Assembly (NCBI RefSeq): GCF_900108095.1
Contig: NZ_FNWL01000001.1
Span: 744,001-808,000, forward strand
Origin: Natronorubrum sediminis
GTDB taxonomy: Archaea > Halobacteriota > Halobacteria > Halobacteriales > Natrialbaceae
Direction: 5' to 3'
Length of the DNA stretch: 64,000 nt
The notes beneath the pieces were generated by a model. The model was given only the letters and a program-made list of their open reading frames with translations. It ran no database searches and was not told where the DNA came from. Below are positions 1-64,000 of this stretch, one piece after another. A program made the translations under genes and the position numbers. Each line of letters opens with the position of its first letter. Position 1 is the first letter of the stretch.

Positions 1-28
1 CGAACGCCGATTGCAGCAGAGTTGGCAG

Positions 29-622
29 TTACTCGGACTCGTACTCCGCCCAGATGTAGCGAGTCGCGACGCTTCGATAGGGGCGCCACGCCTCGGCGAT
101 CTCGCGCATCTCACCTCGAGTCAGTTCCTCATCCCCGTTGGCGTACAACTGCTCGATGCCCCGGCGAACGGCGAGGTCACCCAGCGGAAGCACGTCCGGG
201 CGTTCGAGGACGAACAGGAGGTACATGCGCGCCGTCCACTCGCCGACGCCTTTGATCTCGGTGAGCGCGTCGACGACCTCGTCGTTCGTATGGTCGGCTA
301 ACCCCGATCTCGAGTAATCGCGTTCTCGAAACGCTCGCGCGGCGTTTCGGATGTATTCAACCTTGCTTCGCGAAAGTCCGGCGTCCCGAAGGGCCTCATC
401 GTCGGCCTCGAGCACCGATTCGGGTGTGACATCGTCCGAGAGCACGTCGAAGACGCGCCCCCGGACCGCGGCGGCGCTCGCGGTCGAAAGCTGCTGATTG
501 ATGATCGAGATGCACAGTCGCTCGTACTCAGTCCAGTTCGGCTCGACGTAGGGATCGTGCTTCTCGACGAGCGTTGCCATCACGGGGTCCGCTCGGAGCA
601 CGGGTTCGGCCTCCGCTAACAT
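29..622 (-). CDS. DNA-3-methyladenine glycosylase (AlkA-like, HhH-GPD)
   Basis: Base-excision repair glycosylase predicted to remove alkylated purines such as 3-methyladenine from DNA. The 197-residue product is all-helical in character, with a helix-hairpin-helix near residues 121-135 (EIKGVGEWTA) followed by the catalytic aspartate at about residue 149 in LPLGDLAVRRG, the order expected of the HhH-GPD superfamily. Residues 39-50 (SIINQQLSTASA) match the conserved N-terminal helix of archaeal and bacterial AlkA. It lacks the extra N-terminal beta domain of E. coli AlkA, as is usual for short archaeal forms. The ATG at 622 is the only good start. The gene stands alone, with the divergent membrane hydrolase-like gene about 150 bases away. 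The exact substrate cannot be read from sequence. Confidence 0.9.
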   Translation of the reverse strand: MLAEAEPVLRADPVMATLVEKHDPYVEPNWTEYERLCISIINQQLSTASAAAVRGRVFDVLSDDVTPESVLEADDEALRDAGLSRSKVEYIRNAARAFRERDYSRSGLADHTNDEVVDALTEIKGVGEWTARMYLLFVLERPDVLPLGDLAVRRGIEQLYANGDEELTRGEMREIAEAWRPYRSVATRYIWAEYESE

Positions 623-768
623 TCTCGTGACAGAAACGGTAGTGTCGAAGCCTCATAGGCGTCTCGGTGGGTGAGAACTCGGGACGACACAGAACGGATC
701 AGAAGACAATACGAATCGAGGTCGGGACAACGCTGAATTTACTTCGCACACAACAGAGACCGAGAAGG

Positions 769-1293
769 ATGCAACCGATCGTCCACCTCGTCGTCGGCTA
801 CATCTGCTATCGGGAGTTCGTTCGGTATCGAGACGGGGGGCCTCCGAACGACGTGCCGGTCCTCGTCGCCGTCTTCGCGGCCGGCCTCGCCGATTTCGTA
901 GACAAGCCACTCGCGGCCGCAGACATCGCACCCGTCGGACGGACCGTCGGCCACTCGCTGGTGTTCGTCGTTCCGCTACTCCTCCTCGTCTGGGTGCTCG
1001 CGACTCGACGAGCGCGTCGCGACCTCGGTTTTGCCTTCGCAATCGGCTACCTCTCCCATATCGCGACGGACGTTCCTTGGCACGTGCTGTCGGGTGATTT
1101 CCACGAACTCGGCTTTCTCTTCTGGCCGCTCACGCCGATGCCACCCTACACCGGCGTCAAGCCGTTAGGGACCATCCCCGGACTCGAGGCCGAGGTGACG
1201 ACGCTCTGGCTCGAGGCCGCAATTCTGGTTGCGGGAGTGACTCTTTGGTGGGTCGACGGGCGTCCCGGACTCGGTGCGCTACGCCGCGATTGA
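769..1293 (+). CDS. Membrane-bound metal-dependent hydrolase-like protein (YdjM/DUF457 type)
   Basis: A 174-residue integral membrane protein with about four hydrophobic segments. Conserved histidines and aspartates sit where the YdjM/DUF457 family has its putative metal ligands: His at residue 6 (MQPIVHLVVGY), GRTVGHSLVF, and GYLSHIATDVPWH. These proteins are called metal-dependent hydrolases by fold, but no substrate is established. The frame is open further upstream to 667, but the ATG at 769 begins directly with the conserved motif and the upstream part is Arg/Thr-rich and not membrane-like, so 769 is preferred. Confidence 0.8.
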   Translation: MQPIVHLVVGYICYREFVRYRDGGPPNDVPVLVAVFAAGLADFVDKPLAAADIAPVGRTVGHSLVFVVPLLLLVWVLATRRARRDLGFAFAIGYLSHIATDVPWHVLSGDFHELGFLFWPLTPMPPYTGVKPLGTIPGLEAEVTTLWLEAAILVAGVTLWWVDGRPGLGALRRD

Positions 1294-1389
1294 AAGCCTC
1301 GACGAGCGCGAGAGATGTCAATCATTTGCCCTTCTGGAGCCCTGTTGCAGCGATAGATTGAGGTGACTCATGCGCGAATGTGTTCGCGT

Positions 1390-1548
1390 ATGCAAGAACT
1401 CGTACTTCACGCCGGACACGAACACCCCAATCTCATCTGGGTTCTCGTTCCCAGCCTGCTAACGTTCATCGCAGGACTCGGAATCGGCACGTTTTCCGAA
1501 CGAACGCGAGAGTGGATCCACTCCCAGACCGAACCGAGCAGCGAGTAA
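1390..1548 (+). CDS. Small single-span membrane protein, unknown
   Basis: A 52-residue protein with a His-containing N-terminus (LHAGHEHPNLIW), one transmembrane segment (VLVPSLLTFIAGLGIG) and a charged C-terminal tail. It has no recognisable enzymatic domain. Starts at GTG 1363, ATG 1378 and ATG 1390 are all in frame. A GAGGTGA-like ribosome site at about 1360-1366 fits ATG 1378, but homology-free reasoning cannot decide. It ends 19 bases before the convergent metal ATPase gene. Function unknown. Confidence 0.6.
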   Translation: MQELVLHAGHEHPNLIWVLVPSLLTFIAGLGIGTFSERTREWIHSQTEPSSE

Positions 1549-1567
1549 CCCGAACGAAGCGCACTCG

Positions 1568-4196
<2,629 letters not shown>

Positions 4197-4198
<2 letters not shown>

Positions 4199-4212
4199 TA
4201 CTGAGCAGTAAT
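4197..4212. promoter_or_regulatory. Perfect 7-base inverted repeat at the start of the metal ATPase gene
   Basis: ATTACTG-AG-CAGTAAT overlaps the ATPase start codon and the first bases of its leader. A dimeric repressor bound here would block transcription of a leaderless or near-leaderless mRNA. The bat-type regulator encoded immediately upstream is one candidate ligand. A metal sensor encoded elsewhere is equally possible. Confidence 0.55.
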
Positions 4213-4250
4213 CGGTCACCGCCCATACCACTTATTTGGCGCACGCCAAC

Positions 4251-5000
4251 TTAGGGCCGGCCGAGCAGCGCTTCGTGTGAATCGTCCGTCGCGACGAACT
4301 CCGATGCGAGGCTCGCTTCTGCTCTTCTGAGCCGGTAGGAGAGCGTCGATCGCGGGATCTCGAGTTGTGCCGCGAGGTCGCCGAGTTCGATGCGACGAGG
4401 CGTCTCGTAATAGCCGCGTTCGACGGCCGCCCGAAGCGCCTCGCGTTGTTCTCGCGGCAGGGTGGCTTCGGGGCTCGAATCGCTGCCGTGGTCCGGATCG
4501 AGTTCCGTCAGTCGGAGCATCTCGATCCCGGTACACTCGTCTACCTCTTCGTCCAGCGCGTCGAAGAAGTCGTGAATCTCAGCGTCGCTGCCGAGGACGA
4601 TCCGCCAGCGGTAGCGCCGCCCCTCGCGATAGGTCTCGAAAAGGAGTCCCTCGCCGAGGTGCTCGAGGGCGACGTGAGGAACCGACGTACAGACCTCGGT
4701 GCGGTCCCAGTAGGTGTAGACCACGAGCGTGTCGCTCGAGCGATCGAGCACCTGAACTTCACACTCCGCACCGCAGTCGTCCTTGACGAGGCAATCCGCG
4801 AAGAAGTCACTCGTCGTGTAGGCGTCCTCGAGTGCCGCGAGCGCCTCGGCTGAACCTTCGGCGTGATCGACGCGCCAGAGGCTGTCCGCGGTGACGTGAC
4901 ACGACAGCGAGCGAATCGACGCCTCCGGGTAGTCGGCGAGCACGTCGGCGACGGGGTTCGTCCCCGATTCGTACTCGAGGGCGAAGACGAATTCTCTCAT
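4251..5000 (-). CDS. Bat-type HTH transcriptional regulator, Cys-rich sensor part
   Basis: A 249-residue regulator with a bat-like N-terminal sensor domain and a C-terminal HTH_10 (bacterio-opsin activator type) domain at about residues 178-236. The HTH_10 signature is LPREQREALRAAVERGYYET followed by the LGDLAAQLEIPRSTLSYRLR recognition helices. The sensor part has a cysteine cluster (FADCLVKDDCGAEC, about residues 68-82) plus further Cys and His, which would suit thiol or metal sensing. It lies 52 bases upstream of the Zn/Cd-type ATPase on the same strand, so metal-responsive control of the pump is a reasonable inference. It is not demonstrated. Confidence 0.85.
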   Translation of the reverse strand: MREFVFALEYESGTNPVADVLADYPEASIRSLSCHVTADSLWRVDHAEGSAEALAALEDAYTTSDFFADCLVKDDCGAECEVQVLDRSSDTLVVYTYWDRTEVCTSVPHVALEHLGEGLLFETYREGRRYRWRIVLGSDAEIHDFFDALDEEVDECTGIEMLRLTELDPDHGSDSSPEATLPREQREALRAAVERGYYETPRRIELGDLAAQLEIPRSTLSYRLRRAEASLASEFVATDDSHEALLGRP

Positions 5001-5060
5001 TGCGTCTCAGTAGGGGCTCACGCGACAAATGGTTTCTCGATAGACCACGTAGTACTCACG

Positions 5061-5903
5061 ATGGTTTCGCCGTCGCTCGTCACGATCCCGGCAGTCCAGA
5101 ACCGAATCCGTGACTTCTGGCTGTTCTACCGTCGCTATACGGACACGACCATCCACACAGCCGCAACCGCTGCGCTGGCGATGTTCGGCTTGCTCATCTT
5201 TCTCGACCCGTGGTTTGCCGCAGTCGCCATCGCCTGTTACGTTCTGCCCCCCATCGTCCTGTACGTGTTCGAACCCAACTCACCCATCGTCGCCGACGTC
5301 GAACGTGAGTTCGAACACGAATCCAGACCCGAACGCGACGGTGTCTCTGAACCGAAACCGCCAGTCGAACGCAGCCGAGATTCCCTCTCGGCGGACGAAC
5401 CCTCAGCAAACCACCGTGACCTCGAGTCGCCGTCGAAGCCCGCTCAATCCGACGACACAGGTTCCTCGAGACGCGTGCCGAACGTCTCAGTCACGGATCA
5501 CGAGACAGACACCGAGTTCGATGGTCGGGGAACGGACGCGGATAGCGATGGAGAGCATTCCGGTAGTGATACCGGTCGCGACCTAGATCACGCGGGAACT
5601 GACACTGACCCGCCTGGCACGGACACTGACCCACCTGGCACCGATACAGACACTGGTAGCGATCAGGACGACGGCGACACGGACACCGATTTCGATCGGG
5701 ACGACGGTGATACCGACACGGACACCGACAGACCAGGCACCGATACGGATACCGACCTGCCGGGTACAGATACGGATACTGACCCCCCAGGTACCGACAC
5801 GGACACCGACCGAGATGGCACTGACACGGACACTGACCCGCCGGGCACTGACACCGATTCAGATCGAGATGGCACTGACACCGACTCGGATTCCGATAGC
5901 TAA
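5061..5903 (+). CDS. Membrane-anchored protein with Asp-Thr-Pro-Gly tandem-repeat tail
   Basis: A 280-residue protein. The first 75 residues hold a basic/aromatic stretch (RDFWLFYRRYTDTT) and two hydrophobic segments (LAMFGLLIFLDPWFAAV and ACYVLPPIVLYVF). An acidic, disordered middle follows. From about residue 175 the tail is almost entirely DTDTD blocks separated by PPG, RDG or LPG. No enzymatic domain is visible. The first part resembles small haloarchaeal membrane proteins of unknown role. The tail may be a polyanionic, cation-binding or spacer segment. The ATG at 5061 starts just before the membrane part; the frame is open upstream to 4863 but runs antisense to the regulator gene. Confidence 0.7.
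   Translation: MVSPSLVTIPAVQNRIRDFWLFYRRYTDTTIHTAATAALAMFGLLIFLDPWFAAVAIACYVLPPIVLYVFEPNSPIVADVEREFEHESRPERDGVSEPKPPVERSRDSLSADEPSANHRDLESPSKPAQSDDTGSSRRVPNVSVTDHETDTEFDGRGTDADSDGEHSGSDTGRDLDHAGTDTDPPGTDTDPPGTDTDTGSDQDDGDTDTDFDRDDGDTDTDTDRPGTDTDTDLPGTDTDTDPPGTDTDTDRDGTDTDTDPPGTDTDSDRDGTDTDSDSDS
5596..5898 (+). repeat. Coding tandem repeats, Asp/Thr-rich
   Basis: About 300 bases of irregular tandem repeats of roughly 18-36 bases built on GACAC/GATAC triplets. They encode DTDTDPPGT-like and DTDTDRDGT-like units at the C-terminus of the gene starting at 5061. Synonymous variation between units shows that the array is not brand new. Confidence 0.85.
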
Positions 5904-5976
5904 CGGGTCGATCGTCCTCGAGTCACTCAAAAATAATCGACTGGTTCCGGGAACTCACCCGATTACGAGGCAGTGA

Positions 5977-7683
5977 TTACGCTTCCTCTTCCTCGTCGGG
6001 TTCCATTTCGCGACGGCGGAGCCACTCGAGTGAGAGGGCACCGCCGAGGAGGCCTGCACCGGTGGTGAAGCCGGGAACGCTATCGTCGCCGTCCGCGTCT
6101 GCTGCGTCGTCTGCGTCATCGTCTGCAGCGTCTTCCGTGTCATCGTCCGCAGCGTCGTCCGCATCATCTGCGTCATCGTCATCTTCGTCTTCGTCCGCAC
6201 CATCGTCGTCCGCATCATCTGCGTCATCGTCATCTGCGTCATCGTCCGCATCGTCCGACCCGTCGTCTGCGTCATCGTCGCTATCCGTGTCGGAATCGCC
6301 ATCCGCGTCAGCGTCGTCGCCATCGTCGTCGGAGCCGCCATCCGCGTCAGCGTCCCCGTCTGGCGCTTCGTCGTCGTCATCGTCGGACTCGTCGGTGTCC
6401 TCGGAATCGCCCTCGACTTCCTCTTCCGGGGAGTCACCGTCGTCTTCCGGTTCCTCGTCGATATCGTCCTCGTCGGCGTCGGTTTCCGAATTGCTCCGCA
6501 GGGCGAAGATCATACCGTCGTTCGAGAGCGTTCCGACGTAGAGCGTTTCGCCGACGACGGCGAGAGGCCACAGGCTGGCACCCGTGTCGATCTGCCACGC
6601 AGTTGAGCCATCCTCGATGTCGAACGCGTAGAAGCGATCTCCCGTTTCGCCGTCGCTGAATTCGTCCTCGCTCGTGAGTCCGGAGTAGACGAGGTCGCCG
6701 TCGGTGATCGGTGGTGTCGCACCGAGACCAGACTCTTCTGCCTCCCACTCCGACTCGCCCGTTTCCAGATCGTGTGCGGCGGCGTAGTAGCTGTCCATTC
6801 CGGTGGTGTTGAGAATTCGGTCGTCCGTGATCGCCCCCTCCGGATTACTGAAATTACTAACGCGGCCCTCTTCCTCGCCGTCCTCGAGGTCGTGAATCGA
6901 CAGTTCGTCGTTCGCTCGCATTGCGACGACGTACTCTTTGGTCGCCATCGGATACGCTGCGAGTCGGCTGGCGAACTGCCCGTCGAGGGAATCGTCGTCC
7001 GACTCGTACGTCCAGAGCTCCGAGCCGTTGTGCACGTCGAGTGCGTACAGTTGCGTTTCGCTCGCGGTGATACAGATGTCCTCGACGATCGCGACCGCCT
7101 GCTCGTGGAGTTGTTCGTCCGCCGGTTCGTACTCCCAGCCAACCTCGCCTTCCAGTGCGTCGACGGCGTACACGACACCGTCGGCGACGACCAATACGAG
7201 TTCGGCTTCGACGTTCGGCGACGCGATAACCTCGTCCGGCTCGAGGTCGAGTTCCCAGCGAACGTCACCGTCTGCAGCGTCGAGCGCCGTCAACTGCTCC
7301 CCGCCGAGATAGACGGTATCGTAGGCGACAGCCGGTGCCCCCTCGACACCCTCGACGTCAACTTCCCACTCTCGAGAGCCGGTTTCGGCGTCGAGAGCGT
7401 GGACCTCGTCGTCGCCGGCGAGGTACACGACGTCGTCGACGACGGCGAGCATGCCGCTGTGGTTGTACTGCCAGGCCGGGGCAACGGGATCCTCGGGACC
7501 GGTTTCGTCCTCGAGAAAGCCCGTGTTTCCTTGCCCGCCACCGAGTGACGACCAGCCATCGGGGCTGTCCATCGGTGACTCGTCGTCATCGTTTATTGCC
7601 GCCCCCGTGGTTGTGAATAATCCAATTGCCGCAGCCGTTGCGCCTGTAGACGCCAAAATTTCGCGCCTGCTATGGTCTGCCAT
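5977..7683 (-). CDS. Tat-exported PQQ-like beta-propeller protein with PGF-CTERM-type anchor
   Basis: A 568-residue secreted protein. Its N-terminus has a Tat motif (SRREIL) and a hydrophobic Ala/Gly-rich segment (ASTGATAAAIGLFTTTGAA). Residues about 45-400 contain repeated PQQ/BamB-type blades (VYLAGDDEVHALDAETG, LYALDVHNGSELW and similar). A roughly 130-residue Asp-rich, low-complexity stalk follows. The end has a PGF motif (VPGFTTGAG), a short hydrophobic stretch and RRRE, the layout of archaeosortase-processed PGF-CTERM proteins. It is predicted to sit at the cell surface, lipid-anchored after processing. The ligand is unknown; PQQ binding should not be assumed. It converges on the Asp-Thr repeat gene 73 bases away. 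Confidence 0.85.
   Translation of the reverse strand: MADHSRREILASTGATAAAIGLFTTTGAAINDDDESPMDSPDGWSSLGGGQGNTGFLEDETGPEDPVAPAWQYNHSGMLAVVDDVVYLAGDDEVHALDAETGSREWEVDVEGVEGAPAVAYDTVYLGGEQLTALDAADGDVRWELDLEPDEVIASPNVEAELVLVVADGVVYAVDALEGEVGWEYEPADEQLHEQAVAIVEDICITASETQLYALDVHNGSELWTYESDDDSLDGQFASRLAAYPMATKEYVVAMRANDELSIHDLEDGEEEGRVSNFSNPEGAITDDRILNTTGMDSYYAAAHDLETGESEWEAEESGLGATPPITDGDLVYSGLTSEDEFSDGETGDRFYAFDIEDGSTAWQIDTGASLWPLAVVGETLYVGTLSNDGMIFALRSNSETDADEDDIDEEPEDDGDSPEEEVEGDSEDTDESDDDDDEAPDGDADADGGSDDDGDDADADGDSDTDSDDDADDGSDDADDDADDDDADDADDDGADEDEDDDDADDADDAADDDTEDAADDDADDAADADGDDSVPGFTTGAGLLGGALSLEWLRRREMEPDEEEEA
6078..6480 (-). repeat. Asp-rich low-complexity coding region
   Basis: Irregular repeats of GAC/GAT-rich triplets encode the Asp/Ala/Glu stalk of the PQQ-propeller protein. 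Such stalks are known in haloarchaeal surface proteins as spacers between the globular part and the membrane anchor. Confidence 0.8.
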
Positions 7684-8053
7684 GAATACGAACAGGTTAC
7701 AACGGACCGTGTGTACCTATTTCCGGACTAACGCCGTTTCACGTACGAAACTGGTCATCGAACATGGGACTCGCGTGAATCGAGCCCGATTACTGCATCG
7801 GGCGCGCACACGCGGTATCGGACGATACTGGCCGTGTCGAGGCCCCACATGGATTGACAACTGTTTCGCTTATCCAAACAGTTAGCAATTACGACGGGAG
7901 TTCGCTTCGAGAGCGGTGCTCGGATGCCTACTCGACACGAACCGAATTCGTCTGCAGGAGTATCGAGAAAACGAATGCGGAAGCCGAACGAACGAGCGTG
8001 TGAAACGAAGTGGTTTGGGGAACGAAGTAGTGATCGAGTGGGTGGGAGGGTGC
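7684..8053. other. Intergenic region, no gene seen
   Basis: This 370-base stretch separates the PQQ-propeller gene start from the end of the acyl-CoA dehydrogenase gene. It should hold the propeller promoter and the dehydrogenase terminator. I see no convincing coding frame, RNA gene or strong palindrome in it. Confidence 0.5.
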
Positions 8054-9205
8054 TTAGAAGCCTTTCCCGAGTAGTTCGCGGGCGATAACGTTCTTCTGAA
8101 TCTCGGACGTTCCCTCGTAGATCTGGGTAATCTTCGAGTCGCGGTAGAAGCGCTCGACGGGGAAGTCGTTGACGTAGCCCGAGCCGCCGTGGATCTGGAC
8201 GGCTTCGTTAGCAGCGTCGACGGCAACGCGAGAGGAGTACTCCTTGGCCATCGAGGCGAGTTTGGTGATGTCCTCGCCCTGGTCGACGTGCCAGGCGGCC
8301 TTGTAGGTCAGGTTACGCGCGGCCTCGGTTTCGGTCGCCATATTGGCGAGTTTGTGCTGAATCGCCTGGAACTCGCTGATCGGCTGACCGAACTGCTCGC
8401 GATCCTGTGCGTACTCGAGTGCCTCTCGAGTCGCACCCTTCGCGATGCCGACGCCCTGTGCGGCGACGCCGACACGAGTGGCGTCGAAGAACTGCATCTG
8501 CTGCATGAACGCGGCGTCTTTGGTTCCGATGAGGTTCTCTTCGGGGACGCGCACGTCGTCGAAGATGAGTTCGGCGGTGTCGGAGGCGCGGATGCCCATC
8601 TTTCCGGTGATCTTGTCGGCGCTGAAGCCGTCGCGGTCGGATTCGACCACGATCTGGCTGAAGCCGTTGTAGCGGCCCTCGGCGTCGGGGTTGGTCTTAC
8701 AGAGGACGACGAAGAAGTCGCCGACGCTTCCGTTCGTGATCCACATCTTGTTGCCGTTGACGACCCACTCGTCGCCGTCCTTCTCGGCCTGCGTCGAAAC
8801 CGAGGAGACGTCGGAGCCGGTGTCGGGTTCGGAAATTGCGGCGCCGGAAATCTTCTCGCCCAGCGCGACGGGCTCTAAGAAGCGTTCTTTCTGGTCTTCC
8901 GTACCGAACTCGCGGATCGCTTCGGTCCCGAACGAGCAGGCGAGAATCGAGAGCGCGATACCGGGATCGTAGGAGAACAGTTCCTCGGCGATGATCACTG
9001 TCTCGAGCGTCGAGTAGCCCGCGCCGCCGTACTCGACTGGGATCGAGGAGCCGACGAGGCCCATCTCCGCGGCCTGATCGACGATCTCGTGGGGGAATTT
9101 CTCCTCCTCGTCGAACGTCTCCGCTTCGGGGACGATTTCGTTTTCGGCAAACCGAGCGACTTCCTCGCGAATCTGTTCCTGTTCTTCGGTGAGACCGAAT
9201 TCCAT
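8054..9205 (-). CDS. Acyl-CoA dehydrogenase
   Basis: A flavoprotein that introduces the alpha-beta double bond into acyl-CoA, the first step of beta-oxidation, passing electrons to ETF. The 383-residue length is typical. The family layout is complete: an N-terminal helical domain, a beta domain ([13 protein letters not shown] and [13 protein letters not shown] for FAD and substrate contacts) and a C-terminal helical domain. The catalytic base glutamate lies in the YEGTSEIQ motif near the C-terminus. A TATA-like TTTATC sits about 30 bases upstream of the ATG at 9205. The gene is divergent to the HADH/enoyl-CoA hydratase fusion, so the two likely serve one pathway. Chain-length preference cannot be read. 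Confidence 0.95.
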
Positions 9206-9259
9206 GTCATCGGCTTTCTACCCCAGCGATAAAGAGCTTTGTAACCCGTAATAAACGGA

Positions 9260-9288
9260 ACTATAGTTTCCTCCAGAGAGAGGGAAAC
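9260..9288. promoter_or_regulatory. Divergent promoter with palindromic sequences
   Basis: Between the two beta-oxidation genes lies a 10-base palindrome AACTATAGTT (9260-9269), overlapped by an inverted repeat GTTTCC (9266-9271) / GGAAAC (9283-9288). It is a candidate operator for a regulator of acyl-CoA catabolism. The evidence is symmetry and position only. Confidence 0.35.
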
Positions 9289-9319
9289 GTTCAAACACGT
9301 GCCGATTCCATGTATGGCC

Positions 9320-11293
9320 ATGGAGCTCGAAGATATCAACACCGTCGCAGTTCTCGGTGCAGGCAACATGGGCCACGGCATCGCGGAGGTCGTCGCGATG
9401 GCTGGCTACGACGTGAACATGCGCGACATCAACGAGGAGTTCGTCCAGAACGGCTACGACCAGATCGAGTGGTCGCTCGACAAACTCGCCGAAAACGACC
9501 AACTCTCCGACGACGAGGCCGAGGCCGCCCTCGAGCGCGTGACGCCTTTCGTCGACATGGCGGACGCCTGTGGCGACGCGGACGTCGTCATCGAGGCCGT
9601 CCCCGAGCAGATGGAGATCAAAGAGGACGTCTACACCGAACTCGAGTCCGTCGCCCCCGACCGAGCCATCTTCGCGACGAACACCTCGAGTCTCTCGATT
9701 ACGGACCTCTCGGAGTTCACCGAGCGTCCCGAGCAATTCTGTGGAATGCACTTTTTCAACCCGCCGGTGCGGATGCAACTCGTCGAAGTGATTTCGGGTG
9801 CACAGACGAACGACGAGACGCTCGACGTCATCGAGGAACTGGCCGACGACATCGGCAAGTCGCCCGTCCGCGTCCACAAGGACTCGCCCGGCTTCATCGT
9901 CAACCGCGTGCTCGTCCCACTGATGAACGAAGCCTGCTGGCTCGTCGAGAGCGACGAGGCCACCATCGCCGAAGTCGACTCCACGACGAAGTACGACATG
10001 GGCCTGCCGATGGGCAGTTTCGAACTCGGCGATCAGGTCGGCAACGACATCAGCTACCACGTCCTCGAGTACATGCACGACGTGCTCGGCGAGCCCTACG
10101 AGCCGTGTCCGCTCCTCGAGCGCAAGGTCGAAAACGAGGAACTGGGCAAGAAAACCGGAAAAGGCTTCTACGACTACGAGGACGGCGACGGCGCCGACAT
10201 TCCAACCGACGAGCAGTCGGATCTCGTCGAGTCCCGGCTGATCGCGTCGATGGCCAACGAAGTCGCGAAGTTGATCGGCAACGACGTCGCGCCGCCTGAA
10301 TCGATCGACGAGGCGACGAAACTCGGCGCTGGCTTCCCCGACGGACCCGTCAAGATTGTCGACGAGTTCGGCATCGAGAACGCCCTCGAGACGCTCGAGG
10401 AGGCCTACGAGGAGACGGGCCACGAACGCTACGAACCAGCCGACTACCTCGAGGAGCGAGCGTCCGAAGGCGGCTTCTATGACGCCGCGGAAGACGACGA
10501 CGGCGTCGAGTTCGACGCCATCCGCGTCGAGTATCCCGGCGACATGGTCGGTCACATCGTCCTCGACCGGCCACACCGGATGAACACCATCAGCGACGAA
10601 CTGCTCGAGGAACTCGCCACAGCCGTCGACTTGCTCGAGGACGACGAAGAGATTCGCTCGATTCTGATCACGGGCGAGGGCGAGAAGGCCTTCTCCGCCG
10701 GAGCAGACGTCCAGAGCATGGCCGCGGGCGGTGCGGATCCACTCGAGGGTCAGGAACTGTCCCGGCTGGGACAGCAGACGTTCGGTAAACTCGAGGCCTG
10801 TGACCTGCCCATCGTCGCCGGCATCGACGGCTTCTGTCTCGGCGGCGGGATGGAGCTCTCGATGTGTGCCGACCTCCGCGTGGCGAGCGAGCGCTCGGCG
10901 TTCGGCCAACCCGAACTCGACCTTGGCTTGCTGCCCGGCTGGGGTGGCACGCAGCGACTCAAACACATCGTCGGCGAGGGTCGAGCGAAGGAGATCATCC
11001 TCACCGCGGAGCGCTTCGACGCCGAGACGATGGCCGACTACGGCTTCGTCAACGACGTCGTCGACAACGCGGACCTCGAGGACGAAGCCCTCGCCCTCGC
11101 GACTGACCTCGCCGGCGGCCCGCCAGTCGCCCAGAAGTTCACCAAGCGCGCGATGCTCACCGGCCGCCACGACACCGAAGCCGGCCTCGAGTACGAGGCC
11201 TCCGCGTTCGGTCACCTGATGGCGACCGACGACCTCATGGAGGGCATCACGGCCTTCATGGGAGACGGTGAGCCGGAGTTCGAAGGGAAGTAA
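9320..11293 (+). CDS. 3-hydroxyacyl-CoA dehydrogenase / enoyl-CoA hydratase fusion
   Basis: A bifunctional beta-oxidation enzyme of about 657 residues. The N-terminal NAD-binding domain has GAGNMG at residues 13-18, followed by the 3HCDH motif HFFNPPVRMQ with the catalytic His, then the C-terminal dehydrogenase domain. From about residue 395 comes a crotonase-type domain with an oxyanion-hole segment (KAFSAGADVQSM) and GGGMELSMCADLRVA...GQPELDLGLLPG carrying the catalytic glutamates. The order (dehydrogenase first) is the reverse of the bacterial FadB fusion. ATG 9320 is preferred because it begins the conserved MELEDIN segment; ATG 9314 and GTG 9299 are in frame. The divergent acyl-CoA dehydrogenase supplies its substrate. 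Confidence 0.95.
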   Translation: MELEDINTVAVLGAGNMGHGIAEVVAMAGYDVNMRDINEEFVQNGYDQIEWSLDKLAENDQLSDDEAEAALERVTPFVDMADACGDADVVIEAVPEQMEIKEDVYTELESVAPDRAIFATNTSSLSITDLSEFTERPEQFCGMHFFNPPVRMQLVEVISGAQTNDETLDVIEELADDIGKSPVRVHKDSPGFIVNRVLVPLMNEACWLVESDEATIAEVDSTTKYDMGLPMGSFELGDQVGNDISYHVLEYMHDVLGEPYEPCPLLERKVENEELGKKTGKGFYDYEDGDGADIPTDEQSDLVESRLIASMANEVAKLIGNDVAPPESIDEATKLGAGFPDGPVKIVDEFGIENALETLEEAYEETGHERYEPADYLEERASEGGFYDAAEDDDGVEFDAIRVEYPGDMVGHIVLDRPHRMNTISDELLEELATAVDLLEDDEEIRSILITGEGEKAFSAGADVQSMAAGGADPLEGQELSRLGQQTFGKLEACDLPIVAGIDGFCLGGGMELSMCADLRVASERSAFGQPELDLGLLPGWGGTQRLKHIVGEGRAKEIILTAERFDAETMADYGFVNDVVDNADLEDEALALATDLAGGPPVAQKFTKRAMLTGRHDTEAGLEYEASAFGHLMATDDLMEGITAFMGDGEPEFEGK

Positions 11294-11401
11294 GGCTGGC
11301 CTCGAGACCGAGAGCGTTTCCGTCACCCGTGGGGTTTCGCGGTAGAGAACCCGCGGAACCCCAGAGGAACACTTTTGTGACAGCATTCGTATTTTTCAGC
11401 A

Positions 11402-11818
11402 ATGTCGACAGCATCGCAGGACGCTGACGGGATCCAAGAGCGACTCGTCGACCACTTCGGACGGCTCCCGGCCGGCATCTACGTTCTCGTGTTCGTCCTC
11501 ATATTCGAAGGAGCGTTCTCGTATCTCAATCCCGCTGCAGCGGGCGAGGCGCTGACGACAGCTGAAATGGCCGGTGTGATACTTCCACTTCTCGTCGTTG
11601 CCTGTTTGCTCTCTGGGCATCCGATCGGCTGGTTGCTCGCGCTTACGTACTTCGGCGGAACGGCCGCCCTCGGGTTGTTCCTCGGGATGTCCGTCGGTTC
11701 GCTTCCACTCCTGATGATTGTCGTCTACGGGGCCGTCGTCATCTATCTACTAGCCGTGAGCGAACACTACGACGACCCGTTTCAGTGGATCACGGGGAAC
11801 CGTTCTCCGAGCAAGTGA
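11402..11818 (+). CDS. Integral membrane protein, unknown
   Basis: A 138-residue protein with a short acidic N-terminus and about four hydrophobic segments (from YVLVFVLIFEGAF through VVYGAVVIYLLAVS). It has no recognised domain. The ATG at 11402 follows a T-rich stretch. Its end lies 90 bases before the HAD phosphatase gene on the same strand. Function unknown. Confidence 0.7.
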   Translation: MSTASQDADGIQERLVDHFGRLPAGIYVLVFVLIFEGAFSYLNPAAAGEALTTAEMAGVILPLLVVACLLSGHPIGWLLALTYFGGTAALGLFLGMSVGSLPLLMIVVYGAVVIYLLAVSEHYDDPFQWITGNRSPSK

Positions 11819-11907
11819 GGCCGCCGAACACGTCGCGAGTCCCAGCCCGCGTGAGTGAGTCCTCAGGCGATACATCTTTACTCGAGAGGGACGTATCTCT
11901 GCGTCCA

Positions 11908-12549
11908 ATGGCGGCTTCGCTCGAGGACGAGTACGACTTCTGGCTGCTCGATTTAGACGGGACGCTCATCGACGTCGAGTGGTCTTACACCCGTGAGATA
12001 TTCGACCGGGTCGGCACGAAACTCGGCCGCGAGTTCACCGACCGAGAGGCGGACATCCTCTGGAGTGGCCTCACCGGCTCGAGAAACCGTCAACTCGAGG
12101 AGTGGGGAATCGATCCCATCGCGTTCTGGGATGCCTTCCACGAGGAGGAGGATCCGCTCGTTCGGGCCGAACAGACCTACCTCCACGAGGACGCTGCGTT
12201 CGTCACCGACCTCGACGTGCCGGTCGGCCTGGTCACCCACTGCCAGAAGTTCCTCTGCGAGCCGGTGCTCGATCACCTCGACATTCACGACTGGTTCGAC
12301 GCCCGACTGTGCTGTACCGAGCAGACGGGCTGGAAACCAGATCCGGAGCCAGTGCAGTCCGTGATGGACGATCTCGGCGTCGGTGACAACGGCCACGTCG
12401 GCGTCCTCGCCGGAGACGGGGCGAACGACGTCGGTGCAGCCTGGAACGCTGGACTCGATGCGATTCACGTCGAACGAGTCGGCCACGACCGACGCGGGCT
12501 ATGTGTTCGAGGCGACTATCGCGTCGATTCGTTCGACGAGTTGTTTTGA
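11908..12549 (+). CDS. HAD-family phosphatase (phosphoglycolate phosphatase-like)
   Basis: A 213-residue haloacid dehalogenase-type hydrolase. All four motifs are present: DLDGTLID (nucleophile and acid Asp), VTH (motif II Thr), GWKPDPEP (motif III Lys) and GDGANDVGAAWNAG (motif IV). A helical cap lies between motifs I and II, a C1-type arrangement like phosphoglycolate phosphatases. The substrate is unproven. The frame is open up to 11785, but ATG 11908 starts just before motif I at a normal spacing and the upstream part is Arg/Ser-rich. Confidence 0.88.
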   Translation: MAASLEDEYDFWLLDLDGTLIDVEWSYTREIFDRVGTKLGREFTDREADILWSGLTGSRNRQLEEWGIDPIAFWDAFHEEEDPLVRAEQTYLHEDAAFVTDLDVPVGLVTHCQKFLCEPVLDHLDIHDWFDARLCCTEQTGWKPDPEPVQSVMDDLGVGDNGHVGVLAGDGANDVGAAWNAGLDAIHVERVGHDRRGLCVRGDYRVDSFDELF

Positions 12550-12649
12550 GTGAGAGTCCAGGGATAGTGATTGTTCAGCGTTCGAGACGGCGCTCAGCCA
12601 GCACCAAAAAAGATTCAGTGCGGCACTCTGAGTGACACCCAGAGACACG

Positions 12650-12853
12650 ATGAAATACTGCCTTACCTGCGACTGGTATACCACCCCCGCAGACGAGCCC
12701 TCCAGCGCCACTCGCTCGCGAGACGCCATCGACCACCACGTCGAGACGGGCCACACCATCGACTCGAGTAACGGCATCGTTCCCCCACAGTTGCCAGACC
12801 TCCCCGAGGAAGTGTTCGTTCGCGATCTTATTCCCGCGCGCTCGAACGATTAG
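12650..12853 (+). CDS. Zinc-finger miniprotein
   Basis: A 67-residue protein with one C2H2-like finger: YCLTCDW, then DAIDHHVETGH. The Cys pair spacing (CxxC) and the His pair near residues 28-35 suit one zinc ion. The rest is acidic and Pro-rich. Haloarchaeal genomes encode many such short zinc-finger proteins, several of which have regulatory phenotypes. The role here is unknown. ATG 12650 begins right at the finger; a GTG at 12632 is also in frame. Confidence 0.75.
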   Translation: MKYCLTCDWYTTPADEPSSATRSRDAIDHHVETGHTIDSSNGIVPPQLPDLPEEVFVRDLIPARSND

Positions 12854-12926
12854 ATCACTCTCGGCGCGAATCTTCTGACTTGTCGTTCTCATCTCGGCGC
12901 GTACCGGGCGAACGATCGGTTGACGC

Positions 12927-13580
12927 TCACCTGACGTTCGATTGCTCGCGCGCCGGCTGAAGTTCGTCGTCGACCAGCGTCTCGTACGCCCGACGAAACC
13001 GTTCGGAGAGCGCCTGATGCGAGATGCCTAACTCCTCGGCCAGTTCCTCCATCGAGATACCACGGGGGATTTCGAAATAGCCGTGCTCGAGTGCGGCCTC
13101 GAGCGCTTCCTGTTGTTGGGGGGTCAGTCTGGTGTCCGTGCCGGAGACCGTGCTCACGTCGCTGACTCGTCGCAAGTCGACGGAAATGCCCGTCTCCTCG
13201 AGTCTATCGTAGGCGTCGACGAGGGTGTCTCTGTCGGGGAATCGCACGCGAACCTGCCACCAACCGTTGGTCCCCCACATCTCGAGGACGGAGCCGCCGT
13301 CGGCGAGCAATTCGTCGCGGAGTCGTTTCGTTCCGTTCTCGAAACTCACGTCGAAGAGCAGTCGGGAGTCCGTCTCGACGAGCAGTTCGTACGCCGCGAC
13401 TGAGTCGTCCAGTTCGAACGCCCGTTCGACGGTCTCGCGGTCGACGTCTGAGACCCACAGGGAGGGGTTGGTCTTGGATACCGAGGACTCGAGTTCGAAC
13501 GTGGCCTCGGATGCGTGTTCGAGTGCTGTCCCCAGCGTCGTCTCCGCTGCAGGGAGCCGGAACTCGGCTATCGTCGACAT
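12927..13580 (-). CDS. Bat-type HTH transcriptional regulator
   Basis: A 217-residue regulator with an N-terminal bat-like ligand or sensor part and a C-terminal HTH_10 domain at about residues 148-205: LTPQQQEALEAALEHGYFEI followed by SMEELAEELGISHQALSERF. The layout is the same as the regulator next to the metal ATPase but without its cysteine cluster. ATG 13580 is chosen, as the upstream Met codon adds only seven residues. It is transcribed towards the zinc-finger gene and away from the MoeA fusion. Its target and signal are unknown. Confidence 0.85.
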   Translation of the reverse strand: MSTIAEFRLPAAETTLGTALEHASEATFELESSVSKTNPSLWVSDVDRETVERAFELDDSVAAYELLVETDSRLLFDVSFENGTKRLRDELLADGGSVLEMWGTNGWWQVRVRFPDRDTLVDAYDRLEETGISVDLRRVSDVSTVSGTDTRLTPQQQEALEAALEHGYFEIPRGISMEELAEELGISHQALSERFRRAYETLVDDELQPAREQSNVR

Positions 13581-13681
13581 CACCACTTGTACACCACACA
13601 CGCCTAAAAATCACTGTTCTGACAAGAGTGACTATCGGCCTCGTTGATATCGACTCCTGAACGGTGACGTATCGAGGACGG

Positions 13682-15604
13682 TCAACGAGCGATGTCGATC
13701 TCCGAGTCGGATTCGAGTGCAGCCTCGAGTTCGCGCACGCTCTCCGTGTCGACTCGATCCGGGTTCGCGAGGACGCGAACGGGTTCCGAATCGACGGGAA
13801 CGAACGCGAGGTCGAGTCGGTCAGCCGTTTCGCGAAGGCCGAGTCCAGCGTCCGCGTCGCCGCCGATTACCTTCCGAGCGGGACTCTCGTGAGCGCGAAG
13901 CGCCAGGTCGAAGCCGTCGATGGCGTCACGAACGTCCTCCGGACGCTCGTCTCGATCGGCAGCAATTGCGTCCAGTTCGGCCTCGAGACTCGAGCGAAGT
14001 CCGGAGTCGGTCGTCCGATTGACGAACCGAAGATCGTGCTCGAGCAGGTCCGCCAGTCCCTCGAGTTCGTCGGGGTTGCCGGGCCTAACGACGAGGCCCC
14101 ACTCGCGGCGCCAGCGGCCGAGTTCGACTGCGTCCACGTCGCGCTCGAGCGGACCAGCGACCACGGCGACATCGGGGACGCCGTCGCGGAGTCGCCGAAG
14201 GCCGGGTCTCGTGCCAACCGAGAGGTAGCGAGGGTTCTCGAGGCCGTCGAGCAGTCGGTTCAGCGTCGGATCGTCCTCGCCGATGCCGAGCAACGTGGGT
14301 GGCCGAACGTCCGGTGAGAAGAGCGTGACCGCGACGGATTCGCCTTCCTCGAGGTAATCGGTCTCCGGGCTCACTTCGACGACGCCGTCGGCCTCGGCGA
14401 GACTCGTCGTCGCACCACTTCCCTTGTCGACGGGGTAGACGAGTGGCGAATCGTCCTCGCGTTCGACGACCCCCACGGGCATGAGCCGGAGTCGACCTTC
14501 GCCGTAGCGTTCCTCTCGAGCCATGACGCCCGACACCGTCGCCGAGTCGGGTTCGGGGACGCCGGCGGCCGCGCGAATCGCGGGCGCGACGAACGTTCGA
14601 AAGACCATCATCGCGGAGACGGGGTAGCCGGGCAACCCGACGTACGCGGAGTCGACAGTTGACGAGCGACCGTCACCGTTCGAGCCATCCGACCCGTCCG
14701 AGCCCCCGAGTCGGCCGACGAGCATCGGCTTCCCCGGTTTGACGCTGACGCCGTGAAGGAGGAGTTCGCCTTGCTCTTCGATCACTCGGTAGATGACGTC
14801 GACCGCGCTCGCGCTGGTCGATCCGGAGGAGAGGACGAGGTCACACTCCTCGGCAGCCTCTTTGAGAATTGCCTCCATCTCCGCTTGCTCGTCGCCCGCG
14901 TGTGGGTAGAGCACCGCCTCGCCGCCGGCGTCTTCGACCCCCGCGGCGATCGTGTAGCTGTTGACGTCGTAGATCTCCCCGCGAGCGCTCTCGAGGTCGC
15001 CTCCCGGCCGCACGAGTTCGTCGCCGGTCGAGACGATGCCGACCGTCGGGCGAGCGCGGACGGGCACCTCGTCGATACCGAGTGCGGAGAGCAACCCGAT
15101 ATCACGGGGCGTAATCTGCGTTCCCGGTCCGAGCGCGCGTTCGCCCGCCGCGACGTCGGCACCGGCGAACATGACGTTGTCGCCGGGTGCGACCGACGTT
15201 CGAATTCGGACGGTCTTCGTCTCGGTGTCGATATCGGTTCGCTCGACGGGAACCATCGCGTCGGCCCCCGAGGGCATCACCGCGCCGGTCGAAATCTCGA
15301 CGGCTTCGCCCGCCTCGAGGTCGATCGACGGTTCTTCACCGGCGTGGACCTCGCCGACGACTTCGAGTTCGGCCGGGTCCGCCTCGTCGGCACCGAACGT
15401 CTCTCGAGCAGCGAGCGCGTAGCCGTCCAGACTCGCGCGATCGAATCCGGGCACGTCGAGTTCGGCGTCGAGTCGCGCGACGAGCACGCGCCCGCTGGCC
15501 TCCTCGAGTGGCACGCGGTCGATTCCGCCCTCGAGCGAGAGCGACTCGATCGCCTCTCGTGCGGCCGCCGGCGACGCGAGATCGCGAAATTCCTTGCGTT
15601 CCAT
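13682..15604 (-). CDS. moeA: Molybdopterin molybdotransferase MoeA fused to a substrate-binding-protein-like domain
   Basis: A 640-residue fusion. Residues 1 to about 415 are MoeA, which inserts molybdenum into molybdopterin-AMP: an N-terminal domain (LDGYALAAR, VMPSGADAMVPVE), a central MoCF domain (GIVSTGDELV and VLSSGSTSAS) and domain IV (GLPGYPVSAMMVF). From about residue 430 a second domain resembles the periplasmic binding-protein-like domain fused to archaeal MoeA, with a GIGEDDPTLNRLLDG start, and might sense oxyanions. A 10-residue Ser/Asp/Gly linker (SDGSDGSNGD) interrupts the MoCF part. A second, single-domain MoeA gene lies 2 kb away on the same strand, so the two may serve different steps or metals. 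Confidence 0.92.
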   Translation of the reverse strand: MERKEFRDLASPAAAREAIESLSLEGGIDRVPLEEASGRVLVARLDAELDVPGFDRASLDGYALAARETFGADEADPAELEVVGEVHAGEEPSIDLEAGEAVEISTGAVMPSGADAMVPVERTDIDTETKTVRIRTSVAPGDNVMFAGADVAAGERALGPGTQITPRDIGLLSALGIDEVPVRARPTVGIVSTGDELVRPGGDLESARGEIYDVNSYTIAAGVEDAGGEAVLYPHAGDEQAEMEAILKEAAEECDLVLSSGSTSASAVDVIYRVIEEQGELLLHGVSVKPGKPMLVGRLGGSDGSDGSNGDGRSSTVDSAYVGLPGYPVSAMMVFRTFVAPAIRAAAGVPEPDSATVSGVMAREERYGEGRLRLMPVGVVEREDDSPLVYPVDKGSGATTSLAEADGVVEVSPETDYLEEGESVAVTLFSPDVRPPTLLGIGEDDPTLNRLLDGLENPRYLSVGTRPGLRRLRDGVPDVAVVAGPLERDVDAVELGRWRREWGLVVRPGNPDELEGLADLLEHDLRFVNRTTDSGLRSSLEAELDAIAADRDERPEDVRDAIDGFDLALRAHESPARKVIGGDADAGLGLRETADRLDLAFVPVDSEPVRVLANPDRVDTESVRELEAALESDSEIDIAR

Positions 15605-15810
15605 ATCTGGCGTTGACGGGCCACGCGTAAAAACGTCGACCGACTCGTGCCCGCCGCGATGCGATTCGGGTCGCTCGAGTCGACGCGGACCGACGACGGT
15701 TCGTGGTCGAAATTCGCCAGCATTGTCGCCCGTCGGTGGCGTCCTCGAGGGCCATTTATATTCACGGACGGATAGATGACTTTTTCCGGTCGACCCACAA
15801 ATTGCGTGGT

Positions 15811-16134
15811 ATGGCTACGCATGGCTCTCGACAGGTAACGGGCACGGCTGTGTCGCTTCCGGACGCCGTGCCACTCGACCTCTCTCATCTCTCCCGATTG
15901 AGCTGGGAGCTCGGCTCGCGGGTCATCCGCGACGAGGATGCGTCGCTTCACAGCGAGTGGACGCAGACGGGACGGTCGTGGGTGCTGTCCATCTTCCGCG
16001 TCACGAACAACACCGTCACGTTGCGCGTCCGAACGCCAGTCGGTCGAGAGCGATTCTACGGCGCTGCCCGACAGGACCTCGAGACGGCGTTGCCCCGCCT
16101 CGAGTCGGCGACGAACTGGCAGCGACTCGAGTAA
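15811..16134 (+). CDS. Hypothetical cytosolic protein
   Basis: A 107-residue protein with no membrane segment and no recognised motif. The centre is beta-rich (SWVLSIFRVTNNTVTLRVRT) and the end is helical. A TATA-like TTATATT lies about 55 bases upstream. ATG 15811 is the first ATG after it. The downstream serine hydrolase is on the same strand, 82 bases away. Function unknown. Confidence 0.6.
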   Translation: MATHGSRQVTGTAVSLPDAVPLDLSHLSRLSWELGSRVIRDEDASLHSEWTQTGRSWVLSIFRVTNNTVTLRVRTPVGRERFYGAARQDLETALPRLESATNWQRLE

Positions 16135-16215
16135 CGATCCATTGTGGGACGCGGGTAACGGTCGGTCGTGACACCGAGGGGAACGGTTACAACGCTCGCA
16201 GTTGAGTTCGTTGGT

Positions 16216-17349
16216 ATGTCACGACTTGCCGAATCTGATCGCGAGCGAATTAGTTCATTGTTCGACCGACACCTCGAGGTCGGACTCCACCACGGCGCGC
16301 AGTTAACGGTCTCTCTCGACGGCGAACAGGTACTCGACCTCGCGGGCGGAGTGACGGGACCGAACGGTGACGAGGAGACGCCCGCCCGTCGACACGTCCT
16401 CTTCTCGTCGACAAAACCGTACGCGGCCGTTACGCTCCACACGCTCGTCGACGAGGGCCTGCTCTCCTACGACGACCGCGTCGTCGACCACTGGCCCGAG
16501 TTCGCCGACTCCGGCAGCGAAAAGGCCGAAATCACGGTTCGACAGGTGCTGAGTCACACAGCCGGCCTCCCACGGGGTGAGATCGACCGACGGCCGGACC
16601 TCTGGCCCGACTGGGACGCCGTCATCGAGCAACTCGAGGAGATGGAACTCGTCTATTCTCCCGGAGACGTGCCGGCCTATCACCCGCTGACGTTCGGCTG
16701 GCTCGTCGGTGAACTCGTGCGCCGGATTACGGGGACGCCGATCGAGGAAGCCGCCGCCGAACGCGTGTTCGATCCCCTCGAGATGACGAATACTGGAATC
16801 GGGCTCCGAGATCACGAGACCGACGACGTCGCGACTCTCACCGCGTTCGACGAGTTCGACCGCTGTCGCGACCCCGGCGAGGGAATGGGCGATCACAACG
16901 CCGTCGCTGCGCCGTTCAACACCGAAGCGATCCACCGAGCCGTCATTCCCGCGGCGACGGGCATCGGAACGGCGAGCGACATGGCCCGATTCTACGCCTG
17001 CCTCGCAAACGGCGGCGAACTCGAGGGCACGCGCATTCTCTCGGAGGAGACCGTCGAGGAACTGACCGCCCTCGAGGCCGAAACGGAGGCAGACGGCACG
17101 CTCGATCGCGAGGCGCGCTTCGCGTTGGGCTTTTGGAAAGGCGGAACGACGGCCGCACCGTACGGCGTGCTCTCGCCGGAGCGCGTCTTCGGGCACGCCG
17201 GACTCGGCAGTAGCGTCGGGTGGGCCGACCCCGAAGAAGGGATCGCCTTCTCCTACGTGACGAACGGTGTCCGCGAAGGATCCTACGAACATACCGCGCG
17301 GGTAAACGCCCTCGCGGACGCGCTTCGACTCGCACTCGCGACACCCTGA
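16216..17349 (+). CDS. Serine hydrolase of the beta-lactamase class C / esterase family
   Basis: A 377-residue cytosolic member of the PF00144 group, which includes class C beta-lactamases, EstB esterases and D-amino-acid peptidases. The catalytic SxxK is S64-S-T-K67 in LFSSTKPYA. The conserved tyrosine is in VPAYHPLTFGWL, and the C-terminal HxG-like element is GHAGLGSSVGW. No signal peptide is present, so cell-wall or antibiotic targets are unlikely; an intracellular esterase or amidase is more plausible. ATG 16216 starts just before the first conserved helix. Substrate unknown. Confidence 0.87.
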   Translation: MSRLAESDRERISSLFDRHLEVGLHHGAQLTVSLDGEQVLDLAGGVTGPNGDEETPARRHVLFSSTKPYAAVTLHTLVDEGLLSYDDRVVDHWPEFADSGSEKAEITVRQVLSHTAGLPRGEIDRRPDLWPDWDAVIEQLEEMELVYSPGDVPAYHPLTFGWLVGELVRRITGTPIEEAAAERVFDPLEMTNTGIGLRDHETDDVATLTAFDEFDRCRDPGEGMGDHNAVAAPFNTEAIHRAVIPAATGIGTASDMARFYACLANGGELEGTRILSEETVEELTALEAETEADGTLDREARFALGFWKGGTTAAPYGVLSPERVFGHAGLGSSVGWADPEEGIAFSYVTNGVREGSYEHTARVNALADALRLALATP

Positions 17350-17427
17350 TCAACGTCAGGTCACCACTATTTTCCGGTCAGTTACCCAGAAGGACAATGC
17401 TGGGTGCCATCTCTGCTATGTCGATGG

Positions 17428-17568
17428 TCAGACGATCCCCTGGAAGAGGTCGCTGAACAGGATGAGCAAGATTCCTGCTGTGATAACCAACAGCAAGAAT
17501 GCAAAGAAGATGAGCGCTGCTTGTCTGCCGGTGAGCGTACTCCCTTCGAGGAATTCGTTAACGTCCAT
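17428..17568 (-). CDS. Small membrane protein of 46 residues
   Basis: A short gene read directly from the sequence: ATG complement at 17566-17568, stop TGA complement at 17428-17430. The product has a polar N-terminus (MDVNEFLEGSTLTGRQA), one strong transmembrane segment (ALIFFAFLLLVITAGILLIL) and a short C-terminus ending FQGIV. The even hydrophobicity and clean start-stop structure argue for a real gene. It lies between the serine hydrolase and the second MoeA gene, 42 bases downstream of the latter on the same strand, so it may be co-transcribed with moeA. Function unknown. Confidence 0.7.
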   Translation of the reverse strand: MDVNEFLEGSTLTGRQAALIFFAFLLLVITAGILLILFSDLFQGIV

Positions 17569-17610
17569 ACCTGCTGGTTAGCGAGACAGTGGTATTAAAC
17601 GATGGTGGTC

Positions 17611-18909
17611 CTAGACGGTCGGTTCCCAGTTTTCGACGGCGACGGTCTCTCCTGCGGGGATTCCCTCGCGCTCGTCGCCGACGACCACCCAGCCGTCGGC
17701 GAGTGCGACGCTCGAGAGCACACCCGATCCACTCGCCCTGGTCGGAATCGCCCGGTAGCGGGGCTCGTCCGGTCCGAAGTCTCCGTCCCCGAATTCGCGC
17801 TCCTCGAGTTGTACGCGTGCGAACGTTCGCGTGCCGGGTTCACTCGGGATCTTGCGCTCGAGTCGGGCGTTCGTCGTCGGATGGGGTGCAGGCGTCGTCC
17901 CCTCGAGCCAGTTCATGACGGGCCGGAGGAACTGGACGGCGTTGACGATGCAGGCGACGGGGTAGCCGGGAAGGGCGAGTACGGGCGTCTCTTCGACGAT
18001 ACCGAGACAGACGGGGTGGCCGGGTTTGAGCCCGACGCCGTGGACGAGCACCTCGCCGAGGTCGTCGATGACTTCGGGGAGGAGGTCTCGCTGGCCGACC
18101 GAGGAGCCACCCGTGGTGACGACGACGTCCTTTGTCAGATCGCGCTGGATCGCCACGCGCAACGAGTCAGGATCGTCGGTGACGACGTCTCGGTACGTGG
18201 CCGTGCCACCCCAGCGTTCGACGAGTCGGGAAACGGTGAGACCGTTCGTCTCGACGACTTCCCCCGGATCCGGGTCGCGCTCGACGAGTTCCTCGCCCGT
18301 CGGCACGACGCCTACTGTCGGTGGCGTCGCGACGGTTACCTTCGCGTACCCCGCAGACCGCAGGAGACCGAGGTCCGACGGCCGAAGGCGATGACCTGCC
18401 TCGTAGAGGTGTTGGTCCTCTTCGATATCCTCTCCGACGGGAGCGACGTTCTCACCCTCCGCGACGGCGTCTTCGACCTCGAGTTCGCCGACCGATTCGC
18501 GTTCGGCGACGTGTTCGATCATGACGACTGCGTCGGCACCCTCCGGCAGGGCGCTTCCCGTGTGGACTCGAGCGGCGGTGTCTGCCGAAACGGACGCGTC
18601 ACCACCCGTCTTGTCGGCGATCCGCAGCACTTCGGGTGAGCGGTCACTCGCACCGAACGTATCGGCCGCGCGAACGGCGTAGCCGTCCATCGCCGCCCGT
18701 TGGTAGTGGGGAACGCTCCGCGCTGCCGTGATCGGCGCGGCGAGTATCCGGCCGTCCGCACGCTCGATGTCGATCGTCTCGATACCCGTTTCGGGCTCGA
18801 TTTCGGCCCCTTCTCCGACGACCGCCTCCCGAAGTATCCGACGCGCTTCGTCCACCGGCGTCCGTACTTTGAACCCAGATTGCTTCCGGTCGCTGTCGGC
18901 TCCGTCCAT
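17611..18909 (-). CDS. moeA: Molybdopterin molybdotransferase MoeA (single-domain form)
   Basis: A 432-residue MoeA with the standard domains: N-terminal HYQRAAMDGYAVRAADTF and EGADAVVMIEH, MoCF domain VGVVPTGEELVE and VVTTGGSSVGQRD, and C-terminal LPGYPVACIVNAVQFL. Compared with the larger paralogue at 13682 it lacks the binding-protein-like extension. Having two MoeA proteins is common in haloarchaea and their division of labour is not settled. ATG 18909 is chosen because the 14 residues ahead of it are not MoeA-like. It is followed by a 46-codon membrane-protein gene. Confidence 0.92.
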   Translation of the reverse strand: MDGADSDRKQSGFKVRTPVDEARRILREAVVGEGAEIEPETGIETIDIERADGRILAAPITAARSVPHYQRAAMDGYAVRAADTFGASDRSPEVLRIADKTGGDASVSADTAARVHTGSALPEGADAVVMIEHVAERESVGELEVEDAVAEGENVAPVGEDIEEDQHLYEAGHRLRPSDLGLLRSAGYAKVTVATPPTVGVVPTGEELVERDPDPGEVVETNGLTVSRLVERWGGTATYRDVVTDDPDSLRVAIQRDLTKDVVVTTGGSSVGQRDLLPEVIDDLGEVLVHGVGLKPGHPVCLGIVEETPVLALPGYPVACIVNAVQFLRPVMNWLEGTTPAPHPTTNARLERKIPSEPGTRTFARVQLEEREFGDGDFGPDEPRYRAIPTRASGSGVLSSVALADGWVVVGDEREGIPAGETVAVENWEPTV

Positions 18910-18998
18910 ACCCTGACTCGAGGTGCCGTGGGCCAAAAACGTAGGGGACACGACCGAAGCCGCGATCCAAGTCGGCAGTGGTTCGCGCCGACACTGTA

Positions 18999-19007
18999 CT
19001 TATATGC
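18999..19007 (+). promoter_or_regulatory. TATA-like box of the GIDE-domain gene
   Basis: CTTATATGC lies about 30 bases before ATG 19037. This favours that start over the in-frame ATGs at 19004 and 19019, which overlap or closely follow the box. Confidence 0.5.
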
Positions 19008-19036
19008 AACTGATCAGAATGCTGGAGTGTTCACCG

Positions 19037-19867
19037 ATGACCCTCCAACTCGAGCCCGTGACGCTGACGATACTCGCCGTGGGTGTCGTGGTGGCGGTAC
19101 CGTTTTGCTGGTACGGCATTAGCGAACTCCGACTCGCGAACCGAATCCTGCGTTCGGAGCCGAATTCGGTACTCGACACCACCGACGGCGGCCACGTCGA
19201 ACTTCGCGGCATGGCACAGCCACTCGAGGCCGATCGATTGTGTCGCTCGCCGATCAGCGCCACACCGTGTCTCGCCTTCGAGTGTGAAGTCGAGACGCTC
19301 TCCTCGAGCGGTACGCAGAACTCCTCGAGCTGGTCGACCGTCTACACCGACCAGGAGTACGTCCCGTTCAGACTCGAAGACGGCGACGGGAACGTCCTGA
19401 TCGAGCCGCCGGGTGCCGATTTTCGCCTCGAGACGGACGCACAGGCGAAAGTCGACGCCGGAACGGAACCGCCGTCGGCCGTCGCGCAATTCATCGAGGA
19501 AACGGACGAAGTCGACGCACAGAACACGGGAGACGACCGGGGACTTCTCGATCGGTTCACGGACACCGACCGACGCTTCACCGAACGTCTCCTCGTTCCC
19601 GACGGGTCGGTTCACGTCTTCGGGACGGCCCGCTACGACACGACCGTCTCGAGCGCACCGGGACAGGTCAACGCCGCCGTCGGCCTCGACGAGGCGGCCT
19701 ACGCCGACAGTCGGTGGCTCCGTCTCCGCCACTCGCTAATGGGTGATCCGTTCATCATTTCCGACAGCACGGAACGGCAACTCGGGCTTCGTGCCGGCGC
19801 GTATGGACTCTTCAGCGTCGCACTCGGACTCCTCGCCGCAGGAATCGCCGTCTTCTGGGCGTTTTGA
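19037..19867 (+). CDS. GIDE/MULAN-domain membrane protein
   Basis: A 276-residue protein with an N-terminal transmembrane segment (LTILAVGVVVAVPFCWYGI), a central beta-rich domain and a C-terminal hydrophobic stretch (LFSVALGLLAAGIAVFWAF). The central part has the GIDE-domain pattern: VELRGMAQPLE, then SPISATPCLAFECEVE, YVPFRLEDGDGNVLIEPP and a late VHVFGTARYD strand. In eukaryotes this domain occurs in the mitochondrial E3 ligase MUL1. Here there is no RING finger, so only the membrane-linked sensing or scaffold part is present. A second protein with the same TM-domain-TM plan is at 29653. Function in archaea is unknown. Confidence 0.75.
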   Translation: MTLQLEPVTLTILAVGVVVAVPFCWYGISELRLANRILRSEPNSVLDTTDGGHVELRGMAQPLEADRLCRSPISATPCLAFECEVETLSSSGTQNSSSWSTVYTDQEYVPFRLEDGDGNVLIEPPGADFRLETDAQAKVDAGTEPPSAVAQFIEETDEVDAQNTGDDRGLLDRFTDTDRRFTERLLVPDGSVHVFGTARYDTTVSSAPGQVNAAVGLDEAAYADSRWLRLRHSLMGDPFIISDSTERQLGLRAGAYGLFSVALGLLAAGIAVFWAF

Positions 19868-19974
19868 GGAGTCGGTGGGAAGATGGGTGTCGCCTCAACC
19901 GACTGTCGCGTTCACGACATCCCGAACCAACCGCTACCGCGGGCTTTTTCGTATCGGCGTTCGAACCAGTAGGT

Positions 19975-20349
19975 ATGCCAGCGCTTCGTGACGCACTGGG
20001 CGATCTCTCCGAAGACATCTTCTTCGATCTCCTCGAGAGCGACGACGACTACCTCCTCGTTCTCGACGTTCCCGGCGTCTCCGCCGAATTGCTCGATCTC
20101 ACGGTCGAAAACGGGCGGATCTCTATCGACGCACACCGCGAGAAACCAACCGACGACCACTACCACTACCTCGAGGAGAACCGCTCGCTCTTTCTCGACG
20201 TCGACCTTCCGGTTCCCGAGGACGTGATCGAAACGGAGGCGACGGCGACGGTCGAACGCGGCGTACTCGAACTGACGCTGCCAAAACGCTCGGGTGGCGG
20301 CGAGACGACGATCGACGTCGTCGACCAGGACGAAGACGAGAACAAGTAA
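19975..20349 (+). CDS. Small heat-shock protein, Hsp20/alpha-crystallin type
   Basis: A 124-residue chaperone-type protein. It has the alpha-crystallin domain strands: YLLVLDVPGVSAELLDLTVE, SIDAHREK, SLFLDVDLPVPEDV and ERGVLELTLPKR, the last being the conserved family motif. The C-terminal tail is acidic and lacks a clear I-x-I. Such proteins bind unfolding clients and form oligomers. ATG 19975 starts the N-terminal arm. The ABC1/UbiB kinase begins 16 bases after the stop, so the two are likely one transcript. Confidence 0.88.
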   Translation: MPALRDALGDLSEDIFFDLLESDDDYLLVLDVPGVSAELLDLTVENGRISIDAHREKPTDDHYHYLEENRSLFLDVDLPVPEDVIETEATATVERGVLELTLPKRSGGGETTIDVVDQDEDENK

Positions 20350-20352
20350 CGT

Positions 20353-20359
20353 GAGGTGA
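20353..20359 (+). promoter_or_regulatory. Shine-Dalgarno site of the ABC1/UbiB gene
   Basis: GAGGTGA lies 4 bases after the Hsp20 stop codon and 6 bases before CTG 20366. The spacing is ideal for a start at that CTG, which is the main reason for choosing it. Confidence 0.6.
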
Positions 20360-20365
20360 CAGAGA

Positions 20366-22093
20366 CTGGGCTCCCTCCGCGCGTACAAGCGATTCGTTCT
20401 CGTCGCCTGGCAGTTCCTCCCGCTGCTCGTCGCCTTCGCCCGTGACCGACGGCGGTTTCTGTTCTTCGGTCGGTCGCGACGGGTCGACTCGGAGACACAC
20501 CGCCAACGCGCCGAGGTGCTCCTCGAGTCGCTGTTGACGCTTGGACCGACGTTCATCAAACTCGGGCAACTGCTCTCGACGCGCCCCGACGTGTTGCCCC
20601 CCGCGTACATCGACGTGCTCTCGGCGCTTCAGGACGAGGTGCCACCAGCCGAGTGGGCGGACGCGAAAGCCGTGTTCGAGGACGAACTCGGTCCCGTCGA
20701 CGACTACTTCAGCGAGTTCGACACCGAGGCGATCAGCGGCGCGAGTCTGGGACAGGTGTACCGAGGACGCGTCGACCCGTCGTCCGACCTTGCTGGAAGA
20801 GACGAGGCCGACGACGCTACGGCCGAAAGCGACGCCCGCGAACGCGAGGTCGCCGTCAAAATCCGCCGTCCCGAAATCGAATCGCTCGTTTCGGCCGACC
20901 TCCGGGTCATCAAGTGGTCCCTTCCCATCTTGCTCACCTTCGTCGACGAGTCGCGGGCGTTCTCGCTCGAGAACCTCGCCGACGAGTTCGCCAAGACCAT
21001 CCGCGAGGAGATGGATTACGAGCGCGAAGCCGAGATGCTTCAGGAGATCCGAGGGAACTTCGAGGGCGACGACCGATTCCTCGTCCCGGACGTCCTCGAG
21101 AGCCACTCCGGTGAGCGCGTACTCACGATGGAGTACATCGAGGGGACGAAGATCAACGACGTCGACGCGCTCGATGAGAAGGGGATCGACCGAACCCAAA
21201 TCGCCGAAAACCTCGAGCGCTCGTACCTGCAGATGATCATCGACGACGGCGTCTTTCACGCCGATCCGCACCCGGGGAACCTCGCGGTGACGGACGACGG
21301 CCGGATCGTCTTCTACGACTTCGGGATGTCCGGCCGCGTCGATTCGTTCGTCCAGGAGAAGATCGTCGACTTCTACGTCGCGGTGGCCAACCAGGATATC
21401 GACGGCATTCTCGACGCGTTGATCGAGGTCGGAACGCTCAGTCCGGACGCCGACAGAGGCGTGATGGCCGAAGTCATGGAGATTGCGATCCAGGACGCCC
21501 GCGGGCAGGACGTCGAGCAGTATCGGATCAACCAGATCGTCGGCCAGATCGAAGATTCGATCTACGTCTTCCCGTTTCGTCTCCCCAAGAACCTCGCGCT
21601 CGTGCTTCGAGTCGCGACCGTCGTCGAAGGGGTCTGCGTGACCCTCGATCCCGAATTCGACTTCATCGACGTCGCGACGGACTACCTCACCGAAGAAGGC
21701 TATCGCGAGGAAACCGCCCGGCAGTACGTCGCGGAGACAGGCCAGCAACTCCGACAGACCGGCGAATCGTTGACGCGACTCGCTCCCAAGACCGAACGGA
21801 CGCTCGATCGACTTGAGCGCGACGACCTCTTCGTTCGCATCGGGCTCGAGGACGAGGAGGATGTCTTCAATACGTTCGCCAAGCGCTTGATTTACGGCAT
21901 GTTGCTTACGATGTCGCTGTTCTCGATGGGCGTCCTCTACGCCCTGCAAGCACCCGAGGCCAGCATCGTCGCTGCGGTCTTCTCGTTCGTCGTCGCGATT
22001 CAACTCTACCGGTCGTTTCGCGAGCCGCGTTCGACGCGCGTCAAGCCCCAGTTCACCCGCCAGAACATGCGCCAGCGACGCGAAGAGGAGTGA
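20366..22093 (+). CDS. ABC1/UbiB-family atypical kinase, apparent CTG start
   Basis: A 575-residue member of the ABC1/ADCK/UbiB protein-kinase-like family, linked in bacteria and mitochondria to quinone biosynthesis. KxGQ is at 65-68 (TFIKLGQLLSTRPDVLPP), followed by the Ala/Ser loop SGASLGQVYRG, an invariant Lys in VAVKIRRP, FHADPHPGNLAV and the DFG element FYDFGMSG. Two hydrophobic segments end the protein (LLTMSLFSMGVLYAL and ASIVAAVFSFVVAIQLY). Homology-type sequence (RAYKRFVLVAWQFLPLLVAF) extends upstream of the first GTG (20516) with no ATG, GTG or TTG before an in-frame TGA at 20357. A CTG at 20366 with GAGGTGA six bases ahead is the best start. Co-transcription with hsp20 is likely. 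Confidence 0.85.
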   Translation: MGSLRAYKRFVLVAWQFLPLLVAFARDRRRFLFFGRSRRVDSETHRQRAEVLLESLLTLGPTFIKLGQLLSTRPDVLPPAYIDVLSALQDEVPPAEWADAKAVFEDELGPVDDYFSEFDTEAISGASLGQVYRGRVDPSSDLAGRDEADDATAESDAREREVAVKIRRPEIESLVSADLRVIKWSLPILLTFVDESRAFSLENLADEFAKTIREEMDYEREAEMLQEIRGNFEGDDRFLVPDVLESHSGERVLTMEYIEGTKINDVDALDEKGIDRTQIAENLERSYLQMIIDDGVFHADPHPGNLAVTDDGRIVFYDFGMSGRVDSFVQEKIVDFYVAVANQDIDGILDALIEVGTLSPDADRGVMAEVMEIAIQDARGQDVEQYRINQIVGQIEDSIYVFPFRLPKNLALVLRVATVVEGVCVTLDPEFDFIDVATDYLTEEGYREETARQYVAETGQQLRQTGESLTRLAPKTERTLDRLERDDLFVRIGLEDEEDVFNTFAKRLIYGMLLTMSLFSMGVLYALQAPEASIVAAVFSFVVAIQLYRSFREPRSTRVKPQFTRQNMRQRREEE

Positions 22094-22178
22094 TCGTGGC
22101 CGGATATCGTCGGGGACTACTCGAGTCGAATCGAAAGCTACTGCTTCGTTCCCGACCGACGATTACTGACGGAGAGTC

Positions 22179-22715
22179 ATGACGGGTACACTGCTGCTCA
22201 TCGATGTCGGGTCGACGCTCGAGGACGCGGGCGGATTCCTTCAGTACCTGCTGGTATTCGTATTCGCGGCTATTCCGGTCGTGGAGATTCTGGTCGTCAT
22301 CCCCGTCGCGATCGGTGTCGGACTCGACCCGGTGCTCTCGGGCGTCTTCGCGTTCGCCGGAAACGTCGCCTCGATTTACGTCCTCATCGGCTTCCACAAA
22401 CAGCTCAGAGAGTGGTGGCACAGGCGCCGCGGGCGCGAGACGCGGACACGCGACGAGTTGAGTGAACCGCCCGACGAGGAGTCGGCGAGCGACCGGTACG
22501 CCCGTGCTCGAGGGCTCTGGGAACGGTACGGACTGCCTGGTATCGCAGTGGGCGGGCCGATCCTGACTGGCGTACATATCGCCGCACTCGTCGCCTTGCT
22601 GGCGGGGGGGTCGAACCGACTGGTCGCGGGCTGGATGACCGTCGGCATCGCGGCGTGGACGGTCGTGTTAGTAGCTGGTTCCGTATACGGATTCTCCTTG
22701 CTCGGCGTCGTCTGA
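22179..22715 (+). CDS. Small multidrug export family membrane protein
   Basis: A 178-residue membrane protein of the PF06695 (Sm_multidrug_ex) type. Segments include LVFVFAAIPVVEILVVIPVAIG, the conserved glycine-rich FAFAGNVASIYVLIGF helix, a charged loop (about 80-115) and two C-terminal helices (GPILTGVHIAALVALLAGG and AAWTVVLVAGSVYGFSL). The family name comes from annotation of bacterial relatives; transport activity is poorly documented. It follows the ABC1/UbiB gene by 85 bases and ends 15 bases before the convergent deoxyhypusine synthase gene. Confidence 0.8.
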   Translation: MTGTLLLIDVGSTLEDAGGFLQYLLVFVFAAIPVVEILVVIPVAIGVGLDPVLSGVFAFAGNVASIYVLIGFHKQLREWWHRRRGRETRTRDELSEPPDEESASDRYARARGLWERYGLPGIAVGGPILTGVHIAALVALLAGGSNRLVAGWMTVGIAAWTVVLVAGSVYGFSLLGVV

Positions 22716-22730
22716 ACGCCTCGAGTCGGC

Positions 22731-23765
22731 CTACGCCTCAAGTCGCTCGAGCGTGGCCGCGATCACGAGCGGTAGGCTGATCGTCGCGTCGCCGTAGACC
22801 GAGACGTTCTCGGCGTCTTTCTCGAGTTTACCCCACGAGCGGGCTTCCTCGAGGGTCGCACCCGAAAGTCCCCCTGTCTGTTTGGGGTCCATCGTCAACT
22901 GGACGCCGTAGTCGTAGGCTCCGGGCGTGACGAGCATCGTCTGGAGGGTGAAGTTCTTGGGGACGCCGCCGCCGACGACGAACGCGCCGGCTTTCTCGGC
23001 GTCGAAGGCGACGTCCGTGAGCGGTGACATGTCTGCCAGCGCGTCGAGCGAGAACGGCGAGGTCTGGGAGTACATCCACGCCTGCAGGCCGAGCACGGAG
23101 TCCTGAACGGCGGGGCAGTAAATCGGCACGTCGTGTTCGTACGCTGTGGCCGCGATGCCGGGGCCTTCTTCGATATCGTCGCGTTCGTTCACGTCGCTGT
23201 TCGCCCGACCCAGTTCCTCGGTGAAACGCTGGATCGAGACGGGACCCGATTCTTCGGCTTCTGTCTCGAGCACCGGAAAGACCTCCTCGCGCAGGTGTGA
23301 CTCGAAGTCCGCGAAGTACTCCTGGGGCAGGTAGACGTTGTAGATTCGATCGACGCCCTCGTCGCGAAGCGTCTCGTCGTGTTCGCGTTCGGTCTTCCCC
23401 TCGGCGTGGGCCGCGCCGTGGTGGTGTTTTCCGCCGATGGCTTCGATCGAGTCGTGCGTGAGATTCGCGCCGGTGGTCACCAGCACGTCGATGTGGCCCT
23501 CGCGGATCAGATCGGCGACGATCCGACGCATCCCCGTCGGGACCATCGCCCCCGCGAGGCTGAAGAAGACGGTCACGTCGTCGGCGAACATCGATTCCGT
23601 CACGTCGACGGCTTCGTGGAGGTCCGCAGCACCGACGCCGGCGTTCCCGTACTGCTCGGCGAGTTCGCCAACCGTCATGCCAGCACGGGCCTCGGCGTGG
23701 CCGATGGGGTCGTGCGAAAACGTCTCTCGTTCTGGAGTGTGACTCGAGTCGTGATCGTCGCTCAT
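22731..23765 (-). CDS. dhs: Deoxyhypusine synthase-family protein
   Basis: An NAD-dependent enzyme that transfers an aminobutyl (or related) group to the target lysine of aIF5A. The 344-residue protein has the family hallmarks: VTVFFSLAGAMVPTGMRR, VTTGANLTHDSIEAIGG, and the active-site lysine at K270 in GGGVPKNFTLQ. A His/Gly-rich insertion lies near residues 113-124 (KHHHGAAHAEG). The substrate protein aIF5A is encoded at 32191 and a ureohydrolase next to it, which together suit the agmatine-based route proposed for Haloferax. ATG 23765 begins an acidic N-terminal extension. Confidence 0.94.
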   Translation of the reverse strand: MSDDHDSSHTPERETFSHDPIGHAEARAGMTVGELAEQYGNAGVGAADLHEAVDVTESMFADDVTVFFSLAGAMVPTGMRRIVADLIREGHIDVLVTTGANLTHDSIEAIGGKHHHGAAHAEGKTEREHDETLRDEGVDRIYNVYLPQEYFADFESHLREEVFPVLETEAEESGPVSIQRFTEELGRANSDVNERDDIEEGPGIAATAYEHDVPIYCPAVQDSVLGLQAWMYSQTSPFSLDALADMSPLTDVAFDAEKAGAFVVGGGVPKNFTLQTMLVTPGAYDYGVQLTMDPKQTGGLSGATLEEARSWGKLEKDAENVSVYGDATISLPLVIAATLERLEA

Positions 23766-23895
23766 GTCCGTTGGTGGGCGCGCCAGCGCTTTGAACGCCG
23801 CGGTCTTCGCGAAGAATGTGTGCGCGGGACCTCGTCGTTCTCCCGCCCTCGAGTCACTGGAAGGCCGGTTCCAACAGCTGAGCCGTCTTCGACAG

Positions 23896-24879
23896 CTACG
23901 CCGTTTCCTCAGCCTCCTCTGGATTCTCGAACGGGAATTCGGCGTCGGGATCGGGATAGACAGGGCACGGACACGCCTCGCCGGTCTCCGTCTCGATCGA
24001 CGCGCTGTCGACTTCCTGCCCGTCCTCGAGCAAGACGACCGACGCCGCTCCGTCCGTTACCGGAACCGGGAAGCACGCGGTCGACTTCGCGGGCACGACG
24101 AGTTCCCCCTGTTCGCAGTCGAGGGTGGACTCGTCCGCCGACTCGACGCTACTCGACGCTTCTTCCGACGCAGCGGCCTCGTCGTCCGCTGGCGTCTCGT
24201 CACCGTCGTCCTCGCTTACTTCGACGACGACCTCGCCGAAGAACGCCTCCTGACAGGCCTCGAGTTCGGGATTGGTCGCCGTCACGTCGCCGTCACCCGG
24301 AACCGGCTCCCCGTCGTCGTGAAACGCCTCCGCATAGCCGACGATGGCGTCCTCGGGGACGTTCTCGACCTCGGTGATGTCGATCGTCTGTTCGCCCTCG
24401 ACCGGCCCGACGAACTCGATGACGTTTCCTATCTCATCGTTCTCTACGAACAGCGCCTCGAACGAGGCCGCCGCGAAGTCTCCAACGACGCGGATCGTCT
24501 GGCAATCGAGGTACTCGATTCCCTCCTCGGGTTCGTCGGGCTCCTTCTCGTCTTCTTTCGGCGTCTCGAGACGCCACTTGAGGTCGGCGTCGCGTTTCCC
24601 GCGATTAGCGACGCAGAATGCAGCGCCGCCATGTTCCTCGTCGATACACTTCGGGATCAGCGACAGTCGGTCGGACGCACCGGTCTCTTCAGGTTGATCG
24701 TCGCCCGTCGCGTCACCCTCGGGATTGTTATCGCCGTTGATGTCGCCTGTCTCTTCGGTATCGTCGGTATCGTCGTCGGCGCTCACGCTCGAGAGGCCGA
24801 TCGCGCCACCGCCGACGAGTGTGCCCACGGCTCCGAGTGCCTGTAACTGCTCGCGTCTGGAGTAAGTCTCTCGTGTCAT
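23896..24879 (-). CDS. Tat-exported acidic protein with paired cysteines, unknown
   Basis: A 327-residue protein with a twin-arginine signal (YSRREQLQALG followed by AVGTLVGGGAIGLSSVSA). The mature part is strongly acidic, with at least two beta-rich modules. The first starts near CIDEEHGGAAFCVANRG and has WRLETP and FEALFVENDEIGNV. The second has LDCEQGELVVPAKSTACFPV. An Asp/Glu/Ser linker joins them, and the end is CPCPVYPDPDAEF. Cysteine pairs could form disulfides outside the cell. No known enzyme domain is recognised. ATG 24879 is chosen because it starts the Tat signal; the frame is open to 25197. Confidence 0.75.
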   Translation of the reverse strand: MTRETYSRREQLQALGAVGTLVGGGAIGLSSVSADDDTDDTEETGDINGDNNPEGDATGDDQPEETGASDRLSLIPKCIDEEHGGAAFCVANRGKRDADLKWRLETPKEDEKEPDEPEEGIEYLDCQTIRVVGDFAAASFEALFVENDEIGNVIEFVGPVEGEQTIDITEVENVPEDAIVGYAEAFHDDGEPVPGDGDVTATNPELEACQEAFFGEVVVEVSEDDGDETPADDEAAASEEASSSVESADESTLDCEQGELVVPAKSTACFPVPVTDGAASVVLLEDGQEVDSASIETETGEACPCPVYPDPDAEFPFENPEEAEETA

Positions 24880-24885
24880 GATCGT

Positions 24886-24895
24886 ACTCCGGAGT
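24886..24895. promoter_or_regulatory. 10-base palindrome just upstream of the Tat-protein start
   Basis: ACTCCGGAGT lies 7-16 bases ahead of the start codon at 24879. It is a possible operator, supported by symmetry and position only. Confidence 0.25.
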
Positions 24896-25151
24896 TGTGC
24901 CTCTGGAGTGGATGAACCGAACAGATCGACGAGCATTGTTAGCTGGAAACTGTTACCGTTGCAAACGTCGTACGATCGAGTATTACACGAACGCTTGATG
25001 GTAAGGACTGCCTGGGTCGAGTAGCGTCGAAAGAGGGCTAACCGTTGTAAAATAGTGCAGTTGAGCGGGCGTTCTCGCCGCTCGATCCAACTTTCGGCCC
25101 GCGAGCGCGTCGTCCGTACGAGTCGACTACGGCCGAAGCGAAGCGACGCGC

Positions 25152-25919
25152 TTACAATCCCGTTGGAACGTCGACATACGTCGTCTCGAGACCCCACTCT
25201 TCGACCAGGTTCTGGAGCGCGCGGACACCGAAGGTCTCCGTCGCGTAGTGGCCGGCGAGGAAGACCGTTACACCTCGCTCTCGAGCCTCGTGGTAGGCCT
25301 TCTGCTTCCCTTCGCCCGTGACGAGCGCGTCCACGCCGGCGGCTTCGGCTTCGGCGAGCCAGTCAGTGCCGCTACCGGTGATGATCGCGATCTCCTCGAG
25401 TTCGTCGGGGCCGCCCTCGAGCACCTGTACGGGGTTTTCGCGGCCCTCGAGCGACGTTTCCAGTCGTTCCTGAACCTGGGTCGTCGTGTACGATTCTGGT
25501 GCGACACCCCGCTGGCCGATGTACTCGGGGCCGAGTTCGCCGAAGGGGGTTCGATCCTCGAGGTCGAGTACGTCCGCGACACCGGCGGCGTTGCCGAGTT
25601 CCTGGTGGCCGTCGAGGGGGAGATGGGAGACGTACAGTGCGAGGTCGTTCTCGAGGAGCGTCTCGACGTTCTCGTACGTGCGGCCGGTGACGCGATCGAA
25701 TCCGCCCCAGGAGATTCCGTGGTGGGTGAGAAGGACGTCGGCACCGGCGTCGGCCGCGCGTTCGAACGTCTCCTGGACGCCGTCGACGGCGACGGCGACG
25801 TGTTCGACCTCGGCGCTGTCGGGGCCGACCTGCAGGCCGTTCGCGCTGGCGTCGAGGTCGGCGTACGCGTCGGTTCGGAGCTCCTCGTCGAGTCTGTCGA
25901 CGAATTCGGCGAGTTCCAT
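25152..25919 (-). CDS. Nif3-like dinuclear metal centre protein
   Basis: A 255-residue member of the NIF3/DUF34 family, which forms toroidal hexamers with a two-metal site. Ligand motifs are visible: LLTHHGISWGG (His-His), YVSHLPLDGH and, near the end, FLAGHYATETFG. Residues about 25-35 (DASANGLQVG) match the conserved family start. A GTP cyclohydrolase I type 2 label is often applied, but the physiological role is unsettled. ATG 25919 starts the conserved region; the frame is open far upstream antisense to intergenic and oxidase sequence. It lies 83 bases downstream of the oxidase gene on the same strand. Confidence 0.9.
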   Translation of the reverse strand: MELAEFVDRLDEELRTDAYADLDASANGLQVGPDSAEVEHVAVAVDGVQETFERAADAGADVLLTHHGISWGGFDRVTGRTYENVETLLENDLALYVSHLPLDGHQELGNAAGVADVLDLEDRTPFGELGPEYIGQRGVAPESYTTTQVQERLETSLEGRENPVQVLEGGPDELEEIAIITGSGTDWLAEAEAAGVDALVTGEGKQKAYHEARERGVTVFLAGHYATETFGVRALQNLVEEWGLETTYVDVPTGL

Positions 25920-26002
25920 AGCTGGCTGTTGCCCGGCGGGGCTCTTGTATCCGGCTGTCGATCCCGACGAGACGAAGGAGAGAAATTCCCGCGTCCGGCG
26001 AC

Positions 26003-28474
26003 TCACATCAGGTAGAACAGCGGGAACAGGAACACCCAGACGATGTCGACGAAGTGCCAGTAGAGCCCGAAGAACTCCACCGGCCGACTGTCCTCGAGGT
26101 AGGCGTCGATGCTGGTGATCCGGTAGATCATGAAGATCGCGATCAGGAGACCAAAGAGCACGTGTAAGGCGTGTAAGCCGGTGGTGACGTAGTAGACCGA
26201 GTACTCGAGGCCGTACCACCAGTACTCGCCGTCGGCGAACTTCATGCTGTACTCGTAGGCCTTGACGCCCATGAACGACAGCCCCAGCAGTAAGGTGGCG
26301 CTCATCGCGGCGAGGAGCCCGCGCTTGTTCTTCCGCTCGGCAAACGACAGCGCGAGGACGACGGTGAAACTCGAGGTGAGCAAGATGTAGGTGTTGAGCA
26401 GACCCGGCCACGAGGCGAACGGAACGGTCTCCCAGTTGCCCCAGCCCATGTGCAGGCGCATGAAGACGAACGCGCCGATGACGGCCCCGAAGACGACGAC
26501 GTCCGACGCGAGGAACACCCAGACGCCCATTTTCGTCGTTCCGATGCCCTGGAACGGCCACCGTTCGGCGATCGCCATCTCGGGGGCGACGAACTCCTCG
26601 CGACCGTACTGGAAGAGCGTGTAGCCCAGAATCGCGACGCCCAGAATCGTCAACACGGGATAGACGATGTTCGGCGCGGCGGCGGTGCCGTCGAGTGCCT
26701 CAGGAGCCGTTCCGGTTCCCTCCGCATAGGAAACCATGTACGGCGTGATACCGGAGACGCCGAGGAAGAAGACGAATATCCCGAAGCCGATGCCAAACGG
26801 CCAGATGCTCGCGTGATCGACGTGGGCCTCTTGGACTGCCTCCTCGGCGGCGACGCCGCCGTCCGTCGCCGCCTGCGAGTCCTCGACGAACTCGAGGCGA
26901 CCACTGGCGTAACTCGGCCGTTCTTCCCAGTTCTCGAGGGGCGGTGGCGAACTCGTGGCCCACTCGGCAGTCCGGGAGAACTCCCAGGGATTGTCGGGTG
27001 CGGCGGGGCCCGAGGCCCAACTCTTCGCGAACGTGTAGAACATGATCAGGAACGACGCGCCGAGGACGAACGCGCCGACGGTCGCTAGCTGGTGGTAGAT
27101 CTGCATCCCCTCGCCGAAGTTGAAGACGCGTCGGGGTGTCTCCCAGGCGAGAAACATCGGGAAGTAGAGCAGGTTGAACCCGATGAAGTACACCGCGAAG
27201 TTGAGTTTCCCGAGTGCTTCCGAGTACATCTTCCCGGTGATTTTGGGCCACCAGTAGTAGAGGCCGCCAACGAGGGCTGTCACGCCCGAAACCATCACGT
27301 AGTGGAAGTGAGCGACGACCCAGTAGGTGCCACGGAACTCGTAGTCCAATACGACGGCACCGAGGAACACCCCGGTAATTCCACCGAGGATGAACAAGAC
27401 GAGCGCGCCGAGACTGAACAGGAACGGCGTCGTGAGCCTGACCCGACCCTTGACCATCGTGTAGATCAGTGCGAAGACCATCAGGTCGAACGGCAACGAG
27501 ATCCCGATAGTCGTCGCCATTATCAGGGTCTTGATCTCCAAGTTGATCGTCGTCAAGAACATGTGGTGCATCCAGACCAAAAAGGACTGGACGGCTACGA
27601 GCACCATCGCGATGATGACCCACTTCCGCCCGACGAGTCGCCTTCCAGTGAACGTCTGGAACGTCTCGAATATAACTCCTAACGCGGGGAAGAAGACGAT
27701 GTACACCTCCGGATGGCCGAAGAACCAGAACAGGTGCGCCCAGAGGAGACTCGAGCCCTGATCGGTCGCCATGTACTGCGTCAAGAAGATGCGATCACTC
27801 GCCTGTAACAACAACGCAGCGAGTAAGGCGGCGAATGCGAACAGCATCATCCAGACCGTGAGCAGCCACGTCCAGGTGAACAGCGGCATGTTCCAGAGGC
27901 CGAGCCCTTCTGCCCGACAGCGGTGGATCGTCGTGATGAAGTTCACCGTCCCGATGGTGATCGAGAGAACGAATATGATCAAGGCGAGAATCGTGGCGTT
28001 CCCACCCGTCGTCGCTTCCATCGCCGGCGTGTACATCGGGACGTTGAGCGGCGCGTACATCGTCCAGCCGCCGGCGAACGTCCGTCCCTGGAAGAACGAA
28101 ATCGCAAAGAGGATCCCCGAGAACAGGTAAAACCAGTAGCTCATCGCGTTCAGGCGTGGGAACGCGAGGTCTTTCGCGCCGATCTGTAGGGGGACGACGT
28201 AGTTCGCGAACCCGGTCGCGATAGGCGAGAGGAACCAAAACACCATCAACAGCCCGTGGGCCGAGACGGCCTGATTGAACTCGGCGCCGGAGAGAAAACC
28301 CGTTCCGCCCGCTTCCCAGAGTTGGACACGGAAGAGTAACGCGAGGACACCGCCCAAGAGGAGAAAGAACAGCGACGTGGCGAGGTAGAGGATTCCGACG
28401 TCCTTGTGGTTCGTCGTAACTAACCAGCGCTTGACGGTCGTCATCGGTGGCAGGTCACTCACGTGTACCACCAT
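26003..28474 (-). CDS. Cytochrome c oxidase-type subunit I / subunit III fusion (CoxAC)
   Basis: A terminal haem-copper oxidase core of about 823 residues. The CoxA part, residues 1 to about 530, has some 12 helices. It carries the low-spin haem ligand in NQAVSAHGLLMVFWF, the CuB and cross-linked His-Tyr site in FFGHPEVYI, the two CuB histidines in FLVWMHHMF and the haem ligands in VVAHFHYVM. After a hydrophilic acidic linker (about 505-570) a CoxC part of about 7 helices follows, ending YWHFVDIVWVFLFPLFYL. GHPEVYI places it in the A-type oxidases that reduce oxygen and pump protons. No subunit II gene is within the window. GTG/ATG starts at 28486, 28474 and 28444 are in frame; 28474 is a compromise. 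Confidence 0.93.
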   Translation of the reverse strand: MVVHVSDLPPMTTVKRWLVTTNHKDVGILYLATSLFFLLLGGVLALLFRVQLWEAGGTGFLSGAEFNQAVSAHGLLMVFWFLSPIATGFANYVVPLQIGAKDLAFPRLNAMSYWFYLFSGILFAISFFQGRTFAGGWTMYAPLNVPMYTPAMEATTGGNATILALIIFVLSITIGTVNFITTIHRCRAEGLGLWNMPLFTWTWLLTVWMMLFAFAALLAALLLQASDRIFLTQYMATDQGSSLLWAHLFWFFGHPEVYIVFFPALGVIFETFQTFTGRRLVGRKWVIIAMVLVAVQSFLVWMHHMFLTTINLEIKTLIMATTIGISLPFDLMVFALIYTMVKGRVRLTTPFLFSLGALVLFILGGITGVFLGAVVLDYEFRGTYWVVAHFHYVMVSGVTALVGGLYYWWPKITGKMYSEALGKLNFAVYFIGFNLLYFPMFLAWETPRRVFNFGEGMQIYHQLATVGAFVLGASFLIMFYTFAKSWASGPAAPDNPWEFSRTAEWATSSPPPLENWEERPSYASGRLEFVEDSQAATDGGVAAEEAVQEAHVDHASIWPFGIGFGIFVFFLGVSGITPYMVSYAEGTGTAPEALDGTAAAPNIVYPVLTILGVAILGYTLFQYGREEFVAPEMAIAERWPFQGIGTTKMGVWVFLASDVVVFGAVIGAFVFMRLHMGWGNWETVPFASWPGLLNTYILLTSSFTVVLALSFAERKNKRGLLAAMSATLLLGLSFMGVKAYEYSMKFADGEYWWYGLEYSVYYVTTGLHALHVLFGLLIAIFMIYRITSIDAYLEDSRPVEFFGLYWHFVDIVWVFLFPLFYLM

Positions 28475-28666
28475 CCACACCGGCACTCACAGTCTCCAGT
28501 CGGTTTCCCGTCTCGGACGTACCACTGACCCGTCGAACATTAGACAGACGATTCAGGAAGCCCATTAACAGCAAATTCGACACCTGATCTCCGTATCAAT
28601 GTATGTGGTGCATGTGCAAGGACTCGAGAGTGCCATTTACCACCCTGCAAGCCGATAGTCTCGCGT

Positions 28667-29584
28667 ATGGCACGCGAGACGATTTCCCACGAGACGGGTG
28701 CGATCTACGAATTCACGCCGAACCTCGAGTCGATCGCGACGGTTGAGTCGGGAGCCCAACTCACGATCGAGACGCGAGACAGTTTAGACGGCGCGATACA
28801 GGACGACTCGGACGTCATCGACTCGATTCCCGAGGAGGTCAACGCCGCGACGGGCCCGATCGAAATCGAGGGTGCAACGCCGGGTGATGTCCTCGCCGTC
28901 GAGATCGAAGCCGTTCGACTCGACGAACCGCTTGGCCGAGTCATCACCATCGACGGCTTCGGGTTGCTCGACGAATACGACGACATCGAGGCTCCGCGAA
29001 CGCAGACGACACCAGTGACGGACGACGGCGACGCCATCGAATTCGACGATCTCGAGGTCCCCGTCGACCCAGTCATCGGCACGATCGGCGTCGCACCGGA
29101 ATCTGAGTCGTACACGACGCTCGTTCCTCACGACCACGGCGGCAACCTCGACACGACGGACGTAACGGCGGGGAACACGATCTATTTCCCCGTCTTCCAG
29201 GAGGGCGCAATGCTCGCGATGGGCGACTGCAAGGCCGCGATGGCCGACGGCGAGATGTGTGGCACCGGCGCGGAAATCGCGACCGAAATCGACGTCACCG
29301 TCGACGTGATCGACGGCGGCGCGGCCGATATCGACCTCGAGCGCCCCCTCGTCGAGACTCCCGACGCGTGGAAACCCCTCGCGAGCGCCGAAACGATCGA
29401 GGAAGCCTGCGAACTCGCGAATCGGGACGCCATCGACCTGCTCGCGGCCGAACACGGGTTCGACAATACCGACGCGTATCTCCTCTCGAGTCTGGTGGGT
29501 GGCCTCGAGATCAGCCAGGTGGTCGACCCGCTGGTGACGGTGCGCAACTCGATTCCGAAGGCGTACCTCACCTCACCGTTCTGA
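28667..29584 (+). CDS. Acetamidase/formamidase family protein
   Basis: A 305-residue member of PF03069 (FmdA/AmdA), amidohydrolases that release ammonia from formamide or acetamide. Family features are TGPIEIEGATPGDVLAVEIE near residues 58-78, the GTIGVAPE segment, HDHGGNLDTTDVTAG (metal and active-site region), GDCKAAMADGEMCGTG and a C-terminal SQVVDPLVTVRNSIPK. It is cytosolic. A TATA-like TTTACC lies about 30 bases ahead of ATG 28667. The real substrate is unproven; the family also contains formamidase-like proteins of other roles. Confidence 0.9.
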   Translation: MARETISHETGAIYEFTPNLESIATVESGAQLTIETRDSLDGAIQDDSDVIDSIPEEVNAATGPIEIEGATPGDVLAVEIEAVRLDEPLGRVITIDGFGLLDEYDDIEAPRTQTTPVTDDGDAIEFDDLEVPVDPVIGTIGVAPESESYTTLVPHDHGGNLDTTDVTAGNTIYFPVFQEGAMLAMGDCKAAMADGEMCGTGAEIATEIDVTVDVIDGGAADIDLERPLVETPDAWKPLASAETIEEACELANRDAIDLLAAEHGFDNTDAYLLSSLVGGLEISQVVDPLVTVRNSIPKAYLTSPF

Positions 29585-29652
29585 TCGCCACGGTTCATTG
29601 CCCCCCAATTTGTTGAACAATACTTATGTTCGAGGTGTACTGTGGTTGAGAC

Positions 29653-30471
29653 ATGGACTCGTCCGTCCTGACGGTTGTTTCGATGCTCTCGATTCTGTTC
29701 GGTGTCGGTGCCCTCTATCAATCCACGAAATCCTACCGACAGTACCGAGCCGTTGACGGACTCACACCGGAGACGACACTCGCAGCCGGCGACGGTGGCG
29801 AGACGACGGCCGTTCGAGGGCCAGTCGCCCTCGAGGAGCCGGCAGTTCTCGAGCGCACACCCCCCGAGGACGCGGGAATCGAGACGAATCGCGCGGCGCT
29901 CGTTGCGTGGCGCGTCCGGCGACACGTGCGGACGGGAAGTGGAAAGTCGGGGAAGAGCCGCTGGCGAACGGTCGACAGCGGGATTGCTGCCGGCGAATTC
30001 GCGATACGAGAGCACGGACGATACGTTGAGATTCCTGCGGAGTGTCTTCCCGGAGGCGTCGAAGGGTCGTTCGATCCGTTTGCGGATTCGAACGTCCACC
30101 TCGGCGAACCCGAACACGACGTTCGACTGGGTAAACCACGTTTGGTGACGAAAGCGCTCGAGCGACTTCGACTCATCGGGAAGAACGGACTCCTCGAGGA
30201 CACAACGGTTTCGCTCAGTATCGGCGGAACGTCGGCGAGTCCGGATCGGTATCAGGCGACCGTCATCGAGGACGGCGAGGAACTCACGATTAGCGGAACA
30301 GTAGCCGACTCGCAGGCCGACCCCGACTCCGTCTTGGAACCAGCCAACGAGGGGGAAACAGCACTGGTCGGTGGCCGACTCGACGACGGCGGGAGCCAAC
30401 TGCGTCGGCGAGCACTGACACAGGTCGGAATCGGTGTGATCGTGCTCGCAATCGGCCTGCATCTAGTTTGA
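29653..30471 (+). CDS. GIDE-like membrane protein, second copy
   Basis: A 272-residue protein with the same plan as the gene at 19037: an N-terminal hydrophobic helix (TVVSMLSILFGVGALY), a beta-rich cytosolic or external domain, and a C-terminal helix (QVGIGVIVLAIGLHLV). The domain begins with TTAVRGPVALEEPAVLE and has AALVAWRVRRHV, WRTVDSGIAAGEFAI and late strands EELTISGTVAD. Similarity to GIDE is weaker than for the first copy and the conserved SPxSxTPC is absent. A TATA-like TTATG lies 25-29 bases before ATG 29653. The next gene, also a membrane protein, follows on the same strand. Function unknown. Confidence 0.65.
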   Translation: MDSSVLTVVSMLSILFGVGALYQSTKSYRQYRAVDGLTPETTLAAGDGGETTAVRGPVALEEPAVLERTPPEDAGIETNRAALVAWRVRRHVRTGSGKSGKSRWRTVDSGIAAGEFAIREHGRYVEIPAECLPGGVEGSFDPFADSNVHLGEPEHDVRLGKPRLVTKALERLRLIGKNGLLEDTTVSLSIGGTSASPDRYQATVIEDGEELTISGTVADSQADPDSVLEPANEGETALVGGRLDDGGSQLRRRALTQVGIGVIVLAIGLHLV

Positions 30472-30558
30472 ACGGACGACTGCCGATACGCCGACACGAT
30501 TGCGGCGAAGACGTGTCCCACCGGTGCGACTAACTGACCTGTTACTCGAGATGGATGT

Positions 30559-31227
30559 ATGTCCTCCACACCCAGCCAGCGAGCGGACCACCAGGAGGTC
30601 GAGGCCCTCGTCCGGCGATACCATCGCGTCGAACGCATTTGGAGTATCGCAATTGCGGTGCTCGTCGCCATCGTGGCGGTCGTCGCGCTCTTCACACTCC
30701 CGCTTCTCGTCGGCCTCTTCGTCGCGCTCGGCCTCCTCGCGCTCGCTCGAGCACCACTGATCACGCGGACGACCACGACCAGCGCCGTGACTGACGCGGG
30801 TCCATCGACCGTCGTCTCCGAGTTCGACGACGCCTCGCCCCCAAATCTCGTATTCCAGTGGGGGCTCGCCGACAGCGTTCGTGCCACCGACGACGGCGGC
30901 GCGTACGACTTCACGTACTTCTTCGGGCTCCAGTCAGCCACGATGGACGTCGATGTCGACGTTCGACCCGGTGAGCCCCCGGAGACGGATCTCGTCGCCA
31001 CGCTCGAGATCGTCGCGACGACGAACGGTCGCTCGTGGGGAACGCACACGGTTTCAGTTCGAGACGACGGAGACGAAACCCGCCTCGAGATCGAGAGTAC
31101 GACCGACCGTCGGTTCGGAGCCCTCTTTCTCGTACAAGGGCTCGTCGCGGATCGCTACTACGAAGACGCACTCGCTGCGCAAGGGTACACCGTCCTCGAG
31201 CGAAACTGGTCGCTGTCAGTGTTGTGA
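30559..31227 (+). CDS. Membrane protein with two N-terminal helices, unknown
   Basis: A 222-residue protein. A polar N-terminus (about 27 residues) precedes two closely spaced hydrophobic segments (IAIAVLVAIVAVVALF and VGLFVALGLLALARAP). A soluble part follows, with beta-rich acidic sequence (TYFFGLQSATMDVDVDVRPG and VATLEIVATTNGRSWG). No motif is recognised. It lies 87 bases downstream of the GIDE-like gene on the same strand. Function unknown. Confidence 0.7.
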   Translation: MSSTPSQRADHQEVEALVRRYHRVERIWSIAIAVLVAIVAVVALFTLPLLVGLFVALGLLALARAPLITRTTTTSAVTDAGPSTVVSEFDDASPPNLVFQWGLADSVRATDDGGAYDFTYFFGLQSATMDVDVDVRPGEPPETDLVATLEIVATTNGRSWGTHTVSVRDDGDETRLEIESTTDRRFGALFLVQGLVADRYYEDALAAQGYTVLERNWSLSVL

Positions 31228-31288
31228 GCGCTCGGAACCAGGACGCGGAGTTCGATTCGTTGCGTGAATTTTCGGTTCGGAGCGTGAA

Positions 31289-32191
31289 TTACTCGTCTGC
31301 GCCGTCACTCGCCGCCTTCGAGAAGACGAACTCCCGAACCAGTTTCCCCGCCAGCGACGCAGCCTGTCCGTCGTCCCGGTCGTTGACTTCGACGACGTCG
31401 AAGCCGCCTGCGTGGGGAGCGAGCGCGCGGACGACATCTCGCATCTCTCGAGGCTTGAGGCCGAACGGCTCCGTCGTTCCCGTCCCCGGCGCGTACGCCG
31501 GGTCGGCGGCGTCGATGTCGACGCTCAGGTAGAGTGCTCGGTTCTCGAGTTCCGCTCCGGGTTCCCAGTCGGCGACGTCCTCGGGTGGGACGACGGTCAC
31601 GTCGTCGGCCGCTGCCCGCTCCCACTCGGCCTCGCTGCCGGTTCTGATACCGAGGAGAATCACCTCCTCGACGCTCTCGACCTCGAGGATTCGACGCATT
31701 ACGGCGGCGTGGGAGTGTTCGTTACCGTCGTAGGCGTCGTAGAGGTCGAGGTGCGCGTCGAGACAGACGACCACCTCGGGGGAGACGGCGCGGACACCCG
31801 CCAGCGAGACGGTGTGTTCGCCACCGAGCATCAATGGGACGGCGTCGTCCCAGACCACATCGCGCAGGGTTCCCTCGAGGTACTCGAGATACGCCGGGAC
31901 GTCGTCCCACGCGCGGATGTCGCCGTGGTCCGTGACGCCCAGTTGCGAAAAGTGGTGGTCCGTTCGACGGTCGTAGTCGTCGAACGGTTCTGCAAACGTT
32001 CGAATGCGTCGGGGACCGAATCGAGTCCCCGGCTGAAAAGTCGTCGATACGTCCAGGGGCGCACCGACGACCACGAAGTTCACGCCGCCACGGTCGGACT
32101 CTCGCCCTCGCGCGTCGGTTTCACCGTCACGAGCAGCCGTCTGGCCGTTCGCGTCGGATCGCTCGCGTTCGTCGCTCGCCCCGGGAAACAT
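31289..32191 (-). CDS. speB: Ureohydrolase (agmatinase-like), coupled to aIF5A
   Basis: A 300-residue arginase/agmatinase-family enzyme with all Mn ligands: GGEH (H126), DAHLD (D145, H147, D149) and SVDIDAADP (D225, D227), then PGTGTTEPFGL. A 36-residue acidic Arg/Asp N-terminal extension precedes the fold. The start ATG overlaps the aIF5A stop by one base (TAATG), showing translational coupling. Haloarchaea carry this pair widely; in Haloferax volcanii such an enzyme has been proposed to act with deoxyhypusine synthase in aIF5A modification from agmatine. Plain agmatine-to-putrescine chemistry is the alternative. Confidence 0.93.
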   Translation of the reverse strand: MFPGASDERERSDANGQTAARDGETDARGRESDRGGVNFVVVGAPLDVSTTFQPGTRFGPRRIRTFAEPFDDYDRRTDHHFSQLGVTDHGDIRAWDDVPAYLEYLEGTLRDVVWDDAVPLMLGGEHTVSLAGVRAVSPEVVVCLDAHLDLYDAYDGNEHSHAAVMRRILEVESVEEVILLGIRTGSEAEWERAAADDVTVVPPEDVADWEPGAELENRALYLSVDIDAADPAYAPGTGTTEPFGLKPREMRDVVRALAPHAGGFDVVEVNDRDDGQAASLAGKLVREFVFSKAASDGADE

Positions 32192-32565
32192 TAGACGATC
32201 TTGCGCTGGTCTTCCATCTCGAGGTATTCGATGTTCTCGTCGGGGGAGACATCTTTGTCCTCGGGGACGCGCATCGTGATCGTCTCGTAGGTCTCGAGGT
32301 CCATGACCTGCATGTCGTTGCCGTCGACGGAGACAATTTGTCCGTTCTTCCGGTCGATGATCGGGACCCAGATCTTCGCGTCGACTGGCTGGGAGAGCGA
32401 GCGCTTCTTGCCGTCGAAGACGCCTTTCGCTTCGACTCGAGCCTTCGCGCTGCCGTGTTTGCCCGGCTTTGCGGTCGAGTAGGCGTTGATCTTACAGGCT
32501 GAGTCGTCGATCATGACGTAGCTCCCTTCCTGGAGTTCGCGAACTTCGGTCTGCTGTTTCGCCAT
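32191..32565 (-). CDS. Translation factor aIF5A
   Basis: A 124-residue archaeal IF5A. The N-terminal SH3-like domain carries the hypusination loop [12 protein letters not shown], with K36 as the expected modified lysine. The C-terminal OB-fold follows ([17 protein letters not shown]). It helps ribosomes through stall-prone sequences. It is first in an operon with the ureohydrolase and is likely leaderless, with a TTTAT box about 30 bases ahead of ATG 32565. Confidence 0.97.
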
Positions 32566-32590
32566 GTCCCGGGGTAATCAACCGACGGCC

Positions 32591-32600
32591 ATAAACCGTT
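32591..32600 (-). promoter_or_regulatory. TATA-like box of the aIF5A operon
   Basis: On the minus strand AACGGTTTAT is centred about 30 bases upstream of the aIF5A start codon, the spacing expected for a leaderless transcript. Confidence 0.5.
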
Positions 32601-32771
32601 TGGAATGGACGCTGTCTCGAGGACCGGAGCGGAACCCGTCCAGCCCCGCTGTAACTGCCGTCTCCGAGTTTCGAATATTCGATGAAAGTGGTGGAGACGA
32701 GTCACGGGAACGGGTCGAAAACCGTGCCGAGAGGCGAACGCACTACTGACTGGGCGACGACGGTCCACGCG

Positions 32772-33401
32772 ATGGAAGTCACCGTCGTCGTTCTCGGTGC
32801 CGCCGCCCTCCTCCTCTCGGGGGGAAGCGCAGCGATGGTCGTTCGGTACCGGCGAGGAACCCGTCCACAGCGAGCCATCGCGACCGACCTCGACAACCGC
32901 CTCGCGGACGCGATGGGGCCGGGAACCGGCACCCACCTCGAGCAGCCACCGTCGGTTCGCCGGATCGTCTCGATCGAAGGTGGAGAGGGTGGAGAGGGCA
33001 AAAAGGACGGAGAGGGTGGAGAGGGCGAAGACAACGCGACGACGGTGGTTCCGGTCGTCCGAATCGACCTCGAGACGACCGATACGCCGGGGATGAAACT
33101 CGTCCTCGAGTACGTCGCGAGCGTTCTCGAAGCAATACATCCCGCCCTCGAGTCCTCAGACGTGCGCGTTTCCCACTACGATGTCGAGTGTACCTTCGGC
33201 CCCGACGGCTTGCTCGTCGAGGGCGAGTGTCGTCGGGTGTCGGTTGCGCCGGAACTCGCCGATCGGTTGCTCGAGGACGAACGCTACGGCGCATTCGAAC
33301 TCTGGCGTGACGTCAAACGCGGGGATCGCGACGACGAGACGCCGACGACGCTGTGGGAACCCTGTCGGTCGTCCACAGCAATCCGGACGCAACTCGAGTG
33401 A
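32772..33401 (+). CDS. Membrane-anchored protein with Gly-Glu repeat linker, unknown
   Basis: A 209-residue protein with an N-terminal transmembrane helix (VTVVVLGAAALLLSGGSAAMVV), a basic turn (RYRRG) and a soluble part. A short EGGEGGEG...DGEGGEGED linker near residues 74-93 separates a small acidic section from a C-terminal domain rich in VVRIDLETTDTPG, ESSDVRVSHYDVECTFG and DRLLEDERYGAFELW. No known fold is recognised. ATG 32772 starts just before the membrane helix; the longer frame from 32682 is Arg/Thr-rich. Confidence 0.65.
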   Translation: MEVTVVVLGAAALLLSGGSAAMVVRYRRGTRPQRAIATDLDNRLADAMGPGTGTHLEQPPSVRRIVSIEGGEGGEGKKDGEGGEGEDNATTVVPVVRIDLETTDTPGMKLVLEYVASVLEAIHPALESSDVRVSHYDVECTFGPDGLLVEGECRRVSVAPELADRLLEDERYGAFELWRDVKRGDRDDETPTTLWEPCRSSTAIRTQLE

Positions 33402-33424
33402 GGGCTGGCCGTCGATTTCGTTTC

Positions 33425-33823
33425 TCACTCGTCCGAATACGTCTGTGAACTCGCCGACGCAACATCGATACGTACGAGCGTATTTTCGTCGTAGGCGTCG
33501 GGTTCAGCGCCGTACTTCTCGTTGATTGCACGTCTTGCCGTGGTCGTCGCTTCGTCGTCGTCGACCACCCCTGCGGAGCCACGGAGCGTGACCATCCATT
33601 GTGGCTCCCCGCCGTCGTCGGATTGGATCGAGAGCGCGACACGCGGATTCGCCTCGATATTCGAGAGTTTGCGTCCGGTCGTAACGATTTCGACGACCTC
33701 GTCGTCGGCGAGATAGCGGTACCAGACCGGCGCGACGTGGGGGCGGTCGTCGACGCTGGTCGCGAGGTGTGCCATGAGAACCTCGCCCTCGAGTAACTGC
33801 TCGATTTCCTCGGAGACTGTCAC
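33425..33823 (-). CDS. Pyridoxamine 5'-phosphate oxidase-family flavin-binding protein
   Basis: A 132-residue split-barrel protein. MAHLATSVDDRPHVAPVWYRY and VVEIVTTGRKLSNIEANPRVALSIQ match the PNPOx-like family, which binds FMN or F420; the latter is the usual cofactor in many archaeal members. A GTG start at 33823 gives MTVSEEIEQLLEGE, the usual length. The ATG at 33898 would add 25 residues without family resemblance. The substrate is unknown. It sits alone between a convergent membrane protein gene and a glycosyltransferase gene. Confidence 0.82.
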   Translation of the reverse strand: MTVSEEIEQLLEGEVLMAHLATSVDDRPHVAPVWYRYLADDEVVEIVTTGRKLSNIEANPRVALSIQSDDGGEPQWMVTLRGSAGVVDDDEATTTARRAINEKYGAEPDAYDENTLVRIDVASASSQTYSDE

Positions 33824-33942
33824 GGCAGTGGAGTCAACGGGTTCTGGGAAAAGCGATTTCCTTGACGGTGCCGCGGCGACGGCGGCGAGGCTGCTCACCA
33901 GCGTGTCCGTCGGCTGGCGGATTGTCGTCTGGTGTACTCTGG

Positions 33943-34758
33943 CTATTTGGGCGTGTGCTCGCCGTCTCCCGACTGGCGAATACGGCCCACGTCCAACCGG
34001 AGGTAGTGCCAGAGCGTTCCGGTCAGTCCGTCCGTGGCGATACGACGCCCGGAGCTTTCGACGAGCACCTCGGGGTAGTACCCCGTCGGATAGCGTTTCG
34101 CGAGTCGACGGCTAAAGGCCGTATCCTCGTTCGGGACGTCCGGAAACCCGCCTACCTCCTCGAACGCTCGAGCGTGGACGAACGTGTTGAATCCGGGCAG
34201 AATCGGTCGCTCGAGTCGCGAAAAGACGTAGTTGATCGTCGCCGCCATCAGGGTCGCCCGTAGCGGGCCGGTGATCCGGCAGTGCGAACTCGCGGCGGCG
34301 AGGGCGTTCGACTCGACGAATCCGAGCATCGCGGTGAGGTAGTTCGCTCGCAGTTCCGTGTCGGCGTCGACGAACGCCAGCCACTCGCCGTTCGCACGTG
34401 CCGCACCGTGATTCCGGGCCTGTGCGATGCTCGAGTCCGGGTCCTCGAGCACGGTCACGTCGTACTCCCGGGCGATGGCCGTCGTGTCGTCAGTCGAGCC
34501 GCCGTCGACGACGATCACTTCGTGCTCGTAGGCCGTGTCCAACCCAGCGATGCTCGCCAGTGCGCTCCGGAGATACTCGCCTTCGTTCTGTGTTGGGATG
34601 ACGAAGCTGACAGCAGGACGGGGAGAGTCGCTACGATCCGTGGCCGTGGTTTCGTCCGCGACGGCAGTGTCGGTAGCACGTTCGGTATCGATATCGATAT
34701 CGATATCACGTCCAGCGTCCGTTTCGGTGGCCGTTTCGTGGCCGTCAGGAGCCCCCAT
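33943..34758 (-). CDS. Family 2 glycosyltransferase
   Basis: A 271-residue GT-A fold enzyme. VSFVIPTQNEGEYLRSAL and VIVVDGGSTDDTTAIARE are the nucleotide-sugar binding part, FVDADTEL carries the DxD-type metal motif, and FEEVGGFPDVPNEDTAFSRR has the catalytic ED region. There is one weakly hydrophobic stretch but no clear membrane anchor. An N-terminal 45-residue acidic tail contains an Asp-Ile repeat encoded by a GATATC microsatellite at about 34686-34707. The donor and acceptor are unknown. Confidence 0.88.
   Translation of the reverse strand: MGAPDGHETATETDAGRDIDIDIDTERATDTAVADETTATDRSDSPRPAVSFVIPTQNEGEYLRSALASIAGLDTAYEHEVIVVDGGSTDDTTAIAREYDVTVLEDPDSSIAQARNHGAARANGEWLAFVDADTELRANYLTAMLGFVESNALAAASSHCRITGPLRATLMAATINYVFSRLERPILPGFNTFVHARAFEEVGGFPDVPNEDTAFSRRLAKRYPTGYYPEVLVESSGRRIATDGLTGTLWHYLRLDVGRIRQSGDGEHTPK
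34686..34707 (-). repeat. GATATC hexamer microsatellite in the glycosyltransferase N-terminus
   Basis: Three and a half tandem copies of ATCGAT/GATATC encode the DIDIDIDT stretch. Slippage would change length by two residues without breaking the frame. Confidence 0.7.
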
Positions 34759-35004
34759 TCGGTCTCTATTCGAACTATCTTACACGGCCGGTTTTAGTTT
34801 GTGGTGTCCCGCAGCGATTCGTCTCGAGCACCGTCGGTCCCGTTGTGTCGTAAGCGTGGGTCGAAATTCGAACGGGCAGCGATGGCTGTGAGTGAACGCA
34901 TCGTCCTGTCACAGAGAGTGGTTCCGTGGTTTGCAGTGAGCACTCGTTTGGAAATCGAGTCCATTGCAGCGTTCGGAACCGAAGAATCCGCTGAGGGTTC
35001 TCGC

Positions 35005-36264
35005 TTAGTTCGGTTCAGTTTCACCGAGGAGATCGATCGTCGTGGCCGCCATCACCTTCGCCGCTGTCAGTATCTCGTCGATCGGAACGTACTCGTCCTC
35101 GACGTGTGCTTGCTCGAGAAGCCCCGGCCCGTAGACGATGCAGTTCTCGATTCCGCCGTCGTTGACGACGAATCGCTGATCGTCGGAGCCAGGAGAAACG
35201 ACGAACTCGACGTCACCGTGGTGGCGTTCGACGTGCGTTGCGACCGTCTGACTCACGGTGCACTCCCGGGGCACCTCAGCAGGTTCTGCAAACATGATTT
35301 CGTCGTAGTCGAACTCGGCTCCCGTCGCCTCCTGTGTGGCCTGAAGGCGAGCATCGATTTCCGAGCGTGCATCGGAAACCGATTCACCGGGAACGAGGAC
35401 TCGGTAGAACGTCGCCGTGCAGCGATCGGGAACGACGTTCTCCGAATAGCCGGCGTCGATCATCGTCGTGGAGATATCCGCGTGACGCGATTCCGGTGGC
35501 GTAACGGGAAGATCAGTCGTCCGCGTATGAAGCGTCTCACGATACTCTTCGATCCGGCCGAGGAAGTCCTGCATGGCCGTAATCGCGTTCTGGCCGTCGT
35601 GCGCCATACAGCCATGAGATTTCTTTCCTTTGGCCGTAACTTCGAATTTCAACACACCGCGATGACCGAGACAGACGCGAGTGGAGTCGAAACACTCCGT
35701 ATAAATGCAGTAGTCCGTCTCCGCGAAGTACCCCTCGTCGACGAGGTAGCCGAGACCGGTGAACCCACCCGTTTCTTCGTCGACGGTCATACTCTGGGTG
35801 ATCGTCCCCGCGAGGTCCACATCGGCCGCCTCGAGTGCGTCGACTGCAAGGAGACTCGCGGCGATTCCCGACTTCATATCGCTGGCACCGCGACCGTAGA
35901 GTTTCCCGTCCTCGACGACGGGGTCGTACGGATCACGCGTCCAGTCGACACCGGCCGGAACGACGTCGAAGTGACCGGTAAAGTGTAGTGTCGGGCCATC
36001 ACCGTACTCGCGATGACCGAGAACGTTCGTACGGGGGTACTCCGCTCGGTCCGGATAGTGCTCGGCGACGACGTCCTGCGGAACCGGGACCGTTTCGACG
36101 TCGTAGTTGCGCGCGTTCAACGCCTGCTCGAGAAACGCCGCTCCTTCGGGATACGCTCGACCGGGCGGGTTTTCCGTTGGGATCCCGATGAACTCAGTGA
36201 GAAATTCGACGATTCGGTCTCGGCGAGCGTCGATTGCATCGAACACCTGCTGTTGGGACGTCAT
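35005..36264 (-). CDS. M20-family amidohydrolase (ArgE/DapE/ACY1 type), first copy
   Basis: A 419-residue di-zinc peptidase or deacylase. Metal and catalytic motifs are FTGHFDVVPAG (first His and Asp), GRGASDMKSG (bridging Asp), DEETGGFTG (catalytic Glu-Glu) and YTECFDS. A dimerisation domain lies near residues 190-310, with RHADISTTMIDAGYSENVVP. It is cytosolic and removes an acyl group or cleaves a C-N bond in small N-acyl compounds; the substrate is not evident. Its ATG overlaps the SDR stop by one base (TGATG), so it is translated with that gene. It lies in the divergent module with a second M20 enzyme and an SSS symporter. Confidence 0.9.
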   Translation of the reverse strand: MTSQQQVFDAIDARRDRIVEFLTEFIGIPTENPPGRAYPEGAAFLEQALNARNYDVETVPVPQDVVAEHYPDRAEYPRTNVLGHREYGDGPTLHFTGHFDVVPAGVDWTRDPYDPVVEDGKLYGRGASDMKSGIAASLLAVDALEAADVDLAGTITQSMTVDEETGGFTGLGYLVDEGYFAETDYCIYTECFDSTRVCLGHRGVLKFEVTAKGKKSHGCMAHDGQNAITAMQDFLGRIEEYRETLHTRTTDLPVTPPESRHADISTTMIDAGYSENVVPDRCTATFYRVLVPGESVSDARSEIDARLQATQEATGAEFDYDEIMFAEPAEVPRECTVSQTVATHVERHHGDVEFVVSPGSDDQRFVVNDGGIENCIVYGPGLLEQAHVEDEYVPIDEILTAAKVMAATTIDLLGETEPN

Positions 36265-37007
36265 CAGATATCTCGTCCTCCGTCGACCTCGAGTGCGGTC
36301 CCGGTGATCATGTCCGCCTCGTCACTCGCGAGGAAGACGGCTGCTGCTGCAACATCCTCGGGGGTTGCGAGTTGCTCCATTGGAATTGTCGATTCCATAT
36401 CACTGACACGCAGGTCTTCGCCTGAAAACTCCTCGAGCATTGGCGTCTCAGTTGCGACGGGACAGATCGCGTTCACCCGGACGTCCGGTGCGAGTTCTTT
36501 CGCTAACTGCTTCGTCAGTGCAACCATCCCGCCCTTCGACGCGACGTAGGCCGAAAGCCCTGTTCTCGGTCGGATCGCCGCTGTCGATGCCGTGTTGAGG
36601 ATGACACCATTGCGCTCTCTCAGATGTGACACGGCGTACTTCGTCCCGAGAAACGCACTCTTGAGATTGATATCGACGAGGCGATCCCACGTGTCCTCCG
36701 AAACGTCTTCAACCGGCGTTGCTCGTTGTGGAATGCCAGCATTGTTGTGTAAGACGTCGAGCCCGCCAAACGCAGAAACCGTGCGCTCGATCATCTCCCG
36801 TACGTCAGCCGACTCCGAGACGTCGGCTTCGATCGCGATGGCGTCGCTGTCTCCCGATTGGATCTCTCGTTTCGTCTCGGTTACAGCGTGTTGATCGATA
36901 TCGACACAGGCGACCGCAGCGCCTGTCGTGGCAAATTGGCGAGCACTTTCCTTCCCCATGCCAGAACCGGCACCCGTAACGAGTACAACGCGATCTTCAC
37001 TGTCCAT
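36264..37007 (-). CDS. Short-chain dehydrogenase/reductase
   Basis: A 247-residue classical SDR. The NAD(P) site is VTGAGSGMGKESA, followed by VACVDIDQ with an acidic end of beta2 that favours NAD. NNAG (HNNAGIP) is present, and the catalytic Ser-Tyr-Lys is within NTASTAAIRPRTGLSAYVAS then K. The C-terminal AMITGTAL-type segment reads MITGTALEVDGG. ATG 37007 starts the Rossmann fold. It is the first gene of a two-gene operon with the M20 amidohydrolase. The divergent transporter module suggests oxidation of an imported hydroxyl- or amino-bearing compound. Confidence 0.92.
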   Translation of the reverse strand: MDSEDRVVLVTGAGSGMGKESARQFATTGAAVACVDIDQHAVTETKREIQSGDSDAIAIEADVSESADVREMIERTVSAFGGLDVLHNNAGIPQRATPVEDVSEDTWDRLVDINLKSAFLGTKYAVSHLRERNGVILNTASTAAIRPRTGLSAYVASKGGMVALTKQLAKELAPDVRVNAICPVATETPMLEEFSGEDLRVSDMESTIPMEQLATPEDVAAAAVFLASDEADMITGTALEVDGGRDI

Positions 37008-37136
37008 GGTGTATGATATCGATATCCTCGCAATGAATCTTCGGGAATGAAATTGGATAGGTAGTACAGCCCCAATATTTGACAATATGGCAAGTGAGAG
37101 CGTCTATCCCGGCTGATAGTGTGATATGGGTTTGAC

Positions 37137-37203
37137 CAATAGATGGCACAATTAGGATCGTGTCCAATAAAGACAATCCATTCTGGATCCTATCCATCTA
37201 TTG
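37137..37203. promoter_or_regulatory. Divergent regulatory region with 10-base inverted repeat
   Basis: CAATAGATGG (37137-37146) and CCATCTATTG (37194-37203) form a perfect 10-base inverted repeat with arms 47 bases apart. A smaller ATCCA-TTC-TGGAT palindrome lies between at 37176-37188. The surrounding 257 bases between the SDR and the second M20 gene are AT-rich, unlike the genome average. Binding of a regulator to both arms, perhaps with looping, could control both transcripts. No regulator gene lies in the module. Confidence 0.55.
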
Positions 37204-37210
37204 AGCAGAT

Positions 37211-37220
37211 TATAATATTT
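37211..37220 (+). promoter_or_regulatory. TATA box of the second M20 gene
   Basis: TATAATATTT lies 8 bases after the inverted-repeat arm and about 45 bases before ATG 37265, so a short leader of about 20 bases is expected. Confidence 0.55.
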
Positions 37221-37264
37221 AATTAGCGTCGTTCGGAACAGTTTTGCCGAATGCTCATGAACGG

Positions 37265-38440
37265 ATGAGTGTGACTGACACACAATATACCGAACTGGAG
37301 ACACTCATCGCGGAGTTAGTCAAAATTGAAACAGAAAATCCACCCGGCAACGAAGGTGACTGTGCTGAGTTCATTCAGTCGTGGTTCGCTGATCGCGGTA
37401 TCGACGCCGACCTACTCACCGATCCCTATCCCGACCGCCCGCAAGTCGGAGTTTCCGTCGGTGATGGGGACCCAACGCTCGTTCTCAACGGTCACATCGA
37501 CGTCGTTCCTGCAGGGGACCTCGAGCAGTGGGAGTACGATCCATACGGTGCAGAACGCGTCGGAAACTCACTGTATGGCCGCGGGAGCGTCGACATGAAA
37601 ACGGGTGTTGCGATCGGTATGCTCGCAACGGTGGAGTTTGCAAACGCGATCGAGTCGGGCGATCTGTCGGGTTCGGTCGTGTTTCAGGCTGCTATCGGCG
37701 AGGAAACCGCCGAACCGGGCACGAAAACCCTGTTGGAACAGGGCTACGATGGTGATTACGGCGTCGTGCTCGAGCCAACCGGTTTCAAAACCGCAACGAG
37801 CGAAAAAGGACTCGCCTGGTACGAAATCAGCGTCGCCGGTGACCCCTCCCACGCGAGTCGGCCAGACCAAGGAGCGAACGCAATCGACGGTGCGCGGCCG
37901 GTACTGGATGCACTTGCTTCGTACGACGACACCGTCCGAGAACGATCTGCGGACCTCGTGGGACAGGCGTATGCGACGGTCACGATGCTCGAGGCCGGCA
38001 CGAAAGAGAACGTCGTCCCGGAACGGGCGACGATCACGGTCGACCGTCGGTTCTTGCCCGACGAGACCGTTACCGATATCGACGCCGAAATCGACGAGTT
38101 GCTGTCCGACGTAGAATCAGAGCACGAGATTTCCACCTCGTGGACGCGTACCCGAACGTACGAATCGGCTGCAATCGATCCGGAGAGTCCGTTAGCGACC
38201 TCCTTTCGGGATCACTCCGCTGCACTCGCTGACGCCCCAACAGAGCCGTGGGGAGTGCAAGCGTCGACCGACGTCCGAAATTTCATAAACGACGCACAGA
38301 CCGAGGCGATTACGTGGGGACCTGGCGACATGACACAGGCCCACACCTACAACGAGCACGTCGATCTCGAGGATGCAGCCACCGGCCTCGAAATCTTGCG
38401 TTCGGCTGGTCGGGAAATTCTCGCGGGAGAGAGTGGATAA
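37265..38440 (+). CDS. M20-family amidohydrolase, second copy
   Basis: A 391-residue di-zinc enzyme of the same superfamily as the gene at 35005. Motifs are NGHIDVVPAGD, GRGSVDMKTG, GEETAEPGT, then VLEPTGFKTATSEKG and a dimerisation domain with SHASRPDQGANAID. The last His ligand is AHTYNEHVDL. The two M20 proteins share layout but are clearly diverged, so they may work on different bonds or successive intermediates. ATG 37265 is preferred over TTG 37244. It is the first gene of the rightward arm, followed by the small membrane protein and the symporter. Confidence 0.9.
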   Translation: MSVTDTQYTELETLIAELVKIETENPPGNEGDCAEFIQSWFADRGIDADLLTDPYPDRPQVGVSVGDGDPTLVLNGHIDVVPAGDLEQWEYDPYGAERVGNSLYGRGSVDMKTGVAIGMLATVEFANAIESGDLSGSVVFQAAIGEETAEPGTKTLLEQGYDGDYGVVLEPTGFKTATSEKGLAWYEISVAGDPSHASRPDQGANAIDGARPVLDALASYDDTVRERSADLVGQAYATVTMLEAGTKENVVPERATITVDRRFLPDETVTDIDAEIDELLSDVESEHEISTSWTRTRTYESAAIDPESPLATSFRDHSAALADAPTEPWGVQASTDVRNFINDAQTEAITWGPGDMTQAHTYNEHVDLEDAATGLEILRSAGREILAGESG

Positions 38441-38540
38441 CGACGGTGGGGCTTCACTCGACGGACTGTCGCCACAGGCCGTGGAATATGTCCTAATATT
38501 CTCGTTAAAACTTGTATATAGTACATACTTTCCCCGGTAA

Positions 38541-38550
38541 TTTTATAATA
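38541..38550 (+). promoter_or_regulatory. TATA box of the symporter pair
   Basis: TTTTATAATA is centred about 35 bases before ATG 38581, in a 140-base AT-rich gap after the M20 gene. It implies that the symporter pair can be expressed apart from the M20 gene. Confidence 0.55.
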
Positions 38551-38580
38551 CAGTGTCGTAATGTGTTGGTTAGACTTACC

Positions 38581-38772
38581 ATGACTGTATTTGGCATGCC
38601 GGAATCGATGTTCCTGATATTCGTTGCGACCATAATTGCAGGAAACCTCGGCGCACTTCACTATGTCATCGTTCACGTACTACTCGGAAAGCCATTCGGT
38701 GACGAAGACGACGTCGAAGAGACCGAAGAGGAAGCAAAGCCGGTAATCGAAGCGGGTGAGGTCAATGATTGA
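38581..38772 (+). CDS. Small membrane subunit next to SSS symporter
   Basis: A 63-residue protein with one transmembrane helix (SMFLIFVATIIAGNLGALHYVIVHVLLG) and an acidic tail (DEDDVEETEEEAKPV). Its last 8 bases overlap the symporter start at 38765. Small one-helix proteins encoded just ahead of SSS-family symporters are a known arrangement, and they are thought to be accessory subunits. The gene is below the usual annotation length and easily missed. Confidence 0.75.
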   Translation: MTVFGMPESMFLIFVATIIAGNLGALHYVIVHVLLGKPFGDEDDVEETEEEAKPVIEAGEVND

Positions 38773-40222
38773 TCTGATTCCGGGTGATGCTAATCCGTAC
38801 TACCTCGCAGCGTTCGTCCTCTACATGCTCCTCATCTTGGGGCTGGGAGTCTGGGGATACACCAGAACGAACGACGTGATGGATTTTTGGGTGTTTGGAC
38901 AGGATATGGGGCCGACCCTCGCGACGTGGTCGCTCATCGCGAATTTCGTCAGCTCTGTGAGCGTAATCGGCTTTATCGGGTCTGTTTACGTCGAGGGCTA
39001 TTCGTTGATGACTCACACCATCCTCGGATTGATGCTCGGGATCAGTGGATTGTACTTCGTCGTCGGCCGAGTCCGTGCACTCAACGTTCTCACGCTGCCC
39101 GATCTGATCGCAGAAGTGTCCGGCTACGACGTCGCACGGCCGATATCCGGGTCCGTCTTGCTCGCGAACGCCTGGCTCTATCTCATCATGCAACTCGTCG
39201 GTGCGAGTTTACTCGTTACAGCGATTACCGGCGTTCCCTACGAGTACATGGTCTGGGTGATCGGTGCCGTGTTCATCATCTACACCGTACTTGGCGGACT
39301 GGTGAGTGTCGCCTGGACCGATCTGGTCCAAGGCGTGATTATGGTGGCGGCAGTCGCCATCACGTTCGTCTATATGCTGTTCGATCTCGGTAGTTTCACT
39401 GCAATCAACGCCGAACTCGCTGCAGTCGACTCCGCGTTGGTCCATCCGACGAACGAGGGTACCTACACCGCCCTCATGATCGCAGCGACGATCGTCGCGT
39501 TCTTTGGATCGATATTCACCGAACAGAATATGCTCATCCGGATCGCCGCGACCAGAGACATCCGGACAGCAAAGATTCACCTCGCAGGAGCAGGCGCAGT
39601 GTTGTCCATATTTTACTCGTTGCTCATTATCCTCGGCGGCGCAACGACCGTCGCGTTGCTCGAGAGCGGATTAGCCGTCGACGACCCCGATGCAGCGTTC
39701 CCCGTCCTCATTACAGACTACGTCTCGACGGGAATTGGCGTCGTCATCATACTCGCCGTGATGAGCGCGATTCTCTCGACCACCGACACACGGCTTCACT
39801 CGACGGGTATCACGACGGCTCGAGACATCTACAGTTACTTCAAGCCCGACGCAGCCGAAACGCGCCTGATGACGGTCTCACGAATCGCGACCGTCGTCTT
39901 CGGAATCTCGGCGACTGCGGCCGCGGTCGATCCGCCGGGGACGATCATCGAACTGTACAATCTCCGTGCGGTGTTGTTGACCAGCGCGTTCCTCGTTCCC
40001 GTCTACGTCGCGATGTACTGGTCCGATCTCGATGGACGAGCGATCGTCGCCGCGGTCGCCGGCGGTGGGATCCTTGGGCTCGGGACCGATCTTATCGACG
40101 GTGGAATCGGCGCGGTCCCATCGGCGTTCATCGGAATCGGAACCGGAACCATCGTACTCCTCGTCGTCCACCACCTTCTCCCGGATTCGGACGACGGTCC
40201 CGATCCGGCCGGCGGCGACTGA
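38765..40222 (+). CDS. Sodium:solute symporter, SSS family
   Basis: A 485-residue membrane protein with about 13 helices. Family features are the N-terminal NPYYLAAFVLYMLLILGLGVW and FVSSVSVIGFIGSVYVEGY near residues 55-75 (SSS unwound helix 1 region), VLGGLVSVAWTDLVQGVIM and the conserved AVMSAILSTTDTRLHSTGI late in the protein. It imports a small solute with sodium. The neighbouring M20 and SDR enzymes suggest the solute is an N-acyl or otherwise amide-linked metabolite, by inference. Overlap with the 63-residue membrane protein implies coupled translation. Confidence 0.92.
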   Translation: MIDLIPGDANPYYLAAFVLYMLLILGLGVWGYTRTNDVMDFWVFGQDMGPTLATWSLIANFVSSVSVIGFIGSVYVEGYSLMTHTILGLMLGISGLYFVVGRVRALNVLTLPDLIAEVSGYDVARPISGSVLLANAWLYLIMQLVGASLLVTAITGVPYEYMVWVIGAVFIIYTVLGGLVSVAWTDLVQGVIMVAAVAITFVYMLFDLGSFTAINAELAAVDSALVHPTNEGTYTALMIAATIVAFFGSIFTEQNMLIRIAATRDIRTAKIHLAGAGAVLSIFYSLLIILGGATTVALLESGLAVDDPDAAFPVLITDYVSTGIGVVIILAVMSAILSTTDTRLHSTGITTARDIYSYFKPDAAETRLMTVSRIATVVFGISATAAAVDPPGTIIELYNLRAVLLTSAFLVPVYVAMYWSDLDGRAIVAAVAGGGILGLGTDLIDGGIGAVPSAFIGIGTGTIVLLVVHHLLPDSDDGPDPAGGD

Positions 40223-40641
40223 CCCGTCGGTGCGTTATTGCTGGTGTAAACAGATTCGCGACGACGCGAACACGCGAGTTCCACCCCTCAGTTCGAAAAA
40301 CCGCCTCCAGTGACTGTTACTCAAGCGTTCCGAGACCAACCTCACACCCACGGGAATGCGTAGTTGGCCATCGGTCCGACACCAGTGAGCGAGCCTCCCG
40401 GCCGATCACAGATTGGATAGCGCCGAAATTCGTGTCGTCGCTCGAGTCGAATCACACCCATACCCATGTCACTTGTTTTCACGCCTCTGCAACTGGCACG
40501 ATTATCTATCATGAACTTTTATAACCAAGGAGGCTGAAGGGGTGAGTACAGATGTCGGTCGTACACGTAGTAGCGTAACTTCGCCCCCTTCATCCAGACG
40601 AGTCCGTACCGATTTCGACGAACGTCATACACCGACCGACA
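40223..40641. other. Intergenic region with TATA-like box, no firm gene
   Basis: This stretch follows the symporter. It holds a TATA-like CTTTTATAACC near 40516 and an AAGGAGG-type sequence near 40527, ahead of a GTG at 40542 that opens a 60-codon Arg/Thr/Pro-rich frame. That frame is compositionally poor and overlaps the candidate small gene at 40642, so I do not call it. Confidence 0.4.
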
Positions 40642-40842
40642 ATGAGCACCCAACACCCACACACCGACGCACAATCCGACCGACCAACCCCACCGACCAC
40701 ACCGACAGACCCGATCGTCGTTGAGACGACTCAGCCAACTACCGAGCACGCCCCACGAACGTTCTCCTATCAGAACCGGGCCCAACTCGAGAACCTGATC
40801 GACGAGTTCAACACCGCGTTCGCCAACGCCTCGAGCACGTAA
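40642..40842 (+). CDS. Possible small Thr/Pro-rich protein
   Basis: A 66-residue frame. The N-terminal half is Thr/Pro/Gln-rich (STQHPHTDAQSD and TPPTTPTDPIVVE). The C-terminal half looks like an ordinary helical segment (RTFSYQNRAQLENLIDEFNT). The second half supports a real gene more than the first. It is not linked to neighbours by spacing. Function unknown; the call is tentative. Confidence 0.4.
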   Translation: MSTQHPHTDAQSDRPTPPTTPTDPIVVETTQPTTEHAPRTFSYQNRAQLENLIDEFNTAFANASST

Positions 40843-41076
40843 GTTCGAAATTCGTTCTCTCGCACAATCCAAACCGTCTTTGGAGCGACTGCGTTAGACT
40901 CGAGTGGCCGATGACGATTCACTCGCTCCGAGCCGGACTCGGCATTCGGTTGTGACGAGCCCTATGAGTGCCGAGGCCATCGTTTCACACGTTCCGTTCT
41001 CGTGCTGGTGCAGACCTCTTGGAACGGCTGTCTACAGAAAAGCAGATCGATGCGGTTCACAGCGTCTGCTGGCGTA

Positions 41077-41478
41077 CTACTCGACTATGTACTCGATGTC
41101 TCGAGTTGTATTCCCGGTAAACTGTTCTCCATCTTCCTCGGCGTGGATGCCGATTCGGACCTCCCTGTCTTCCTCGATTACCGGATCGAGATCGATCTGG
41201 ACGTCCTCTTGTGTCGTTCCGGCTTCGAACGTGTCCGACGAGGATGTCTCGTCGTCGTAGTGTGCGTGGAGGAAGTAGTCCTTCTCGGCGGTGACCGATT
41301 CGACGACGACGGTTTCACCGTCTCCGGTCTGGTCGTTTGCGACCAGCGAGAACGACTCCGATTCCGTCTCGGAGGTCTCTTCTCTACTAATACAGCCGGC
41401 TGCTATAAGAGACAGCGGTACGACACTTCCGTACTTCAGAACCTGTCTCCGAAGACGTTCGTTCGAGGTCACAGTCAC
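41077..41478 (-). CDS. Tat-type lipoprotein with DUF7282-like domain
   Basis: A 133-residue lipoprotein. The signal has a twin Arg (ERLRRQVLKYG) and a lipobox ending AAGC at Cys29 (SLIAAGCIS). The mature part has the pattern ANDQTGDGETVVVESVTAE, then TFEAGTTQEDVQIDLDPVIE, resembling the haloarchaeal DUF7282 domain found on surface proteins. It is anchored outside the membrane. The role is unknown. It sits in the lower-GC accessory stretch between the symporter module and the McrC remnant. Confidence 0.75.
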   Translation of the reverse strand: MTVTSNERLRRQVLKYGSVVPLSLIAAGCISREETSETESESFSLVANDQTGDGETVVVESVTAEKDYFLHAHYDDETSSSDTFEAGTTQEDVQIDLDPVIEEDREVRIGIHAEEDGEQFTGNTTRDIEYIVE

Positions 41479-41584
41479 CGATACGGGATCGTCACACTAT
41501 AAGCACTATCCGTTTTCACTCACCCAGCAAAACGAAAATATATCTGATATATGTCTGACGTAACACTGGAGTCCACCGTACTAA

Positions 41585-42253
41585 TCGCGCCGAAAGCATG
41601 ATTCGAGAGGAGATCCGAATGATGGCTGTTCGAGCACGAAATTCCGTCTCCGTTCGTTACTCGTCTCACTCCCAGACGGGCCAACACTCCAGATCCGACC
41701 GAAAGCTGGACAGACCAACCTCCTCACTCTCCTCCGATATGCTCAGGGGGTACAGTCTGAGACGATCGAAGAGAAGACATCAATCTCCGCTGGACGAACG
41801 GTCATTGGGGCGCTTGCAGCGCTGTTTGAAGCCGAACTCGAGGCAGTGATACGTCAGGGACTCCACCGCGATTATCGTCGTGTAGAGGAAGACGAAGAAC
41901 ATCTTCGGGGGCGGCTAAACGTACAAAAACAGATCCAGCGTCAGGGGATCACACCCACTCGATTCGAATGCTCCTATGACGAACTCACCTACGACACAAT
42001 TCCTAACAAAGCCGCCCTCTTCGAAGCAACACATCTTACTCGGTTTGTTCGAGATCAAACCCTCGAGCGGGCACTTCAGAAGCATTGTCATCGATTGCGT
42101 CAACGAGTATCCCTCGAGCCAGTACGACCGGCTGATCGTGATACTGGTAAGTCGTTCCTGTTCGAGTGTCGAGGCCGTTACATTCTCGAACGACACCGAA
42201 TACCCTACACGACAGTCATCGAGCGATTCCATTTCTGCAACCAACTACGCTAA
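41585..42253 (+). pseudogene. McrC-family restriction protein remnant, 5'-truncated
   Basis: An open stretch of 222 codons with clear McrC-like segments: LPDGPTLQIRPKAGQTNLLT, then LLRYAQGVQSETIEEK, LEAVIRQGLHRDYRRVEED, EEHLRGRLNVQKQIQRQG and FECSYDELTYDT. McrC is the partner of the McrB GTPase in modification-dependent restriction. There is no ATG, GTG or TTG before GTG 41846, well inside the homology, and the N-terminal region is missing or in another frame. After about 42130 resemblance fades and the C-terminal part is absent. No McrB gene is in the window. It is best read as a decayed defence gene. Confidence 0.65.
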
Positions 42254-42353
42254 CCACCCAGACACTCATTACTACACGTTTGAGTGAGCCTACAGATTGG
42301 TTTTCCAACCATACTCTTGTGAGATGTTCACGAGCTGGTGAGTGTGATTCACG

Positions 42354-43133
42354 ATGAACGATCTCGAGGTCGCTGACTACTTCGACGCGAATACGAACGC
42401 GTACCGGAACGAACGGACCGTGGACGCGGTCGAATCCTGGCCGCTCGTCGACGAACGTCTCGAGGACGCGGCGAGTGAGGGTGACCGACTGCTCGAGATC
42501 GGCTGCGGAGACGGGCTGTTTCTCGAGTACGTCCTCGAGCACACGGACATCGAGGAGGGGTACGGAATGGACATCTCGGCCGAAATGCTGCCCGACGACG
42601 AGCGATACCGCGGGCGGTATCTGCAGGCCTCGGCGACGAAACTGCCGTTGCCGTTCGCGCCCGAATCGTTCGACTTCGTCGTCATGGGTGATGTCCTCCA
42701 CCATCTCGTCGGACCGACTCGAGCGGACTCTAAACGACGGGCGCAGATAGCGTTGCTCGAGGCGACGACGCTGTTGAAAGAGGGCGGCCACCTGATCGTC
42801 AAAGACATCTACTACGAGAGCCCGGTGGGGCCGAAGACGCTCACCTCACAGGGTATCTTCTACGGGCTGAAACACGCCACGAGGCTCGCCGAAGCGGTCG
42901 ACGAAGAGGTTGTACCCGGCCTGCTGGTATCGTTTTACACGCGCGGAGAGTTCCACGAGATGGTCCGACAGGCCGGCACGACGATCGTCCAAGAAGAAGT
43001 CGACGTCAAAGAACAGTCCACTCTCTCGAGACGGGTATTGGTCGGCGAATCCGCGTGTATCCGGTTGTACGCCCGGAAAAACCGGCGGAACGTAATTGAC
43101 AACGAGCGTTCCGAGAACGTAGACCGCCCGTAG
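42354..43133 (+). CDS. Class I SAM-dependent methyltransferase
   Basis: A 259-residue methyltransferase. Motif I is RLLEIGCGDGLFLEYVLE, followed by an acidic end of beta2 (YGMDIS), a post-I AMLPDDERYRGRYLQ, and motif IV FDFVVMGDVLHHL. The HLIVKDIYYE strand matches UbiE/COQ5-like or methyltransferase 11-type proteins. It is cytosolic. Residues after about 200 are rich in VDVKEQSTLSRRVLVGESAC, with a C-terminal basic end. Substrate unknown. It converges on the histidine kinase gene. Confidence 0.85.
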   Translation: MNDLEVADYFDANTNAYRNERTVDAVESWPLVDERLEDAASEGDRLLEIGCGDGLFLEYVLEHTDIEEGYGMDISAEMLPDDERYRGRYLQASATKLPLPFAPESFDFVVMGDVLHHLVGPTRADSKRRAQIALLEATTLLKEGGHLIVKDIYYESPVGPKTLTSQGIFYGLKHATRLAEAVDEEVVPGLLVSFYTRGEFHEMVRQAGTTIVQEEVDVKEQSTLSRRVLVGESACIRLYARKNRRNVIDNERSENVDRP

Positions 43134-43249
43134 CACCCGCCAGATCGCGCCAGTCCAACCGACGGAAGCGTGCTCGCCGGCAGATTCAACCGACGGGAAC
43201 GCGTCCGAAGGCGAGTACTCCGCAGAAGCCAGAGTACTCCGCAAAAGCC

Positions 43250-44413
43250 TCATCGCGCTGGTTTCGAGGGTGCTTGGGCTGGGGGAAGGGTGAACGTAAA
43301 GGTCGTACCCACGCCGGGTTCGGAATCGATCCAGATGGTCCCGCCGTGGCGCTCGACGATCCGTCGGCACAACGCGAGTCCAATCCCCGTCCCAGCGTGT
43401 TCTTCGTGACTGTGGAGACGTTGGAACACCTCGAAGACGCGATCTTGTTGCTCGGGTGGAATACCGATACCCTCGTCCCGGACGAATACCTGCCACCTCG
43501 AGTTCGTTCGCGTCGCCCCGACGTGCACGCGAGGGGGGTCGTCGCCGCTGTACTCGAGCGCGTTGCTGAGCAAGTTTTGGAACACCTGTCGGAGTTGGCG
43601 TGGGTCGCCCGCGACTCGAGGTAACGCGTCGCTGGTAATCTCCGCGTCGCTGTCGTCGATCTGTAATTCGAGGTTTTGCTGGACGTCCGCGAGGAGTGCA
43701 TCGAGGTCGACCGATTCGAAGGACTCGCCTCGCGTCTCGATTCGAGAGTACTCGAGGAGGCCGTCGATCATCTCTTTCATTCGCTCTGCGCCGTCGACGG
43801 CGTAGTCGATGAATTCGTCGGCGTCGTCGTCCAGTTCGTCCGCGTAGCGACGTTCCAGAAGTGAGAGGTAACTCGTGATCATCCGCAGTGGCTCCTCGAG
43901 GTCGTGTGAGACGGCGTAGGCGAACTGCTCGAGGCGTTCGTTCGACGCCTCGAGTTGGGCCTGGAGGCGTTGTAAGTCCTCGTTGCGCTGTGTGAGCTCG
44001 CGGGCACTCGCCTTGGCTCGGGCGTCGTACATACCGACGCCCAGCCCCGCGACGCTACTGAGGGCAGTGAGGACGAGGATCTCGCGGTACGGGTTGCGCA
44101 GACTGTCAGCGGGCTGAAAGTGGTAGAGACTCAACAGAACGAACATTACCCCGACGGCACCGAGGGTCCAGCCGCCGATCAGCGGATACAGGTCGGAATC
44201 GAGATCGGCGTGTACCAACTGGAACCCACCATAGAGGAGAACGAAGGCCGGGCCGCCGGTGAGTAAGATGATGACGGCGACGTTCGAGTACGGTTCGCCG
44301 CTGGACAACCGCAAACTCGCCCAGACGAGCGAGAGCGTTGCGTACGTAAGGCCGAGAAAGAGGATGACCCCTCTGCCACTGGTTGGGGAGACGTACCGAG
44401 TCACGAACGCCAT
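43250..44413 (-). CDS. Membrane sensor histidine kinase
   Basis: A 387-residue kinase. Four hydrophobic segments in residues 15-128 (for example GVILFLGLTYATLSLVWASL and EILVLTALSSVAGLGVGMY) form the membrane input part. A coiled coil follows (ARELTQRNEDLQRLQAQLEA). The H-box is AYAVSHDLEEPLRM with H170. The ATPase has N-box FQNLLSNALEYS, G1 VRDEGIGIPPEQQ, and G2 HAGTGIGLALCRRIVERHGG. There is no PAS domain and no response regulator next to it. ATG 44413 is preferred over TTG 44422. The signal is unknown. Confidence 0.9.
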   Translation of the reverse strand: MAFVTRYVSPTSGRGVILFLGLTYATLSLVWASLRLSSGEPYSNVAVIILLTGGPAFVLLYGGFQLVHADLDSDLYPLIGGWTLGAVGVMFVLLSLYHFQPADSLRNPYREILVLTALSSVAGLGVGMYDARAKASARELTQRNEDLQRLQAQLEASNERLEQFAYAVSHDLEEPLRMITSYLSLLERRYADELDDDADEFIDYAVDGAERMKEMIDGLLEYSRIETRGESFESVDLDALLADVQQNLELQIDDSDAEITSDALPRVAGDPRQLRQVFQNLLSNALEYSGDDPPRVHVGATRTNSRWQVFVRDEGIGIPPEQQDRVFEVFQRLHSHEEHAGTGIGLALCRRIVERHGGTIWIDSEPGVGTTFTFTLPPAQAPSKPAR

Positions 44414-44796
44414 CAGTACCAATCCGAACGCTGAAAAGGTAGGCGTTTTGTACGGATTCGATGAGTGTCACGCAGGTGTGAGAGACCCGTCCGTCGGTAA
44501 TCTCGTATTGACGACACCGTGAATGGGTTGAATACGGTGAATGGGTTGAATACGAACATACTGTAGTAGGCGGGAGACCCAGAACCCGCTCTCGACGAGG
44601 ACGGTTGCTGATCCCACAAGCCGAACGCTCACACTGCCGTCTCTCTGGACGACCGGAACCCACTCCCGGCTGTTCGGTACTAGTCGCTCCGGTAGACACC
44701 CACGCTGCGTGGTAGAGCCACCAAAACGGACTGTACGCGAGTATCGCAATAGCAGGTTAAGACCGCTGACGACGAACCTCTACTCGAGGGAGTATC
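44414..44796. other. Intergenic region, no gene seen
   Basis: This 383-base gap separates the histidine kinase from the OsmC-like gene, which are divergent. It contains the 18-base tandem repeat at 44519-44554 and no convincing coding frame; one 93-codon minus-strand frame lacks typical haloarchaeal acidic composition. Confidence 0.5.
44519..44554. repeat. 18-base perfect tandem repeat
   Basis: Two identical copies of GTGAATGGGTTGAATACG at 44519-44536 and 44537-44554 lie in the gap between two divergent genes. They may be a binding site with two half-sites or a recent duplication. Confidence 0.9.
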
Positions 44797-45420
44797 ATGA
44801 CGACAGACGACCACCAAACCACGATGGATCGAACCGGCGAGGTCGAACACGGCCTCGACGCCGGCGACTTCCAGGAATTCATCGAGTGGTTCGAGGCGAA
44901 CCCGGACGACGGCATGCTCGAGTTCCGCGCCTCGGGCGACACCGAAGCGGTGGCGAACCGCACGACGGCGACAATCGGCGACTGGGCGCTCGGCGGTGAC
45001 GAGATGGGTGACGAACGCGAACACGTCCTCGAGTTCGGTCTCCCACCGGAACTCGAGGCGGCGATGGGCTACCTCGAGCCGACGGACCGCTACGAGGCGA
45101 TCGAAGGTGCACTCGCGGGGCTCACCGCGTGCATCAACGGCACGATCGTCTGGAACGCGATCCGTGAGGGGATCGACGTCGAGGACGTGACGACGACCGT
45201 TCGCGCGCCGGTCGATCTCAGCATGCTGTTCGGTATCCACGACACGGACCGGGCGGACGAGATGTACGGCGAACTCGAGATCGACGTCGAAGTGACCGGC
45301 GACCTGACCCCCGAGGAGCAATCGGCCGTGCGCGACTACCCGAAGCGCTCGCCAGTCTACACGCTCGTGACGCTCGAGCAGCCCAACAGGCCTCGAGTGG
45401 AGTTCCAGACAGCAGCGTGA
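44797..45420 (+). CDS. OsmC-family protein with one conserved cysteine
   Basis: A 207-residue protein of the OsmC/Ohr type. The helical core has ALAGLTACINGTIVWNAIREG, holding the first peroxidatic-type Cys (about residue 111). The second Cys expected in a CPV motif is replaced (KRSPVYTLV, Ser-Pro). Oxidation chemistry of the classic two-Cys cycle would therefore need another partner, if it is an enzyme at all. N-terminal part DFQEFIEWFEANPDDG is acidic. ATG 44797 follows the intergenic region. Function uncertain. Confidence 0.75.
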   Translation: MTTDDHQTTMDRTGEVEHGLDAGDFQEFIEWFEANPDDGMLEFRASGDTEAVANRTTATIGDWALGGDEMGDEREHVLEFGLPPELEAAMGYLEPTDRYEAIEGALAGLTACINGTIVWNAIREGIDVEDVTTTVRAPVDLSMLFGIHDTDRADEMYGELEIDVEVTGDLTPEEQSAVRDYPKRSPVYTLVTLEQPNRPRVEFQTAA

Positions 45421-45648
45421 GCCCACGACTATTTTTTCTCACCGCGAGTCGCTCCAGAGGCGTTCCGCGTCGGTGAAACGGTCCGTTCGAGTGGCCATGC
45501 GGTCGCCATCACCCGCCATCGACGTGTCTGTAAATTAGATCGAACAGCGAACACGTCGGGTTCGTCGTCTCAATGGCGAGGTCGAGAGGTGTCGCTCTCC
45601 CGCCCGCATATCCACAACGTTCACTTCGGCTGGCGGTCGCTTTGGAGT

Positions 45649-46095
45649 ATGAAAATCGATCTCGCGGAACTTCGGAGGGGAGTGGCTTCGATGGGGCCGT
45701 ACGTCCTTTCCCATCACCTGCTCTCCGAGCGCCACCGGTGCTATTCGCCGACCGTCTTCGGCCGTCGGGTCGATCTCTGTTCCCGGTGTCTCGGCATCTA
45801 TCCGGGCATCTTACTGGGCCTGTACGTCGCCAATGCGGGCCATTTTGGTGCGAACAGTCTGCTCGTCGTCGCGGTGTTCCCCCTTCCCGCCCTCCTCGAT
45901 TGGACCCTCACGACGTATACGAAGCGTCGGGGGTACAACGTCGTCCGCACGGCGACCGGGTTCTTGCTCGGGTACGGGTACGGTCTCGGACTCGTGCGCT
46001 TGTTCCTCAAGGCCGATAGTCGCGTCTTCGGCGTGGGGATCGCGTACGCGGTAGTCGCCGGGATGTTACTGTACGTCGGTAAAATCAACAACTGA
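45649..46095 (+). CDS. DUF2085-type membrane protein
   Basis: A 148-residue membrane protein with cysteine signatures of DUF2085: SERHRCYSPTVFGRRVDLCS followed by RCLGIYPGILLGL. The CxxC (LCSRCLG) and an earlier HRC might bind metal near the membrane surface. About three helices follow. The ATG at 45649 starts the family-like region; GTG 45589 is in frame but adds a non-family stretch. It lies 52 bases before the TM2 protein gene on the same strand. Confidence 0.7.
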   Translation: MKIDLAELRRGVASMGPYVLSHHLLSERHRCYSPTVFGRRVDLCSRCLGIYPGILLGLYVANAGHFGANSLLVVAVFPLPALLDWTLTTYTKRRGYNVVRTATGFLLGYGYGLGLVRLFLKADSRVFGVGIAYAVVAGMLLYVGKINN

Positions 46096-46108
46096 CCGAC
46101 AAATACTC

Positions 46109-46116
46109 TTTTATAG
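46109..46116 (+). promoter_or_regulatory. TATA box of the TM2 gene
   Basis: TTTTATAG lies about 35 bases before ATG 46148. Confidence 0.5.
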
Positions 46117-46147
46117 GGCCTGTGTCATCATTCGGAAAGAACACGGA

Positions 46148-46594
46148 ATGGCATACTGTACAACCTGTGGGGCGGAACTCAGAGATGAGGCCGAGGTGTG
46201 TCCCAATTGTGGGGTTGGGCAAGCGCCGGGGGCGAAGGCGGCCGACCGAAACCACGCCGACGGCGAAAAATATTGTGTCGAGTGCGGCGAATTGATCCAC
46301 GAACGGGCCGAAATCTGTCCCGAGTGTGGGGTCCGTCAGCCCTCTTACGGGCAGACAGCAGGCTCGCACGACTCGGATAAGATCGTAGCCGGAATTCTCG
46401 CACTGTTACTCGGATCCCTCGGAGCACACAAGTTCTATCAGGGGCACATCCTGTACGGCGTCCTCTACCTGTGTTTCTTCTGGACAGGCATTCCGGGCCT
46501 TCTCGGCATCATCGAAGGCATACTCATGCTGGTCGCAGACGACGACGTCTACGCCGAAAAGTACGCTGACGGAAGCATCCTCGGTGCGCTGTAA
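46148..46594 (+). CDS. Double zinc-ribbon and TM2-domain protein
   Basis: A 148-residue protein. Two N-terminal zinc ribbons (YCTTCGAELRDEAEVCPNCG and YCVECGELIHERAEICPECG), each with two CxxC pairs, precede a TM2 domain: KIVAGILALLLGSLGAHKFY (with the conserved H-K-F-Y) and FWTGIPGLLGIIEGILML (with the conserved Gly/Trp features). It is membrane embedded with ribbons in the cytosol. TM2 proteins are widespread and of unsettled role. Confidence 0.87.
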   Translation: MAYCTTCGAELRDEAEVCPNCGVGQAPGAKAADRNHADGEKYCVECGELIHERAEICPECGVRQPSYGQTAGSHDSDKIVAGILALLLGSLGAHKFYQGHILYGVLYLCFFWTGIPGLLGIIEGILMLVADDDVYAEKYADGSILGAL

Positions 46595-46940
46595 TTCGGA
46601 GGGAGATACCACGGACGGCCGCTCGAGGACAGTTATCGAACGGACGTCGCGAAATCCCACACCTCACGCTCGAGCAGTCACCGCGCTCAGTACCGTGTCT
46701 GCTATCTCGTAGGACTCGAGCAGCCACTCTCGCTTCGAGTGACAGTGGAAACTGAAAGACCGTGGGAACACCGTCATGCAATCGATTAGCACGATGGTTC
46801 CACCTCTCAGTGTTGGTATAGGTCACCGCTCGTGTACTTTTCCCAAACCGGAGATACTGCAGCGACAAGCCTTTTCTGCCCGTGTCAGGAACAATTAGTG
46901 ACTACCGCTGAATCGTCGCCGACCAGTTTGACTGAGGACT
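46595..46940. other. Intergenic region, no gene seen
   Basis: This 346-base gap lies between the TM2 gene and the first antiporter gene. I see no coding frame of usual composition, no RNA gene and no strong palindrome. Confidence 0.5.
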
Positions 46941-48773
46941 ATGTCGCTCGGAGGAATTGCACTGGCTACGGATTTCGCGTTGCTCATCGTGGCTGCGGCC
47001 GTCCTCAGTTACATCGCCAGGCTGACAAAACAGCCGACGATCGTCGCCTACGTGTTGACGGGGGTCGTCGTCGGCCCGATCGGCCTCGGCATCGTCGCCG
47101 AGGATCAACTGATCGAGATCATCGCGGAATTGGGGCTTGGCTTCTTGTTGTTCGTTCTGGGGATCGAGATGCGCTTCGACGACATCAAGGAGATCATGCG
47201 CCCCGTCGGTGCGATTGCGCTCGGCCAGGCTGTTTTGCAGGCCATCGCGTCGACTGGCGTCGCTCTCCTCCTCGGCTTCACGCTCTTTCAGTCGCTGATG
47301 ATCGCGCTCGCGACGACGTTCGGTGCGACGCCGATCATCGTCAAAGTGCTCGGGGACAAAGAAGATTTGAAAGCACTCTACGGCAAGGTCGACGTCGGAA
47401 TTCTGATCTTCCAGGACATCTACCTCGTGTTGGCCCTCGCGATTCTCTCCGTCGGAGCCGTCGACGACCTCGGGGAGATCGCGTTCAGTATCGGGCGCGT
47501 ACTGGTGTTGATGGGGGTCATCGGCGTCGCCGCCTACCTCGGGAGCAAATACCTCCTGCCGACGCTGTTGCGCGCCAGCGCCGCGAACAAGAGCACGCTC
47601 TTTACCGTCGGCATCGGCTGGGCGTTTCTGTTCATCTTCGCCGCGGAATCGCTCGAGCTCTCCGTCGAGGTCGGTGCCTTCCTCGCCGGCCTCGCACTCG
47701 CACAACTCCCCTACAGCACGGAGCTCAAGGAGCGAATGCGCCCGGCGACGAACTTCTTCATCGCGATTTTCTTCGCGAGCATCGCCCTCCAGATGGAAGT
47801 CGATCAACTGCTCGCCTACTGGCAGGAAGCGATTATCGCTGCCGTGATGTTGATCATCCTCAACTTCTTCATCGTTTTCGGGCTCTTCTACAGCCAGCGC
47901 TTCGATATCGAGACCTCGTTCCTCGGGACGATTTCGATGCTCCAGGTCAGCGAGTTTTCGCTCGTCCTCGGCACGTTAGCCGTCAACGAGGGTTTCATCG
48001 AAGAAGGGATCCTCGGCTTCCTCAGCCTGATGGCGCTGATCACGATGCCGGTTTCGACCTACTACGTGATCTACAACAGGCAGATATTCGAACTCGTCAG
48101 GCCGTACCTCGAGCGACTCGAGCGCGAGGACACCATCGAGGCCCAGCCGGTCGAGTACGACGACCACGCGGTGTGCGTCGGCTACAGCCGCCTCTCGGCC
48201 GAACTCGCCGAGGTGCTCGAGGACGACGTGGACGACGTCGTCTTCGTCGAGGACCGAGCCGAGTACGTCGAGGAACTCTCCGAACGTGAACACGGCTTCA
48301 TCTTCGGCAACGCTCGACACGGCGACATTCGTCAGGAAGCGAACGTCGGCGGCGCGACCGTCCTGATCAGCGTCGCCCAGCGAACGGACGTCAACCTGCG
48401 GCTCGTCGAGGACGCACCCGACGCGCTCTCCATCGTGACGGCGACGACCGACGCCGAAGCCGAACGCCTCCGCGAGGCCGGCGCGGACTACGTCGTGTTA
48501 GAACGCGAACTCGTCGGCGAGGAGTTCGAAACCGTCCTCGAGTTACTCGACGACCCCGAAGCATTCGAACGGCGACTCGAGGCGCTGAACGACCGTGTGA
48601 GCGAACACGAGCGACCGGTCGATACCGTCGCGACCGACGACGACGGAGCGGATGCCGACGCGGCCGAGGGAACCGACTCGAGCAGTTGGGGCGAGTCGGA
48701 CGGCCGAAGCGAACCGAACGACCGGGTCGACACGGACGACCCGACCGACAGCGGTGGTGAGAACGATGTATGA
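46941..48773 (+). CDS. CPA2-family cation:proton antiporter with TrkA-N domain, first of pair
   Basis: A 610-residue KefB/YbaL-type transporter. Twelve or so helices fill residues 8-380, including PTIVAYVLTGVVVGPIGLG, the ATTFGATPIIVKVL segment and LIFQDIYLVL with the QD pair Q158-D159 at the ion site. A TrkA-N domain starts near 405: DDHAVCVGYSRLSAELAEVL, whose glycine motif is degenerate (GYSRLS in place of GxGxxG). A 50-residue acidic tail ends the protein. It exchanges K or Na for protons. Its last 8 bases overlap the second antiporter gene, so the two are co-translated. Confidence 0.92.
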   Translation: MSLGGIALATDFALLIVAAAVLSYIARLTKQPTIVAYVLTGVVVGPIGLGIVAEDQLIEIIAELGLGFLLFVLGIEMRFDDIKEIMRPVGAIALGQAVLQAIASTGVALLLGFTLFQSLMIALATTFGATPIIVKVLGDKEDLKALYGKVDVGILIFQDIYLVLALAILSVGAVDDLGEIAFSIGRVLVLMGVIGVAAYLGSKYLLPTLLRASAANKSTLFTVGIGWAFLFIFAAESLELSVEVGAFLAGLALAQLPYSTELKERMRPATNFFIAIFFASIALQMEVDQLLAYWQEAIIAAVMLIILNFFIVFGLFYSQRFDIETSFLGTISMLQVSEFSLVLGTLAVNEGFIEEGILGFLSLMALITMPVSTYYVIYNRQIFELVRPYLERLEREDTIEAQPVEYDDHAVCVGYSRLSAELAEVLEDDVDDVVFVEDRAEYVEELSEREHGFIFGNARHGDIRQEANVGGATVLISVAQRTDVNLRLVEDAPDALSIVTATTDAEAERLREAGADYVVLERELVGEEFETVLELLDDPEAFERRLEALNDRVSEHERPVDTVATDDDGADADAAEGTDSSSWGESDGRSEPNDRVDTDDPTDSGGENDV

Positions 48774-50415
48774 TATCCTCCTCGCACTGACGCTGATATT
48801 CGTGCTCGCAGCCGCGTTGTTACTCGTCGCCGCCCGAAAGGGGCTCTCGGTGATCCCGTTTTACCTCCTCGCGGGCATCGTCGCTGGAGCGGCGATCGAC
48901 GAGACGCAACTGCTCGACCTCGCGCAGTGGGGTATCGCCTTCCTCGTGTTCCTCTTCGGCGTCCACGTCGACCTCGAGGCAGTTCGGTCGACCGGCCGGG
49001 TCAGCGTCACCGTCGGGGTAGTGCAGGCAACCGTCGTCGGGGCGCTGACGGTCGGCGTTGGGCTCGCTTTCGGCCTCGATCCCCTGAATGCCGGCTACCT
49101 GGGTATCGCTGCCGCGTTGAGTTCCTCGCTCGTGGCGACCAGCTACCTCGGCACCGAGCGCGACGTCCGTCCGACCTACCAGCAACTCGCGGAGTCGATC
49201 CACCTCACGGAGGACCTGCTCGGCGTGCTCGTCGTCCTCTCGTTGAGCGCGTTCGTCTACGCTGCGACGCCCGCCTGGGAACAGTTCGCCGTCGCGGGCG
49301 GCCTGCTCGCGCTCGCAGTCGGCATTCGATACCTCCTCTTTCACCGACTGACGGCACGACTTCGCGGCGATTCGGAAGTGATGATGCTGATCGGCATCTC
49401 GTTCGTCGTCGGCTTCATCGCGCTCGCCGAAGCCGCAGACCTCTCGATCGTCGTCGGCGCGTTCGCCGCCGGCATCGCCATCGCCGACGACTATCCACAC
49501 TCCCTCGAGTTAGTCGACACCGTCGACGACCTCGAGGACTTCTTCTCGCCGATCTTCTTCATCACGCTCGGGGCGCTGGTGGCTATCCCGTCGCTCGAGT
49601 CGCTCGGATACACGCTCGTGTTGGTGATCGCGGTCGTGATCGTCAATCCGCTCATCGTCGCGTTCGTTCTGCTCAGACGCGGCTTCGACGGTCGAAGCGC
49701 AGTGTTGACAGGACTCACCCTCGATCAGGTGAGTACGTTCAGCCTCTTCATCGCGATCGAAGCGTTCGCCGCGGACCAGATCGCTCGAGAGGTCTTCAAC
49801 GCCATCGTCCTCGCTGCAGTCGTAACGATGCTCGTCGCGACGTACACTGGTCGTCACGCCGGCGAGATCAACCGCTGGCTTCGCGATCGAGGCGTCGCCC
49901 AGCGACTCGGCGAATCGGTCGGTAACCGAACGTCGGTCGCGGACGACCTCTCGGACCACGTCATCGTCGTCGACTTCGAACACGGCGGTCGACAGGTCCT
50001 CGAGGCCTGTTCGCGTCTCGACCGGCCGACGCTCGTGATCGAGGACGATCCACTCCTGCTCGAGGAGGTTCGTGACTCGTGTGAACACTACGTCTACGGC
50101 GACGTGGCGAACGACGACGTCTGGGAGTACGCGAATCTCGAGTCCGCCGCACTCGTCGTCTCCCTGACGCCGGAACACGACCGCGCCGAGGCCGTCGTCG
50201 ACCTCGAGACGGACGTCTCGCGCGTGGTCCGCGTCGACGAGGCCGAGACGGCCGAGGCGTTCCTCGATCGCGGCGTGGACGCGGTGTTGAATCCGGATAC
50301 GATCGCCGCAGACCGCGTCGGAGACGACCTCGAGGCGCTCCTCTCGGAGGAACTCTCTCGCGAGGAGTTCGTCGAGCGCAGCCGTGACCAGGCAGGTGGT
50401 TCGAGAGAAGCGTGA
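48766..50415 (+). CDS. CPA2-family cation:proton antiporter with TrkA-N domain, second of pair
   Basis: A 549-residue transporter of the same family, starting at ATG 48766 inside the end of the first gene. Helices include FYLLAGIVAGAAIDETQLLD, AAALSSSLVATSYLG (LSS motif) and HLTEDLLGVLVVL, where the usual QD ion-site pair is E149-D150. The final domain resembles TrkA-N (DDLSDHVIVVDFEHGGRQVL) but again lacks the glycine-rich loop. The two proteins may work as a heterodimer or as separate exchangers with different ion or stoichiometry. Confidence 0.9.
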   Translation: MYDILLALTLIFVLAAALLLVAARKGLSVIPFYLLAGIVAGAAIDETQLLDLAQWGIAFLVFLFGVHVDLEAVRSTGRVSVTVGVVQATVVGALTVGVGLAFGLDPLNAGYLGIAAALSSSLVATSYLGTERDVRPTYQQLAESIHLTEDLLGVLVVLSLSAFVYAATPAWEQFAVAGGLLALAVGIRYLLFHRLTARLRGDSEVMMLIGISFVVGFIALAEAADLSIVVGAFAAGIAIADDYPHSLELVDTVDDLEDFFSPIFFITLGALVAIPSLESLGYTLVLVIAVVIVNPLIVAFVLLRRGFDGRSAVLTGLTLDQVSTFSLFIAIEAFAADQIAREVFNAIVLAAVVTMLVATYTGRHAGEINRWLRDRGVAQRLGESVGNRTSVADDLSDHVIVVDFEHGGRQVLEACSRLDRPTLVIEDDPLLLEEVRDSCEHYVYGDVANDDVWEYANLESAALVVSLTPEHDRAEAVVDLETDVSRVVRVDEAETAEAFLDRGVDAVLNPDTIAADRVGDDLEALLSEELSREEFVERSRDQAGGSREA

Positions 50416-50554
50416 CCGATCCACGACGTTTCGGCGGGGAGCGAGACTACCGGAGACGACTACCAACGTCGATCACGTACGGATACGACCACGACGATCT
50501 GGACAGTGCCGTCACGGTGTCGACGATGGCGAAAGCGAACGTGCCGACGAACGC

Positions 50555-51355
50555 TCACTCGAGAAACTCGTCGCTCGATACCTCGAGCGAGTCGGCGCGT
50601 TCCCAGTAGTCATCGACGGTTTCTCGGGCCCACGAGCGCACGACTTCGTCGTCAGTATCGATCGAGGCCCGCAAAACGCCGTGTTCGTCGCGAACGAGCA
50701 GGTAGACGACGTCGTCGAGGAGCATAACCGCGAGCGGGACGCCGTCCTCGCGGACGCGAACCGCTGCATCGTCTTCCTCGAGGAGTTCCTCGAGTCGAGT
50801 TTGTAACTCGTCGTCGGTGGCGAGTGCGTCGATCGCTCGCCGCGAGAAGACGCCTTTGAAGGCTTGCTCCCCACTCGCCGTTCGCTCCTGTACGACCGTC
50901 AGCGTCTGTTCGTTAAACGCGTGTGAGACGGTCCACACCTCGTCGGCGTCCTCGAGTAACTCGAGCAGGCGCGACAGCGGCGCGTTCGGGCGCATCTGTG
51001 ACGGCGTCGTGATGTTCGCGTCGGCTAATCGCCTGAGGTCGAACGTCAGCGAGTCGGTTGGAAGGTACTCGACGACACCGCGAAGCCGCTGTTCGGTCTC
51101 GATTATCTCCCGGAGGTCGGTGAATCCCGAACTGACGAGTCGTCCCGTCGCAGTCGCGACGTACGTACTTCCCTCGCGTTCGATCCACGCGCGGTCTCGA
51201 AAATCGTTCAAAATACGACCCAGCGTCGCCTGTGAGGCCCCTGTCTCCGCAGCGAGTTCGTTTCGCGTCCGCTCACTCGTCGCGAGCGAGTCGAGTACCG
51301 CCACGCGATTCGGTGACAGCGCGAGGAACTCGATCTCCTCGAGTGCCGATTCCAT
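50555..51355 (-). CDS. Winged-helix regulator with FilR1 domain (HVO_A0163 group)
   Basis: A 266-residue regulator. A winged helix (about residues 14-75) includes SPNRVAVLDSLATSERTRNE and ASQATLGRILNDFRDRAWIE. A ligand-binding domain follows, with PLSRLLELLEDADEVWTVSH, TASGEQAFKGVFSRRAIDAL and MLLDDVVYLLVRDEHGVLRA, matching the FilR1/DUF1724 type of archaeal regulators. A palindromic sequence lies 37-60 bases upstream of the start at 51355, which fits autoregulation. Its divergent neighbour is the DMT exporter gene, a plausible target. Confidence 0.85.
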   Translation of the reverse strand: MESALEEIEFLALSPNRVAVLDSLATSERTRNELAAETGASQATLGRILNDFRDRAWIEREGSTYVATATGRLVSSGFTDLREIIETEQRLRGVVEYLPTDSLTFDLRRLADANITTPSQMRPNAPLSRLLELLEDADEVWTVSHAFNEQTLTVVQERTASGEQAFKGVFSRRAIDALATDDELQTRLEELLEEDDAAVRVREDGVPLAVMLLDDVVYLLVRDEHGVLRASIDTDDEVVRSWARETVDDYWERADSLEVSSDEFLE

Positions 51356-51391
51356 ACGTCCATCTTCGGGTGCGTCGAGTTAGTGCTTTCG

Positions 51392-51414
51392 CACCGTGAA
51401 ATGATTTCACAGTG
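51392..51414. promoter_or_regulatory. Palindromic operator upstream of the FilR1-type regulator
   Basis: CACcGTGAAATgATTTCACaGTG is a near-perfect 23-base palindrome with a perfect GTGAAAT/ATTTCAC core, centred 48 bases upstream of the regulator start. Its length and symmetry suit a winged-helix dimer. Confidence 0.65.
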
Positions 51415-51614
51415 TGATACCACGGGGCGCACGTGAGTTCGTTTCCCGGAACGTGCGCCTTTCTCGCCCCTCCACAATTTCCTGCCGTGCAGTATTTTCT
51501 GAATTAAACTATCCCCGCTGGGTCCGTAGCACGAGATACGATGTCCCATCTCTCTCCACGCCGACGATCCCGTGTTGAGGTCGTCACGACTCTTCGTACG
51601 ATCGGGGTGAAACC

Positions 51615-52604
51615 ATGATCGATCGCCGAACGTTCGTGCTCTTCGCCCTCTCGAGTGTCTTCTTCGGCGGAACGTTCGTCGCCGCGAAGGCCGGCCTCGA
51701 GTACTTCCCGCCGCTTCTATTCGTTGCACTCCGATTCGATCTCGCCGCGATCATCATGCTCGGCTACGTCGCGCTCACCGCATCGGTCGAGGACCTGCGG
51801 CCGAGAACGCGCGGCGACGTGGTTGGCATCCTCGCGACCGGTGGCCTCGTGATCGGCCTCGCGAACGCGCTTCTCTTCGTCGGTCAGCAGTACGCCACCA
51901 GCGCCGTCGGTGCGATCGTCTTCAGCCTGAATCCGATCCTGACGCCGGTGTTCGCCGCCGTCTTGCTCTCGAACGAGCGACTGTCCGCTCGCGGCGCGTT
52001 CGGGATGACCCTCGGACTCGTCGGCGTCGCGCTCGTGGTCAGTCCCGACCCCGCAATGTTAGTCGGCGGCGACGCTCTCGGTCGCGCCATCCTGTTCGCC
52101 GGCGCGGCGAGCGCCGCACTCGGAGCCGTGTTGATTCTCCGCGCCGGGGCGAATGCAACGCTCTCGAGTACGGCCCGAATCGCGTGGGGACTGCCACTCG
52201 CGGCGGCGCTCACGCACGGCTTCTCCTGGTCCGCCGGCGAATCGTGGGCCGCGATCACGTGGTCGACGAACGCGCTCGTCGCCCTCGCGTACGTCGCCGT
52301 CTTCGCCGGCGTCCTCGCGTACATCGCGTATTTCGGCTTGCTCGAGTCGACAGGTGCGATTCAGGCGAATCTGGTCTTCTACGTCGTCCCGGTCGTCTCG
52401 ACGCTCGGCGGTTGGGCGCTGCTCGGCGAAGCTATCGCGCCGCTGGCGGTCGTCGGCTTCCTGTTGATCTTCACCGGGTTCGCCGTCCTCGGAAGCGAAT
52501 CGATCGACGTTCGCGCGACGCTTCCCGACTGGGTGGCGTCGACGCCCGCTCGCGACGAGCCAACGGCTGCAACGGAAGAGCCTCGCGGCTACCGCTCTGA
52601 TTGA
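51615..52604 (+). CDS. EamA/DMT-family exporter
   Basis: A 329-residue membrane protein with about ten helices in two EamA repeats. Signatures are RTFVLFALSSVFFGGTFVAA at the start, YATSAVGAIVFSLNPILTPV near the end of repeat one, and GAIQANLVFYVVPVVSTLGG with AIAPLAVVGFLLIFTGFAV in repeat two. Such proteins export amino acids or metabolites; substrate unknown. ATG 51615 follows a 259-base divergent region shared with the FilR1-type regulator. Confidence 0.9.
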   Translation: MIDRRTFVLFALSSVFFGGTFVAAKAGLEYFPPLLFVALRFDLAAIIMLGYVALTASVEDLRPRTRGDVVGILATGGLVIGLANALLFVGQQYATSAVGAIVFSLNPILTPVFAAVLLSNERLSARGAFGMTLGLVGVALVVSPDPAMLVGGDALGRAILFAGAASAALGAVLILRAGANATLSSTARIAWGLPLAAALTHGFSWSAGESWAAITWSTNALVALAYVAVFAGVLAYIAYFGLLESTGAIQANLVFYVVPVVSTLGGWALLGEAIAPLAVVGFLLIFTGFAVLGSESIDVRATLPDWVASTPARDEPTAATEEPRGYRSD

Positions 52605-52670
52605 GCGGCGACGCCGGAAATCGAGGACGACGACACGCACTGTTTTGGCTATCGAGACGAGTGAATACGC

Positions 52671-53480
52671 ATGTACATTCCACACCGAACGTGGCCCGAA
52701 CTCGGCGAGTACGTCGGTCGCGAGTCACTCGCCGTCGTGCCCGTTGGCTCGACCGAACAACACGGTCCACACCTACCGGAGGGAACGGACGCCATGATCG
52801 CCGACGCGCTCGCTCGAGCAGCCAGCGAGCGGGCGGATATGCTCTGTACCCCGCCGATCCAGATCGGCGTCAGTCCCCACCACCGCCAGTTCCACGGGAC
52901 GATGTGGGTCGACGCACCCGTCTTCCGCGACTACGTCGAGAACCTCTCTCGCAATCTCACCTCCCACGGCATCGACCGAATCGTCTACGTCAACGCCCAC
53001 GGCGGCAACGTCGCCCATCTCCGCGAAGTGGGTCGACGACTCCACGAGGACGAAACCGCCTACGCCGTCGAGTGGATGTGGGACGAATCGATTCCCCAGT
53101 TGATTACGGAGGTCTTCGACACCCCCGGCCCTCACGGCGGCCCGAAGGAAACCGCGATGATCATGCACATCGCCGAGGAACTCGTCCGGACCGACCGACT
53201 CCAGGACGCCCGCGACGGCGGCACGGTCTTCGATTTCGACGCCGAACGCGTCCACGGCGCGACCACGTTTTACGACTGCATCGAGAACAGCGAAAACGGC
53301 GTCTTCGGCGACCAAACCGACGCGACGCCCGAAATCGGCGAGCAACTCTTCGAAGCCGCAACAGACCAACTCGTGGCCCTCCTCGAGTGGCTCGACGACC
53401 AACCCATCGAGGACCTCATGCCAAAGCCACACCTCGAGTCCCAGGCAGGGAATCGACTCGAGGGTGACGCAGAGCGATAA
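52671..53480 (+). CDS. Creatininase-family amidohydrolase
   Basis: A 269-residue member of PF02633. Metal ligands are in PVGSTEQHGPHLPEGTDA (Glu, His), then VSPHHRQFHG, YVNAHGGNVAHLREVG and GPHGGPKETAMIMHIAE with the late Glu. The family includes creatininase, mycofactocin protease MftE and the archaeal ArfB that deformylates a pyrimidine intermediate of riboflavin/F420 synthesis. ArfB is a good candidate in haloarchaea but not proven here. It lies 66 bases downstream of the DMT exporter gene on the same strand. Confidence 0.88.
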   Translation: MYIPHRTWPELGEYVGRESLAVVPVGSTEQHGPHLPEGTDAMIADALARAASERADMLCTPPIQIGVSPHHRQFHGTMWVDAPVFRDYVENLSRNLTSHGIDRIVYVNAHGGNVAHLREVGRRLHEDETAYAVEWMWDESIPQLITEVFDTPGPHGGPKETAMIMHIAEELVRTDRLQDARDGGTVFDFDAERVHGATTFYDCIENSENGVFGDQTDATPEIGEQLFEAATDQLVALLEWLDDQPIEDLMPKPHLESQAGNRLEGDAER

Positions 53481-53515
53481 CCCGCCGTCCGAATGCGTAC
53501 GGCGATTGTTGAGGG

Positions 53516-54220
53516 CTAGTGCGCCGATTCGTGAGGTTCTTCCGAGCCGTTGTCTGGTTCCTCGCTGGATGCAACGGGTCCGAGCAGTGCGATCGCCTTT
53601 CGTTTCGCGACGTAGGCTACGCCGTTCGAGACGTGCAAGAGCACCAGCGTCGCGAGTACGCCGACTGGGACGGCGACGAGCGCCTCGGGAAGCGTCTCGA
53701 TCGTCCAGACGACCGGTTGGTCGTTGACGGTCCCGAACTCGACCGCCGTGGGGTAGCGAAGCGGGGTGAAGAGGAGTTCGATCGAACTGACGAGGAAGGC
53801 GACGAGCAGGAAGCCGACGAACCCGAACCAGAATTTGAGCGTCACGAATCCGAGATTTCGCCAGGTAGAGGGTGCATCGACCATCCCTTTAGTCGTCTCC
53901 CAGAGCCCTCCCGATTGGGGTCGGTCGGACGGTGCTCGGAGTTCGAGGGAGAGCAACGCGTTCGCGAGCCAGCGCTCGAAGCGGGCGAGGAGTCGCGTCC
54001 CGAAGACGGTCGCAAGCAAGATCCCGAATCCGACGACGACCACCGAGAGGACGAGTCCGAAAATGAATCCGAACCAGACGAACATCGCGTACACGAACCC
54101 CAGCGGAAACGCCAGCAGTAAGTAGACGACGTTCTTGTACGTCTGGGCCTCGAGAACGATTCCGAAAACCGAACGCACGACGCTGTCGGAGGCGCTGATC
54201 GGGCCGGGAATGTTTCCCAT
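53516..54220 (-). CDS. Sensor-domain membrane protein (PF13796-like)
   Basis: A 234-residue membrane protein. Helices include YLLLAFPLGFVYAMFVWFGF and LSVVVVGFGILLATVFGTRL, and, after an amphipathic ARFERWLANALLSLELRAP, a second set (WFGFVGFLLVAFLVSSIELL and PVGVLATLVLLHVSNGVAYV). This is the layout of the Sensor domain found in bacterial and archaeal sensor kinases, here free-standing. Its end is an acidic Glu/Pro/Asn tail. ATG 54220 is chosen; 54274 adds only a hydrophobic stretch of doubtful sense. Function unknown. Confidence 0.8.
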   Translation of the reverse strand: MGNIPGPISASDSVVRSVFGIVLEAQTYKNVVYLLLAFPLGFVYAMFVWFGFIFGLVLSVVVVGFGILLATVFGTRLLARFERWLANALLSLELRAPSDRPQSGGLWETTKGMVDAPSTWRNLGFVTLKFWFGFVGFLLVAFLVSSIELLFTPLRYPTAVEFGTVNDQPVVWTIETLPEALVAVPVGVLATLVLLHVSNGVAYVAKRKAIALLGPVASSEEPDNGSEEPHESAH

Positions 54221-54343
54221 GCGAACAAGTTCAGCGGCTATCACAAATAACGTCCACTCCACGACTCGAAGCAAGATGCCCTCGAGTCGACGGACAGGCG
54301 AGTAAATCGACAGAACGCGTCAATATCGGGGGCAGAGCCAAAG

Positions 54344-54350
54344 TTATATA
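54344..54350 (+). promoter_or_regulatory. TATA box of the membrane protein starting at 54380
   Basis: TTATATA ends 30 bases before GTG 54380, which supports a leaderless start there. Confidence 0.55.
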
Positions 54351-54379
54351 TCCGATCGACCACTCGTCCCAGCAAACCG

Positions 54380-54832
54380 GTGCACGACGTGATCTCGACT
54401 ATCACTCGCTCTGACCAACTGTTGCTCGCCGCCTCGTTCACCTGTCTCGCCGCTGCCGGGACCACAGGGAGTGTCGTCGAGACGATGACGCCGACGCTCG
54501 CAGCGACCGCCGTCGCCATCGCGGGCGTCTACGGCGTCGCGAGTTACGCGACTCGAGTCTCCCGGCGAACGCTCGCGACACTCGCGCTCGGATTCTGGGT
54601 CGCGTTCCTCTCGCTCACCAGTTTCCACGTCGTCGGTCTCGAGACCGTCGGCACGGCCGTTCCCGGCGATCCAGCGGTGTACGTCTACTTACTCGGCGCG
54701 CTGACCTGGGGAACGCTACTCACCGCCTGTGCGGCAACGACGTTTTTGGGCTTTCGTGAGTACGGCGCGACGACCAGTGCAGACACGCCCGAAGAGCAGG
54801 TTCTCGAGAGCGAATCCTACGACACGCGGTAA
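54380..54832 (+). CDS. Membrane protein of four helices, unknown
   Basis: A 150-residue protein, GTG start at 54380 (another GTG at 54389). Hydrophobic segments run through QLLLAASFTCLAAAG, LAATAVAIAGVYGVASYA, LATLALGFWVAFLSLTSFHV and VYLLGALTWGTLLTACAATTF. It ends with an acidic tail (TPEEQVLESESYDTR). No domain is recognised. Its last 16 bases overlap the 3' end of the convergent O-methyltransferase gene. Function unknown. Confidence 0.75.
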   Translation: MHDVISTITRSDQLLLAASFTCLAAAGTTGSVVETMTPTLAATAVAIAGVYGVASYATRVSRRTLATLALGFWVAFLSLTSFHVVGLETVGTAVPGDPAVYVYLLGALTWGTLLTACAATTFLGFREYGATTSADTPEEQVLESESYDTR

Positions 54833-55497
54833 CTGACGGCGATTCCTTCTCCCAGTGGCAAGAGAATCGTCTCGAAATCCGGATCGCCAGTGATCTTCTC
54901 GAGGTAGTCAGCGACGCCGCGGGTCGCCTCGTTCGCTTCGACTACGGCGGCCGACGGATCGTCTGAGTCGAGGAGCGCGCGCAGATCGTCGAAATCGACG
55001 GGCGACGCCGTGATCGCGTTATCCGCGACGACGACACCGCCTACTGGTACCTTCGGGCGGACGGCCTCCAACGCTTCGACGTAGCGTTCTTTCTGGTGAT
55101 CGATCAGGACTACGTCGAATGGGCCGTCGTACTCCTCGATCGTCTCCTGTGCGTCGCCCAGTTCGAATCGGGCGATATCCGCGTATCCGCCCCGCTCGAG
55201 GTACTCGCGGGCGCGCTCGAGGACGTCCGAATCGACGTCCGTCAGGACGATTTCGCCGTCTGCTGGGAGCGTGTCTACCATCCAGTACGCCGAGTAGCCG
55301 TAGCCCGAACCGAACTCGAAAATCCGTTCGGCGTCGCTCATTCGGGCGGTAAACCGGAGAAACCCACCAACTTCGGGGCCGACATGCGGGAAGCCCTCGC
55401 GTTCGGCGACGGCGTCCATCTCGCGAAGCGTCTCGTCGGGATCCGGCCCGATCGTGCGCACGAAGCGTTCAATGTCATCTGCGAGTACGTCGACCAT
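54817..55497 (-). CDS. O-methyltransferase, SAM-dependent (PF01596 type)
   Basis: A 226-residue methyltransferase. SAM motif I is RIFEFGSGYGYSAYWMVDTL; motif II is EIVLTDVDSDVLERA, followed by ARFELGDAQETI. The metal/catalytic Asp region is FDVVLIDHQKERYVEAL, then GGVVVADNAI. It resembles catechol and caffeoyl-CoA O-methyltransferases, but the substrate is unknown. ATG 55497 is chosen because the longer frame (55590) adds a Phe/Gly stretch with no family match. Divergent to the LysE exporter. Confidence 0.88.
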   Translation of the reverse strand: MVDVLADDIERFVRTIGPDPDETLREMDAVAEREGFPHVGPEVGGFLRFTARMSDAERIFEFGSGYGYSAYWMVDTLPADGEIVLTDVDSDVLERAREYLERGGYADIARFELGDAQETIEEYDGPFDVVLIDHQKERYVEALEAVRPKVPVGGVVVADNAITASPVDFDDLRALLDSDDPSAAVVEANEATRGVADYLEKITGDPDFETILLPLGEGIAVSYRVS

Positions 55498-55568
55498 ACG
55501 GTCCGCTACGGGCCCGACGACATCAAAGTCAGTGGCCTTTTCACGAAACCCGCCCCACGAAAAAGCCA

Positions 55569-56252
55569 GTGAGTCTCCTCGCAACGGCACTCGCGGGCGT
55601 CGTCTTCGGCCTCGCGCTCGCCGCCCCGCCGGGCCCCATGAACGCCATCATCGCCGAAGAGAGCGTCGTCCGCGGCTGGGCGGCCGGCTTCCGGGCCGGG
55701 TTAGGTGCGATGACGGCGGACGTCGTCTTTTTCGTCCTCACGCTGGCCGGTGTCGCCGCCGTGATCGACCAATCGTCGGCGATCCAGCCCATCCTCTACC
55801 TCGTTGGTGGCGCGCTCATGTGCTACTTCGCGCTGGGTGCCCTCGAGGAAGCCAGAGACACCGCGACGTTTACCGCGGCCGAGGGCGACCTCGGCGTCTC
55901 GAAGGGGTTCCAGAAGACGTTCGCGCTCTCGCTGACCAACCCCTACCAACTCGGCTTCTGGCTCACCGTCGGCGTCGGGTTGCTCCAGCCCGGAACGCTC
56001 GACGTCCTCGCACACGTCCCCGGAGCCGGAGCGTCACTCGAGGGTGTAATGGTCGTCCAGACCGGTTCGCCGACGCTGCTCGCCGGATTCTTCGCGGGCG
56101 TCGCGCTCTGGATCGTTACCTACCCCGCTGGATTGGTCGCGGTCGGTCGACGCGTCGACGCCCTCGCACCCGCCGTCGCTGTCGCGAGTGGCGTCGTGCT
56201 CGCCGGCTTCGGAGCGCTCTTTCTCGGCGTCGGCGTATTGGCACTCGTCTGA
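55569..56252 (+). CDS. LysE/RhtB-family exporter
   Basis: A 227-residue membrane protein with about six helices and a GTG start. The family signature is GLALAAPPGPMNAIIAEESV in the first helix region, then FRAGLGAMTADVVFFVLTLA and QKTFALSLTNPYQLGFWLTV. A hydrophobic C-terminal pair ends the protein. It exports amino acids or related compounds; substrate unknown. The O-methyltransferase gene lies 71 bases upstream in the opposite direction. Confidence 0.9.
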   Translation: MSLLATALAGVVFGLALAAPPGPMNAIIAEESVVRGWAAGFRAGLGAMTADVVFFVLTLAGVAAVIDQSSAIQPILYLVGGALMCYFALGALEEARDTATFTAAEGDLGVSKGFQKTFALSLTNPYQLGFWLTVGVGLLQPGTLDVLAHVPGAGASLEGVMVVQTGSPTLLAGFFAGVALWIVTYPAGLVAVGRRVDALAPAVAVASGVVLAGFGALFLGVGVLALV

Positions 56253-56310
56253 GCCGTCGACTCACGGTGGATGGAGACCGAAAAACGCGATCCGCTACCG
56301 CAAGTCGGCG

Positions 56311-56985
56311 CTACTCGCCAATCCCGGCGATCTCGTCCTCGAGCCACTCGCTGAACCACTTGACGCGTTTGAGTCGTCGATGGGCGATTCCCTCCGCGGT
56401 GTCACTCCGGACGCGCGAAGCGGCGTCGTAGCCGCGCTCGAGGACGCGATCGACCATTTCGTCGGCGTCCATGTGCGTCCGAGCCTCGTAGCCCATGCGC
56501 AAGAGCATGAGCGCGGTGCCGTTGGCTCCGACTTTGTCGAGTAAGTCGGCCTCGACGAGACACTGCGTCTCGCGGTCGAGGTCGGTCAACTCACCCTGGT
56601 AGGAGTGGTATTCGATCGAGCGACACACCTGATCGATGAACGAGTCGGGGTAGCTCCCACGCGACTCGAGGTACTCTCGAGCGACGCGAGCGCCGGCTTC
56701 GGCGTGGAGTTCTTGGTCGGCCTCGAGTTTGGAAACGTCGTGAAAGAGGGCGGCGACGCGGGTGACGTCGACATCCGCGCCCTCTTCGTAGGCGATCTCT
56801 TCGGCGAGATCGACGACGTTGAGGATGTGGTTGTGACGGTACTCCGCGGAGTGCCACGGGTACCACCGCATCCGCCCGCCTTCGTCTTCTTTCTCGACGC
56901 TGGCCGAGAGATACTCGAAGACGAACCCTTTCATCTCCTCGAACTCGGCGTCGGTCACTTTGGTTTCTTTTATCTCGACGCCCAC
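56311..56985 (-). CDS. HD-domain phosphohydrolase
   Basis: A 224-residue HD-domain protein. The metal site is H (WHSAEYRHNHILNVVDLAEE), then HD (RVAALFHDVSKLEAD), followed by a late SIEYHSYQGELTDLDRETQ and EADLLDKVGANG. It is probably a nucleotide or phosphate-ester hydrolase, cytosolic. Substrate unknown. It is opposite in strand to the MCM subunit gene; their starts lie 227 bases apart. Confidence 0.87.
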   Translation of the reverse strand: MGVEIKETKVTDAEFEEMKGFVFEYLSASVEKEDEGGRMRWYPWHSAEYRHNHILNVVDLAEEIAYEEGADVDVTRVAALFHDVSKLEADQELHAEAGARVAREYLESRGSYPDSFIDQVCRSIEYHSYQGELTDLDRETQCLVEADLLDKVGANGTALMLLRMGYEARTHMDADEMVDRVLERGYDAASRVRSDTAEGIAHRRLKRVKWFSEWLEDEIAGIGE

Positions 56986-57212
56986 GAGAGATCCCTCCGC
57001 AGTAAACGAACGATAGTCATTACCAGACTGTTAGGTCGTTTCGCTCTTTAGCCTTTGGTTCACGCCGATTACGGCTCGCGTGCGCCACGATTGGATCGTC
57101 GAATCCAGCGACTAGGTCGGGTTTCGCCTCTCCTCTCACCCACTCCGCGAGGGAGATCGAAACACCACAATTTTCCGTTAAAGTCAAACAGGCGGCTGGG
57201 GAAGTACCGGAC

Positions 57213-57629
57213 ATGAGTAGCGAACAGGAGCAAGAATCGATCCGCTGTCTCGTCGCCAAAGTCGGCCTCGACGGTCACGACCGTGGCGCACACGTCATCG
57301 CGCGCGCGTTCCGTGACGCTGGGTTCGAAGTCATCTACTCGGGACTCCACAAAGCCCCCGAGGAAATCGTCCAGGCAACCGTCCAGGAGGACGTCGACGT
57401 TCTCGGCATCTCGATCCTCTCCGGTGCTCACGACACGCTCGTGCCCAAGATCATGGATGGCTTAGAGGAGTACGACGCAAAGGACGACACCCTCGTTCTC
57501 GCTGGCGGCGTCATCCCCGACGAAGACCGCGAGCAACTCGAGGAACAGGGCGTTTCTGCGATCTTCGGCCCCGGCACGTCGGTCGAGGAGACGATCGAGT
57601 TCGTCCGCGAGAACGCACCCGAGCGATGA
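57213..57629 (+). CDS. mcmA2: Methylmalonyl-CoA mutase, cobalamin-binding subunit
   Basis: A 138-residue B12-binding protein. It carries the base-off/His-on motif DGHDRGAHV (D-x-H-x-x-G; residues 22-28), then VIYSGLHKAPEE, ISILSGAHDTLVPKIMDGL (the SL/SG switch) and a VLAGGVIPDEDREQL/GPGTSVEE end. It is the small subunit of a split methylmalonyl-CoA mutase, which interconverts methylmalonyl-CoA and succinyl-CoA. The large subunit gene is not in the window. Its stop overlaps the MeaB start by four bases (ATGA). Confidence 0.93.
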   Translation: MSSEQEQESIRCLVAKVGLDGHDRGAHVIARAFRDAGFEVIYSGLHKAPEEIVQATVQEDVDVLGISILSGAHDTLVPKIMDGLEEYDAKDDTLVLAGGVIPDEDREQLEEQGVSAIFGPGTSVEETIEFVRENAPER

Positions 57630-58693
57630 GTTCGGACGAGACGTTACTCGAGGACCTCCTCGAGGGCAAGCACCGCGCGTTAGCTCGCGTCATCTCGAAG
57701 ATCGAGAACCGCTCGCCGGGCTACCGGGACCTCGTCTCGGAACTCTACGCGCACACGGGCGAGGCCGACGTCATCGGCATCACCGGCAGTCCGGGCGCAG
57801 GAAAGTCGACGTTGGTCGACAAACTCGCGGAGACCTACCGCGAGCGCGGAGAGACGGTGGGCGTGATCGCCATCGACCCCTCCTCGCCGTTTACCGGCGG
57901 GGCCGTCCTCGGTGATCGCATTCGGATGGCCTCCACGGTTGGTGACATGGACGTCTTCGTCCGTTCGATGAGCGCCCGCGGCACCTTAGGCGGGCTCTCG
58001 ACGGCGACCGCGGACGCCGTCAAAGCCATGGACGCCTTCGGCAAGGACAAGATCATCATCGAGACCGTCGGCGCTGGCCAGAACGAGATCGATATCGTCC
58101 GCACGGCAGACACCGTCGCCGTGCTCGTTCCGCCAGGCTCCGGCGACGAGATTCAGACGCTGAAAGCCGGCATCCTCGAGATCGCGGACGTGTTCGTCGT
58201 CAACAAGGCCGACCGCGACGGTGCCGACCGAACGGTCCAGGAGCTGCGAGACATGATCCAACTGGGCAACGAAAGCGGCTTCGCCGCTGGAGACGGTGGC
58301 CACCATAGTCAGGAGGTCATCGACGCCCACGACGACTGGGACGGCGAACCCGCCGACGAGGAAGTTGACGCGGGCTGGACTACCCCCATCGTCGAAACCG
58401 TTGCGACGACCGGAGATGGAATCGAAACGCTACTCGAGGCGTTTCACGATCACCGGACGTACCTCCACGACTCTGGCGAGCACGCCGAACAGGTCCGTCA
58501 GCGCTACGCCGAGGAGATCCGCACACTCCTCCGTGAGGACGTCCACGCGATGCTCGAGGAGGAACTCGCCGACAGCGGCGGGATCGACGCGCTCGCAGAG
58601 CGTGTCCGAACCGGCGAGACCGATCCCTACGCCATCGCCGGCGAGGTACTGGCACCCGTCGACGCCTGTCTCGAGGAACTCGAGACCGAGTGA
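57626..58693 (+). CDS. meaB: MeaB-like GTPase, mutase-associated
   Basis: A 355-residue G3E-family GTPase that protects and loads methylmalonyl-CoA mutase. Walker A is GSPGAGKSTLVDKLAE near residue 52. DPSSPFTGGAVLGDRIRM is the signature, and NKAD (VVNKADRDG) is the base-specificity motif. A late insertion (about 215-260) is Gly/Asp-rich: GDGGHHSQEVIDAHDDWDGE. It overlaps the B12 subunit by four bases and is followed by an alpha/beta hydrolase. Confidence 0.93.
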   Translation: MSSDETLLEDLLEGKHRALARVISKIENRSPGYRDLVSELYAHTGEADVIGITGSPGAGKSTLVDKLAETYRERGETVGVIAIDPSSPFTGGAVLGDRIRMASTVGDMDVFVRSMSARGTLGGLSTATADAVKAMDAFGKDKIIIETVGAGQNEIDIVRTADTVAVLVPPGSGDEIQTLKAGILEIADVFVVNKADRDGADRTVQELRDMIQLGNESGFAAGDGGHHSQEVIDAHDDWDGEPADEEVDAGWTTPIVETVATTGDGIETLLEAFHDHRTYLHDSGEHAEQVRQRYAEEIRTLLREDVHAMLEEELADSGGIDALAERVRTGETDPYAIAGEVLAPVDACLEELETE

Positions 58694-58776
58694 GCGCTGC
58701 CCAGCAGCGACACCGCCGTAGACGTGGGCTGATTACCAACCGCAGGCCTAAGAGCATCGATGGTGAACGGTCGGAT

Positions 58777-59721
58777 ATGAGACTCCGCACACTACTCGGT
58801 GGAACGCTTGGCACCGTCGGCGCGGCCGTAGTCGGAAACCGACTCCTCAAACACCGTGCGGACGGCCTCGAGAACCCGCTCGTCGGGATCGAACGAACCT
58901 ATCGTTGGCGCGGGATCGAGACCAGCTATACCGTCGCCGGCGACCCGAACGATCCACATTTGGTCCTCTTGCACGGGATCTACGCCGGCTCAAGCAGCCA
59001 CGAGTTCGAGCCGATCGTCGAGCGACTGGCCGAGGAGTACCGCGTCTTCGCGGTCGACCTCCCCGGATTCGGCCGCTCCGAGCGACCGCCGTTAGTCTAC
59101 TCCGCGACGCTCTACGCCGAGTTCGTCCGAGATTTCGTCGACGACGTCACCGACGACCCGATCGTCGTCGCCTCCTCGCTGACCGGGGCGTTCGCCGCCG
59201 ACGCGGCTGGCGAGACCGATATCGAACAACTCGTCCTGGTCGGCCCGACCGCCGAGACGGGCGAGGAGCGACCGTGGGTTCGCACCCTCCTCCGGACGCC
59301 GGTCGTCGGAACGACGCTCTTCAATGTACTCGCGAGCAAACCCTCGATTCGCTACTTCTACGATCGCGACGGCTACTACGATTCCTCCCGCATCGACGAG
59401 CGAGAAGTCGAGTACGCCTGGAAAAGCGCCCACCAACCCGGCGCTCGCTACGCTCCTGCGTCGTTCGCGTCCGGAACGCTCGATCCGGAGTTCGACCTCG
59501 CGACGGAGCTGGCCGCACTCGAGACCCCGACGACGCTCGTCTGGGGGCGAGACGCCGAACTCGTTCCATTGGCCGAAGGGCGCGACCTCGCCGAGGCTGC
59601 GGACCTCGACCTCGTCGTCATCGACTACGCCACCCAGCTCCCACACGCCGAACATCCCGACAAATTCCTCGAGTACCTGACCGCCGAGTTGTTACAGTCG
59701 TCCAGTAGCGTCGACGAGTAG
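58777..59721 (+). CDS. Alpha/beta hydrolase with atypical nucleophile elbow
   Basis: A 314-residue protein. The oxyanion-side motif HGIYAGSSSHEF and DLPGFGRSERPP match the fold, and the catalytic Asp (WGRDAELVP) and His (LPHAEHPDKFL) sites are present. The nucleophile elbow is VVASSLTGAFAADAA; the usual GxSxG is ASSLT, so the Ser is there but both glycines are changed. Esterase or haloalkane-type activity is uncertain. ATG 58777 is chosen; the frame before it is in the MeaB tail region. The N-terminal 25 residues include a hydrophobic stretch (LGGTLGTVGAAVVG). Confidence 0.82.
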   Translation: MRLRTLLGGTLGTVGAAVVGNRLLKHRADGLENPLVGIERTYRWRGIETSYTVAGDPNDPHLVLLHGIYAGSSSHEFEPIVERLAEEYRVFAVDLPGFGRSERPPLVYSATLYAEFVRDFVDDVTDDPIVVASSLTGAFAADAAGETDIEQLVLVGPTAETGEERPWVRTLLRTPVVGTTLFNVLASKPSIRYFYDRDGYYDSSRIDEREVEYAWKSAHQPGARYAPASFASGTLDPEFDLATELAALETPTTLVWGRDAELVPLAEGRDLAEAADLDLVVIDYATQLPHAEHPDKFLEYLTAELLQSSSSVDE

Positions 59722-59838
59722 CTCGGCGGCGGCCCTGACACGTTCATCCGGCAGCGTCGACGAGTTGCGCCGTGACTCGAGTGCCAATCCATTGATCCGA
59801 CAAGTTTCTCTCTCTTGGCCGCCCCGTCCAAGATGAAG

Positions 59839-59976
59839 TTACGACGAATTCTCGGGATCGGAGTCATGAAATTCCCGGAGAGCGAGCGTCGTGCCGAGAT
59901 ACGATGCGAAGACGACGGCACAGAATCCGAGGAGTACCGCCAGCGTGGTGTAACTGAGTAGCAGTTCCATCCCCAT
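59839..59976 (-). CDS. Small membrane protein of 45 residues
   Basis: A short gene read directly from the sequence: ATG complement at 59974-59976 (or 59968-59970), stop TAA complement at 59839-59841. The product has one transmembrane helix (TLAVLLGFCAVVFASYLG) and a polar tail (LREFHDSDPENSS). The composition is typical of a small membrane subunit. It precedes no obvious partner on its strand; the BCCT transporter gene lies 165 bases away, upstream on the same strand. Function unknown. Confidence 0.6.
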   Translation of the reverse strand: MGMELLLSYTTLAVLLGFCAVVFASYLGTTLALREFHDSDPENSS

Positions 59977-60141
59977 CGATCGTGGCTTTCGCTCTAGTGA
60001 CAAAGTTCCTACTAGTCAGCACACCGAAATGAGGGGCTGTGTACCGCTACACGGGCGCGAATCCGATTATGTGCTCGCTCATCGTCTCCGAGACCGTGAT
60101 CTCGAGTTCGAAAACAGAGCAATTGCTCGCTACCGCCCATC

Positions 60142-61758
60142 TCAGTCGTCCGCGACGGAGTCCTCAACGGACGAGTCAGATCCGGGTACGGAGATATCGT
60201 CTTCCTCCCGGAGGAAGATGGCGTTTCGGTTCCCGAACGCGAGCACCATCGAGGCGACCGCGATCAGGGTGACGAAGGCGAACGGGCCGCCGGTGATGAT
60301 GGCGGCCGCCTGCAACGCGTCGACACCGCCGACGACCATCAACAGCGAGGCCAGCGCACCGATGAGAAAGCCCCAGATGACTCGGTTGATCGTGGAGGGC
60401 TCCTCCTCGCCGCCGGTGGTCAGCATGCCGAGGGCGAGCGTCGAGGAGTCGGCGGAGGTGATAAAGAACGTCGTCACCAGTAGGAGGAACATGACGGTCA
60501 ACACGCCGCCGAGGGGCAGCGCCTCGAATAGGGGGTAGCCGGCACCGGCCTCCGCGTAGGTGTCGACCGCACCGAGGATGTCGGCCTCGCCGTTCTGCTG
60601 GAGAAAGATGGCTGAGCCACCCATCGTCGCGAACCACGGGATCGTAATGCTCGTCGAAGCGAGAACGCCGGTGACGGCGACCTGACGGACGGTCCGTCCC
60701 CGCGAAATGCGGGCGATGAACAGGCCGACGAATGGCGACCACGAGAACCACCAGGCCCAATAGAAGATCGTCCAGTCGCCGACCCAGCCGGAGACGGTGG
60801 AACTCTCGGCGGCGTCGGCACCGGTGTAGAAGCTCATCGTGATGAAGTCGTTGATGTAGCCGCCGAGAGCCTCCGTTCCCAGCGCCATGATGAACCGCGT
60901 CGGCCCGAGCACGAAGGTCGCGAGCAACAACACCGCGAACAGCGCGAGGTTGAAGTACGCGATCCGGCGGATTCCCTTTCGAACCCCGAGCGCGACGGAA
61001 ATCGTAAACGCGACGGTCAATCCGGTGATGACGAGCACCGTCCCTCCGTCGCCGACGGCGGTCCCGGTCGTCCACTCGATGCCGGTCAGAAACTGGTCGC
61101 CGACGAAACCAAGCGTCGCCGCGACGCCGCCGATCGTCGCGAACACCGCGAGGACGTCGACGGCCTTCGCGATCGGGCGCTCGAGGTTGTCCTCACCGAG
61201 CCAGGGGAGGAGGATCGTCGAGATGCGCATCGGCGCGTCGTATCGGTGGGCGTAGTACGCGATCGGGATGCCCAACACGACGTAGGCTGTCCACGCGGAG
61301 ATTCCCCAGTGGAAGAAGGTGTACTGGACGGCGCCGACGGAAGCCTCGGGGGACCCGGCTTCCGCGCCGACGAACGGCGAGACGGCGTCGTAGTGGAAAA
61401 TCGCCTCCGCTGGTCCCCAGAAGACGACGCCGGCGGCGATTCCCGCCGAGTACAACATCGCGAAGTACGCGGGGAAGCTAAACGCCGGTTCCTCGTCGTC
61501 CTTCCCGAGGGTGATGTTCCCCCACGGACTGAAGATCAGAAAGCCGACGAAGACGATCAGGGCGAACATGACCAATAGGTACGCCCAGCCGAAATTCGCC
61601 TGAAGGAACTCGTTCGCGTTCTCCATGTGGGCCGCAGCTGCATCGTCTCGAAGCGCGAAGACGACTACTGCGAGTGCCGTAACGACGAAACCGGCGCTGA
61701 AGACGACGTAATCCAATTCGTCGATGAATTGGCGGAGTGCGTTTCGTGTGCGGCTCAT
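60142..61758 (-). CDS. BCCT-family transporter (glycine betaine/choline/carnitine type)
   Basis: A 538-residue transporter with about 12 helices. The betaine-site region is WTIFYWAWWFSWSPFVGLFI, carrying the conserved Trp residues, followed by ARISRGRTVRQ. PAYFAMLYSAGIAAGVVFWG and QYTFFHWGISAWTAYVVLG are further family segments. It takes up compatible solutes with Na or H for osmoadaptation. The C-terminus is acidic (EEDDISVPGSDSSVEDSVADD) and shorter than in the regulated BetP. ATG 61758. Confidence 0.93.
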   Translation of the reverse strand: MSRTRNALRQFIDELDYVVFSAGFVVTALAVVVFALRDDAAAAHMENANEFLQANFGWAYLLVMFALIVFVGFLIFSPWGNITLGKDDEEPAFSFPAYFAMLYSAGIAAGVVFWGPAEAIFHYDAVSPFVGAEAGSPEASVGAVQYTFFHWGISAWTAYVVLGIPIAYYAHRYDAPMRISTILLPWLGEDNLERPIAKAVDVLAVFATIGGVAATLGFVGDQFLTGIEWTTGTAVGDGGTVLVITGLTVAFTISVALGVRKGIRRIAYFNLALFAVLLLATFVLGPTRFIMALGTEALGGYINDFITMSFYTGADAAESSTVSGWVGDWTIFYWAWWFSWSPFVGLFIARISRGRTVRQVAVTGVLASTSITIPWFATMGGSAIFLQQNGEADILGAVDTYAEAGAGYPLFEALPLGGVLTVMFLLLVTTFFITSADSSTLALGMLTTGGEEEPSTINRVIWGFLIGALASLLMVVGGVDALQAAAIITGGPFAFVTLIAVASMVLAFGNRNAIFLREEDDISVPGSDSSVEDSVADD

Positions 61759-62232
61759 TCGTCAACTACCGCCTTGCACCACGTTTCGTGGATCATATCT
61801 GTGTATTTTCGGTTGTCTTCGCTGACCGTCAGAACGAGAGACTCGAGTCCAGTCGTGAGTCTGTGCCTCGAGTGTACGCGCGAGCGCCCGTTCTGTCGGC
61901 GGTTCGACCTCCTGTCGGCAGTTCGACCGCTGTTCGGCGAAACGCGTCGTGTCGCGTCGTGTTTCCGGTATTGGAATCGCTCACTGACTCGTTTTCACGG
62001 GTGCTCGAGGAGAAGCCCTCCCCCGTCACCGCCTGCGTGTAGGCGGCGAGACTGATACAGCCGATACGTCGACAACCGCGAGCCAGCGGATGTGTGGCTC
62101 GATTCGATAGTCGAAGGTTAGTGTATGGATACTTCAACCTGCGGCGTTAGCACTCCAGCCGGTCTTATCAGGGGTATCTTCATTTACGGGTTTACGCAGG
62201 GTCCTCGAGCCCCAACGCTGTTCGCGACACGA
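61759..62232. other. Intergenic region with hairpin and short direct repeats
   Basis: This 474-base stretch lies between the BCCT gene start and the NAD synthetase gene end. It contains two copies of CTGTCGGCrGTTCGACC (61893-61909 and 61912-61928, period 19) and a perfect 6-base stem CCGCCT/AGGCGG (62029-62034 and 62041-62046). No credible gene is visible. Confidence 0.5.
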
Positions 62233-63087
62233 TCAGAACAGCGGTTCCGGCTCCGTCGGCGCCGTTCGTTTGTGGTCGCTCTCCTCGTGGAGCGACGCGA
62301 CGTGCTCGACGCTCTCGACGGTGGTGTTCGTGAGTCGAGCGACGACCGACGCCGGGAGGTTGCCGTCGATGTAGAACGCCAGGACGGCGTCGAGCGTGTC
62401 GTAGTCCATCCCGAGTTCCTCCTCGTCGGTTCCGTAGTCGACCATTCCGCCGGTCGGCGTCTTCCGGACGAGCGACTCCGAAACACCGAGGTGGGCCGCA
62501 ACCTGCCGGACTTGCTGTTTGTAGAGGTTCGCGAGCGGATTACAGTCGACGCCGCCGTCACCGTACTTCGTCACGTAGCCCGTCGCGAGCTCCGCGCGGT
62601 TGCCGGTCCCGAGGACGATCCGGTTCTCCCGGTTGGCGACGAGGTACGTCATCGTCATCCGGACGCGGGCGCTCGTGTTACCGACGTAACGGCCCTCCCA
62701 CCGGTCCTCGGAGGCGTTGTAATTCTCGGCGTCGGCCCGACTCAACGTCTCCTCGACGACCGAATCGATGCCGATCACGTCGTAGTCGATGCCGAGATCT
62801 TCGGCGACCCGCTCGGCGTCGCTCATGTTTTCGTCTTCGTTTACCTCCTTCGGGAGGATGATCCCGTGGACCGCGTCGGTACCGAGCGCCTCGACGGCGA
62901 GGTAGGCGGTCGTCGTGCTGTCGATCCCGCCCGAGAGCGCGATCTCGACGCCGTCGGCATCCGCGGCCCCGACGCGGTCGCGGATGAACTCGGTGAGATG
63001 ATCGACCTGAGCTTCGATCTCCGCCGCCGAAAACCGGAGGTCGGCCGGATCGATCTCAGTCTGGGTCTGCTCGTAGAGATTTGCCAT
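62233..63087 (-). CDS. nadE: NAD+ synthetase
   Basis: A 284-residue ammonia- or glutamine-dependent NAD synthetase, the last step of NAD biosynthesis. The PP-loop is IALSGGIDSTTTAYLAVEAL. Then come ILPKEVNEDENMSDAERVAE, NTSARVRMTMTYLVAN, GTGNRAELATGYVTKYGDGG (nicotinate-adenine site), and TPTGGMVDYGTDEEELG. No N-terminal nitrilase domain is present. An ATG at 63117 is also in frame. It lies 86 bases before the DUF35-family gene on the same strand. Confidence 0.95.
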   Translation of the reverse strand: MANLYEQTQTEIDPADLRFSAAEIEAQVDHLTEFIRDRVGAADADGVEIALSGGIDSTTTAYLAVEALGTDAVHGIILPKEVNEDENMSDAERVAEDLGIDYDVIGIDSVVEETLSRADAENYNASEDRWEGRYVGNTSARVRMTMTYLVANRENRIVLGTGNRAELATGYVTKYGDGGVDCNPLANLYKQQVRQVAAHLGVSESLVRKTPTGGMVDYGTDEEELGMDYDTLDAVLAFYIDGNLPASVVARLTNTTVESVEHVASLHEESDHKRTAPTEPEPLF

Positions 63088-63172
63088 CTGGACTGGCACG
63101 TAACCGGAAGCGGCCATAAAAGCCGTACGCTTTCGAAAGCACGTGGTCAGACGATAATTCGAGGGCGCTCGC

Positions 63173-63568
63173 TCAGACGGGCGCAAACGAAAGGACCCGT
63201 TCACCCGTCGTCTCCGAGACCGTGATCTCGATTTCGACCTCGAGACCGTTTTCGATGGCCTCGAGGTCGATCCCGACGATCTGTCCGGTGATGCGCACGG
63301 ACCCGAAGCTCGCGACGGCCGTCGCGTAGGGGGCGTCCTCCTCGAAGGCCGGCGTCGGAACGTGCGTGACGGTGAACGTTTGGACCTCGCCGGTGTCGGG
63401 AAGGTCGACCTCCTCGAGGTCAGTCGCGCCGCAGTCGGGACAGACGCGTCGCGGCGGCAGCGAGCCGTGGCCCTCCGGACACGACAAGTAGTACGCTTCC
63501 TCTTTTTCGGCGGCGTCGAGCCACTCGTCGAAGCCGGCATCTCGTGGGTTCGTCTCGTTCTCGCTCAT
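63173..63568 (-). CDS. Zinc-ribbon OB-fold protein (DUF35), thiolase partner
   Basis: A 131-residue protein with an N-terminal zinc ribbon (SCPEGHGSLPPRRVCPDCGA) and an OB-fold (FTVTHVPTPAFEEDAPYATA). Such proteins bind and channel acyl-CoA to thiolases in archaea. Its start overlaps the thiolase stop by four bases (ATGA), so the two genes are co-translated. Confidence 0.9.
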   Translation of the reverse strand: MSENETNPRDAGFDEWLDAAEKEEAYYLSCPEGHGSLPPRRVCPDCGATDLEEVDLPDTGEVQTFTVTHVPTPAFEEDAPYATAVASFGSVRITGQIVGIDLEAIENGLEVEIEITVSETTGERVLSFAPV

Positions 63569-64000
63569 GCGTCACTCACCTCCAGAACGTGAACGGTTGC
63601 ACTCGCGACGGTGCCACCCGCGTTGTGCGCGAGGGCCGTCGTCGCGTCTTCGACGAACTCGCTGTTGGGGTGTTTGCCGGAGAGGAGCTTCGTGACCTCG
63701 GCGATCTGTGACGCGCCGGTCGCGCCTACCGGATGGCCCTTCGCTTTCAGCCCACCGGAGAGATTGATCGGCGTCTCGCCGTCGGCCGTCGTTCGCCCGT
63801 CTCGAGCGGCGGAGATTCCCTCGCCGATCTGGAAGAGGTCGAGCGACTCGATCGCGAGCACTTCCGCGATGGTGAAACAGTCGTGGACCTCGGCAAAATC
63901 GACGTCTGCGGGCCCGATTCCCGAATCGGCGTACGCCTCCTCGCCGGCGTTGCGGGCGGCAGGCGAACGCGCGAGGTACTCGCGATCGTGCAAGGCCATT
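63565..64000 (-). CDS. Thiolase, partial (C-terminal part)
   Basis: The C-terminal third of an SCP2-type thiolase/acetyl-CoA acetyltransferase that runs off the right edge. It contains EVHDCFTIAEVLAIESL (Cys/His region), NLSGGLKAKGHPVGATG with the conserved GHPxGATG active site, and ALAHNAGGTVASATV. The thiolase and the DUF35 protein form the thiolysis or condensation step beside the acyl-CoA genes in this region. The true start is outside the window. Confidence 0.93.
   Translation of the reverse strand, partial: MALHDREYLARSPAARNAGEEAYADSGIGPADVDFAEVHDCFTIAEVLAIESLDLFQIGEGISAARDGRTTADGETPINLSGGLKAKGHPVGATGASQIAEVTKLLSGKHPNSEFVEDATTALAHNAGGTVASATVHVLEVSDA

Follow-up and report, generated by a model that had tools for sequence, protein, structure and literature searches.

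Locus Organization and Orthologues of abc1

The window is a 64,000-nucleotide stretch of Natronorubrum sediminis DNA in which hsp20 is followed on the same strand by abc1 (Table 1). The abc1 frame is closed upstream by an in-frame TGA, and between this TGA and GTG 20516 the window sequence holds no ATG, GTG, or TTG in that frame. The translation across the start region reads QR-L-GSLRAYKRFVLVAWQFLPLLVAF, where L is CTG 20366. A preliminary description of this DNA had located the GAGGTGA motif, the in-frame TGA, the CTG, and GTG 20516 as the first listed start, and all of these coordinates are correct. It had also read MTETG from GTG 20356 in another frame, which is confirmed by the window sequence.

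Table 1. Features of the hsp20–abc1 start region (positions of the window).
Feature	Position	Strand	Remarks
hsp20, small heat-shock protein, 124 aa	19975..20349	+	PF00011, E 3e-12; TAA stop 16 nt before CTG
Shine–Dalgarno GAGGTGA	20353..20359	+	6 nt before CTG; complementary to 16S 3' end GGATCACCTCC
Out-of-frame GTG within the Shine–Dalgarno motif	20356..20358	+	rejected as abc1 start
In-frame TGA closing the abc1 frame upstream	20357..20359	+	hsp20 stop in 32/67 orthologues
Putative CTG start codon of abc1	20366..20368	+	homologous column mostly GTG/ATG/TTG in other lineages
abc1 coding region from CTG	20366..22093	+	575 aa + stop; ABC1/UbiB atypical kinase
N-terminal 50 codons, lost if the start is set at GTG 20516	20366..20515	+	coding constraint, no indels
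First classical in-frame codon, GTG	20516..20518	+	rejected as abc1 start

Orthologues of abc1 were collected both from named species and from 100 related genomes; 130 non-redundant haloarchaeal loci remained after removal of near-copies. No ATG, GTG, or TTG occurs at or before codon +1 in 67 of the 130, the window included. CTG occupies the exact start column in 65 of these 67 loci, and the two exceptions (L174 and L191) are divergent.

The abc1 Product and Its N-Terminus

The abc1 product matches Pfam PF03109 at E 1.4e-69 in a profile search. It also matches the UbiB profile TIGR01982 at E 7e-97, with a score of 324.7 bits that lies under the curated cut-off of 487.55, so it is assigned to the family and not to UbiB proper. 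The ABC1 domain occurs together with a KxGQ motif, as in the ABC1/UbiB/COQ8 atypical kinases. This motif is KLGQ at residues 65–68; it falls on the same residue in all 65 orthologues, with no indel before it. Another paralogue of the ABC1 family, with about 42% identity, lies at G000:C5:101355-102815 (L002).

The N-terminus of the protein is gap-free and conserved among the 65 orthologues, and in the first 50 codons the first and second codon positions are constrained relative to the third. A helix is predicted for residues 2–28; pLDDT across residues 1–50 is 58–86 per 10-residue block, in a prediction of moderate confidence made from a 43-sequence alignment. Position 44 of the UbiB profile aligns with residue 44 of the CTG-started protein, which means that a start at the CTG yields the usual N-terminal length of the family. 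The preliminary description had proposed that ABC1 family sequence continues upstream of GTG 20516 as far as CTG 20366, and the orthologue comparison confirms it. GTG 20516 is nevertheless the first classical start in frame, and a start there or at another downstream codon would leave the 50 upstream codons untranslated. What would be lost is an N-terminus that is conserved, free of gaps, predicted to be helical, and of the length expected from the UbiB profile. GTG is present at this position in only 31 of the 67 orthologues, with GTC, CGC, GTA, ACC, and others elsewhere, and its Shine–Dalgarno (SD) pairing is weak (−2.2 kcal/mol). A downstream start is contradicted because the codon varies while the N-terminus is conserved, and we consider it highly improbable.

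Conservation of the CTG Codon

All 65 leucine rows at the start column are CTG, whereas CTG makes up only 32% of the leucine codons at other conserved leucine columns. The rows are related by descent, so a count on the tree, rather than the raw 65/65, is the fair measure. On a tree of the rest of the protein, built quickly with FastTree and uncertain in its deep branches, the CTG column has 0 synonymous changes and 14 other leucine columns have 1–36. Elsewhere among the 130 orthologues, the start column is GTG in 9, ATG in 5, and TTG in 1, and a further 18 rows have a GTG available one codon after it. The homologous codon is ATG in Halalkalicoccus and GTG in Halobacterium, Salinarchaeum, and one Halovivax; one MAG (L090/L143) carries CCG. 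Because more distant families have ATG, GTG, or TTG in exactly this place, the column is identified as a start site. On this comparison, changes at the column run between apparent start codons and not between leucine codons. The codon is conserved as a codon and not as an amino acid, and it is exchanged for other NTG starts, as is characteristic of a CUG start.

The sister genome, whose protein is 98% identical, shares the out-of-frame GTG, the closed frame upstream, and the CTG with the window. The arrangement is repeated in more than 60 further orthologues and occurs in records titled Natronorubrum, Natrinema, Natrialba, Haloterrigena, Halopiger, Natronococcus, Halobiforma, Halostagnicola, and Saliphagus. 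Halorubellus, in another branch of the tree, carries it as well. The preliminary description had offered two readings of the region, either a CTG start or a small frameshift at the 5' end, the latter possibly a sequencing error. A one-base difference would indeed bring MTETG into frame with SLRAYK. The same state is, however, found in the sister genome and in dozens of independent assemblies, and the abc1 reading frame is otherwise intact and under constraint. The occurrence of this state in several genera excludes a sequencing error, and the chance that the locus is an error or a pseudogene is negligible. The CTG reading is instead supported by the invariant codon in 65 of 67 loci and by the NTG starts at the same codon elsewhere. 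Comparison with relatives for an in-frame ATG or GTG combined with a base difference at 20366–20380, suggested earlier as the deciding check, also favoured the CTG.

In 27 further loci, an in-frame GTG lies inside the SD motif, 9 nt upstream of the start column, and 24 of these 27 also have CTG at the column. Other leucine columns in this set are CTG 37% of the time. The start is ambiguous in the 24 CTG orthologues because the in-frame GTG is also present, and going by the codon pattern the CTG may be the start in them too. In Halorussus, Haladaptatus, Haloarchaeobius, and Halobium-type loci (e.g., L097, L098, L159, and L129), the CTG is equally invariant, and the in-frame GTG precedes it by 9 nt. 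Since the GTG is part of the SD motif in such loci, a start placed there may be three codons too long.

Shine–Dalgarno Pairing

The 3' end of the 16S rRNA of the window's genome was read in L192/L193 (sequence in Table 1), and its duplex with the SD motif of the window has an energy of −11.4 kcal/mol. Across the 67 orthologues, the mean pairing before the CTG is −13.0 kcal/mol, compared with −4.5 to −5.8 kcal/mol in shifted control windows, and GGTG within the motif is invariant. The spacing of 6 nt between GAGGTGA and the CTG is normal for an SD motif and fits the intra-operon spacing of 5.55 ± 1.15 nt in H. volcanii (PMC3986360). Orthologues from dozens of species repeat the arrangement GAGGTGA-N6-CTG, so it is not a chance occurrence. 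The pattern GRGGTGA-N6-CTG has 14 matches in the window's genome, against 6 for a reversed-pattern control. Among these 14 places, only abc1 opens a long, family-extending frame without a classical start nearby; the 13 further places inspected, at N6 spacing only, gave no other convincing gene with an SD-N6-CTG start in this genome. As a separate observation on 16S rRNA, contigs C1–C4 of G000 contain, near their starts, four matches with identical scores; these share two positions close to a contig end (253–1726 and 3628–5101). The recurrence of identical-score matches at these coordinates suggests that the G000 assembly is cut at rRNA operons.

The GTG at 20356 lies within the GAGGTGA motif of the window. 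Ribosomes could start there, translate MTE and the following codons, and then shift by +1 into the abc1 frame. This GTG is invariant across the 65 CTG-only loci, in 32 of them the hsp20 stop overlaps it as GTGA, which is the commonest geometry of coupled pairs, and MTET or MTEA would be a plausible N-terminus. The GTG is, however, fully accounted for as part of the SD sequence GGTGA, and its distance from the CTG varies by clade between 9 and 10 nt. Slippage also gives no reason why the CTG never became CTC or CTT. The frame of GTG 20356 reaches a stop (TAG, TGA, or TAA) at codon 3 in L033, L147, L144/L178, and L135/L141/L086, that is, in at least four independent lineages, by which the slippage route is contradicted; we regard it as improbable. 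In these same loci, a frame of two codons starts at the SD GTG, and its stop codon ends one base ahead of the CTG. This small frame is possibly a product of chance, or possibly a minimal ORF that feeds reinitiation.

Linkage to hsp20 and Proposed Mode of Translation

hsp20 lies upstream of abc1 in 128 of the 130 orthologous loci. Among the 67 loci that lack a classical start, the hsp20 stop is a TGA at −9 (a 6-nt gap) in 32 and lies at −19 (a 16-nt gap), mostly as TAA, in 28. In total, 60 of the 67 loci have the upstream stop at one of these two places, close enough to the start (about 20 nt or less) for a coupled gene pair. In the first 32, hsp20 ends in the frame of abc1, and readthrough of its TGA could yield an Hsp20–ABC1 fusion. 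The two frames differ, however, in the window (TAA at −19) and in about half of the loci, and readthrough leaves the invariance of the CTG unaccounted for; the probability of a fusion is very small.

Neighbouring genes in H. volcanii are coupled by termination–reinitiation, often with an SD motif (PMC6728339, PMC10666635). The efficiency of this process drops substantially at a distance of 13–14 nt and is near zero at 22–23 nt (PMC6728339, PMC10666635). At 6–16 nt, reinitiation is lowered yet present (PMC10666635). By this precedent, SD-helped reinitiation at the CUG is the most likely route for abc1, and de novo initiation at the internal SD motif is possible. Judged from the sequence comparisons, abc1 is very probably translated from CTG 20366 by SD-assisted initiation or reinitiation behind hsp20. 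Ribosomes that complete hsp20, or subunits recruited by the internal GAGGTGA, would initiate at the CUG 6 bases downstream, which would be read by initiator Met-tRNA. The product would have 575 residues and begin with M-G-S-L-R-A-Y-K. With Gly, Ala, or Val as the usual residue 2, the initiator Met is probably cleaved off.

The weak codon probably holds the amount of kinase below that of Hsp20 and is probably kept by selection. Its purpose could be a low output relative to Hsp20 or control through initiation stringency. A wider proposal can be put forward only tentatively, and we think it rather doubtful. It holds that the CUG is a kept regulatory device, by which translation of abc1 would depend on that of hsp20 and on start-site stringency (as set, for example, by stress or the level of aIF1). 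CTG would then also be the older state in much of the haloarchaea, and the in-frame GTG of other families would be part of the SD motif only.

Significance and Relation to Known Systems

Most gene callers ignore CUG, and archaeal initiation is described with AUG, GUG, and UUG, which the archaeal sources consulted name as the sole functional starts. Gene callers limited to ATG, GTG, and TTG would truncate the abc1 kinase or move its start in many genomes. A CUG start that is unchanged across an archaeal family would let start-codon discrimination in archaea be tested cleanly on a natural example. In the literature searched, no description of a CTG start for a haloarchaeal ABC1 kinase was found. 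By its conservation pattern, the abc1 CTG is a new and unusually well-conserved candidate among the already known non-AUG starts.

Non-AUG starts (AUU, AUA, and CUG) are used by the bacterial genes infC and pcnB. They resemble abc1 in that a rare start codon is kept long in evolution at one gene. Unlike abc1, both are bacterial genes; infC is under autoregulation by IF3, whereas abc1 is not known to take part in a regulatory loop. Prokaryotes use CUG starts very rarely, and in one survey only 2 of 61,358 ancestral AUG starts had become CUG (PMC5622118).

The termination–reinitiation pairs of H. volcanii and abc1 are alike in having an internal SD motif near the upstream stop and a short intergenic distance (PMC6728339, PMC10666635). 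Most of these pairs overlap by 1 or 4 nt, whereas hsp20 and abc1 are 6 or 16 nt apart and the proposed start is CUG.

HVO_1510, a paralogue of isopropylmalate/citramalate synthase, has a conserved N-terminus without ATG, GTG, or TTG in several haloarchaeal species; the published proposal is a CTG start in frame or slippage from an ATG in another frame (PMC8305020). Like abc1, it is a haloarchaeal gene with a conserved N-terminus and no classical start. It is a different gene, for which CTG and slippage are both left open. In abc1, unlike HVO_1510, the column is invariant family-wide, an SD motif stands at standard spacing, other lineages have ATG, GTG, or TTG there, and stops contradict slippage.
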